DNA of 52,565 nucleotides from assembly GCA_903871555.1 (NCBI GenBank), contig CAIQHM010000002.1:1-52565 (forward strand), given 5' to 3'. The stretch comes from an uncultured Actinomycetes bacterium (GTDB taxonomy: Bacteria > Actinomycetota > Actinomycetes > Nanopelagicales > Nanopelagicaceae). Under the pieces are notes generated by a model. The model saw only the letters and a list, made by a program, of their open reading frames with translations. It ran no database searches and was not told the DNA's origin. Position 1 is the stretch's first letter. Each line of letters opens with the position of its first letter. Made by a program: the position numbers and the translations under genes. Shown here in pieces: positions 1 through 52,565 of this stretch.

Positions 1-50
1 AACAACTAAGCCAAATGATTTATACATACATATAAGTAGTGAAACTGTGG

Positions 51-121
51 AGCGGGTGACCGGGATCGAACCGGCATGGCCAGCTTGGAAGGCTGGGGCT
101 CTACCATTGAGCTACACCCGC
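51..121 (-). tRNA. tRNA-Gly (anticodon TCC)
   Basis: Reverse complement GCGGGTGTAGCTCAATGGTAGAGCCCCAGCCTTCCAAGCTGGCCATGCCGGTTCGATCCCGGTCACCCGCT folds as a tRNA; anticodon loop CTTCCAA, T-arm GGTTCGATCC. Confidence 0.95.
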
Positions 122-370
122 AGATTTCGTGCGATACGCATGAATTGAGCGTGAACCAGCGGTTATGTTACACCGCTCGGGTGTAGAGCTCTGCCCACCT
201 TTGGAAATCACCCTCAAACACGCGTGAATTTTCCTTGGAATTTGGTGTGTGGTTTCGAGGTCTACTAATAAGTAAGCACTAATCTCAGTTTTATCTTCCT
301 CCGGCTTGTGCGCCGTGAATGCCCACGGGGTCGCAAACACCCCCGATACCAAAATCAGAAAGGTTCGTCC

Positions 371-1801
371 ATGCTAGATAGTTTCTTCAAAATATCTGAA
401 CGTGGCTCAACCGTAGGTCGCGAAGTTCGTGGTGGTTTCGTCACGTTCTTCACAATGGCTTACATCGTGGCGCTTAACCCGTTGATTATCGGTCTTTCAA
501 AAGATGCTGACGGAAAGTTCCTCGGAGGTGGAGACGCTCCAAACCTTGCGGCAATTGCTGCAACTACTGCGCTAGTCGCAGGTGTACTCACAATCCTGAT
601 GGGCGTAGTTGGAAACTTTCCACTAGCGCTCGCAACTGGTCTTGGTCTTAACACTTTCGTTGCAGTTGGTATTGCTTCGAAAATGTCATGGGCTGATGCA
701 ATGGGACTTGTTGTTCTTGAAGGAATAATTATTACCGTTCTCGTTCTAACTGGTTTTAGAGGAGCGGTATTCCGTGCAGTTCCTGCACAATTAAAGATTG
801 CTATCTCTGTAGGTATCGGTCTATTCATCGCGCTAATCGGTTTGGTTGATGCCGGCTTCGTTCGTCGTACAGGTTCTGGTCCAGTACCAGTAACACTTGG
901 CGATGGCGGAACACTTGTTGGATGGCCAATCGTTGTATTCGCATTTGGTCTTTTCTTGATGATCGGTTTGATGGTCAAGAAGGTAAAGGGTGCGATTCTT
1001 ATTGCGATTATCGTTGCAACTGGCGTAGCTATTGCAATTGAATCAGCATTCAAAATTGGTCCAAACTTTGATGGTAAGAATGTAAATCCAAAGGGCTGGG
1101 GACTAAACGTTCCAAAGCTTCCTTCGGACATAATTTCAACACCAGACTTTGGAATCCTTGGACACTTCAGCCTCTTCGGTTCATTTAGCCGAATTTCACT
1201 TGTAGCTGGAATCCTCTTCGTATTCACTCTTTTGCTATCTGACTTCTTCGATACTGTCGGAACAGTTACGGCGATCGGACACGAATCAGGGCTGATTGAC
1301 AGCAAGGGCGATGTTCCAAATAACGACAAGGTGCTCTTTGTTGACTCAGTGGCTGCAATGGCCGGTGGAGCTGCAAGCATCTCTTCAAACACCAGCTACA
1401 TCGAATCAGCAGCAGGTGTTGGTGAAGGTGCTCGTACAGGTTTGGCATCAGTAACAACTGGTGTCCTATTCTTGTTGACCACATTCCTTTCACCACTTGT
1501 TGCAGTAATTCCTTACGAAGCAGCAACTCCTGCACTTGTGATCGTCGGATTCTTGATGATGACACAGATCAAGGGCTTGGATTGGGCTGACTATGGAATT
1601 GCAATTCCTGCATTCCTAACAATTATCTTGATGCCATTTACTTACAATATTTCTGTAGGTATCGGCGCAGGATTCGTTTCACATGTTGTGGTCCGTTGGA
1701 TCCAAGGTCGTCGCAGCGAAGTTCACCCACTGCTTCTCTTGGTTTCAGGTCTCTTCATGGTCTACTTCTTGAGCTCTCCAATTAATGCTTGGATCGGCTA
1801 A
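371..1801 (+). CDS. NCS2 family purine (hypoxanthine/guanine-type) permease
   Basis: Protein MLDSFFKISERGSTVGREVRGGFVTFFTMAYIVALNP... is typical of AzgA/PbuG NCS2 permeases; the start at ATG 371 fits the family better than the upstream 308 start. Confidence 0.88.
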   Translation: MLDSFFKISERGSTVGREVRGGFVTFFTMAYIVALNPLIIGLSKDADGKFLGGGDAPNLAAIAATTALVAGVLTILMGVVGNFPLALATGLGLNTFVAVGIASKMSWADAMGLVVLEGIIITVLVLTGFRGAVFRAVPAQLKIAISVGIGLFIALIGLVDAGFVRRTGSGPVPVTLGDGGTLVGWPIVVFAFGLFLMIGLMVKKVKGAILIAIIVATGVAIAIESAFKIGPNFDGKNVNPKGWGLNVPKLPSDIISTPDFGILGHFSLFGSFSRISLVAGILFVFTLLLSDFFDTVGTVTAIGHESGLIDSKGDVPNNDKVLFVDSVAAMAGGAASISSNTSYIESAAGVGEGARTGLASVTTGVLFLLTTFLSPLVAVIPYEAATPALVIVGFLMMTQIKGLDWADYGIAIPAFLTIILMPFTYNISVGIGAGFVSHVVVRWIQGRRSEVHPLLLLVSGLFMVYFLSSPINAWIG

Positions 1802-1825
1802 TTAAGTAGTAGCAAAGTAATTGGG

Positions 1826-1857
1826 AAGGGCTCGGGGGAAACTTCGGGCCCTTTTCT
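1826..1857 (+). terminator. Rho-independent terminator after NCS2 permease
   Basis: AAGGGCTCG-ggggaaactt-CGGGCCCTT stem (one G-T pair) followed by TTTTCT. Confidence 0.7.
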
Positions 1858-1924
1858 CATGGCTGCGGTAATTCATGATGGTTTTGGGAGGGGAATTTAG
1901 GGCTTAGAATTCGGACTTACGCCG

Positions 1925-2000
1925 CGGGGCGTAGCGTAGTGGCTAGCGCGCCTGCTTTGGGAGCAGGAGACCGGAGGTTCGAATCCTCTCGCCCCGACCA
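1925..2000 (+). tRNA. tRNA-Pro (anticodon TGG), encoded CCA end
   Basis: CGGGGCGTAGCGTAGTGGCTAGCGCGCCTGCTTTGGGAGCAGGAGACCGGAGGTTCGAATCCTCTCGCCCCGACCA; anticodon loop TTTGGGA. Confidence 0.95.
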
Positions 2001-2038
2001 GAACTCTTAATACTTAAGAAAATAACGCTAGGAGCAAT

Positions 2039-3325
2039 GTGAAAAGCGCAGTCGAAACTCTCTCCCCAACTCGTGTAAAACTTTCAATCGAAGTTACATT
2101 TGAAGAATTAGAACCACATATTTCAAACGCTTATAAAGCACTTGGCGAACGCATCAATATTCCTGGTTTCCGTAAGGGCAAAGTTCCACAAGCAATGATT
2201 GAACAACGCGTTGGTCGCCCAGCAATTTTGGATGAAGCAATTAATGCATCACTTTCACCTTTTTATGCCGCTGCCCTTAAAGAGCAAAGCATTTTTGTTA
2301 TCGGCCGCCCAAATATTGAAGTAACTGAACTTGTCGATCGTGAGAAGTTTTCATTTACTGCTGAAGTAGATGTTCGCCCAGAACTTAAGCTTCCAGATTT
2401 CTCAAAGATAACTTTGACCGTTGATGACGTTGTCGTTTCAGATACCGAAGTTGCAGAGCAAGTAGATGTTCTTCGTGCTCGATTCGGAACTTTGACTACC
2501 GTTGAAAAGGCTGTTGAAAATGGCGACTTCGTATCACTTGATTTAAATGCAACGATCAATGGTGAATCCGTTGAAGGCGGCACAGCAAATGACCTTTCAT
2601 ATGAAGTTGGCACAAACCGCATGGTTGATGGCTTAGATGAAGCGCTAATTGGATTGAAGGCTGGGGAATCTAAGCGCTTTGATACCAAGCTTGTTGGTCA
2701 GAAGGACGATGAGAAGGGTGCAGTCGATGCAACCGTTAAAGCAGTTAAGCATCGCGATCTTCCTGAATTAAATGATGAGTTCGCAAAGTTGGGTTCTGAA
2801 TTTGAAACCTTGGCCGAACTTCGCGCAGATATTCAAACTCGCCTCGAGCGCGTAAAGCATCTTGAACAAGGTGCACATGCTCGTGATCTTCTGGTTGAAA
2901 AATTGATTGCTGATATCGAAATTCCACTACCTGCAAATATCATTGAAGATGAAGTAAATGACCACCTTGAAAAAGAGGGGCGCCTTGAAGATGATGCGCA
3001 CCGCAAGGAAGTAACTGAAGAAGTAACTAAGTCGCTTACCCAAGAAATCCTCTTCGACAACATTGTTTCTGCCGAGAGCGTTTCGGTTAATGAGAATGAA
3101 CTGACTGAATATTTAATCCGTGCATCCCAGCGTTATGGAATGTCACCCGATCAATTCATCAAGGAAGTTTCTGAAGCCGGCCAAATCACAACAATGGTCG
3201 CTGAAGTTTCTAGAGCAAAGGCACTTGCCGGAGTTCTCTCTCGCGTGAAGGTTGTTACAACTTCAGGCAAGGAAGTAAACCTCGAAGAGTTGGCGCCAAA
3301 GCAAGCTGCTCCAGCCGCCGAATAA
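2039..3325 (+). CDS. tig: Trigger factor (peptidyl-prolyl isomerase chaperone)
   Basis: MKSAVETLSPTRVKLSIEVTFEELEP...INIPGFRKGKVPQAMIEQRVG ribosome-binding signature; GTG start; directly upstream of clpP. Confidence 0.95.
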   Translation: MKSAVETLSPTRVKLSIEVTFEELEPHISNAYKALGERINIPGFRKGKVPQAMIEQRVGRPAILDEAINASLSPFYAAALKEQSIFVIGRPNIEVTELVDREKFSFTAEVDVRPELKLPDFSKITLTVDDVVVSDTEVAEQVDVLRARFGTLTTVEKAVENGDFVSLDLNATINGESVEGGTANDLSYEVGTNRMVDGLDEALIGLKAGESKRFDTKLVGQKDDEKGAVDATVKAVKHRDLPELNDEFAKLGSEFETLAELRADIQTRLERVKHLEQGAHARDLLVEKLIADIEIPLPANIIEDEVNDHLEKEGRLEDDAHRKEVTEEVTKSLTQEILFDNIVSAESVSVNENELTEYLIRASQRYGMSPDQFIKEVSEAGQITTMVAEVSRAKALAGVLSRVKVVTTSGKEVNLEELAPKQAAPAAE

Positions 3326-3471
3326 TCTAGTTTCTACTTTTCTTTCTCTCAGGGCGAACAGCCCACGCCAGATTTTTGCCAATTTGCGGAAGCATTTGGC
3401 CTTAAACATTGTTAGTGTCATTACTAGGTTAAATAGGTTTAAAAAGTTCAATTAACAATCAGGAGGAAGTT

Positions 3472-4089
3472 GTGGATCTCATTACACCGCGTCTTGCGGG
3501 ATCAGCGCCAAGTGGCGGATTAGATGACCAGGTTTACAACCGGCTTCTAAAAGAACGCATTATCTTCCTAGGATCAGTTGTTGAAGATTCAATGGCTAAT
3601 GCGATTTCAGCGCAGCTACTTCTTCTTGCAGCTGAAGATCCAGATAAAGATATTTTCCTTTACATAAATTCACCAGGCGGATCTATCTCTGCCGGTATGG
3701 CAATTTATGACACTATGCAATACATCAATAACGATGTCGCAACTGTTGCAATGGGACTTGCTGCATCAATGGGTCAGTTCTTACTTTGCGCAGGTGCTGC
3801 CGGAAAGCGTTACGCACTTCCACACGCAAGAATCATGATGCACCAACCTTCAGGTGGCATCGGTGGAACAGCGTCAGATATCAAGATTCAAGCAGAGCAA
3901 ATGTCATTTACTAAGAAGAAGATGGCAGAACTTATTTCATTCCACACTGGACAGAAGCCAGAAACTATCGAAGCCGATTCAGATCGCGATCGTTGGTTCA
4001 CGGCTGAAGATGCTAAGACTTATGGTTTTGTTGATCATGTTGTTCGCTCTGCCGGACAGGTATCTGGAAGCGGAGGAACAGCGAAATGA
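3472..4089 (+). CDS. clpP1: ATP-dependent Clp protease proteolytic subunit 1
   Basis: ClpP fold with GLAASMG Ser, MMHQP His and Asp motifs; GTG start with SD aggaggaa. Confidence 0.95.
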
Positions 4090-4706
4090 TAAATAGCCCA
4101 ATAAATAGCCGTTATGTCTTGCCGACTATTGAAGAGAAAACTTCATATGGTTACAAGCGCTTAGATCCATATACAAAATTATTCGAAGAGCGCATTATCT
4201 TCTTAGGCCAAGCAATTGATGACACCGTTGCAAACGATGTTATGGCCCAACTTTTAACTCTGGAATCAATGGATCCAGATCGCGACATCATGATGTATAT
4301 CAACTCACCTGGTGGCTCTTTCACAGCGTTGACTGCAATTTATGACACGATGCAATTCGTTCGCCCAGATGTAATGACAATTTGTTTGGGACAAGCAGCA
4401 TCAGCCGCAGCAATCTTGCTTGCTGGTGGTGCTAAGGGAAAGCGTTACGCCCTTGAACATGCACGCATTTTGATTCACCAGCCATATAGCGAAGGTGGCG
4501 GACAGGGTTCAGATATTGAAATCCAAGCCCGCGAAATTATGCGTATGCGCACCTTGCTTGAAGAGATGTTGGTTAAGCACACTGTTAAAAGCGCAGAAGA
4601 AGTAACAAAAGATATTGAACGCGACAAGATTCTTACCGCAGCAGAAGCTGTCGAATACGGACTTATCGACCAAGTTATGGTGAGCCGTAAGGCATCAGCC
4701 AAGTAA
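4086..4706 (+). CDS. clpP2: ATP-dependent Clp protease proteolytic subunit 2
   Basis: Second ClpP paralogue ([13 protein letters not shown]); start overlaps clpP1 stop by 4 nt. Confidence 0.95.
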
Positions 4707-4718
4707 GTAGAAATAAAA

Positions 4719-4734
4719 TTCGCCTATAAGCGAA
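4719..4734. promoter_or_regulatory. Inverted repeat TTCGC-N6-GCGAA between clpP2 and clpX (possible operator)
   Basis: TTCGCCTATAAGCGAA, perfect 5-bp arms. Confidence 0.35.
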
Positions 4735-4741
4735 CAGAGTT

Positions 4742-4784
4742 AGGCTGGGATTTGCCCGCAAGAATCGGGGCAAAGTCCTAGCCT
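4742..4784 (+). terminator. Long hairpin (terminator-like) after clpP2, right arm overlapping the putative clpX -10
   Basis: AGGCTGGGATTTGCCC-gcaagaatcg-GGGCAAAGTCCTAGCCT: about 16 bp with one G bulge and one wobble; followed by TCTCTT and ATG. Confidence 0.5.
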
Positions 4785-4790
4785 TCTCTT

Positions 4791-6098
4791 ATGAATACGC
4801 GCATTGGTGAATCAGGCGATCTCTTGAAATGTTCTTTCTGCGGCAAGACCCAGAAGCAGGTTAAGAAGTTAATCGCTGGTCCTGGCGTATATATCTGCGA
4901 TGAATGTATTGAACTCTGTAATGAAATTATTATTGAAGAACTTGAAGAGACAAGTTCGCTAGGACTTGCTGAACTTCCAAAGCCGCAAGAGATTTATGAA
5001 TTCCTAGATCAATATGTAGTTGGTCAAGACCGTGCGAAGAAATCTCTTTCCGTCGCCGTCTATAACCACTACAAGCGTGTTCAATCTGGCGAATCAAAGC
5101 GCGAAGAATCAATTGAATTATCTAAGTCAAACATTTTAATTCTCGGCCCAACAGGCTGTGGCAAGACATTGCTTGCGCAAACTTTGGCAAGAATGTTGAA
5201 CGTTCCATTTGCGATTGCAGATGCAACTGCTTTAACTGAAGCTGGATATGTTGGCGAAGATGTTGAAAACATTTTACTCAAGCTAATCCAAGCAGCTGAT
5301 TATGATGTCAAAAAGGCTGAAACCGGCATTATTTATATTGATGAAATCGATAAGGTTGCACGAAAGAGCGAGAACCCATCGATTACTCGCGATGTTTCAG
5401 GTGAAGGTGTGCAACAAGCGCTTCTGAAGATTCTTGAAGGCACAACAGCTGCTGTTCCACCACAAGGTGGCCGCAAGCACCCACATCAAGAATTTTTACA
5501 AATCGATACAACAAATATTCTCTTTATCGTTGGCGGTGCATTTGCTGGCCTCGAAAAGATTATTGAGGGGCGCAAAGGCAAAGCCGGTGTTGGATTCAAT
5601 GCAACACTTCAAAGCGCTGAAGAGAATGCAGCTAAAGATTTCTTCGCTGATGTAATGCCAGAAGATTTATTGAAGTTTGGAATGATTCCTGAATTTATTG
5701 GCCGTCTGCCAATTCTTACAAGTGTCGAGAACTTGGATCGACCTGCACTTATGGAAATTCTTACCGAACCAAAGAATGCGCTAGTAAAGCAATATCAGAA
5801 GTTATTTGAACTAGATGATGTTGAACTCGAATTCTCGCCAGAAGCACTTGAAGTTGTGGCCGATCTAGCAATAAAGCGCGGCACTGGGGCACGCGGGCTT
5901 CGCGCAATTATGGAAGAAACACTTCTTGGTGTGATGTATGAAATTCCATCAAAACCAGATGTCGCAAAGGTGATAATTACGCCACAAGCTGTTCTAAAAG
6001 AAGCGGCTCCAACATTGGTAAATCGCCCAGTGGGTGGTCCAAAGCGTCAAAGTAAGGCTGAGAAAGCCGAGAAGAGTTCAGAAGAGAAGAGCGCTTAA
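4791..6098 (+). CDS. clpX: ATP-dependent Clp protease ATP-binding subunit ClpX
   Basis: N-terminal zinc finger [26 protein letters not shown], Walker [12 protein letters not shown]+ motifs. Confidence 0.97.
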
Positions 6099-6114
6099 TC
6101 TAGACTCATCTCCT

Positions 6115-8715
6115 ATGAGCGAGGGCAATAAATCTAATAAGAAAGAGTTGGCAGCCGCATTCGCACCTGCCGACATTGAAGCCCCTCTGTATCAAAAATG
6201 GTTATTGGCTGGTTACTTCACTGCAGATGCAAAATCTTCTAAACCACCATTCACAATTGTTATTCCGCCACCGAATGTAACTGGAAGTTTGCATATCGGT
6301 CACGCACTTGATCACACACTGCAAGATGTATTAATTCGAATGAAGCGAATGAAAGGTTTTGAAGCTCTCTGGCTTCCTGGAATGGATCATGCCGGAATTG
6401 CAACGCAAAATGTTGTTGAAAAACAATTAGCAACACAGGGACTATCTAGACATGATTTAGGGCGCGAAAAATTTGTAGCAAAAGTTTGGGAATGGAAAGC
6501 GGAATCAGGTGGCTTAATCCTTGACCAGATGAAACGACTCGGCGATTCAGTTGATTGGTCTCGCGAGCGTTTCACTATGGATGCCGGACTTTCAAAGGCA
6601 GTTCTGGAAATATTTAAGCGGTTATACGATGCCGAATTAATTTATCGCGCGGAACGAATCATCAACTGGTGTCCAAGATGTTTAACAGCGCTTTCGGATA
6701 TTGAAGTAGAACATAGCGATGATTCAGGCGAATTCGTTCAAGTTCGTTACGGCGACGACGATGTTTCTATCGTTGTTGCGACTACGCGTGCTGAAACAAT
6801 GATGGGTGATGGCGCAGTAGCCGTTCATCCTGATGACCCAAGATATAAAGATTTAATTGGCAAGAAAGTCTTGTTGCCACTCGTGAATCGAATGATTCCG
6901 ATTATCGCTGATGAATTAGTTGACCCAGAATTTGGAACCGGTGCGGTAAAAGTAACTGGCGCCCACGATCCAAATGACTTTGAAATGGCGATGCGCCATG
7001 GAATCGAAATGCCAATCATCATGAATGAACACGGCGTTATGGCTAATTCAGGAACTCGCTTTGATGGCATGGATCGTTTCGATGCGCGCAAAGAAGTGGT
7101 TGAAGAACTTCGCAAGATGGGACGCATCGTTGCAGAGAAGCGACCTTACATTCACGCAGTTGGGCACTGTCAACGTTGCGATACAACGGTAGAACCAAGA
7201 CTTTCAAAACAATGGTTTGTGAAAGTTGCGCCACTTGCAAAGGCTGCGGGAGATGCAGTTCGTGATGGCAGAATTAAAATTGAACCAGAAGAGTTAGCGC
7301 CAAGATATTTTGACTGGATAGATAACATGCATGACTGGTGTATCTCCCGCCAACTTTGGTGGGGACATCAGATTCCGGTTTATTACGGACCAAATGGCGA
7401 AGTTGTTGTTTGTGGACCAGATGATGTTCCACCTGCAGGTTATGTGCAAGATCCAGATGTTTTAGATACCTGGTTCTCTTCAGGCTTGTGGCCATTTTCG
7501 ACTTTAGGTTGGCCCGACAAGACTGATGATCTTGCGAAGTTTTTCCCAACCAGCGTGCTTGTTACTGGGTATGACATTTTATTCTTCTGGGTTGCGCGCA
7601 TGGTTCTGCTCGGATTATTTGTAACTGATGGCATCGCACCATTCCACACGATTGCACTTCACGGTTTAGTCCGCGATCGCTTTGGCAAGAAGATGAGTAA
7701 GTCTCGCGGAAATACCGTTGATCCAATTGAGTTCATGGATAAATATGGTTCAGATGCACTTCGTTTCTCGCTTGCAAGAGGTGCCAATCCAGGAAGCGAT
7801 CAAGCAATCGCGGAAGAATGGATAGGCGGATCTCGAAACTTTGCTACAAAGCTCTGGAATGCTTCGCGTTTTGCAATCATGAATGGTGCAAATATTGATG
7901 GTGAAGTTCCAACATTTAATTCACTTAACGCGATTGATCAATGGATCTTGACCCGTCTCGATGAAACTGTTGAATCGGTCGACCAACTTCTCGAGAAGTT
8001 CGAATTTGCAAAAGCTTGTGAAATTATTTATCACTTCGCTTGGGATGATTTGTGTGATTGGTATCTCGAACTTTCCAAGGCAACCTTTGCCGCCGGGGGA
8101 TATGCCGCTGCGAATTCAAAGCGGGTATTGGGTCATGTTCTTGATCAATTACTTCGCTTGATGCATCCAACAATGCCATTCATTACCGAAGAGCTCTGGT
8201 GTTCATTTACTGGTGGCGAAACATTGGTAACAGCAGCATGGCCAAAATCTAATTCTGAAAACCGAAGCGAAGATTCAAAACAAATCGTTGCACAATTGCA
8301 AGATCTAACAACTGAAATTCGTAGATTTAGAAATGATCAAGGTATAAAAACTTCAGCAAAAGTAGGGGCCAATTTTATTGGCCTCGATGCACTCTCTAAA
8401 TACGAAGCTGCTATTCGCCAGGTTTGTCGGATCGAACCAATCACCGGAAGTGCAAGCGCGGCTATCGAAGTCGGTAAGGTAAAAATTGAATTCGATTTAA
8501 CTGGCGCAGTCGATGTTGTTGCCGAACGTGCGCGCTTAACGAAGGACTTAGCCACTGCCGAGAAAGATCGGGCAACTGCCAAAGTTAAATTAGAAAATGA
8601 AGGATTTATGGCTAAGGCACCGATGGAAGTTGTTCAAGAGATCAGAGAGCGACTTGCTCAGACAAGTTCTGATATTGAAAGTATTACTGCGCAACTTTCG
8701 GCGCTTCCAAAATAG
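6115..8715 (+). CDS. valS: Valyl-tRNA synthetase
   Basis: PPPNVTGSLHIGHAL (HIGH) and KMSKSRGN (KMSKS) motifs, C-terminal coiled coil; ATG at 6115 preceded by TAGACT. Confidence 0.96.
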   Translation: MSEGNKSNKKELAAAFAPADIEAPLYQKWLLAGYFTADAKSSKPPFTIVIPPPNVTGSLHIGHALDHTLQDVLIRMKRMKGFEALWLPGMDHAGIATQNVVEKQLATQGLSRHDLGREKFVAKVWEWKAESGGLILDQMKRLGDSVDWSRERFTMDAGLSKAVLEIFKRLYDAELIYRAERIINWCPRCLTALSDIEVEHSDDSGEFVQVRYGDDDVSIVVATTRAETMMGDGAVAVHPDDPRYKDLIGKKVLLPLVNRMIPIIADELVDPEFGTGAVKVTGAHDPNDFEMAMRHGIEMPIIMNEHGVMANSGTRFDGMDRFDARKEVVEELRKMGRIVAEKRPYIHAVGHCQRCDTTVEPRLSKQWFVKVAPLAKAAGDAVRDGRIKIEPEELAPRYFDWIDNMHDWCISRQLWWGHQIPVYYGPNGEVVVCGPDDVPPAGYVQDPDVLDTWFSSGLWPFSTLGWPDKTDDLAKFFPTSVLVTGYDILFFWVARMVLLGLFVTDGIAPFHTIALHGLVRDRFGKKMSKSRGNTVDPIEFMDKYGSDALRFSLARGANPGSDQAIAEEWIGGSRNFATKLWNASRFAIMNGANIDGEVPTFNSLNAIDQWILTRLDETVESVDQLLEKFEFAKACEIIYHFAWDDLCDWYLELSKATFAAGGYAAANSKRVLGHVLDQLLRLMHPTMPFITEELWCSFTGGETLVTAAWPKSNSENRSEDSKQIVAQLQDLTTEIRRFRNDQGIKTSAKVGANFIGLDALSKYEAAIRQVCRIEPITGSASAAIEVGKVKIEFDLTGAVDVVAERARLTKDLATAEKDRATAKVKLENEGFMAKAPMEVVQEIRERLAQTSSDIESITAQLSALPK

Positions 8716-8717
8716 AG

Positions 8718-10073
8718 ATGGTTACAGCTGAAGAATTAGAAGTTCTTAAAGTTATTGAAGCCGCACTTATTAAGCGTTGGCCTGAGAACCAGATTGAACC
8801 TTCACTGGAGCGGATTGCAGCACTTGTTGATGCTCTTGGTTCGCCTCAACTCTCTTTTCCTACGATTCATATCGGTGGGACCAATGGCAAGACCAGCACA
8901 GCGCGAATGGTTGATGCGCTCTTTACCGAACTTGAATATCGAACTGGCCGCTTCACGAGCCCACATTTAGAGAGCTTCTTAGAACGAATTTCAATAAAGG
9001 GCGAAGCGATTAGCCCAGCAGAACTAATTGCTACCTATAACGATATTGCGCTCTATTTAGATTTAATTGATAGCAGATCAGAACATCCAATTTCCTATTT
9101 CGAAGCGCTTACCGCACTTGCATTTGCCGCATTCGCTGAACATCCAGTTGATATCGGCATTATCGAAGTTGGAATGGGTGGCGATTGGGATGCCACCAAT
9201 GTTATTCAGAGTGCAGTATCGGTATTGATGCCGATTGGTTTAGACCATACTGAATATCTGGGCGAAACAATTGAAGAGATTGCTAAGACAAAAGCGGGAA
9301 TTATTAAACCAGAATCACATGTGGTCCTTGCAGCACAAGAGCCTGAAGTTGCTCGAATCCTTCTAGAGAAAGTCTTAGAGAAATCTGCAATTCCTTATCG
9401 TGAAGGAATTGAATTCGCGCTGATACGTCGCGACATTGCAGTGGGCGGACAACTAATTTCAGTCAGGGGAGTGCATGGTGAATACAACGATATTTATCTT
9501 CCGCTGCATGGCGCGCATCAAGCAGCAAATGCAGCTGTAGCGATTGCAACTGTAGAAGCGTTTGTTGGGGTCAAGTTGGATGAAGATTTAGTCACAACAG
9601 CTTTTGCAAATGTCTCGTCTCCAGGACGCCTTGAAATCTTGCATCGAGACCCAACAGTCATCGTTGATGCGGCCCATAATCCTCACGGCGCTAAAGCATT
9701 GGCCGAAACTATTCGCAGTGAATTCGATTTTGAATCTGTTTTTTGCGTACTTGGAATCCTTGGCGATAAAGATGTAAAGGGCTTCTTGAAAGCACTTGAA
9801 CCAGTTGTTGATCGGTTAGTTGTTACCAAATCTGATTCGCCTCGAGCACTTCCTGTTGCTGATCTTTTTGCGCAAGCCGTAGAAATATTTGGCCATGATC
9901 GGGTATTTAAGGAAGATGATTTGGCTTCGGCAATTACATATGCAATGGAGCAGGTGACGCTAATTAATCAGGTAAGTGATGGAGTCAGCGCAGTAGTAAT
10001 AACTGGATCTGTTGTTACTGCCGGAAGTGCCCGAGTGATATTAAAGAAAATAGGAAGAGCAGAAGAAAAATGA
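8718..10073 (+). CDS. folC: Bifunctional folylpolyglutamate/dihydrofolate synthase
   Basis: IGGTNGKTSTARM P-loop and VDAAHNPHGAKAL motif; follows valS as in many Actinobacteria. Confidence 0.94.
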   Translation: MVTAEELEVLKVIEAALIKRWPENQIEPSLERIAALVDALGSPQLSFPTIHIGGTNGKTSTARMVDALFTELEYRTGRFTSPHLESFLERISIKGEAISPAELIATYNDIALYLDLIDSRSEHPISYFEALTALAFAAFAEHPVDIGIIEVGMGGDWDATNVIQSAVSVLMPIGLDHTEYLGETIEEIAKTKAGIIKPESHVVLAAQEPEVARILLEKVLEKSAIPYREGIEFALIRRDIAVGGQLISVRGVHGEYNDIYLPLHGAHQAANAAVAIATVEAFVGVKLDEDLVTTAFANVSSPGRLEILHRDPTVIVDAAHNPHGAKALAETIRSEFDFESVFCVLGILGDKDVKGFLKALEPVVDRLVVTKSDSPRALPVADLFAQAVEIFGHDRVFKEDDLASAITYAMEQVTLINQVSDGVSAVVITGSVVTAGSARVILKKIGRAEEK

Positions 10074-10402
10074 GAATACTAAGCGCTGCGGTATTGAGCA
10101 TGGAATCTTTTGTAATGGGATTTGCTGTACTACTAGCGATGGGCGAGCACACTGGTAGCGCCCTTTCAATTGGTGGAGTGATAGCAATTCTGCAATTGCT
10201 TTGCGCTGGCCTAATGAAAAAGAAAATTGGCTGGGTAATTGGCTCAATCTTGCAGATAGCAATGATTGGTTATGGGTATGTGGTGACCCCGATGTATTTC
10301 ATGGGCGTACTTTTTGCAGCGCTTTGGATCGCGGCATTTGTGGTTGGCCGTAAGGGTGAGGCGATTCGGGCCGAACTTCTAAGGCAAAAGCCCCTTAAAT
10401 AG
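10070..10402 (+). CDS. DUF4233 family small membrane protein
   Basis: 110 aa hydrophobic protein overlapping the folC stop by 4 nt; position and composition match the actinobacterial DUF4233 protein. Confidence 0.75.
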   Translation: MRILSAAVLSMESFVMGFAVLLAMGEHTGSALSIGGVIAILQLLCAGLMKKKIGWVIGSILQIAMIGYGYVVTPMYFMGVLFAALWIAAFVVGRKGEAIRAELLRQKPLK

Positions 10403-10465
10403 CTTCTCGACTTGGGCAAAATCGCGGATTAAGAACTTTTGGGCGCTCGCATTAGACTAACGCCC

Positions 10466-10900
10466 GTGAATTCCCAAAAAATAGAGCGCACCCTGATTCT
10501 GGTAAAACCAGATGGAGTTCGTCGTTCGTTGGTAGGCGAAGTTATTCGTCGTATCGAAAGTAAGGGATACCAAGTTGTTGGCTTAAAAATGATGACACCA
10601 ACACGTGAAATTCTTGCGAAGCATTATGCAGAGCACGAAGGTAAACCATTCTATGAACCACTACTTGAATTTATGTTGTCGGGTCCGATCGTTGCAATTA
10701 TCGCGCAAGGAAATCGCGTAATTGAAGGTTTCAGAAAATTAGCCGGAACAACTGATCCAACAACTGCTGAACCCGGAACTATTCGTGGCGATCTTGCCCG
10801 CGATCAAGGCACAAAAGTTGTTCAAAATATCGTGCATGGTTCGGATTCACCTGAATCATCAGCACGTGAAATTGCAATTTTCTTTCCCGAGTTAAATTAA
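10466..10900 (+). CDS. ndk: Nucleoside diphosphate kinase
   Basis: [21 protein letters not shown] and [16 protein letters not shown] motifs; in-frame GTG at 10466 preferred (TAGACT 7 nt upstream). Confidence 0.95.
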
Positions 10901-10914
10901 TTGAAAGGTCTCAA

Positions 10915-11958
10915 ATGAGCAAAAAGAATCCAAATCGCATGTCATTTATCGGCAGAGATATGGCAGTCGACTTAGGAACCGCAAACACACTTGTTTATGT
11001 TCGTGGTCGTGGAATTGTTCTTAATGAGCCAAGCGTTGTTGCAGTAAACCAAGACACTGGTGGAATTCTTGCAGTTGGTCTTGAAGCCAAGCGCATGATC
11101 GGTCGTACTCCAGGAAACATCGTTGCTATTCGTCCACTTAAAGATGGAGTTATCGCGGATTTCGATACGACAGAGCGCATGCTCCGTTACTTCATCCAAA
11201 AAGTGCACCGCCGTCGCTATTTAGCAAAGCCAAGAATTGTGGTCTGTGTTCCATCAGGTATCACTGGTGTTGAACAGCGCGCTGTTAAAGATGCAGGATA
11301 TGCAGCGGGCGCACGCAAGGTTTACATAATTGAAGAGCCAATGGCAGCAGCAATTGGTGCCGGTCTTCCAATTCACGAACCAACCGGAAATATGGTTGTT
11401 GATATTGGTGGCGGAACAACTGAAGTTGCAGTTATTTCACTTGGTGGAATTGTTACCGCACTTTCAATCCGCGTCGGTGGCGATGAGCTAGATCAAGCAA
11501 TTATTGATTGGGTTAAGCGCGAATACTCACTATTACTTGGTGAGCGCACTGCTGAAGAAATCAAGATGGCAATTGGATCTGCTTATCAGTTACCAGGCGA
11601 ACCAGATGCTGAAATCCGCGGTCGCGATCTTGCAACTGGATTACCAAAAACAATTCGGGTTTCTGCTGAAGATATTCGCAAGGCGATGGAAGATCCAGTC
11701 AATCAGATTGTTAACGCAGTAAAAAGCACGCTTGATAAAACGCCACCAGAACTTGCGAGTGATCTAATGGATCGCGGAATTGTTCTAACTGGCGGTGGCG
11801 CACTTCTCCGCGGATTAGATGAACGACTTCGTCATGAAACTGGAATGCCAGTTCATATTAGTGAGCGACCATTGCAAGCTGTTGCCGAAGGTTCAGGCAA
11901 GTGCGTTGAAGAATTCGAAGCCTTAGAAAAGGTTTTGATTTCTGAACCTCGCCGTTAA
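10915..11958 (+). CDS. mreB: Rod shape-determining protein MreB
   Basis: [29 protein letters not shown] actin-like fold signature. Confidence 0.97.
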
Positions 11959-11970
11959 GGAGATTACAAA

Positions 11971-12915
11971 GTGGCAGCTGGTGGCAACAATCGTTCGCGC
12001 CTTCTGCTTGTAATTCTTCTTGTCACTTCGCTCTTCTTAATTACCCTGGATCTTCGCGGTGTAAGTATCACTAAGAATTCAAGGTCTGCGACTCAAACTC
12101 TTTTAGCTCCAGTGCAACGTGGGGTATCTGATCTCTTTTCACCCGTTGGGAATTTCTTCTCCGATATCAAGAACTTTGGAAATACTAAGGACCAACTTAA
12201 GAATTTGAAGAAAGAGAATGCAAAACTTCGCAAGAAAGTAATCTTTAACAAAGACATTGCAGGTGAACTTAAGAAGTTAAAGAACGTATTAGATCTTGCT
12301 GGAAGAGGCAGCTATAAAGTTGTTTCTGCTCGCGTCATTGGCAAGGGCAGTTCTTCGACTTTTAGTCAGACTATAACAATTGATGCTGGATCCAATGATG
12401 GTGTTAAGAAAGATATGACCGTAATGGGCGAACTCGGTTTAGTCGGAGTTGTAAAGAGCGCTACTTCGACTTCGGCAATTGTTTTGTTAATGAGCGATCC
12501 AACTTTCCGAATTGGGGTTCGCATCGCACGAAGCCAAAGTATTGGTGTCTTAATGGGCGAGGGCGATAACACTTATACGTTGCAATTGCTTGATCCGTCT
12601 GGATCCATTGAAGTGGATGATGTCCTTTTATCTCTTGGTAGTGATAACAACAAACCCTTCGTGCCAGGTTTACCTGTTGGTTATGTGAAATCAGTAAAGA
12701 ACACCAGCGCAACGCTAACTCAAGAAGCAAATGTTAAAAGTTATTCAAATCTTTCAAGCCTCGGAATTGTTTCGGTAATTATCAAGAGCACAAATGGTGG
12801 TCCGAAGGATGCGCTAATTCCACGACCAACACCAACACCAACAACTACGGTTTATGTAACACAACAACCAACTCCAGAAGCTTCTCCATCTGAATCAAGT
12901 AAGGCTAAAAATTGA
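11971..12915 (+). CDS. mreC: Rod shape-determining protein MreC
   Basis: N-terminal TM helix, coiled coil, MreC beta domain; directly after mreB. Confidence 0.92.
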   Translation: MAAGGNNRSRLLLVILLVTSLFLITLDLRGVSITKNSRSATQTLLAPVQRGVSDLFSPVGNFFSDIKNFGNTKDQLKNLKKENAKLRKKVIFNKDIAGELKKLKNVLDLAGRGSYKVVSARVIGKGSSSTFSQTITIDAGSNDGVKKDMTVMGELGLVGVVKSATSTSAIVLLMSDPTFRIGVRIARSQSIGVLMGEGDNTYTLQLLDPSGSIEVDDVLLSLGSDNNKPFVPGLPVGYVKSVKNTSATLTQEANVKSYSNLSSLGIVSVIIKSTNGGPKDALIPRPTPTPTTTVYVTQQPTPEASPSESSKAKN

Positions 12916-13433
12916 GTTGGAGCCGCGCAGGTTTTAGCGCGCTAATCCTCTTTTTCTTCTTTGTTATTCAGGAATCAGCTATATCCAAGATAGATTTTCC
13001 GATCTCGGGTTTCTCACTCTATCTCTGCGCATTACTTGGTTTGATGGCACTGGAAGATAGATTTGGTGCAATCGCGCTTGGATTTATTGGTGGCTTCATT
13101 TTAGATCTTTCGCCATCGACAGATTCACCTTTCGGAAAGTGGGCGCTGATCCTGACGCTTATCGGTTATCTCTTTTCGCGAAACCGCGAGAGCATCGGTG
13201 ATTTCACCGAACGACCAATAGCTTTTATTTTATTTGTATCTGCTGGCGCTACGGCTACCTTAATAATCTTTCTCATCTTTGGTTTGATTCTTGGCGAAAA
13301 CAATGGTTCTGCTCTCTCTAATTTGCAGACCGTTTTCGGAAATGGACTTTGGACTCTGCTATTTTCATCAATCTTGCTTCCAGGATTGGTTAAGTTGCGT
13401 TCATTTACCTTAACTTCTCGAGAGCGTTTATGA
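12912..13433 (+). CDS. mreD: Rod shape-determining protein MreD
   Basis: 173 aa multi-TM protein between mreC and the PBP2 gene, with overlapping ends. Confidence 0.85.
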   Translation: MSWSRAGFSALILFFFFVIQESAISKIDFPISGFSLYLCALLGLMALEDRFGAIALGFIGGFILDLSPSTDSPFGKWALILTLIGYLFSRNRESIGDFTERPIAFILFVSAGATATLIIFLIFGLILGENNGSALSNLQTVFGNGLWTLLFSSILLPGLVKLRSFTLTSRERL

Positions 13434-15514
13434 GTCTTCGCTCTCGATTAAATTTAGTTATTGTTCAAGCGCTAATTATTTCCTTGATGCTTGCGCTAAC
13501 AGGACGGCTATTCTATTTACAAGTGGCCGCAGGAATTAAATACCGGGACGCCGCGCTAAGCATTCAAAGTAGAGATGTAGTAAATCCCGCAATTCGTGGC
13601 GCAATTGTTGATAGTTCTGGAATACCACTTGTAATGGATCGCCCTGGAATGGTTATTTCAGTTGATCGGAGCAAGATCGATAAGTTGCCAGATAAGGGTG
13701 TTGCAGTATTAACTCGAGTAGCGAAGTTAGTTGGAAAAACTCCAGAGAATGTATTTGTTTCAACCAGACTTTGCGGTGAACTGCCAGCGTCAAAGAATGC
13801 AGGTTGTTGGAAAGGAACGCGCTTTCAGCCGATTCCTGTTACGAGAACTGCAACAAAAGAACAAGCCCTAAAAGTTTTAGAGAATTCAGATCTCTTTCCT
13901 GGAATAAACGCGCAATCAGTACCGGTCCGAAGTTATCCATCGATGGCTGGCGAAAATGGCGTACACGTGTTGGGTTATGTCGGCACCGTTAGCGAAACTG
14001 ACTTACAGGATTCGAGCAAGAATTATTATCGCGAAGAAATCATTGGAAAAGATGGACTTGAATTTCAATATGACCAATACCTACGTGGTCGTGCTGGCAT
14101 AAAAACCGTAATCGTTGATCGCAAAGAAGCGGTAACAAAGCAGGCGGTAAGCACTCAACCTGTTGCAGGATTAAATCTTGTGACAAATCTTGACGCTAGA
14201 TTGCAAGCCGCAACTGAGAAGGCCCTAGAAACTTCGGTAAAGAGAGCTCGTTCTATTGGAAACGTTGCGGATGGTGGCGCAGCGATCGTGATGGATGTTA
14301 ATACCGGAAAGATTCTGGCCCTAGCTTCATATCCAACCTATGACCCAAATATTTGGCAGATTGGACTTACACAGAAGCAAGCAACAAATCTATTTAGTGA
14401 GGCATCGGGTGTCCCGGCGCTTAATCGACCACTGCAAGGAATGTATCCACCTGCTTCTACTTTTAAATCCGTTTCAGTCGTGGCGGCGATGAATGCGGGC
14501 TATGACATGAACGCTCTCTATAAATGTCCGGCAAAGGTTCAAGTTGGTAATCGAGAGTTCGCGAACTTTGAAGTTAAATCACAGGGAACGATAAATATGA
14601 AGCGGGCAATTGCGGTTTCCTGCGACACGATTTGGTATCAGATTGCATATGACGAATGGGTTCGAGATGGCGGACTTTCACCAAAATCTGGGTTACACGA
14701 TTACTTCTTCACCGCTGCTCGCGGCTTTGGGTTAGGGAAAATTACCGGTATCGATTTACCGAGCGAGGCTTCAGGTCGACTCCCTGATCGCCAATGGAAA
14801 GAAAATTTCTATCAGGCGAATAAGAATTATTATTGCAATTATAAAACACGCGCCAAGAAATCAGATTTAACGCCATTCTTAATCGAGGTTGCTCGGGAAA
14901 ACTGTCTTGATGGAAATATTATTCGAGCGGGCGATGCTGTTAACTTCTCAATTGGACAGGGCGATACCTTGTTAACTCCAATTCAGATGGTTCAGCTTTA
15001 TGCAGCGATAGCTAATGGTGGGACTATTTATAAACCAGAAGTTGCTCGCGCAGTTGTTAAATCTAATGGCGCAGTTGTCAAAGAATTTGCGCCAGAAGTA
15101 TTAGCAACTGAGGTCTTATCTAAGAAGGCAACAAAATTCTTGCATGAGGCTTTACGAGCCGTAGTTACTGAAGGAACCGCCGCCGGAGTATTTTCTGGAT
15201 TTCCAATTGCAGTGGCTGGAAAAACTGGAACCGGGCAAGTTGTTGGACGAAATGCGAATGGACGCGAGAAAGGTGACACCGCTTGGTTCTCATCATTTGC
15301 TCCTGCAGATAATCCAAAGTATGCAGTTGTTATGGTTGTAAGTCAGGGCGGATTTGGTGCCTCTGTTTCAGCAGTTGGTGTTAAAGATATTTATGCTGCG
15401 CTCTTTGGGGTAGTCGGTGGAAAAGTTGATCCAACAAAAGAAATTTTCCCAAATGGCGTGCCAAGTAAATTGCCCAAAGTTGATCCAAAGAACGCTAAGT
15501 TGGTGAAGCCATGA
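13430..15514 (+). CDS. mrdA: Penicillin-binding protein 2 (elongasome transpeptidase)
   Basis: PBP dimerisation domain plus transpeptidase motifs PPASTFK, SCD and AGKTGTGQ. Confidence 0.94.
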   Translation: MSLRSRLNLVIVQALIISLMLALTGRLFYLQVAAGIKYRDAALSIQSRDVVNPAIRGAIVDSSGIPLVMDRPGMVISVDRSKIDKLPDKGVAVLTRVAKLVGKTPENVFVSTRLCGELPASKNAGCWKGTRFQPIPVTRTATKEQALKVLENSDLFPGINAQSVPVRSYPSMAGENGVHVLGYVGTVSETDLQDSSKNYYREEIIGKDGLEFQYDQYLRGRAGIKTVIVDRKEAVTKQAVSTQPVAGLNLVTNLDARLQAATEKALETSVKRARSIGNVADGGAAIVMDVNTGKILALASYPTYDPNIWQIGLTQKQATNLFSEASGVPALNRPLQGMYPPASTFKSVSVVAAMNAGYDMNALYKCPAKVQVGNREFANFEVKSQGTINMKRAIAVSCDTIWYQIAYDEWVRDGGLSPKSGLHDYFFTAARGFGLGKITGIDLPSEASGRLPDRQWKENFYQANKNYYCNYKTRAKKSDLTPFLIEVARENCLDGNIIRAGDAVNFSIGQGDTLLTPIQMVQLYAAIANGGTIYKPEVARAVVKSNGAVVKEFAPEVLATEVLSKKATKFLHEALRAVVTEGTAAGVFSGFPIAVAGKTGTGQVVGRNANGREKGDTAWFSSFAPADNPKYAVVMVVSQGGFGASVSAVGVKDIYAALFGVVGGKVDPTKEIFPNGVPSKLPKVDPKNAKLVKP

Positions 15515-16662
15515 GTATTTATTCACAACGAACAAGACGCGATCGCTTCCGGGAAAACTTTGTCCAATTCGATCGACTACTGACCTTTTCTGTCGCCGCA
15601 CTACTTCTTATTGGAACGCTCTTAGTTTATGCCGCAACTAGAAATTGGTTTGCAGCGCAAGGTTTAGATCCGCAATATTATTTAAAGCGTCATGTTGTAA
15701 ATATTTTGATCGGTGGCCTACTTGCATATGGAACCACGCTTATCGATTATCGATTATTGCGCGCATATACGCCAATTGTGTGGGGACTTGCAGTTCTTGG
15801 ATTGATAATAGTTTTGATTCCTGGACTTGGAAGCGAAATTAACGGAGCAAAGGCTTGGATTTCTTTTCCAGGTGGCTTCCAAATTCAACCGGCAGAATTA
15901 GCAAAAATTGCAATTATCGTGGGCATCTCCATGATCCTTGCAGAAAAACGAGATGCCGATGCAAATCCAACTGATCAAGATGTCTTTAAGGCTCTTGCAA
16001 TCGCTGCAGTCCCGATAGTTTTAATCTTGCTACAACCCGACTTAGGAACTGTTGTAATTATTAGTGCGGCAATTTTGGCAATAATTGGTACTTCGGGGGC
16101 GCCAACAAGATGGGTTATCGGCCTTCTTGTGCTTGCAGTAATCGGTGGATTTGTCGCCGTTCAAACTGGAGTTGTAGATAAGTACCAAGTTGCAAGGCTG
16201 CAATCATTTGTTGATCCAACCGCTGATCCGCAGGCGACTGGTTATCAACTTCGCCAATCTCGAATCACAATTGGTTCTGGTGGAATTATTGGTAAAGGTT
16301 TATTTAATGGTCCGCAAACTAATGGTCGCTTCGTTCCAGAACAACAGACAGACTTTATCTTTACAGTTGCTGGCGAGGAGCTAGGTTTTGTGGGGAGCGG
16401 ATTTATCTTGCTCTGCTTCACATTATTTTTCTTGCGGGCTTTTGCAATTGCCAGACGAACAAATGATTTATTTGGCAGGTTAGTCTGCGTAGGCGTTATC
16501 GCCTGGTTTGCCTTTCAAACTTTTGAAAATATCGGGATGACTATGGGATTGGTGCCGATGACTGGCGTTCCCTTGCCCTTCATCTCTTATGGTGGATCGA
16601 GCATGTTCGCGAATTTAATCGGCCTGGGATTGATTCAAAACGTCCATTTAAGGACAAGATAA
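15511..16662 (+). CDS. rodA: Rod shape-determining protein RodA (SEDS glycosyltransferase)
   Basis: SEDS family: INGAKAWISFPGGFQIQPAELAKIA and MTGVPLPFISYGGSSM. Confidence 0.95.
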   Translation: MSIYSQRTRRDRFRENFVQFDRLLTFSVAALLLIGTLLVYAATRNWFAAQGLDPQYYLKRHVVNILIGGLLAYGTTLIDYRLLRAYTPIVWGLAVLGLIIVLIPGLGSEINGAKAWISFPGGFQIQPAELAKIAIIVGISMILAEKRDADANPTDQDVFKALAIAAVPIVLILLQPDLGTVVIISAAILAIIGTSGAPTRWVIGLLVLAVIGGFVAVQTGVVDKYQVARLQSFVDPTADPQATGYQLRQSRITIGSGGIIGKGLFNGPQTNGRFVPEQQTDFIFTVAGEELGFVGSGFILLCFTLFFLRAFAIARRTNDLFGRLVCVGVIAWFAFQTFENIGMTMGLVPMTGVPLPFISYGGSSMFANLIGLGLIQNVHLRTR

Positions 16663-16858
16663 GTTAAATATTTCCTGCCCTAAGCGGGGGCGAAGTTGGT
16701 CTTTCCGTGCTTTTTAGGCGATACTTTGACTTAGCATTTCGCGCTCCGAGCGGCCTTAAAGAAGTTGAAGGCCTTAATTACTCGAGGTAGCAGCAGATGC
16801 AAAAGCTTTCAAAAGGAAGTTTTACCAATATTTAGTTTTTAGATGAGGATTTAAGGTT

Positions 16859-19021
16859 ATGGCAATAGTGCCAAAAGGTGCGCGTAAGCGCGCAAGCAAA
16901 AAATCTGCGGCCAAAGCTGCAGTAAATCAAGAGCCAGAAGTAGTAGAAGTTGAATCGGCTGAAAAAGCAGAGAAGAAAACTACTAAGAAATCTGCAGCTC
17001 CAAGTATTCCTGTTCCAATGTTTCAGGCAGCTCCTGAAGCAGTGGCGCCAAAGAAAGTTAAGGCAAAGGTCGCAGATGCTCCTGAAGCATCTGAAGAGAG
17101 CGAAGACTCTGATTCTGAAACAGGCGCACGTCGCCGTCGCCGTGGTGGCCGAGGCCGTCGCCGTGGTGGAAAAGATTCAAGTGAGACATCGCAAGATCGC
17201 GATTCCGATTCTGATGAAGTTTTAGATGCTGGTGCTATTTCAGAAGATGGCGAAGATGGCGAAGATTCCGGATCTGCATCACCACGCCGCAGGCGACGTC
17301 GCCGCGCAAAGGGCGATGGCGTAACACCAGGCGAAACGATTGAAGAAGATGGCGTTATAACTGTTGTAAAGGTAAGAGAACCTAGGGAACGCAAAGCACG
17401 AGAAGATCAACCAACCCGACCAGATCGCGGCGGACGTAATCGCAGTCGTAATGATCGCAATGATCGATCAGATCGCGGTGGCCGCAGTCGTAATGATCGG
17501 GAACCAAGAGATTTTGTTCGCCGTCGCGGAACGGTTATTACTGAATCAGAATTCCTTGCTCGTCGTGAAAATGTTGATCGCCAGATGTTGGTTCGCCAAG
17601 CTGGAGACCGTACTCAGATTGCAGTTCTTGAAGACAAAATCATGGTCGAGCATTATGTAAATCGAAATAGCAATATTTCATATGTTGGAAACGTTTATCT
17701 TGGAAAAGTTCAGAACGTTCTTCCATCAATGGAAGCAGCGTTCGTTGATATTGGTAAGGGCCGAAATGCAGTTCTCTATGCCGGTGAAGTTAACTGGGAT
17801 ACCGCAGGACTTGCAGATGGCGCACCTCGCAAAATTGAACATGTATTAAAGACTGGCCAATCAGTATTAGTTCAAGTAACTAAGGATCCAATCGGTCAAA
17901 AGGGTGCACGTTTAACGAGCCAGATTTCACTTCCAGGTCGTTACTTGGTTTATGTTCCAAGTGGTGAAATGAGCGGAATCAGCCGACGTCTGCCAGATCA
18001 AGAGCGCTCTCGTTTGAAATCTATTCTTAAGAATTTGATTCCAGAAGATGCTGGCGTAATTGTTCGTACTGCATCAGAAGGTGCATCTGAAGAAGAGCTC
18101 GAACGCGATGTCATTCGCCTAAAAGCGCAATGGGAAGATATTGAGAAGAAATCACAAGAATCTGGCACAAATGCGCCAGCACTTCTCTACTCAGAACCAG
18201 ATCTAACTGTCCGCGTAATCCGAGATATCTTCAACGAAGATTTCAATAAGTTAATTGTTCAAGGCGATCAAGCTTGGGAAGATATTAATAATTATCTCGG
18301 CCATATCGCACCTGAATTAACGGCCAAGATTGAGAAGTGGACCGGGGTTCGTGAACTATTCGTTGAAAATCGAATTGAAGAACAGCTCGCAAAGGCCTTT
18401 GATCGTAAGGTTTATCTACCTTCTGGTGGCTCACTTGTTATTGATCGCACTGAAGCGATGATTGTCATCGATGTAAACACTGGAAAATTTATCGGCAAGG
18501 GTGGAAACCTTGAAGAGACTGTAACCAAGAACAACTTGGAAGCGGCTGAAGAAATTGCCCGCCAACTTCGCCTTCGCGATATGGGCGGCATCGTGGTTAT
18601 CGACTTTATTGATATGACTCTCGAATCAAACCGTGATCTTGTGATGCGCCGCCTTATTGAATGTCTTGGCCGTGATCGCACAAAGCACCAAGTTGCTGAA
18701 GTGACTTCACTTGGTTTAGTTCAGATGACACGAAAGCGCGTTGGACAAGGACTTATCGAAGCATTCTCTACAACTTGTGAAAGTTGTGGTGGTCGTGGAA
18801 TTCATATCCATTCCGAACCTGTTAAAAAGGTTGCGTTAGAAAAAGATATGGAACAACGTTATGTGCCTCAGGTTCATGAAGATGAGACCGAAGAGGTCCA
18901 ATCAGATGAAGCTGAATCAGTTGAAGAAACAGTGGAAATCGAAAAGGTTGCAGAAGTTAAGGCTCCTGCGCCAAAGCGTCGCCGCCGGGCCGTTAGTACT
19001 GGTGTGATTACGCCTGAATAG
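16859..19021 (+). CDS. rne: Ribonuclease E/G family protein
   Basis: Arg-rich N-terminal extension, S1-like domain, catalytic core VIDVNTGKFIGKGGNLEETVTKNNLEAAEEIARQLRLRDMGGIVVIDFIDM and Zn-link CESCGGRG. Confidence 0.93.
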   Translation: MAIVPKGARKRASKKSAAKAAVNQEPEVVEVESAEKAEKKTTKKSAAPSIPVPMFQAAPEAVAPKKVKAKVADAPEASEESEDSDSETGARRRRRGGRGRRRGGKDSSETSQDRDSDSDEVLDAGAISEDGEDGEDSGSASPRRRRRRRAKGDGVTPGETIEEDGVITVVKVREPRERKAREDQPTRPDRGGRNRSRNDRNDRSDRGGRSRNDREPRDFVRRRGTVITESEFLARRENVDRQMLVRQAGDRTQIAVLEDKIMVEHYVNRNSNISYVGNVYLGKVQNVLPSMEAAFVDIGKGRNAVLYAGEVNWDTAGLADGAPRKIEHVLKTGQSVLVQVTKDPIGQKGARLTSQISLPGRYLVYVPSGEMSGISRRLPDQERSRLKSILKNLIPEDAGVIVRTASEGASEEELERDVIRLKAQWEDIEKKSQESGTNAPALLYSEPDLTVRVIRDIFNEDFNKLIVQGDQAWEDINNYLGHIAPELTAKIEKWTGVRELFVENRIEEQLAKAFDRKVYLPSGGSLVIDRTEAMIVIDVNTGKFIGKGGNLEETVTKNNLEAAEEIARQLRLRDMGGIVVIDFIDMTLESNRDLVMRRLIECLGRDRTKHQVAEVTSLGLVQMTRKRVGQGLIEAFSTTCESCGGRGIHIHSEPVKKVALEKDMEQRYVPQVHEDETEEVQSDEAESVEETVEIEKVAEVKAPAPKRRRRAVSTGVITPE

Positions 19022-19047
19022 GGCGGAATAGCTCAGTTCTGGTCAGT

Positions 19048-19077
19048 TTGACCTGAAGGCTAGGCGTTCCGTATCCT
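19048..19077 (+). promoter_or_regulatory. Predicted promoter for rplU-rpmA (-35 TTGACC, 18 bp, -10 TATCCT)
   Basis: TTGACC at 19048-19053, TATCCT at 19072-19077; the -35 lies inside an inverted repeat GGTCA-GTT-TGACC (19041-19053). Confidence 0.55.
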
Positions 19078-19085
19078 TACCCTCT

Positions 19086-19099
19086 GCCAGTTTCCTGGC
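19086..19099 (+). other. Small hairpin in the rplU 5' UTR (GCCAG-TTTC-CTGGC)
   Basis: Perfect 5-bp stem followed by TAGCTTTATTTATT; leader or weak terminator. Confidence 0.35.
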
Positions 19100-19148
19100 T
19101 AGCTTTATTTATTACTTAGTTAACAAATGCATTTGGAAAGGTGTCACC

Positions 19149-19457
19149 GTGTACGCGATTGTAAAAGCAGGCGGCCGTCAAGAGAAGGTTGCCGTTGGCG
19201 ACACAGTTATTGTGGATCGCATTGATGCGAAAGCCGGTGCAGCTGTTTCATTCCCAGCGCTACTAGTTGTTGAAGGCGCAAACATTACTTCTGATGCTAA
19301 AGCACTTGCTGGTGTAAAAGTTACTGGCGAAATTGTTGAAGAGCTAAAGGGTCCAAAGATCGACATCCTTCGTTACAAGAACAAGACCGGCTATCGCCGT
19401 CGTCAAGGTTTCCGTTCCCAACTTACGCGCGTGAAGATCACCGCGATTACGAAATAA
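19149..19457 (+). CDS. rplU: 50S ribosomal protein L21
   Basis: [20 protein letters not shown]...[24 protein letters not shown] start. Confidence 0.97.
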
Positions 19458-19473
19458 GGCAGGCGAATAAAAA

Positions 19474-19737
19474 ATGGCAAGTAAAAAGGGAGTCTCCTCA
19501 ACTCGTAACGGTCGCGATTCAAATGCGCAGTACCTTGGTATCAAGCGTTACGCAGGACAGATTGTTAAGAGCGGGGAAATCTTGGTTCGCCAACGCGGAA
19601 CAGTTTTTCACCCAGGACAAAATGTAGGTATCGGTAAGGACGACACACTGTTTGCTCTATCTGCAGGCGAAGTTGCTTTCGGTCGCGCTCGCGGTCGCAA
19701 AGTTGTGAATATCGTTCCCGTAGCTGTAGTCGCCTAA
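19474..19737 (+). CDS. rpmA: 50S ribosomal protein L27
   Basis: [30 protein letters not shown]27 signature. Confidence 0.97.
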
Positions 19738-19753
19738 CCCGCGGTTAAATTTT

Positions 19754-19787
19754 TGCGGGCCCGCGACAAGCGGGCCCGCATTTTTAT
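19754..19787 (+). terminator. Strong Rho-independent terminator after rpmA
   Basis: TGCGGGCCCG-cgacaag-CGGGCCCGCA stem followed by TTTTTATTT. Confidence 0.9.
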
Positions 19788-19828
19788 TTATTAAAGAAGT
19801 TTTTTAAAGAGATGAAAGGAGAAGTGAA

Positions 19829-21319
19829 ATGGCAACATTCGTTGACCGCGTAACTCTCCATGCATTTGCCGGCAGTGGCGGAGATGGGTGCGTTTCCATT
19901 CACCGCGAAAAGTTCAAGCCACTTGGTGGCCCAGATGGCGGCAATGGCGGTCGTGGCGGCGATGTAATTCTTATCGTTGATCAAGACACCACAACACTTT
20001 TAGATTTCCACCATTCACCACATCGCCGCGGAACAAATGGTTCCCTTGGTTATGGCGATTATTGCAATGGCCGCGAAGGTAAAGATTTAACTCTGCATGT
20101 TCCAAATGGCACAGTTGTAAAAGATGTGCACGGAACTGTTCTTGCAGATTTAGTTGGATTCGGAACACGTTTCATCGCAGCTCAAGGCGGTAAAGGTGGA
20201 CTGGGAAATGCTGGCCTATCTTCATCGAAACGTCGCGCACCAGGCTTTGCACTTAAAGGTGAGCCAGGTGAAGAGCGCACTCTTATTCTTGAACTCAAGA
20301 GCGTTGCAGATATTGGTTTAATTGGTTTTCCATCAGCCGGAAAATCTTCACTTATTGCATCTATCTCTTCTGCCAAACCAAAGATTGCTGACTATCCATT
20401 CACAACGCTTGCACCAAACCTTGGTGTTGTCCAAGCAGGAGACACTCGCTTCACTGTTGCAGATGTTCCAGGTTTAATTCCTGGCGCTTCAGAGGGCAAA
20501 GGACTTGGTCTGGAATTCTTGCGTCACGTTGAACGTTGCGCAGCACTTGTACACGTATTGGATTGTGGAACCTTAGAAACAGATCGCGATCCAGTTAAAG
20601 ACTTCGACATTATTGAAGAAGAACTTTCACATTACGGCGGCCTTTCAGAGCGCCCACGTTTGATTGCGTTAAATAAAGTTGATTTACCTGATGGAAAAGC
20701 TATGGCTGATATGGTCCAACCAATTTTGGAAGCGCGCGGATACCAGGTTTACCAAATTTCCGCGGCATCACATATTGGTTTAACTGAACTTAATTATGCA
20801 ATGGCAAGAATTATTCAAGAGGCTCGTAAAGCTGAAGCTCTCGTTGAAAAAGCACGAATTGTTCTGCGCCCTGTCGCCGTTGGAAATTCTGGATTTACTG
20901 TTACTGCAAATACTGATGGTTCATTCACTGTATTAGGTGACAAGCCAGTTCGTTGGGTAAAGCAGACTGATTTTGGTAACACTGAAGCAATTGGTTATTT
21001 AGCAGATCGACTTGCAACTCTGGGAGTTGAAAAAGAGCTATTCAAAAAGGGTGCGAAAGCTAAGGATGAAGTTCGAATTGGTGAAGGCGATAACGCAGTC
21101 ATCTTCGATTGGGAACCATCAATTGAAGCTGGCGCAGAACTACTTGCTGGACCTCGAGGTGGCGATTTACGTTTGGAATCACCTTGGGCTGGCCGTTACA
21201 CCGAAGATTTAGTTGATGATCAATTAAGTGATGATGAAATCGCAATGCAATGGGAATACAACACCGAGAATCCAAAAGATCCACGCGTAGTTGTGGATGC
21301 GAAAACGGAGGATAACTAA
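19829..21319 (+). CDS. obgE: Obg family GTPase
   Basis: Gly-rich Obg fold, G1 [26 protein letters not shown]-terminal OCT domain. Confidence 0.96.
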
Positions 21320-22086
21320 TGAATGCAAAGCGCATTGTTATCAAAGTTGGATCTTCAACCCTTACGGGAAGCGCCGGTACATCACTAAATGGTCAAGCAG
21401 TTGCAAAGCTGGTTGATGCAGTCGCCGAATTAAAAAGCGCTGGCAAAGAAGTAATCGTTGTGACATCTGCTGCAATCGCTGCAGGTATGGCACCACTTGG
21501 ATTGACTGAGCGCCCAACAGATCTTGCAACCCAACAAGCATCTGCATCTGTAGGCCAAGGTTTATTGATTGCTAAATACAGCGAAGAATTTACTCGTCAC
21601 AATATTGTTTCTTCGCAAGTATTGGTAACCGGCGATGATTTATCTCGCGATTTGCATAAAGAAAATGCCAAGCGAACTTTGATGCGACTTTTAGAACTCG
21701 GTGTTGTCCCAATCATTAATGAGAACGATTCTGTCGGCACCGAAGAAATTCGTCTAGGCGACAACGATCGCCTTGCCGCACTTGTACTTCAACTCATTGG
21801 CGCAGATTTGTTGGTTTTAGTTTCAGACATTGATGCCCTTTATGATGCTCCGCCAACACAGGCTGGCAGCAATCGCATTGCAAAAGTCACCAATTTTGCA
21901 GAGTTAAAGGGAATTGAAATAGGAGGCGTAGGCGCTTCCGGAGTTGGCAGCGGGGGAATGGTCACAAAGATTCAGGCTGCCGAAATCGCAATCGCAAGCG
22001 GTGCAAATATGCTGCTAACTGATTTAGCACATCTTAGTGATGCACTATCTGGAAAAGATTTCGGAACGATTTTTACTTCTAATTAA
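21319..22086 (+). CDS. proB: Glutamate 5-kinase (short form, apparently without PUA domain)
   Basis: IVIKVGSSTLTG, NENDSVGTEEIRLGDNDRLAALVL and GGMVTKIQAAEIA; 255 aa. Confidence 0.93.
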   Translation: MNAKRIVIKVGSSTLTGSAGTSLNGQAVAKLVDAVAELKSAGKEVIVVTSAAIAAGMAPLGLTERPTDLATQQASASVGQGLLIAKYSEEFTRHNIVSSQVLVTGDDLSRDLHKENAKRTLMRLLELGVVPIINENDSVGTEEIRLGDNDRLAALVLQLIGADLLVLVSDIDALYDAPPTQAGSNRIAKVTNFAELKGIEIGGVGASGVGSGGMVTKIQAAEIAIASGANMLLTDLAHLSDALSGKDFGTIFTSN

Positions 22087-23239
22087 GTTTTTGCGATACC
22101 TCAAGCAAGACTTTTGCCGTCGAAACAGTCTCATCTAATCCAGTTGGGTTATCTGAAAGTTTCACAATTAATGTTCGAGTTTTTGGATTAACGAAAATGT
22201 ATTGACCGTGAAGTCCTTCGGCTTGGCTGATGCCAGGGAATGGATGCCAGACAAATGCGCCATAACCCCAATTGTGATCAAGTTTTGTTACTGGTGTTTC
22301 CATCCGCTTTAACCAGACTGGATCAATGATTTGTTTTGCACCCGCTTGTCCGCCATTTAACATTGCGAGTCCCACGCGAGCGTAATCTCTTGCAGTTGCA
22401 TTGAAGCAACAGAAAGTTTTCTCAGTGCCGCCAACGCGATCAACATTCCAGGTCGCCGGATATTTTGCACCAATTGGTTGCCAGACATTTTTGCTGAAGT
22501 AATCAGCAACAGTTGTACCGGTGATGGCTTTAATAATCATGCCAAGCATCTGGGTATCAACGCTGCGATATTCGGACTTTGAACCAGGTTCAAAGGCCAT
22601 CTTCCGATTGTGCTTCATGAACCAATCAATATCGGTAGTTGCATACATTTGGGCAATCGCAACGCCCCAACCAGAAGGACCAGTTGGATAATTATCTGAA
22701 ACTCCAACGCCGCTCTGCATATCTAGAAGTGATTGCACTGTTACGCGATCAAATGAGGTACCAGTCTTTAACTCTGGGAAATACTTAATAAAGGTGTCAC
22801 TCTCTTTTAATTTTCCTTGGGCAATTAATTGTCCCGCAATAATCGAGGTCATTGTTTTTGCTACAGAATATGAAGGAAGTTGTGATGATTCGCTGAAACC
22901 ATTTTTGTAATACTCGTAGGTGATTACGCCATTTCTAACTAATAAAAAGGCGTTGGTATTTGTGCGATCCAAGAAATCCTGCCACTTTATTTGCTTACCC
23001 TTCCAGGCGACGGTATCTGGCGCTGCTTCAGAACTTGTTGGCCATTCAATCGGAGTCGTTGATGGGGCAATGGTGTGCCAAGGCATAAGGGTCGGTGTTT
23101 TCGATGCTGGAGCCAATCCAAGTTTTATAGACGCTATCGGATTTGGATAATGAATAAATCTCGTGAAGCCAGTTAAGGCAACGGCAAGAGCGACAAGAAT
23201 AATTACGGTATTTCGCAGCACTAGCAATAAACGTCTCAT
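22079..23239 (-). CDS. Serine hydrolase (beta-lactamase/PBP4-like, class C family)
   Basis: SVAKTMTSI (SxxK) plus a C-terminal HGQY motif and an N-terminal TM segment; convergent 8-nt overlap with proB. Confidence 0.82.
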   Translation of the reverse strand: MRRLLLVLRNTVIILVALAVALTGFTRFIHYPNPIASIKLGLAPASKTPTLMPWHTIAPSTTPIEWPTSSEAAPDTVAWKGKQIKWQDFLDRTNTNAFLLVRNGVITYEYYKNGFSESSQLPSYSVAKTMTSIIAGQLIAQGKLKESDTFIKYFPELKTGTSFDRVTVQSLLDMQSGVGVSDNYPTGPSGWGVAIAQMYATTDIDWFMKHNRKMAFEPGSKSEYRSVDTQMLGMIIKAITGTTVADYFSKNVWQPIGAKYPATWNVDRVGGTEKTFCCFNATARDYARVGLAMLNGGQAGAKQIIDPVWLKRMETPVTKLDHNWGYGAFVWHPFPGISQAEGLHGQYIFVNPKTRTLIVKLSDNPTGLDETVSTAKVLLEVSQKLN

Positions 23240-23250
23240 GAGATAAGGGT

Positions 23251-23273
23251 ATGTTCCTCTAGGCTAGGAACAT
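23251..23273. promoter_or_regulatory. Inverted repeat ATGTTCCT-N7-AGGAACAT overlapping divergent promoters and the proA start
   Basis: Perfect 8-bp arms; contains plus-strand -10 TAGGCT (23260-23265), and its left edge abuts minus-strand -10 TACCCT (23251-23246). Confidence 0.5.
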
Positions 23274-24540
23274 GGAAGCCACCGCGATTATTAATCAACT
23301 TGCTGAAAAGGCAAGATTGGCTGCCCGCACTTTAATTGCGGCAAGTGATGGTGATCGCGTCGAAGCGCTTATTCGTATATCTGAGGAACTTGTCTCAAGT
23401 GAAGTCGAAATCTTGGCAGCAAACGCTAAAGATATGGCAAATGCCAAAGATGAAGGAATGAGCGAATCTATGCAAGATCGCTTGTTGTTAACGGCCGCCA
23501 GGGTTCATGGAATGTCCGATGGCGCCCGCCAAGTTTCAAAGATTCCTAGCCCACTTGGAAAAACCTTGCGCGAAAGTACTTTAGAAAATGGGCTACATCT
23601 AAAACAGATTTCCGTTCCTTTTGGTGTTGTTGGAATGGTTTATGAAGCTCGCCCAAATGTAACTGTTGATGCCGCAGTGATTTTACTTATGTCAGGAAAT
23701 GCTGCCTTACTTCGCGGGTCATCAAGTGCTGCTAATAGCAATGAAGTATTAGTAAATGTAATGCGCCGGGCTCTTACTAAAACAAATATTTCACCAGATG
23801 TAATTCAACTTGTGCCATCAAATGATCGTTCGACAGTGGCTGCATTGTTGCACGCACGGGGCAAGGTTGATCTAGTGATCCCACGGGGAAGTGCCGCACT
23901 AATTCGAACAGTCGTAGATGATTCAACAGTTCCAACAATTGAAACTGGCGCTGGTGTCTGCCATGTTTACATAGATTCTGAAGCGGATTTAGCAAAAGCG
24001 CTGCCAATCGTTTTGAATTCAAAGACTCATCGACCAAGTGTTTGCAATGCTGCCGAGACATTATTAGTCCATGAAAGCGTAGCTGCGAAATTCTTGCCAA
24101 TTGCACTAGCCGCACTGCGCGATGCAAAAGTAAAGTTGAATGTTGATAGCGCCGTAGTAAAAATTGCCCAAGCAAACAATATTGACGTGAGTATTGCTAA
24201 TGAGGCTAATTGGTCCACTGAATATAACGCGTTAGAAATGAATGTCGCCGTAGTTCCAAATTTATTGGCGGCATCAGACCACATTTCAAAGTATGGAACC
24301 AAGCACACCGAAGCAATCGTTACCGAATCACAAGCGAACGCTGCAAAATTTGTCGCCTTGAGTGATTGCGCTGCAGTAATGGTTAATGCATCGACAAGAT
24401 TTACTGATGGCGAACAGATGGGATTCGGCGCTGAAATCGGGATCTCAAATCAGAAGCTTCATGCCCGCGGCCCAATGGGTCTAGAACAGATGACCACGAC
24501 AACTTGGATTGTTACTGGCTCTGGCCAAATCCGCGCATAA
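23272..24540 (+). CDS. proA: Gamma-glutamyl phosphate reductase
   Basis: PFGVVGMVYEARPNVTVDAA...NAAETLLVH aldehyde dehydrogenase-fold ProA signature. Confidence 0.95.
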   Translation: MEATAIINQLAEKARLAARTLIAASDGDRVEALIRISEELVSSEVEILAANAKDMANAKDEGMSESMQDRLLLTAARVHGMSDGARQVSKIPSPLGKTLRESTLENGLHLKQISVPFGVVGMVYEARPNVTVDAAVILLMSGNAALLRGSSSAANSNEVLVNVMRRALTKTNISPDVIQLVPSNDRSTVAALLHARGKVDLVIPRGSAALIRTVVDDSTVPTIETGAGVCHVYIDSEADLAKALPIVLNSKTHRPSVCNAAETLLVHESVAAKFLPIALAALRDAKVKLNVDSAVVKIAQANNIDVSIANEANWSTEYNALEMNVAVVPNLLAASDHISKYGTKHTEAIVTESQANAAKFVALSDCAAVMVNASTRFTDGEQMGFGAEIGISNQKLHARGPMGLEQMTTTTWIVTGSGQIRA

Positions 24541-24583
24541 CTTCAATTTATAAGTAAGCACCTGCTCGCGATAAGGTTCGACT

Positions 24584-24880
24584 ATGGCCGCAATTTCTCG
24601 TGACGATGTCGCACACCTTGCAAAGCTGGCACGAGTTGAGATGACTCCAGACGAACTTGATCACATGGCCACCGAGCTTGATCAAATTTTAGGTGCTGTT
24701 AAGCGAGTTCAAGAAGTTGCTACTGCAGATATTCCACCAACGTCACATCCACTTTCGATGTCAAATATTTTTCGCGATGATGTTGTAAAGCCGAGTCTTA
24801 CAAATGAAGAAGCACTTTCAGGGGCACCTGCTAAAGCTGAAGAGCGCTTTAAGGTTCCACAAATTCTTGGTGAAGAATGA
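24584..24880 (+). CDS. gatC: Asp-tRNA(Asn)/Glu-tRNA(Gln) amidotransferase subunit C
   Basis: [22 protein letters not shown]; directly before gatA. Confidence 0.95.
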
Positions 24881-26379
24881 CAAATATTTATTCAACCGCT
24901 GCCGAAATGGCAAGCGCACTTGCTGCGAAAGAAATTTCTGCTGTTGATTTAACTAAGCAACACCTTGATCGGATTGCTTCTGTCGATGGAAAGCTTCATG
25001 CATTTCTACATGTCGACAGCGAAGGTGCGCTTGCTCAAGCCGAGGCGGTTGATGCAAAGCGTGCAAAGGGTGAAACACTTTCGCCATTGGCTGGGGTCCC
25101 AATTGCAGTTAAAGATATTTTGGCGCAAAAAGGCGTTCCAACAACTGCCGGTTCAAAGATTCTTGAAGGTTGGCGTCCACCATATGACTCAACAGTCGTT
25201 GCAAAGTTAAAGGCTGCTGGTGTTGTAATTCTAGGAAAAACCAATATGGATGAATTCGCGATGGGTTCATCAACTGAAAATTCTGCATATGGAACTACGC
25301 AAAATCCTTGGGACTTAACTAGAACTCCAGGTGGTTCAAGTGGTGGATCCGCTGCTGCTGTTGCTTCTTTTGAAGCACCACTTGCAATCGGAACAGATAC
25401 TGGTGGATCAATTCGCCAACCTGCTGCACTAACTGGAATCGTCGGGGTTAAGCCAACTTACGGCGGAGTTTCTCGTTACGGTGTAATTGCATATTCATCA
25501 AGCCTTGATCAAGTCGGACCTTTTGGTCGCACAGTTTTAGATACTGCTTTACTTCACGAAACAATTGCTGGACATGATGAACGCGATTCAACAAGTATAA
25601 ATGCTCCTGTTCCACAAGTTGTTGCTGCTGCAAAGCGTCTTGACGTTAAAGGTATGAAGATTGGTGTTATTAAAGAACTTAGTGGCTCTGGTTTTCAAGC
25701 TGGCGTGAGTGCACGAATTAGTGAATCGCTAGAACTTCTCGTCGCAGCCGGTGCAGAAATTGTTGAAGTATCTTGTCCTAACTTTGAATATGCCCTTGCC
25801 GCTTATTACTTAATTGCACCTTCAGAAGCCTCATCAAACCTGGCCCGCTTTGATTCAATGCGATATGGATTACGCGTTGGCGATGACGGAAGCAAAGGCG
25901 CCGAAGAAGTTATGAGTGCGACCCGCGAAGCTGGATTTGGCAAGGAAGTTAAACGTCGAATTATTCTTGGAACTTATGCCCTTTCATCTGGTTATTACGA
26001 TGCTTATTACGGATCAGCGCAGAAGGTGCGCACTTTGGTAAAACGTGATTTTGAAAGCGCATTTGCTAAGGCCGATGTTCTAGTTTCACCAGTAACACCA
26101 ACAACAGCATTTAAAATTGGCGAGAAGAGCAACGATCCAGTTGCGATGTATTTAAGTGATATTGCAACTATCCCAGTAAATATGGCTGGTATTGGTGGCA
26201 TGAGTCTTCCCGTTGGTCTTGCGGAAGAAGATGGACTTCCAGTTGGTCTTCAAATCATGGCGCCACTAATGCAAGATGATCGTTTCTATCGCGTTGGTGG
26301 AACTCTCGAAGCAGCGCTTCTTTCAAAGTGGGGTAAGCCAATTCTTTCAAACGCTCCAGATTTGATGGTGCAAAAATGA
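24877..26379 (+). CDS. gatA: Asp-tRNA(Asn)/Glu-tRNA(Gln) amidotransferase subunit A
   Basis: Amidase signature [27 protein letters not shown]. Confidence 0.97.
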
Positions 26380-27875
26380 CCCTTAATTACAAAGGTGCAA
26401 CAGAAAAATATGAGCCAACACTTGGCTTAGAAGTACACGTTGAATTAAATACAAATTCCAAGATGTTCTGCTCATGCGCAACGGAATTTGGAGCGGCACC
26501 AAATACGCAAACTTGTCCGGTCTGTCTCGGGCTTCCAGGTGCGCTTCCAGTTGTAAATGGCAAAGCAATCGAGAGCACAATCTTGATTGGCTTGGCACTG
26601 AACTGTTCAATCGCGCCGTATAGCCGCTTTGCTCGTAAGAATTACTTCTATCCAGATATGCCAAAGAATTTTCAAACTTCGCAGTACGACGAACCTATCT
26701 GCGTTGAAGGCTATCTAGATGTTGAAATTGAAACTGATGAAGGTCCTAAAGTATTTCGGGTAGAAATTGAACGCGTTCACATGGAAGAAGACACTGGCAA
26801 ATCACTGCATGTCGGTGGTTCTACTGGTCGAATTCATGGGGCCGAATATTCTTTGCTTGATTACAACCGAGCTGGAATTCCACTTGTTGAGATTGTTACC
26901 AAGATAATTCCAGGCACCGGCAAATATGCACCACAAGTTGCACGTGCATATGTAACGCAACTTCGCGACATTCTTCGCTCACTTGGTGTCAGCGATGTAA
27001 AGATGGAACAAGGTTCGCTTCGTTGCGATGCCAACGTTTCGCTTGCACCTATCGGAAGCGGATTACTTGGTACTCGAAGTGAAACTAAGAATGTGAATTC
27101 ACTCCGTTCAGTCGAGCGCGCACTTACCGGTGAAATTGAACGCCAAGCAAACCGCTTAGAAGCTGGCGAACGAATTATTCAAGAGACTCGTCACTTCCTA
27201 GAAGAGAGTGGCTTGACTCGTCCTGGTCGTTCTAAAGAGCAAGCCGAGGATTATCGTTATTTTCCAGAACCAGATTTAGTTCCAGTAACACCAGATGCAA
27301 AGTGGATTGAAGAACTTCGCGCAAAGTTGCCAGAAAATCCAGCCGATCGTCGCAAGCGTCTTCAGAAAGAGTGGAACGTTCCGGATTCTGAAATGACTTC
27401 ACTTATAAATGCCGAACTCGTTGATGTTGTTGAAGAGACCATCAAACTTGGGGCCGAACCAACACGTGCTCGTACTTGGTGGCTTGGAGAAATTTCACGT
27501 CTTGCAAATGAGAAAGAAGTTGCACCAACTTCGCTGATCACAACTGTTTTTGTTGCAGAGATAATTGCCTTAATAACTAGCGGAGATCTAACAGATAAAT
27601 TAGCCCGCCAAGTTGTTGAAGGTGTTGTAAATGGTGAAGGTTCACCAGCAGAAGTTATTGAAAAGCGCGGGCTAAAAGTTGTCTCCGATGATTCAGCTTT
27701 GATGGTTGCAATCGAAGCGGCAATCGCAGCCCAACCAGATACTGCCGAACGAATTCGTGGCGGCAATATTCCGGCAGCAGGCGCACTTATTGGCGCAGTT
27801 ATGAAAGCGACTGGCGGCCAAGCTGATGCTGCAAAGGTTCGTGAATTATTATTGAAGCACCTAGGTCAGGGATAG
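26376..27875 (+). CDS. gatB: Asp-tRNA(Asn)/Glu-tRNA(Gln) amidotransferase subunit B
   Basis: [16 protein letters not shown]...[15 protein letters not shown] and [10 protein letters not shown]. Confidence 0.97.
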
Positions 27876-27883
27876 GAAATCAG

Positions 27884-29560
27884 ATGAGCAATTCCATGAA
27901 GCCTCGTTCCGGTTTAGTAACTGATGGAATGGAACGTGCACCAGCACGTGGCATGTTGCGTGCAGTTGGAATGGGCGACGAGGATTGGGTCAAGCCACAA
28001 ATTGGTATTGCATCTTCTTGGAATGAAATAACACCATGCAACCTCTCACTCGACCGTTTAGCTAAGGCTTCTCGCAAAGGTGTAATCGATGCCGGCGGAT
28101 TCCCAATGCAGTTCGGAACTATTTCTGTTTCAGATGGAATTTCTATGGGTCACGAAGGAATGCACTTCTCACTTGTGTCACGCGAAGTTATTGCAGATTC
28201 TGTTGAAACAGTTATGCAGGCCGAACGTTTAGATGGCATGGTTACATTTGCTGGTTGTGATAAATCACTTCCGGGCATGATGATGGCAGCGGCTCGTATC
28301 GATGTGGCATCAGTATTTGTTTATGCCGGAACAACTTTGGCTGGCTCTGTTGATGGTAAAGATGTAACGATCATTGATGCCTTTGAAGCCGTAGGTGCTT
28401 GTGCTCGCGGATTAATTTCACAAGAGCAAGTAGATAAAATTGAACGTGCTATCTGTCCGGGCGAAGGTGCTTGTGGTGGCATGTATACCGCCAACACAAT
28501 GGCCGCTGTCGGTGAAGCAATCGGACTTTCACTTCCAGGTTCGGCATCTCCCGCAGCAGTCGATCGTCGTCGCGATGATTACGCAGTTCAAGCTGGTGCC
28601 GCAGTTGTTGAATTAATTCGCAAGGGAATCACAACCCGCCAAATCTTGACTAAGAAGGCATTTGAAAATGCAATCACAGTTGTTATGGCACTTGGTGGTT
28701 CAACTAACGCGGTCTTGCATCTACTCGCAATCGCAAATGAAGCCGAAGTCGATTTAACACTTGAAGATTTTCACCGCATCGGTTCTAAGGTTCCGCTACT
28801 TGGCGACCTAAAACCATTTGGAAAATATGTTATGACTGATATTGATCGGGTAGGTGGAATTCCTGTTGTTCTTCGCGCACTTCTAGATGCTGGTTTATTG
28901 CATGGCGATTGTTTGACAGTTACTGGTAAAACTATGGCCGAAAACTTGGCCGACATCACACCACTTGATCCAGATGGCGAAGTTCTTCATGCAATTAAGT
29001 CGCCGCTTTCAACCGCAGTTGGAATCACAATTCTTGGCGGATCACTTGCTCCAGAAGGTGCTGTCTGCAAAACCGCTGGTATAGGTGTTGAAAAATTTGA
29101 AGGACCAGCGCGAGTATTTGAACGAGAGCAAGCCGCGATGGAAGCACTTGAAAATGGAACAATCAAGGCTGGTGATGTAGTTGTTATTCGTTATGAAGGT
29201 CCAAAGGGCGGACCAGGAATGCGCGAAATGTTAATGATTACTGGTGCGATAAAAGGCGCTGGACTTGGTAAATCAACCTTGCTATTAACTGATGGTCGAT
29301 TCAGCGGTGGAAGTACTGGGCTTTGCGTTGGCCATGTTGCACCAGAAGCAGTTGATGGCGGGCCGATTGCATTTATAAAAGATGGCGATTTAATTCGCAT
29401 TGACACTATTGCGCGGACCCTAGATCTCTTGGTCGATGACGCAGAAATGACAGAACGCCGGAAGCATTTCAATCCAATTCCACATAAATACAAGCGCGGA
29501 GTATTGGCGAAATATTCCAAGGTCGTGGGTTCGGCATCAAAGGGCGCAGTCTGCGGTTAA
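27884..29560 (+). CDS. ilvD: Dihydroxy-acid dehydratase
   Basis: [44 protein letters not shown]. Confidence 0.96.
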
Positions 29561-29598
29561 TTCTTTAGTTTTAAATAGTGAGATAGGCAACTTAGGGG

Positions 29599-29627
29599 TT
29601 GACCAAATGCAAAGGGCAGGGGAGAAT
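29599..29627 (+). promoter_or_regulatory. Predicted ilvB promoter (-35 TTGACC, 17 bp, -10 GAGAAT)
   Basis: TTGACC 29599-29604 and GAGAAT 29622-29627; -10 ends 6 nt before the leader-peptide ATG. Confidence 0.45.
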
Positions 29628-29633
29628 TACGGC

Positions 29634-29672
29634 ATGACTTCAGTCGTGGTAATTGGTGAGCGCACGCTCTAG
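29634..29672 (+). CDS. ilvB leader peptide MTSVVVIGERTL
   Basis: Short ORF with consecutive Val-Val-Val-Ile codons and a terminal Leu, followed by hairpins and a terminator before ilvB. Confidence 0.75.
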   Translation: MTSVVVIGERTL

Positions 29673-29726
29673 TGAATAACTAGTCCGTGTGCTACCCCTC
29701 AGTGGAAACTGAGGGGTTTCTCATTT
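29655..29726 (+). promoter_or_regulatory. Branched-chain amino acid transcription attenuator (antiterminator plus terminator hairpins)
   Basis: AGCGCACG(29659-66)/CGTGTGCT(29686-93), extendable by GGT(29655-57)/ACC(29694-96); terminator CCCCTCAGT-GGAA-ACTGAGGGG (29695-29716) with TTTCTCATTT tail. Confidence 0.75.
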
Positions 29727-29761
29727 ATCGAGTGATTAATTAATAGAGAAGGGAGATGAAC

Positions 29762-31507
29762 ATGAGTGAATCAACAAAGATGACGGGGGCAAGTGCACTC
29801 GTGAAAGCGTTAGAAGCTTCTGGCGTCGATGTCATGTTCGGTATCCCTGGTGGCGCAATTCTTCCGGCGTACGATCCAATTTTTGATAGCAAGATTCGCC
29901 ACATATTAGTTAGACACGAACAAGGTGCGGGCCACGCTGCTACTGGTTATGCGCAAGCAACTGGTCGCGTTGGTGTTTGCATGGCGACTTCAGGTCCAGG
30001 CGCTACTAACTTAGTTACACCTCTTGCAGATGCGCAGATGGATTCGGTCCCAATTGTTGCGATCACAGGTCAAGTTGCATCAGGTGCAATCGGAACCGAT
30101 GCATTCCAAGAGGCAGATATTCGTGGAATCACAATGCCTGTCACTAAACATTCATTTCTTGTAACCGATCCTGCAGATATCGCGCGCAGCATCGCTGAAG
30201 CATTTCATATCGCAAGTACTGGACGCCCTGGCGCTGTACTTGTTGATATTGCGAAAGATGCGCTGCAAATGCAGACTGAATTTAATTATCCAAAGTCAAT
30301 AAATCTTGGTGGATATCATCCAAGGATGGATGCAACTCCAGAATCAATTCGTGATGCTGCCGCCCTTATCGCACAATCTAAAGCACCAGTTCTTTACGTT
30401 GGCGGTGGCGCAATAAAGGCTGATGCGCATAAAGAACTCTTGAAACTTGCCGAACTTACTGGTGCGCCAGTTGTTACAACGCTTATGGCACGTGGCGCAT
30501 TTCCAGATTCACATCCACAACATCTTGGCATGCCAGGTATGCACGGAACTGTTGCGGCTGTAACAGCGCTACAAAAGGCAGATTTATTAATCACACTTGG
30601 CGCACGTTTCGATGATCGTGTTACTGGAAAACTTTCTACCTTCGCACAAAATGCCAAGATAATTCACGCTGATATTGATCCTGCTGAAATTGGCAAGAAT
30701 CGTCGCGCAGATGTCGCATTGATTGGTGATTTACGATTAACAATTGATGCCTTAATCCCAGCGATCAAAAACGAATTTAAGAAGAGCCAACCGGATATCT
30801 CAGCATGGGTTAAGCAGGCATATAGCTGGCGTTCTAGATTCCCATTGGGATATGACCACCCAACCGATGGCAGCGTTTCACCACAATATGTAATTGAACG
30901 AATCGGAAAACTCTCCGGTCCTGATGCAATTTATGTTGCAGGTGTTGGTCAACATCAAATGTGGGCATCACAATTTGTTTCATACGAGAAACCAAGAACT
31001 TGGTTGAACTCAGGTGGCCTCGGAACAATGGGCTACGCGGTTCCGGCTGCAATGGGCGCAAAAGTTGGCGCACCAGACACAACTGTTTGGGCAATCGATG
31101 GCGATGGTTGTTTCCAGATGACAAATCAAGAGTTAGTAACTTGTGCGCTAAATAATATTCCGATCAAGGTTGCAGTTATCAATAACGAAAGTTTGGGAAT
31201 GGTTCGTCAGTGGCAGACCCTGTTCTACAACGAGCGTTATTCAAATACCCAATTACATTCAAAGCGAATCCCTGATTTCGCAAAACTTGCTGATGCAATG
31301 GGTTGCGTTGGCTTAACTTGTGATTCAACTGATGATGTAGATAAGACAATCGCAAAGGCGATGGAGATTAACGATCGCCCAGTTGTTGTTGACTTTAGTG
31401 TTCACAAAGATGCCATGGTTTGGCCGATGGTTGCTGCCGGAACTTCAAATGATGAAATCGTAAATGCCCGTTCCCTTGCACCTATCTGGGATTCACAGGA
31501 GCTATAA
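29762..31507 (+). CDS. ilvB: Acetolactate synthase large subunit
   Basis: ThDP enzyme: [43 protein letters not shown] gaagggag favours ATG 29762 over 29756. Confidence 0.95.
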
Positions 31508-31508
31508 A

Positions 31509-32063
31509 ATGACACAATCACATCCAGACGCACCTTCATCTTCAACTTCTGTTTCAAAGACTCGCACGCTATCTGTCTTAGTTGAGAACAGTCCTGGCGT
31601 ACTTGCACGTATCTCTTCGCTATTTTCACGTCGTGGCTACAACATCGATTCGTTAGCGGTTGGACCAACAGAAAACCCTAACTTTTCACGGATGACTATT
31701 GTTATCAATGTTGAAGATCACGCACTCGAACAAGTAATTGCGCAATTAGATAAGTTAATTAACGTAATTAGCATCACTGAACTCGACCCGGTTGTTTCAG
31801 TGCAACGCGAACTTCTCTTGGTTAAAGTTTCAACCGATGAGAAAACTCGCTCTCAAGTTCTGGAAACTGTTCAACTTTTCCGCGCCAAAGTCGTGGATGT
31901 TGCACAAGATGCGGTGACAATCGAGGCCACGGGCAATACTGAGAAAATTTCGGCTCTACTTCGCGTCCTTGAGCCATATGGGATCCTCGAACTCGTCCAA
32001 TCAGGCTTGGTTGCGATGTCTCGAGGGCTAAAACCAGGCTCGATTTCAGAAGATAAGAAATAA
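31509..32063 (+). CDS. ilvN: Acetolactate synthase small (regulatory) subunit
   Basis: ACT domain LSVLVENSPGVLARISSLFSRRGYNIDSLAVG; the 31464 start overlaps ilvB, ATG 31509 preferred. Confidence 0.94.
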   Translation: MTQSHPDAPSSSTSVSKTRTLSVLVENSPGVLARISSLFSRRGYNIDSLAVGPTENPNFSRMTIVINVEDHALEQVIAQLDKLINVISITELDPVVSVQRELLLVKVSTDEKTRSQVLETVQLFRAKVVDVAQDAVTIEATGNTEKISALLRVLEPYGILELVQSGLVAMSRGLKPGSISEDKK

Positions 32064-32096
32064 AAAATAGGCTTACCCAATATCTACACAAGCTAA

Positions 32097-34752
<2,656 letters not shown>

Positions 34753-34763
34753 GTTAGGTAACC

Positions 34764-35810
34764 ATGAAGAGTTTTAATTTAGCTGTAATCGGTGGCGATG
34801 GCATCGGTCCTGAAGTTGTTGCTGAAGGACTTAAAGTCTTAGATGTTGTCGCTGCAAATTATGGTGTGGAATTTAAGAAGATTAATTATGATCTTGGTGC
34901 AAAATATTGGCACAAGACCGGAGAGACTCTTCCTGATTCAGTAATGGCTGAACTTGCCAAGTCTGATGTAATTCTTCTTGGCGCCGTTGGCGATCCAAGT
35001 GTTCCAAGTGGCGTACTGGAACGCGGCCTACTCCTAAAACTTCGTTTTGCTTTTGATCATTACGTAAATCTTCGTCCAGCAAAGCTGCACCCTGGCGTTA
35101 AGTCACCACTTGTAAATTCTGACGCAATTGACTTCATAGTTGTTCGCGAAGGAACCGAAGGCCCATATGTTGGCGCCGGCGGAGTTCTTGCCCAAGGAAC
35201 GAAGGATGAGATTGCGACAGAGGAGAGCTTAAATACTCGTCGTGGCGCTGAACGCGTTATTCGCGATGCCTTTGCTCGTGCGCAATTGCGGCCACGCAAG
35301 AAGTTGACTCTAGTTCATAAGAACAATGTGTTGACTCGTGCCGGCGGTCTTTGGACTAGAACATTTAATGAAGTTGCAAAAGAATTTCCCGATGTCACGA
35401 CAGATTATTTACATGTTGATGCCGCATCGATGTTCTTTGTTACAAATCCAGAACGTTTCGATGTAGTTGTAACGGATAATCTCTTCGGCGATATTTTGAC
35501 TGATATTGCTGCCGCAATCTGTGGTGGTATCGGATTAGCCGCATCTGGAAATATAAATCCAACTGGCGAATTCCCATCAATGTTCGAACCAGTTCATGGC
35601 TCTGCTCCTGATATTGCCGGCAAATCACTTGCCGATCCGACTGCAACTGTTATGTCTGTCGCAATGATGCTTACACATCTGGGCTTAAGCGATGCTGCCG
35701 CTGATATCGAGCGCGCAGTTGCTGCAGATTTATTGACTCGTGGCGAAGCCAAACGCAGCACAACTCAAATCGGTGATGCTTTAGCAGCTGGCGTATCTGG
35801 TGCAAAATGA
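34764..35810 (+). CDS. leuB: 3-isopropylmalate dehydrogenase
   Basis: [55 protein letters not shown]. Confidence 0.93.
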
Positions 35811-36892
35811 AATTAAATTTAAATCCAAATCCTAATCCTGTTGCTGATGCGGACCGCGATGCCAAGATAGAAGCAGGCGGATTCGGAAAGTATTACACCG
35901 ATAACATGGTGGTAATCGACTGGAGTGAAGCAGATGGTTGGAGCGAGGGCGAACTTAAGGCATACGGCCCAATCTCATTAGATCCAGCGACTGCAGTTTT
36001 TCATTATGGTCAAGAAATATTTGAGGGAATGAAAGCTTATTCACAACCAGATGGCAGCATCTCGTTATTTCGCCCCGATGCAAATGCGATGCGTTTTGCC
36101 AGAAGTGCTGCGCGCCTTGCACTTCCAGAACTTCCAGTTGCAGATTTTATTGAAACCGTAACAACTCTTGTAAAGCAGGATCGCAAGTGGGTTCCACAAA
36201 AAGTTGGGGAATCTTTATATATCCGACCATTTATGTTTGCAACTGAAGTTGGACTTGGAGTTCGGCCTTCAAATAAAGCGATGTACATGCTGATCGCTAC
36301 ACCTGCAGGCGCATACTTCAATGCAGCTAAAGCAGTAACAGTCTGGATCTCTACTGAATATGTTCGTGCTGCAATCGGTGGCACTGGCGAAGCAAAATGC
36401 GGTGGCAATTATGCAGCGTCACTTGTAGCTCAAAAGCAAGCAGCGACTCAAGGCTGCGATCAAGTTGTTTGGCTAGATGCCATTGAACGCCGTTGGGTTG
36501 AAGAGATGGGCGGAATGAATCTTTACTTCGTTAAAGGTTCTGGAAAAGACGCGACTGTTGTTACACCAAAGCTAACTGGAACTCTGCTTCCCGGAATCAC
36601 TCGCGATTCAATTCTTACCGTCGCAAAAGATTTAGGTTATAAAGTTGAAGAGACAATGATTTCAATTGATGATTGGCGCGATGGCGTTGCAAGCGGTGAA
36701 ATCACTGAAATATTTGCCTGCGGAACTGCAGCGGTTGTAAGCGCGGTTGGTGCAGCCAAGAGTCAATTTGGAACTTGGACTACTGGGGACGGAAATCCTG
36801 GTCCAATAACAAAGCAGATTCGAGAAACTTTACTCGGCATCCAACATGGAACTATCGAAGATAAGCATGGTTGGAATGTGAAGGTCTGCTAA
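35807..36892 (+). CDS. ilvE: Branched-chain amino acid aminotransferase
   Basis: Fold-type IV PLP enzyme: [37 protein letters not shown]. Confidence 0.95.
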
Positions 36893-38476
36893 ATGAATGA
36901 CAACTTTCATATATATGACACGACACTTAGAGATGGCGCCCAGCAAGAAGGTTTAAATCTCTCGGTTCATGACAAGTTGGCTATTGCGCGCCACTTAGAT
37001 GATCTTGGTGTTGGTTTCATTGAAGGCGGCTGGCCAGGCGCTAATCCAAAAGATACTGAATTCTTCAAGCGCGCCCAGACTGAACTGAAATTAAAGAACG
37101 CAACCTTCATGGCATTCGGTGCTACTCGCAGGCCAAATGTAAAAGCAGCTGATGATGTGCTACTTCGCGCGCTTCAAGATTCTGGCGCTGCTGGCGTAAC
37201 TCTTGTTGCCAAGAGCCATGATCGTCATGTTGATCTTGCACTAAAGACAAATTTGGATGAGAACTTGGCAATGATTAAAGAGTCAATTGAATTCTTGCGT
37301 GCGGGAGGACAACGAGTGTTTTTAGATGCAGAACACTTCTTTGATGGATACAAATCTAATCGTGCCTACGCACTTGAAGTTGTTCGGGTTTCTGCCGAAG
37401 CTGGCGCGGATGTCATAGCCCTCTGCGATACAAATGGTGGAATGTTGCCGGATGAACTTTCCCAAGTTGTCCACGATGTATTGGCAGCATCAAGTGCGCG
37501 TCTTGGAATTCACTGCCACAACGACACAGGTTGCGCAGTTGCAAACTCACTTGCCGCTATTGCAGCAGGTGCAACACACGTTCAAGGAACTCTAAATGGT
37601 TATGGTGAACGTACCGGAAATGCAGATTTAGTTAGCATCATTGCAAACCTTGAGTTAAAGAAGAAGCAACAAGTTCTTCCACCAGGTTCACTTCGCGAAG
37701 CATTTAGAATTTCACATGCAGTTGCTGAAGTTACAAATGTTGCACCAAGTGCGCGCCAACCTTATGTCGGGGTATCTGCCTTTGCGCACAAAGCAGGATT
37801 GCATGCCAGTGCAATAAAAGTTGATCCTTCAATGTACCAACACGAAGATCCCGCATCTGTCGGCAATGATCGCCGCATGTTGGTATCTGAAATGGCGGGG
37901 CGGGCTTCAATCGAATTGAAATCACAAGAACTCGGTATTGATATTGGCGAAGATAGAGAAGTACTTGGTCGAGTTGTAGAACGAGTAAAAGATTTAGAGT
38001 CACGCGGCTTCACCTTCGAAGCGGCGGATGCCTCATTTGAATTATTGCTACGAGAAGAGATTGATGGCAAGCGCGCAAGTTTCTTCAAGGTAGAAAAGTG
38101 GGATACAACGGTAAGCCGAGATGCCGAAAATATCGTTACCTCCAAAGCCTTCTTAACAATTTCAGCAGGTGGCAAGCAGATTGAATCGCAAGGATCTGGA
38201 AATGGTCCAGTGAATGCAATTGATACCGCTCTGCGTTCTGGCCTTCTTAAGTTCTATCCCGAACTTGAAAAACTTGAACTTACAGATTACAAAGTTCGTA
38301 TCCTTGAAGGTCGTCTTGGAACTGGTGCGATAACTCGAGTTCTGGTTGAAACTAGTGATGGCACAGCTGAATGGAACACAATCGGCGTACATGAAAATGT
38401 TATTGCAGCATCAGTGATGGCTCTTGAAGATGCAGTTACTTTTGGTTTACTACGACAGGGTAGAAAACCCGAGTAA
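36893..38476 (+). CDS. cimA: (R)-citramalate synthase (CimA-type, LeuA-like)
   Basis: HMG-CoA lyase-like barrel IYDTTLRDGAQQEGLNLSVHDKLAIARHLDDLGVGFIEGGWPGANPKDTEFF is the CimA-type N-terminus rather than LeuA; C-terminal LeuA dimerisation domain. Confidence 0.9.
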   Translation: MNDNFHIYDTTLRDGAQQEGLNLSVHDKLAIARHLDDLGVGFIEGGWPGANPKDTEFFKRAQTELKLKNATFMAFGATRRPNVKAADDVLLRALQDSGAAGVTLVAKSHDRHVDLALKTNLDENLAMIKESIEFLRAGGQRVFLDAEHFFDGYKSNRAYALEVVRVSAEAGADVIALCDTNGGMLPDELSQVVHDVLAASSARLGIHCHNDTGCAVANSLAAIAAGATHVQGTLNGYGERTGNADLVSIIANLELKKKQQVLPPGSLREAFRISHAVAEVTNVAPSARQPYVGVSAFAHKAGLHASAIKVDPSMYQHEDPASVGNDRRMLVSEMAGRASIELKSQELGIDIGEDREVLGRVVERVKDLESRGFTFEAADASFELLLREEIDGKRASFFKVEKWDTTVSRDAENIVTSKAFLTISAGGKQIESQGSGNGPVNAIDTALRSGLLKFYPELEKLELTDYKVRILEGRLGTGAITRVLVETSDGTAEWNTIGVHENVIAASVMALEDAVTFGLLRQGRKPE

Positions 38477-38485
38477 TCTTCAACC

Positions 38486-39385
38486 ATGAGCGCCGAGCTA
38501 GTTGCCAAGTATGAAGAGCATTTGGCTCTGGTTCGAAACCTGGCCGATAATTCAATTCGCGGTTATGTCAGTGATCTTGAATCATTTTTAGCGCATATTG
38601 CAAAACTAGGAATAACTGAATTCTCTGAGCTACAAATTACGCATATTCGTTCGTGGCTTGCAAACTTACAATCAACCGGAATTTCTCGCGCGACTCTGGC
38701 CCGCCGAATTGTTTCAATCCGCGCTTTTACTTATTGGGCGGCGAGTCAGGGTTGGATCCCAACTGATATTGGTTCAGATTTAGCAATTCCAAAGGCTCAT
38801 AAAACTCTGCCTGAAGTCCTAAATCTTTCGCAAACTCAAATAGTTTTAGATGCAATCGCGGCAAAGGCAGGGGAGGAACCAACTGCGATAAATATTCGAG
38901 ATCTTGCAATGATCGAAGTTCTTTATGCATCTGGAATTCGAGTTTCAGAAATTTGCGGCTTAAATATTCGCGATATCGATATGGAGCGAAATACTTTGCA
39001 GGTTTTAGGTAAGGGCGATAAAGAACGCGTAGTTCCACTCGGCTTGCCTGCCATGCGAGCCGCGCAGAATTGGTTAAGAATTGGTCGCCCAGAATTTGCT
39101 AATTCGACTTCACAAGATGCAGTCTTTCTTGGGGCTCGCGGTAAACGAATTGATCAACGCACTGTTCGCGAAGTTGTTTATGATGCAATGGAATCTATTG
39201 GTTCTCATATGAGTCCACACGGCCTTCGCCATACCGCGGCAACTCACCTTCTCGAGGGTGGGGCTGATCTGCGAACCGTTCAAGAAATCTTGGGCCATTC
39301 ATCGCTGGCCACAACCCAGATTTACACGCATGTTTCACCCGAGCGCCTAAAAACGGCATATGAGCAGGCTCATCCTCGGGCCTGA
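38486..39385 (+). CDS. xerC: Tyrosine recombinase XerC/XerD family
   Basis: Catalytic R (ASGIRVSEIC), HGLRHTAATHLLEGGADLRTVQEILGHSSLATTQIYTH. Confidence 0.92.
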   Translation: MSAELVAKYEEHLALVRNLADNSIRGYVSDLESFLAHIAKLGITEFSELQITHIRSWLANLQSTGISRATLARRIVSIRAFTYWAASQGWIPTDIGSDLAIPKAHKTLPEVLNLSQTQIVLDAIAAKAGEEPTAINIRDLAMIEVLYASGIRVSEICGLNIRDIDMERNTLQVLGKGDKERVVPLGLPAMRAAQNWLRIGRPEFANSTSQDAVFLGARGKRIDQRTVREVVYDAMESIGSHMSPHGLRHTAATHLLEGGADLRTVQEILGHSSLATTQIYTHVSPERLKTAYEQAHPRA

Positions 39386-39513
39386 TCGTCACTACCTGCG
39401 TAATTTGCACCCCCGAACATCCTTTAGGATTAACCCAGCACAAATCGCAAGATCTGTGACTTCACGTGTCTTATTAGTTTGAAACTCTAAGTTAATAACT
39501 AATTAACCATTTC

Positions 39514-39558
39514 GGTCCGTTTTAATTTAAAACGGTCGGTGTCAAGACACTAGGGACC
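39514..39558 (+). promoter_or_regulatory. Predicted structured element in the rpsB 5' region
   Basis: Outer GGTCC/GGACC pairing (39514-18 / 39554-58) around CCGTTTTA-ATT-TAAAACGG (39517-39535) and GTGT-CAAG-ACAC. Confidence 0.4.
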
Positions 39559-39629
39559 AAACAAATTGTTAGGTCATCAACCGAGTGCATTTTGCTTAAT
39601 TGCAATCTGCAAAAAAGGAGTGTGCCGCC

Positions 39630-40457
39630 ATGGCGGTTGTAACAATGCGAGAACTTCTCGACAGCGGAGTCCACTTCGGACACCAAACTCGTCGATGGAA
39701 TCCAAAGATGAAGCGCTACATATTTGCTGAGCGCAACGGTATTTACATCATCGACATCCAACAATCACTTGCACTAATTGATAGTGCTTACGAATTCATT
39801 AAGGACACCGTTGCTAAAGGCGGACATATCCTTTTCGTAGGAACCAAGAAGCAAGCACATGAGCCAATCAAAGCTCAATCTGCTCGCGTGCAAATGCCTT
39901 ACGTTACAGAGCGCTGGCTCGGTGGAATGCTTACAAACTTCCCAACCGTATACAAGCGAATTCAACGTCTAAAAGAACTCGAACTTCTCGAGAATTCAAA
40001 TGACCAACTTTTAACAAAGAAGGAACTCCTAGTTCTTCGTCGCGAACGCGAGAAGCTAACTAAGAACCTTGAAGGTATCCGTAACATGACTAAGTTGCCT
40101 AGCGCAATTTGGGTTGTAGATACCAAGAAAGAACACCTTGCTGTTGCAGAAGCACACAAGCTAGGTATTCCAGTTGTAGCAATCTTGGATACAAACTGTG
40201 ATCCAGATGAAGTTGATTACAAGATTCCTGGTAACGATGATGCGATTCGTTCAATCGCTCTTCTAACTCGCGTGATTACAGATGCTGCTGTTGCAGGTCT
40301 TGCAGCACGTTCAGCGAATGCAGCTGCAGCTGCAGACAAAGTGGCACCAGCTGCTGAAGTTGCTAAAGATGCAGAACCACTTGCTGATTGGGAGAAAGAA
40401 CTTCTCACTAAGTCAGAAGAACCAGTCGCAGTAACTACTGAAGTAACAGGAGAATAA
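39630..40457 (+). CDS. rpsB: 30S ribosomal protein S2
   Basis: [34 protein letters not shown] aaaaaaggag; ATG 39630 preferred. Confidence 0.97.
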
Positions 40458-40462
40458 TTAAA

Positions 40463-41290
40463 TTGGCTTACACAGCAGAAGATGTAAAAAAATTACGTGA
40501 AGCAACAGCTGCCGGAATGCTTGATTGCAAGAAGGCGCTAGATGAAGCTGATGGCGATTACAACAAAGCCGTTGAGATCATCCGCGTTAAGGGACAAAAA
40601 GGCGTAACAAAGCGTGAAGGCCGCACAACATCAAATGGTTTGGTGCTTGCTAAGGCTGAAGGCGATGTCGGCGTAATGCTTGAACTTAATTGCGAAACAG
40701 ATTTCGTTGCCAAGGGCGATCGTTTCCAGGAACTTGCAGATGAACTTCTTGCACACTTGCTTTCAAGCAAGATTGGCGAGATCGCAGAGTTCAGCGCATC
40801 AAAGATGGCAAACGGTAAAACTGTTCAAGAAACAATCGATGAAGGAAATGCAACACTTGGCGAAAAGATTGAACTTCGCCGCGTAGCAGTTCTTCAAGGT
40901 TCTCCAGTCTCACTTTATCTGCACCGCACTAGTCCAGATTTGCCACCACAAGTTGGAGTATTAGTTCAACTTGCTAAGGATGCAGCTGAAGCCGGTAAAG
41001 ATATTGCACAACACATTGCAGCATTCGCTCCACAGTTCGTTCGCCGGGAAGATATTCCTGCCGAAAGCATTGAGACCGAACGCCGTATTGCTGAAGAGAC
41101 TGCCCGCGCAGAGGGTAAGCCAGAGGCATCAATCTCCAAGATTGTTGAAGGTCGCGTAACTGGTTTCGTTAAGGAAGTCAGTTTGCTCGAGCAATCCTTC
41201 GCCAAGGATGCCAAGAAGACCGTTCAACAAATCGCGGACGAGGCAAAGACAGCCGTGTCGGCATTTCACCGATTCCGAGTTGGACAGTAA
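40463..41290 (+). CDS. tsf: Elongation factor Ts
   Basis: MAYTAEDVKKLREATAAGMLDCKKALDEADGD; TTG start. Confidence 0.97.
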   Translation: MAYTAEDVKKLREATAAGMLDCKKALDEADGDYNKAVEIIRVKGQKGVTKREGRTTSNGLVLAKAEGDVGVMLELNCETDFVAKGDRFQELADELLAHLLSSKIGEIAEFSASKMANGKTVQETIDEGNATLGEKIELRRVAVLQGSPVSLYLHRTSPDLPPQVGVLVQLAKDAAEAGKDIAQHIAAFAPQFVRREDIPAESIETERRIAEETARAEGKPEASISKIVEGRVTGFVKEVSLLEQSFAKDAKKTVQQIADEAKTAVSAFHRFRVGQ

Positions 41291-41340
41291 TCTCGCTTAC
41301 TAGCAACCGGTAATTAGTAGTAGAAAAGGAGCACTTAAAT

Positions 41341-42057
41341 ATGGCCCGCAAAGGTTATAAGAGAGTGCTCCTTAAACTTTCTGGCGAAGTATTTGGTGGC
41401 GTAAAGGGCATCGGTGTTGATCCTGATGTAGTTCACGACGTTGCATCTCAGATAGCAGATGTTGTTCGTAGCGGAGTTCAAATCGGAATCGTAGTAGGCG
41501 GCGGTAATTATTTCCGTGGCGCTGAACTGCAGCAACGCGGTATGGATCGCGCTCGCGCCGACTATATGGGAATGCTCGGAACAGTTATGAACTGTTTAGC
41601 ACTTCAAGATTTTCTAGAAAAAGAGGGTATTGATACCCGCGTTCAGACCGCAATAACAATGGGTCAAGTTGCCGAACCATATATTCCTCGTCGCGCTATT
41701 CGCCACTTAGAAAAAGGTCGCGTTGTAATTTTTGGCGCTGGTGCTGGAATGCCATTCTTCACAACAGATACCGTTGCTGCACAACGCGCGCTTGAAGTTT
41801 CAGCAGAAGCGCTGCTACTCGCTAAGAGCGGAGTAGATGGTGTTTATTCTGCAGATCCAAAGAAGGATCCTTCAGCAGTTAAATATCAGAATGTAAGTTT
41901 TGATGATGTACTTTCCAAGTCATTAGCAGTTGCTGATGCCGCAGCATTTAGTTTATGTCGCGAAAATAACCTTCCGATTGTTGTTTTCGATTTGAAGAAC
42001 AAGGGCAATATTGCACGTGCAGTTCGCGGCGATAGCGTCGGAACTTTAGTTTCGTAA
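41341..42057 (+). CDS. pyrH: Uridylate kinase
   Basis: [45 protein letters not shown]. Confidence 0.97.
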
Positions 42058-42075
42058 GGTTTATAAGGGGATAAC

Positions 42076-42639
42076 ATGAGCGACATTTCAACAGCGCTGG
42101 GCGATGCAACTTCAAAGATGAATAAAGCAGTAGAAGTCGCGAAAGAAGATTTCGGAGCAATTCGCACCGGACGTGCCCACCCAGCAATGTTTGCCAAGAT
42201 TGTTGTTGATTACTACGGCACTATGACGCCTCTTTCACAACTGGCATCATTTCAAGTTCCTGAACCACGTATGGCAATCGTTTCACCATTCGACAAAGGT
42301 GCATCAGCATCAATTGAAAAAGCTATTCGCGAATCAGATCTTGGCGTAAATCCAGCATCTGATGGTGGCGTTATCCGCGTTAATTTCCCACAACTTACTG
42401 AAGAGCGCCGTAAGGATTACATCAAGGTTGCTCGCAATAAAGCTGAAGATTCTCGAGTCTCAATTCGCAATATTCGCCGTACCGCGAAGGAAGCGATGGA
42501 GAAGCTAGAGAAGGATGGCTTGGCTGGTAAAGATGATGTGGCACGTGGTGAAAAAGATCTTGAGAAAATAACTTCAGATCACGTAGCCAAGATTGACGAG
42601 CTGTTGAAGCATAAGGAAGCCGAACTTCTCGAAGTTTAA
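42076..42639 (+). CDS. frr: Ribosome recycling factor
   Basis: FGAIRTGRAHPAMFAKIVVDYYGTMTPLSQLASF; follows pyrH. Confidence 0.97.
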   Translation: MSDISTALGDATSKMNKAVEVAKEDFGAIRTGRAHPAMFAKIVVDYYGTMTPLSQLASFQVPEPRMAIVSPFDKGASASIEKAIRESDLGVNPASDGGVIRVNFPQLTEERRKDYIKVARNKAEDSRVSIRNIRRTAKEAMEKLEKDGLAGKDDVARGEKDLEKITSDHVAKIDELLKHKEAELLEV

Positions 42640-42642
42640 ATT

Positions 42643-43491
42643 ATGGATGACTTTCATTCGCTAAATGAAGCGATTAATGCCAGAGCTGGGCGCAAGTTAG
42701 GCCCATCTATTTTGGTTTCACTTTCAATTCTTGCAGTTGTTTTTCTTTCAATCTCTTTTGCAAAAATTCTTTTTGCAATATTTGTATGGATTGCGATTCT
42801 TCTTGCGGCTCGTGAACTTATTCGCGCATACCAAGTAGGAAATATCGAAATCCCAAGTAGGGCAATCTCGATAGCAGTCACCGTACTTCTTGCTTCTGCC
42901 TGGTTTGGCCGGGTATCTGGACTTGCCGTTGCAATTGCAATAGCAATTCCATGTGTGCTGGTTTATATTCTTTTTAAAGATCCAAAAGATTTTGTTCGCA
43001 AATCGACTGCGTCGGCCTTTGCAATTTTCTATCTTGCTTTCTTAGGTGGATTTATTCTGCTACTAGCCCACGATAAAGATGGCCTTGCCCGAATTTTCAC
43101 ACTCGTAGTGCTTGTAAGTTGTAACGATACCTTCGCTTATATCTTCGGCGTCTTATTTGGGAAACATCCACTCGCACCACACATCAGTCCAAAGAAAACT
43201 TGGGAAGGTTTGATTGGTTCGATAATTGCAACAACTATTGGATCCGCTCTTGTTTTCCAATACGCGCTAAACCATACCTGGTGGATTGGCGCCGGCATTG
43301 GCTTAGTTGCCGTTGTGACTTCAACTTGTGGCGACTTAATTGAATCGGCTGTAAAACGCGATCTCTCAATTAAAGATATGGGAACAATTTTGCCTGGCCA
43401 TGGTGGAATTCTTGATCGTATCGATTCAGTCTTATTTACCGGCCCAGCCGTCTGGTTCGCCCTCGAATTTATTAAGCACTTTAATTTATGA
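42643..43491 (+). CDS. cdsA: Phosphatidate cytidylyltransferase
   Basis: Multi-[23 protein letters not shown] and [34 protein letters not shown]. Confidence 0.95.
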
Positions 43492-44603
43492 CCGAGATTA
43501 AATTAGTTTTCGATGAGCCAAAGCAACGGGTAAAACCACCGAAGCATTTTGCGGATTTAGATCCGGTCGAACGCAAAGCCCTGGCAGTTGAACTTGGAAT
43601 TCCGGCATTTCGTGCCAATCAAATGTCTGTACATTTTTTTACTCATTTTAATGATGACACTGACTCCTGGACCGATATCCCAAAGGATCTACGGGAAACA
43701 TTGGCGAAAGAATTTGTTCCTAAACTAATTACGCTCGTTAAATCAGTAACTACCGATGGCGGTAGAACACAAAAAGATTTATGGCGGCTTCACGATGGAG
43801 TGCTGGTCGAGAGCGTTTTGATGCGTTATTCCGATCGCACAACAGTCTGTATTTCATCACAAGCGGGTTGTGGCATGAACTGTCCATTTTGTGCGACTGG
43901 TCAAGCAGGTTTAACCCGTAACTTAACTGCCGCTGAAATTACTGCTCAGGTTGTTGCGGCCGCGCGCACCTGTGCCGCTGGTGAATTACCGGGCGGCGAG
44001 ACCCGCCTTTCGAATGTTGTATTCATGGGCATGGGTGAACCTATGGCTAACTACAACGCTGTGATGCGTTCTATTAGAAATATAACTACGGCCCAACCAG
44101 ATGGACTTGGGATTAGTGCCAGATCGGTAACGCTTTCTACGGTTGGTTTAGTAAATGGAATTGAGAAACTCTGCGAAGAGGGGATTCCAGTAACTCTTGC
44201 AGTTTCACTACATACTCCGGATGATGAATTACGCGACACCTTGGTTCCCATAAATTCACGTTGGAAAGTTCGCGAAGTTTTAGCAGCAGCCGATCGCTAC
44301 GAAGCAAAAACCGGGCGCCGTTATTCAATTGAGTACGCACTCATTCGTGATATCAATGACCAAGCCTGGCGGGCAGATTTATTAGGGCGGTTATTACGAA
44401 ACCGAAATGCTCATGTGAATTTAATCCCACTAAATCCAACCCCTGGTTCTAAGTGGACGGCTTCGCGCCCGGAAGATGAAGCAGAATTCGTTCGAGTTTT
44501 AGAAGGTTATAAAGTTCCGGTCACGGTTCGAGACACAAGAGGACGCGAAATTGATGGCGCATGTGGTCAATTGGCCGCGTCCGAGATAATCTCTGAGGTA
44601 TGA
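43488..44603 (+). CDS. rlmN: Dual-specificity rRNA/tRNA adenosine-C2 methyltransferase (radical SAM)
   Basis: Radical [28 protein letters not shown]-terminal [15 protein letters not shown]. Confidence 0.96.
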
Positions 44604-46027
44604 AAAAGCTAAATAACTTTATTGACGGAAAATCCCTGCCAGCTAAATCTGGTGCCACTAGTGAAATTATTAATCCGGCGACAGGTGCGGCTTACGCAAC
44701 AGCCCCCATCTCTGGCGCGGAAGATGTTGATAGCGCACTAAGTGCAGCCAGTAAAGCATTTATCGAATGGCGCGATACAACGCCAGCGGAGCGTCAGCGA
44801 GCACTTAATAAAATTGCAGATGCATTTGAAGCACGCAGTGAAGAGCTAATCGCAATTGAAGTCGAGAACACGGGTAAGCCGATCTCATTAACAACATCAG
44901 AAGAAATTCCACCAATGTTGGACCAGATTCGCTTCTTCGCAGGTGCTGCTAGAAATCTTGAAGGTAAATCCGCTGGTGAATACATGCGTGGAATGACCTC
45001 ATTTATTCGCCGCGAACCAATTGGTGTTTGCGCTCAAGTAACACCGTGGAATTATCCAATGATGATGGCGGTCTGGAAGTGGGCGCCTGCAATTGCAGCA
45101 GGAAATACCGTCGTCTTAAAACCAAGTGACACAACTCCGGCATCTACAGTATTTATGGCAGAAGTAATGTCAGAATTTCTTCCTAACGGAGTCTTCAATG
45201 TAATTTGTGGGGACCGTGAAACTGGTCGCACTCTTGTTGAACATCAAACTCCAGCAATGGTTTCAATTACCGGATCAGTTCGCGCCGGAATCGAAGTTGC
45301 TAAATCTGCAGCAAATGAATTAAAGCGCGTCCACCTAGAACTTGGTGGTAAGGCTCCGGTAGTTGTCTTTGATGATGCAGACCTGCAAGCTGCTGCGGAA
45401 AATATTGCGATCACTGGATACTTCAATGCTGGTCAAGATTGCACCGCTGCAACTCGTGTAATTGTGCAAGAGAACGTTTACGAGAAATTCGTAGAACTTC
45501 TAGCGGATCAAGCCAAAAACAATATTGCTACAGGTGGACCAACTGAAGATGTGCTTTACGGCGCTCTGAACAATGCCGACCAACTAGCCCGCGTTTCAGG
45601 TTTCGTTGAGCGAACACCAAGCCATGCAAAGATTGTCGCTGGTGGAAATAAAATCGATCGCCCTGGATATTTCTTCGCCCCAACAGTAATTGCTGGTCTG
45701 CGCCAAGATGACGAGATGATTCAGAATGAAATCTTCGGCCCAGTAATTACAGTTCAGAAATTTAAGGATGAAGCAGAAGCAATCTCAATGGCTAATGGCG
45801 TTCCCTACGGTCTGGCATCAAGTGTTTGGACAAGCAACCACGGCCGGGCCATGAGATGTGCAAAGGCCTTCGACTTTGGTTGTGTCTGGATAAATACTCA
45901 CATCCCAATCGTGGCCGAGATGCCACACGGTGGTTTCAAACGCTCTGGTTACGGCAAGGATCTCTCAAGCTATGGCTTCGAGGACTACACCCGAATCAAG
46001 CACGTGATGACAAACCTGAACGCCTAA
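44600..46027 (+). CDS. Aldehyde dehydrogenase, probable gamma-aminobutyraldehyde dehydrogenase
   Basis: ALDH motifs ([37 protein letters not shown]); adjacent to polyamine transport genes. Confidence 0.88.
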
Positions 46028-46049
46028 TTTCTAGCGCAAATTCTAGAAA
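46028..46049 (+). other. Inverted repeat TTTCTAG-N8-CTAGAAA just after the ALDH stop
   Basis: Perfect 7-bp arms; A/T-rich, so a weak terminator or operator are both possible. Confidence 0.35.
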
Positions 46050-46065
46050 AAATTTCCTCATTTTT

Positions 46066-46081
46066 GTTGCGATATCGCAAC
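46066..46081. promoter_or_regulatory. Perfect 16-bp palindrome GTTGCGATATCGCAAC (candidate operator for potDABC)
   Basis: GTTGCGAT is the exact reverse complement of ATCGCAAC; lies just upstream of -10-like TAGACT at 46092-46097. Confidence 0.55.
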
Positions 46082-46153
46082 TTCGTGGGGCTAGACTTTC
46101 CTCGTTCTCATCAGTTGCTCGAAATGAGCTAGCCCTAAGAAGAAAGTGGTGCC

Positions 46154-47338
46154 ATGACAACCCAAAACTCCCACGATGAAATCCAATCAGGATTGAAAGA
46201 TCTTATTTCAGCGAAAGTTTCTAGACGTGGTGTGTTTGCAGGTATCGGTGGCTTAAGCGCAGCAGCTTTTCTTGCATCGTGTGGATCTGGTGGCGGCTCA
46301 GGATCTGGTGGCGAAGCACTTCGATGGGGCAACTGGCCTCTCTATTTAGATTTTGATGAGAAGACAAAGAAGTATCCAACACTTGAAGCTTTTATCAAGA
46401 AGTCCGGAATTGAAACAAAGTATTTCGAAGACTATAACGATAACGATGAATTCTTCGGCAAAGTTCAAGCACAATTAAAACTTAAGAAAGATATTGGCTA
46501 CGACATTGTTACGCCAACTGACTGGATGGCTGCGCGTTGGATTCGACTTGGTTATACCCAAAAATTCGATGGCGCTAATATTCCAAATGCTTCAAACGTT
46601 CTAGATACTTTAGCTTCTCCTTCTTACGATCCAAGCCGCGAACAGACCCTGCCATGGCAGGGAATTATGTCTGGCTTTGGTTGGAACACTGCGAAGAATC
46701 CAAAGGGAATTCGCACATTAGATGATCTATTCGCACCACAGAACAAAGGCAAGATTGTCGTGCTTACTGAATTACGCGACACCATTGGAGTAATTCTTCT
46801 TGCGCAAGGGGTAGACGTTACTAAGGTAACTGAAAATCAATACATGAACGCAGTTGACTTCATGGCGAAAAAGATTTCAGACGGTTGGATTCGTGGCGTA
46901 AAGGGCAACGAATATGCAGAAGACTTAACTTCTGGTGATGCAACCGCTGTTATTGGCTGGTCTGGCGATATGTTCATCCTTGCATCGGAGAATGAAGGCA
47001 AGTTTGATTTTGCTATCCCAGAATCTGGCGGAACTATTTCTGGTGATAACTTCGTGATTCCTTACACTGCTACAGCAAATGCTAAGAAGAACGCAGAGGC
47101 AATGATCAACTATTACTACGAGCCAGCAGTTGCTGCTGAAGTTGCCGCTTACGTCAATTATGTTTGTCCAGTTAAGGGCGCGCAAGCAGAGATGGAGAAG
47201 ATTGATCCAGAGCTTGCCAAGAGCGAGTACATCTTCCCAACTGAAAAAACTATGGCGAACTTGCATGTATTCCGCGCACTTACTACAGAAGAAGAAACTT
47301 CTTGGACTGAAGCTTTCCAAAAGGCTGCAGGAAACTAA
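46154..47338 (+). CDS. potD: Spermidine/putrescine-type ABC transporter substrate-binding lipoprotein
   Basis: Twin-Arg plus lipobox N-terminus (SRRGVFAGIGGLSAAAFLASCGS); PotD/PotF-like body; followed by potA, potB and potC. Confidence 0.85.
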   Translation: MTTQNSHDEIQSGLKDLISAKVSRRGVFAGIGGLSAAAFLASCGSGGGSGSGGEALRWGNWPLYLDFDEKTKKYPTLEAFIKKSGIETKYFEDYNDNDEFFGKVQAQLKLKKDIGYDIVTPTDWMAARWIRLGYTQKFDGANIPNASNVLDTLASPSYDPSREQTLPWQGIMSGFGWNTAKNPKGIRTLDDLFAPQNKGKIVVLTELRDTIGVILLAQGVDVTKVTENQYMNAVDFMAKKISDGWIRGVKGNEYAEDLTSGDATAVIGWSGDMFILASENEGKFDFAIPESGGTISGDNFVIPYTATANAKKNAEAMINYYYEPAVAAEVAAYVNYVCPVKGAQAEMEKIDPELAKSEYIFPTEKTMANLHVFRALTTEEETSWTEAFQKAAGN

Positions 47339-48487
47339 GTGGTAAAGGCCTCAATAGAAGCTCGAGGCGATCTTCGACTTACCAGGCTCACTAAAACTTA
47401 TGGTGACTTCACTGCGGTCGATGATCTCTCGCTAACTATTCCAAAGGGATCATTCTTCGCGCTACTTGGGCCATCTGGTTGTGGGAAAACCACAACGCTT
47501 CGAATGATTGCTGGCTTGGAAGAGCCAACTGCAGGAAGCATTCATCTTGGTGAAACTGATATCACTACAACTAAGCCATACCAGCGCCCAATTAATACCG
47601 TTTTTCAGAACTATGCGCTATTTCCACATTTAACAATCTTTGAAAATATTGCATTTGGATTGCGTCGTCGCGGCCAGAAAGATGTCAAAGAGGCAGTTGA
47701 AAAAGTTCTTAATTTGGTAGAACTTCCACATCTTGCACAACGAAAACCAACCCAACTTTCCGGTGGCCAACAACAACGTATTGCACTTGCTCGTGCGATT
47801 GTAAATCGCCCAGCTCTACTTCTACTTGATGAACCACTCGGAGCGCTTGATTTGAAGCTACGTCGCCAAATGCAGATTGAACTTAAGTGGATTCAAAAAG
47901 AGGTTGGTCTTACTTTCGTGCACGTTACCCATGATCAAGAAGAAGCCATGACGATGGCGGACACTATTGCGGTGATGAATGAAGGACAAATAGAGCAAAT
48001 GGGTTCACCAGCCGATCTTTATGACAATCCAGAAACCGCATATGTCGCTAACTTTCTTGGCCAATCAAATTTGATTAAAGGAACTATTTCGGGAAACGAT
48101 GGCGACTCACTCATCGTTGATCTGTATGGTCAGAAAATTTCCTTGCCTAAGAACCGTTCACATGCGATTGATAATTCGACTTATGCCGGAATTCGCCCAG
48201 AGAAATTCCGTATCTCATTACTAAATACCGAGACCCGCGGAAATGTTTTAACTGGTGGCCATATTGAAGATGTTTCTTACATCGGTGTCTCAACTCAGTA
48301 TCAAGTTGAAATGCCTTGGGGGCAAGAACTTATGGTCTTTGAACAGAATGATGATGGCGTAGCACCATTTAATAAAGGCGATGCCGTAAACATTTCATGG
48401 GAGCCAACATTTACCTTTGCATTACGTGGCGATGAAGATGTAACTGCTGGATCTCAAATTGAACCTGAAGTTCTAGACGAAGAATAA
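47339..48487 (+). CDS. potA: Spermidine/putrescine ABC transporter ATP-binding protein
   Basis: Walker [28 protein letters not shown] domain; GTG start. Confidence 0.92.
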
Positions 48488-48490
48488 ATA

Positions 48491-49339
48491 ATGGGTAAGA
48501 ACCGCACACCATACTTACTTCTGCTTCCAGGTTTTGGATTTTTATTTACCTTCTTTATTCTGCCGATTATTAACTTGGCCCAAACTTCAACCCAAACAAG
48601 AGTCTCTGGGGGAGATACTGGACAATATGAGCAGACACTTAGATTTGCTAACTATGTAGATGCTTTTGTGGATAATAAAGAGCAATTCGGTCGCTCATTC
48701 CTATATGCAATCATTGCAACAGTTTTAGCTCTAGCAATTGCCTACCCATTGGCATATGCAATCGCTTTTAAATCTGGAAAATATAAAAACCTATTGCTTG
48801 TGCTTGTTGTGGCGCCGTTCTTTACCTCTTTTCTTCTGCGAACAATTGCTTGGAAGCAGATATTAGGCGAGGAGGGTTTCTTGGTTCCAACGCTCCGTTC
48901 ACTTGGAATAATCAGTCAGAGCACAACCCTTACCTCCACATCATTTGCAGTTGTAATGGGTATGACTTACAACTTCTTACCATTCATGACGCTTCCACTC
49001 TATGCATCAATTGATCGAATCGATCCAAGAACACTTGAAGCTTCTGGCGATCTATATGCAAACGGCCTAACGACTTTTCGTCGAGTAACACTTCCACTCT
49101 CAATGCCAGGCGTTGTTGCTGGAACTCTTCTTACTTTTATTCCAGCAGCCGGTGATTATGTAAACGCTGCAATCCTTGGAAATCCAAATACCAAGATGCT
49201 AGGTAATGTAATTGAATCGCGTTATTTCAAGATTGTTGATTATCCAACTGCCGCGGCACTTTCTTTTACTTTAATGGCCGCAATTTTAATTCTAGTAACC
49301 CTCTATATTCGTAAAGCAGGAACAGAGGAGTTGGTATGA
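48491..49339 (+). CDS. potB: Spermidine/putrescine ABC transporter permease (PotB type)
   Basis: Six-TM permease with EASGDLYANGLTTFRRVTLPLSMPGVVAG EAA loop. Confidence 0.9.
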   Translation: MGKNRTPYLLLLPGFGFLFTFFILPIINLAQTSTQTRVSGGDTGQYEQTLRFANYVDAFVDNKEQFGRSFLYAIIATVLALAIAYPLAYAIAFKSGKYKNLLLVLVVAPFFTSFLLRTIAWKQILGEEGFLVPTLRSLGIISQSTTLTSTSFAVVMGMTYNFLPFMTLPLYASIDRIDPRTLEASGDLYANGLTTFRRVTLPLSMPGVVAGTLLTFIPAAGDYVNAAILGNPNTKMLGNVIESRYFKIVDYPTAAALSFTLMAAILILVTLYIRKAGTEELV

Positions 49340-50172
49340 CGCAGAAACTTAAAGATGCAACTATCCCAACGATTCCAATTGGGGCTCGAATCCAACGTTG
49401 GATTGGCCGCAACTTAATTCGAATTTATGCAATTTTTGCATTTACATATCTATTTATTCCAGTTGCTTACACCTTCGCATTTTCATTTAATGATTCCGGG
49501 AAAAGCAACTTGATTTGGAAGGGTTTCACTCTTGGAAATTGGCAGAATCCTTGCGGAGCTCCTGAAGTCTGTTCAGCACTCGGAAACTCAATCAAGATTG
49601 GCTTCCTAGCCACATTCTTTGCAACTATTTTAGGAACAATGATTGCATTCGCAATCGGCCGACATAAGTTCAGGGGCCGTTCAACTTCAAACTTATTAAT
49701 TTTCCTTCCAATGGCAACTCCAGAAATCGTGATGGGCGCATCACTTCTTTCACTCTTCTTAGTATTCAAAATCAATCCGGGCTTCTGGCCAACGGTTATT
49801 GCACATATTGTTTTCTGTATCTCTTTCGTTGTTGTAACAGTTAAGGCTCGCATCGCAAGTCTTGATCCACGACTCGAACAAGCGGCAATGGATTTATATG
49901 CAAATGAATTCGAAACCTTTAGACGAGTAACACTTCCACTTGTTGCACCAGGTATTGCTGGTGCAGCGCTTCTGGCCTTCAGTCTCTCATTTGATGATTT
50001 CATTATTACCAACTTCAATTCCGGAACGCTAACTACATTCCCTAAATTTATTTATGTATCAGCAGCACGCGGCATTCCAGCGCAAGCGAATGTAATTGGA
50101 TCAGCAATGTTCTTCCTGGCCCTGACACTTGTTATCGTGGGGCAACTAGTAAACCGCCGGAAGGTGCGCTAA
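49336..50172 (+). CDS. potC: Spermidine/putrescine ABC transporter permease (PotC type)
   Basis: EQAAMDLYANEFETFRRVTLPLVAPGIAGAALLAFSLSFDDFIITNF. Confidence 0.92.
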   Translation: MTQKLKDATIPTIPIGARIQRWIGRNLIRIYAIFAFTYLFIPVAYTFAFSFNDSGKSNLIWKGFTLGNWQNPCGAPEVCSALGNSIKIGFLATFFATILGTMIAFAIGRHKFRGRSTSNLLIFLPMATPEIVMGASLLSLFLVFKINPGFWPTVIAHIVFCISFVVVTVKARIASLDPRLEQAAMDLYANEFETFRRVTLPLVAPGIAGAALLAFSLSFDDFIITNFNSGTLTTFPKFIYVSAARGIPAQANVIGSAMFFLALTLVIVGQLVNRRKVR

Positions 50173-50185
50173 ACTTTTAACGTTT

Positions 50186-50302
50186 CCATGGTGAATAACA
50201 GAACTGCAAGTAGTTCTGCGTCATGGGGTAGGACTCCGGAGGACCCGGGCCAACTTTAAGTAGTGATTGAAGGGGTGATCCCGGTTTCGGCCGGATTACG
50301 CG
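50186..50302 (+). promoter_or_regulatory. Candidate structured cis-regulatory RNA with two tandem similar modules upstream of the FAD oxidase gene
   Basis: Direct repeat: AAGTAGT-N10-GGGGT-N6-CCGG-N5-CCGG (50208-50248) and AAGTAGT-N7-GGGGT-N4-CCGG-N6-CCGG (50258-50294). Each AAGTAGT sits in a hairpin ACT-NYAAGT-AGT. Confidence 0.5.
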
Positions 50303-51715
50303 ATGGCTAACATCGACTCCTCCTATTTAAAACATCTATCGCACATGCAACCACATTTGTATTGGCTTGATGCTGACCCATTGGAACCAGAAGTTCATCC
50401 AACACTTATTGGTGAGACAACAACTGATCTCTGCATCGTAGGCGCTGGTTACACCGGTCTTTGGACTGCGCTCTTAGCTAAAGAGGCGAATCCTGAACGC
50501 AATGTAATTATTATTGAACAACTTGAAACTGGCGCTGGTGCATCTGGTCGTAATGGTGGTTTTTGCAGTTACTCGCTAACTCACGGATTCATGAATGGTT
50601 ACAGTCGCTTTAAAGACGAGATGGCGATCATTGAACGTTTGGGCCGCGAAAATCTTGAGGGTATTGAGGCAACAATTAAGAAGTACAAAATTGATTGTGA
50701 CTTTGAATTAACTGGCGAGATCAGCGTTGCAAATGAAGAGTGGCAGATGGAAGGCATCATTGAAGAGGCCAATCTACGAAATTCATTTGGCGACAGCGTT
50801 GAAGTTCTAAGTAAAGAGGAGATGCAATCTCGAGTTAATTCTCCGCTATCAGTTGGGGGACTTTGGGATCCAGATGGAACCGCGCTCGTCGATCCAGCTC
50901 GACTTGTTTGGGGGCTAGAGCAAGCGTGTATTGCGAATGGTGTTCAGATTTACGAGAACACAAGTGCGCTTCGGCTCGAGCGAACAAGCAAGGGAATAAT
51001 TGTTCATACGCCTTACGGAACTGTATATGCGCAAAAGGTTGCGCTGGCTACCAATATTTATCGTTCACTAGTTAGACAAGCGAAAAAGTATGTAGTTCCT
51101 GTTTATGATTTCCAATTAGTAACTGAACCACTTACGCCAGCACAAATGGAATCAATTGGGTGGAAGAATCGTGAAGGTTTATCTGAGGCGGGAAATCAAT
51201 TCCACTATTACCGCCTGACTAAAGATAATGAAATTTTGTGGGGTGGATACGATGCAATCTATAACTTCCGCGGCAAGGTTCGTCACGAGTATGAGAGCAG
51301 TGCTGAAACATATGCGCATTTAGCGCAAGCATTTCTTGAAACTTTTCCGCAATTAAAAGGAATCAAATTTACCCATGGTTGGGGCGGCGCAATTGACACT
51401 TGCTCTCGCTTCACCCAATTCTGGGGTCAGGCGCATCGTGGTCGAGTCGCGTATGTAATGGGATATACCGGACTTGGTGTCGGCGCTTCGCGTTTTGGCG
51501 CTCAAGTAATGTTGGATCTACTTGATGGTGAAGATAATGAGCGGACTCAACTAAGTATGGTTCGAAAGAAACCGTTGCCATTCCCACCAGAACCATTTAA
51601 GTTTATTTTCATTCGCTTAACACAATGGTCAATTAATAAATCAGATCAGAATCAAGGCAAGCGAAATCTCTGGCTAAAGCTCCTGGATACTCTTGGACTG
51701 GGCTTCGACTCTTAA
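50303..51715 (+). CDS. FAD-dependent oxidoreductase (DAO family), possible gamma-glutamylputrescine oxidase-like
   Basis: DLCIVGAGYTGLWTALLAKE Rossmann motif, GASGRNGGF, C-terminal GYTGLGVGASRFGAQ; genomic context with potDABC. Confidence 0.85.
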   Translation: MANIDSSYLKHLSHMQPHLYWLDADPLEPEVHPTLIGETTTDLCIVGAGYTGLWTALLAKEANPERNVIIIEQLETGAGASGRNGGFCSYSLTHGFMNGYSRFKDEMAIIERLGRENLEGIEATIKKYKIDCDFELTGEISVANEEWQMEGIIEEANLRNSFGDSVEVLSKEEMQSRVNSPLSVGGLWDPDGTALVDPARLVWGLEQACIANGVQIYENTSALRLERTSKGIIVHTPYGTVYAQKVALATNIYRSLVRQAKKYVVPVYDFQLVTEPLTPAQMESIGWKNREGLSEAGNQFHYYRLTKDNEILWGGYDAIYNFRGKVRHEYESSAETYAHLAQAFLETFPQLKGIKFTHGWGGAIDTCSRFTQFWGQAHRGRVAYVMGYTGLGVGASRFGAQVMLDLLDGEDNERTQLSMVRKKPLPFPPEPFKFIFIRLTQWSINKSDQNQGKRNLWLKLLDTLGLGFDS

Positions 51716-51716
51716 G

Positions 51717-52565
51717 TTAAAGGCTTGCAAAAGCTTCATCGATAATTCCAAGCGCCTCATTTAATAAGTGCTCGGGCATTACCAACGGTGGCAATAAGCG
51801 AATCACATTTGAATAAGTTCCTGCGCTAAGAATCAAGACGCCTTTCTGTTGGCAATACTTAATTACGGCGCTCATCGCTTCGCTATTTGGTTCGATAGTT
51901 CCGGGTTTGATTAATTCAATAGCCTGCATTGCGCCGGCACCACGAATTTCACCAATTACTGAATATTTCTTCGCCATTGTTTGCAGCGCATCAACCATAA
52001 TTTTTCCAATTACATTTGCGCGATCAACGAGCTTCTCTTCTTCAATTGTTGCAAGGGCCCCAAGTGCAGCAGCACAAGCAACTGGGTTACCACCGAAGGT
52101 TCCACCAAGACCACTTGCATGAACCGAATCAAGCATTTCAGCGCGACCAGTTACGCCAGCAAGAGGAAAACCACCAGCGATTCCTTTTGCAGTAGTAATT
52201 AAATCGGCATCAACATTCTCATGTTCAACAGCAAACATTTTGCCGGTACGACCAAAGCCTGTTTGAACTTCATCGGCAACAAAGACAATGCCATTTTCCT
52301 TAGCAAATTTAGCTAGACCAGGCAAGAAACCTTTTGGTGGAACGATAAATCCACCTTCACCTTGAATTGGTTCAATAACTATTGCGGCGACATTCTTGGC
52401 GCCAATCTCTTTCTCAATTTTATGTGTGACAACGTCCAGAGTTTCAGTTGCACATGTTGCTGCATCGCCATTAAATCTAAATGGATAGGCCATCGGCATT
52501 CGATAAATTTCGCTCGCAAAAGGTCCGAAGCCCTCTTTGTAAGGCATATTCTTGGCGGTCATTGC
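51717..52565 (-). CDS. gabT: 4-aminobutyrate (or putrescine/diamine) aminotransferase, 5' end beyond window
   Basis: Class III aminotransferase: AAIVIEPIQGEGGFIVPPKGFLPGL, FVADEVQTGFGRTGKMFA, ITTAKGIAGGFPLAGVTGRAEM; reading frame stays open to the window edge. Confidence 0.9.
   Translation of the reverse strand, partial: AMTAKNMPYKEGFGPFASEIYRMPMAYPFRFNGDAATCATETLDVVTHKIEKEIGAKNVAAIVIEPIQGEGGFIVPPKGFLPGLAKFAKENGIVFVADEVQTGFGRTGKMFAVEHENVDADLITTAKGIAGGFPLAGVTGRAEMLDSVHASGLGGTFGGNPVACAAALGALATIEEEKLVDRANVIGKIMVDALQTMAKKYSVIGEIRGAGAMQAIELIKPGTIEPNSEAMSAVIKYCQQKGVLILSAGTYSNVIRLLPPLVMPEHLLNEALGIIDEAFASL

Follow-up and report, generated by a model that had tools for sequence, protein, structure and literature searches.

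The 130-nt gap between potC and a gene for an FAD-dependent amine oxidase, within the 52,565-nt stretch of an uncultured Nanopelagicaceae genome analyzed here (the window), appears to contain a conserved cis-regulatory 5' leader, and a riboswitch of an undescribed class is the reading of it that we favor, although only with modest confidence. The gap, which had already been pointed out by a sequence-only reading of this DNA, occupies positions 50173-50302, between the potC stop codon (50170-50172) and the oxidase ATG at 50303. It was also described as GC-rich, and its GC content is indeed above that of the window (51.5% versus 45.1%), but the enrichment is only mild. The leader is about 120 nt long, beginning just 3' of a -10-like box (from about 50186) and ending at the oxidase start codon (50303-50305). 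In 5' to 3' order it consists of P1, an A-rich bulge, P2, P3 around a core, a variable linker, a Shine-Dalgarno sequence (SD), P5, and the AUG, as follows.

50170-50175, plus strand: -10-like box TAAACT, overlapping the potC stop codon
50186-50193 with 50219-50226, plus strand: P1, with covariation
50194-50198, plus strand: A-rich bulge
50199-50204 with 50213-50218, plus strand: P2 hairpin, with covariation
50227-50232 with 50250-50255, plus strand: P3, with compensatory variation, enclosing the core
50235-50249, plus strand: core UCCGGAGGACCCGGG, identical in 76 of 78 distinct sequences
50236-50239 with 50245-50248, plus strand: P4, predicted hairpin within the core, without compensatory change
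50256-50271, plus strand: linker, variable in sequence and length in alignment A3 (see below), containing most of the second AAGTAGT
50272-50280, plus strand: extended Shine-Dalgarno GGGGUGAUC (GGGGUGA), complementary to the 16S rRNA 3' end
50281-50285 with 50290-50294, plus strand: P5 hairpin, between the SD and the AUG
50303-51715, plus strand: FAD-dependent amine oxidase of 470 aa (Pfam DAO, 3.6e-56), the gene preceded by the RNA leader

The best NCBIfam hits of the oxidase lay far below the cut-off. Genes adjoining it encode a polyamine importer, an aminobutyraldehyde dehydrogenase, and a GABA transaminase, which suggests polyamine-to-GABA catabolism as the pathway of the neighboring genes. 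The GABA transaminase gene (51717-52565, minus strand) is convergent with the oxidase gene and runs off the end of the window. Judging from its relatives in Nanopelagicales and freshwater Actinomycetota, the bacterium would belong to the acI lineage.

For a first set, relatives were found by DNA search, the leaders of orthologues were listed, and 18 of them were aligned with MAFFT without a structural model. In this alignment, 11 pairs had changed on both sides, a number reached by none of 500 shuffles. A larger alignment, A3, consists of 78 distinct sequences fitted to a covariance model, which biases its pair counts in favor of the structure; here both sides had changed in 17 of 28 pairs, and the covariation score was 0.372, compared with 0.167 after shuffling and no more than 0.105 when the structure was slid. 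In P1 and P2, 12 of 14 pairs showed changes on both sides, with 96-97% of cells paired across the 78 sequences, and G.U wobbles outnumbered A.C mismatches by 125 cells to 24, which identifies the plus strand as the RNA. P3 is compensated in forms such as GGUGGU/ACCACU, GGGCGU/AUGCCC, and GGUUGA/UCAACU, with one position unpaired in many members. P5 is paired in 100% of cells, its CCGG arms being replaced by the compensated CCAG/CUGG in homologue L121 and its fifth pair occurring in four pair types. The pairing of P4 is predicted rather than proven, because the core is nearly invariant, varying in P4 in one sequence, and offers no compensatory change. RNAalifold chose a long-range pairing of the CCGG arms, which was discarded: with C or U in column 122, as in 16 of 78 sequences, its outer U-A pair disappears, and L121 has a local P5. 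P1-P2 and P3 are backed by compensatory changes, and the gap holds a genuine structured RNA with a single structure. A conserved and covarying RNA upstream of orthologues was the check that the sequence-only reading had proposed, and this is what was found.

The covariance model of the leader (R1) was run on 296 genomes of the order and matched 133 of them, in 10 of 17 genera. Strong matches (E <=1.5e-11) were present in 118 genomes, and the other 15 were weak and proved to be remnants wherever inspected. In every fetched strong match with the gene on the contig, the leader lies directly 5' of the oxidase AUG, and within the window's genus, the oxidase and an R1 match co-occur in the same 17 of 27 genomes (15 full-length leaders and two remnants). 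Moreover, several genera lacking potC upstream have kept the leader with the oxidase, next to other upstream genes, some of them on the opposite strand. Elsewhere in the phylum, R1 found no credible copy, the weak matches in 397 genomes (E 0.001-0.09) being no more than expected by chance, and the best of those outside the order lies inside a coding sequence on the other strand.

In the inspected leaders that extend far enough upstream, those not preceded by potC among them, a TAnnnT box is located 7-12 nt 5' of P1, in variants such as TATAAT, TATGAT, TAACCT, and TAAACT, among others. Since the TA of the window's box doubles as part of the stop codon, the independent support for the box comes from the genera without potC. 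The leader RNA therefore probably has its own promoter, with transcription predicted to start near 50180-50185. Because the leader stays with the oxidase where potC is missing, and is probably transcribed from a promoter of its own, it is an element of the oxidase gene rather than of a gap within the pot operon.

Downstream of the linker, GGGGUGAUC is complementary to the 16S rRNA 3' end GGATCACCTCC, which was found in five genomes of the family; in the assembly of the window itself, a search for the 16S 3' end gave nothing. The distance from the first G of GGUG to the AUG is 26-32 nt (about 29), and it is mostly 9-15 nt after subtraction of the hairpin, so that an over-long SD-AUG distance is shortened by a conserved hairpin. 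A hairpin between SD and AUG is described as raising translation of the T4 genes 38 and 25, where it reduces the distance from 22 to 5 and from 27 to 11 nt, respectively (PMC3014915). The leader resembles these phage genes in its shortening from about 29 to 9-15 nt, and it differs from them in belonging to chromosomal genes of two actinobacterial classes, in having a structured domain upstream, and in that its effect on translation is a prediction (PMC3014915).

The second of these classes came from orthologues of the oxidase, 60-72% identical, in one family, whose assignment to the class Acidimicrobiia rests on two members, L045 and L046. Their leaders have a different upstream structure and the same layout of SD, hairpin, and AUG. 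Stems of the type GGYCGG..CCGGC and UUCGCG..CGCGAA precede the orthologous oxidase in L045, L046, L156, and L201-L224 (e.g., L045:2303-2400). P5 arms are CCAACC/GGUUGG, CCAGCC/GGCUGG, and others in place of CCGG, and the SD-AUG geometry is alike in these leaders and in leaders of the window's order with or without P1-P4, while the arms change; six Acidimicrobiia leaders were left out by the geometry script, and their hairpin is readable by eye. Covariation is weaker in the model built for this group (R2), with 6 of 17 pairs. Of 296 genomes of the class, R2 matched 8, and its 6 strong matches were all in one genus. R2 aligns only weakly with the window's family, mainly through the SD-P5 part. 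Rfam gave no match to the leaders L045 and L046, and the Acidimicrobiia leader may be regarded as another orphan RNA candidate. Two weak R2 matches (L231 and L232) were set aside as having no oxidase nearby.

P1-P4 have been lost in two lineages. In two members of the window's genus (L027 and L029), everything from the end of potC through P4 is lost, and the SD, P5, and AUG are kept. In these loci (upstream of 3001 and 2989, respectively), potC ends within the SD, at a UGA about 27 nt upstream of the oxidase AUG. In another genus (g39), P1-P4 are absent from 13 fetched loci (L135-L147), which keep the -10-like box, the SD, and P5. Three further loci of that genus (L148-L150) still bear P1-P4, yet already have the altered SD GAGGUGA. 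The upstream and output parts thus look separable, and the losses are compatible with loss of a sensor from its output element, as well as with loss of any dispensable upstream structure.

With a conserved, covarying structured domain in the 5' leader, a riboswitch is the reading that we prefer. The oxidase mRNA would carry P1-P4 at its 5' end as a sensor, and control would be exerted on translation. In the on state, P4 and P5 would both be formed, leaving the SD free and bringing it near the AUG. In the off state, the core strand CCGGA..ACCC (50236-50246) would pair with the SD and the 5' arm of P5 (GGGU..CCGG, 50273-50284), and this helix would hide the SD and open P4 and P5. Such a pairing is the predicted minimum in two homologues (L097 and L125), and it can be drawn in all members, mostly as the less stable fold: when forced in 77 sequences, it fell short of the stability of the P4-P5 fold by a median 4.8 kcal/mol (range -7.3 to +14). 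The off helix shows no covariation of its own because its strands are invariant or palindromic, and part of the pairing comes free because CCGG is self-complementary; the core-SD/P5 switch is proposed as a possible fold. A strand of L045 complementary to its own SD and P5 was considered as compensation for the off helix and rejected, as it falls in a variable loop of the other Acidimicrobiia leaders. The ligand might be putrescine or spermidine, or else a product further down the pathway, such as GABA, which is a guess from gene context only. Several observations count against the preferred reading. In most cases the fold of a single sequence is not clearly more stable than its shuffles, P1-P4 are missing from some genomes that have the oxidase, and the leader has a single target gene type, while many riboswitch classes control several genes. 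The full picture would be a new riboswitch class that senses a metabolite of polyamine catabolism and switches translation via an SD-bridging hairpin; in Acidimicrobiia, another structured domain, unrelated to the first, would act on this output element before the orthologous gene. As a whole, it must be considered doubtful.

The single target gene would suit a binding site in P1-P4 for a protein, such as an autoregulating enzyme or an RNA-binding regulator, controlling translation in place of a small molecule, and so would the very rigid core with its exposed AGGAC loop. No candidate protein came to light, however, and protein sites usually need less sequence than a three-stem structure this invariant, and we consider this explanation rather unlikely. 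Another explanation dispenses with sensing, the leader being a constitutive element for translation or stability, either as a 5'-terminal structure protecting the mRNA or as a ribosome standby site via the core GGAGG, combined with the SD-bridging hairpin. The core GGAGG is complementary to the anti-SD, the on fold is the more stable one in most members, and P5 resembles the translation-raising arrangement of T4 genes 38 and 25 (PMC3014915). Such an element would leave unexplained both the invariance of the CCGG arms and their flanks and the loss of P1-P4 with SD-P5 kept, and it seems to us an unlikely account of the whole leader.

The gap had originally drawn attention as a tandem duplication, in which the same series of blocks would form two aptamers or protein-binding modules. 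AAGTAGT, GGGGT (near 50225-50229 and at 50272-50276), and CCGG..CCGG do each occur twice in the same order in the window, but the repeat as such is not conserved. Of 78 distinct leaders, 3 have AAGTAGT at both places, two of these three being near relatives, and 4 have its linker copy; when the gap was shuffled by mononucleotides, some 7-mer repeat arose in 29% of the shuffles. The first AAGTAGT falls in the variable loop and arm of P2 and the second in the variable linker; its recurrence is coincidence. The first GGGGT spans the junction between the end of P1 and the start of P3, and the second is the Shine-Dalgarno. The hairpin CAGAACT..AGTTCTG (50199-50218) corresponds to P2, and both CCGG hairpins exist (50236-50248, P4; 50281-50294, P5), but their contexts differ, P4 being enclosed by P3 and nearly invariant and P5 varying with compensation. 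With halves that differ in structure, a duplicated aptamer module is highly improbable; P1, P3, the -10-like box, and the SD had been overlooked. Least probable of all, and scarcely credible, is an attenuator with an upstream peptide, for which the window offers a frame of 23 codons (ATG at 50188 to TAA at 50257-50259), as many homologues have no start codon (CCATAACG, CCACAACG) and P1 covaries there instead.

As for the novelty of the leader, the earlier statement that it does not match the glycine, guanidine, ykkC, ydaO, SAM, or TPP riboswitches is supported by the lack of any match in Rfam 15. Searches of the window region with E up to 10 returned two chance-level hits only, on the other strand, and searches of seven loci, including five divergent members, with E up to 1 returned a single tRNA only. 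At gathering scores, the only matches in the whole window were two tRNA genes (51-121, minus strand; 1925-1997, plus strand). No report of the element was found in the open-access literature searched, a scope with subscription papers and preprints mostly outside it and with two discovery surveys covered by keyword. Within this scope, the leader can be put forward as a candidate for a new orphan riboswitch. It resembles other orphan candidates in being a 5' leader with covarying stems, an invariant core, one metabolic gene type, and an SD reachable by alternative pairing, and it differs in having no Rfam 15 family match and in being restricted to one order among the genomes searched. The spermidine riboswitch, a SAM-I variant that precedes polyamine biosynthesis genes and acts by terminating transcription (PMC10853860), has polyamine metabolism in common with the leader, which differs from it in lacking an Rfam SAM-I match, in its architecture, and in its predicted catabolic gene (PMC10853860). 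The potE and odc1 motifs occur at genes for a putrescine-ornithine antiporter or for ornithine decarboxylase, with the potE motif in Veillonella (PMC8632094); they are candidate RNAs at polyamine genes, like the leader, and by that description are set apart from it by gene context (PMC8632094).

The acI bacteria are among the most abundant freshwater bacteria (PMC5301498), and polyamine consumption has been predicted for them (PMC5574706). The leader, compact and with a near-invariant core, provides a concrete and testable candidate for metabolite sensing in their small genomes, for which natural relatives without the putative sensor can serve as controls. Moreover, the layout of SD, hairpin, and AUG, with its arms swapped over two classes, offers a natural test of a translation mechanism described for phage genes.
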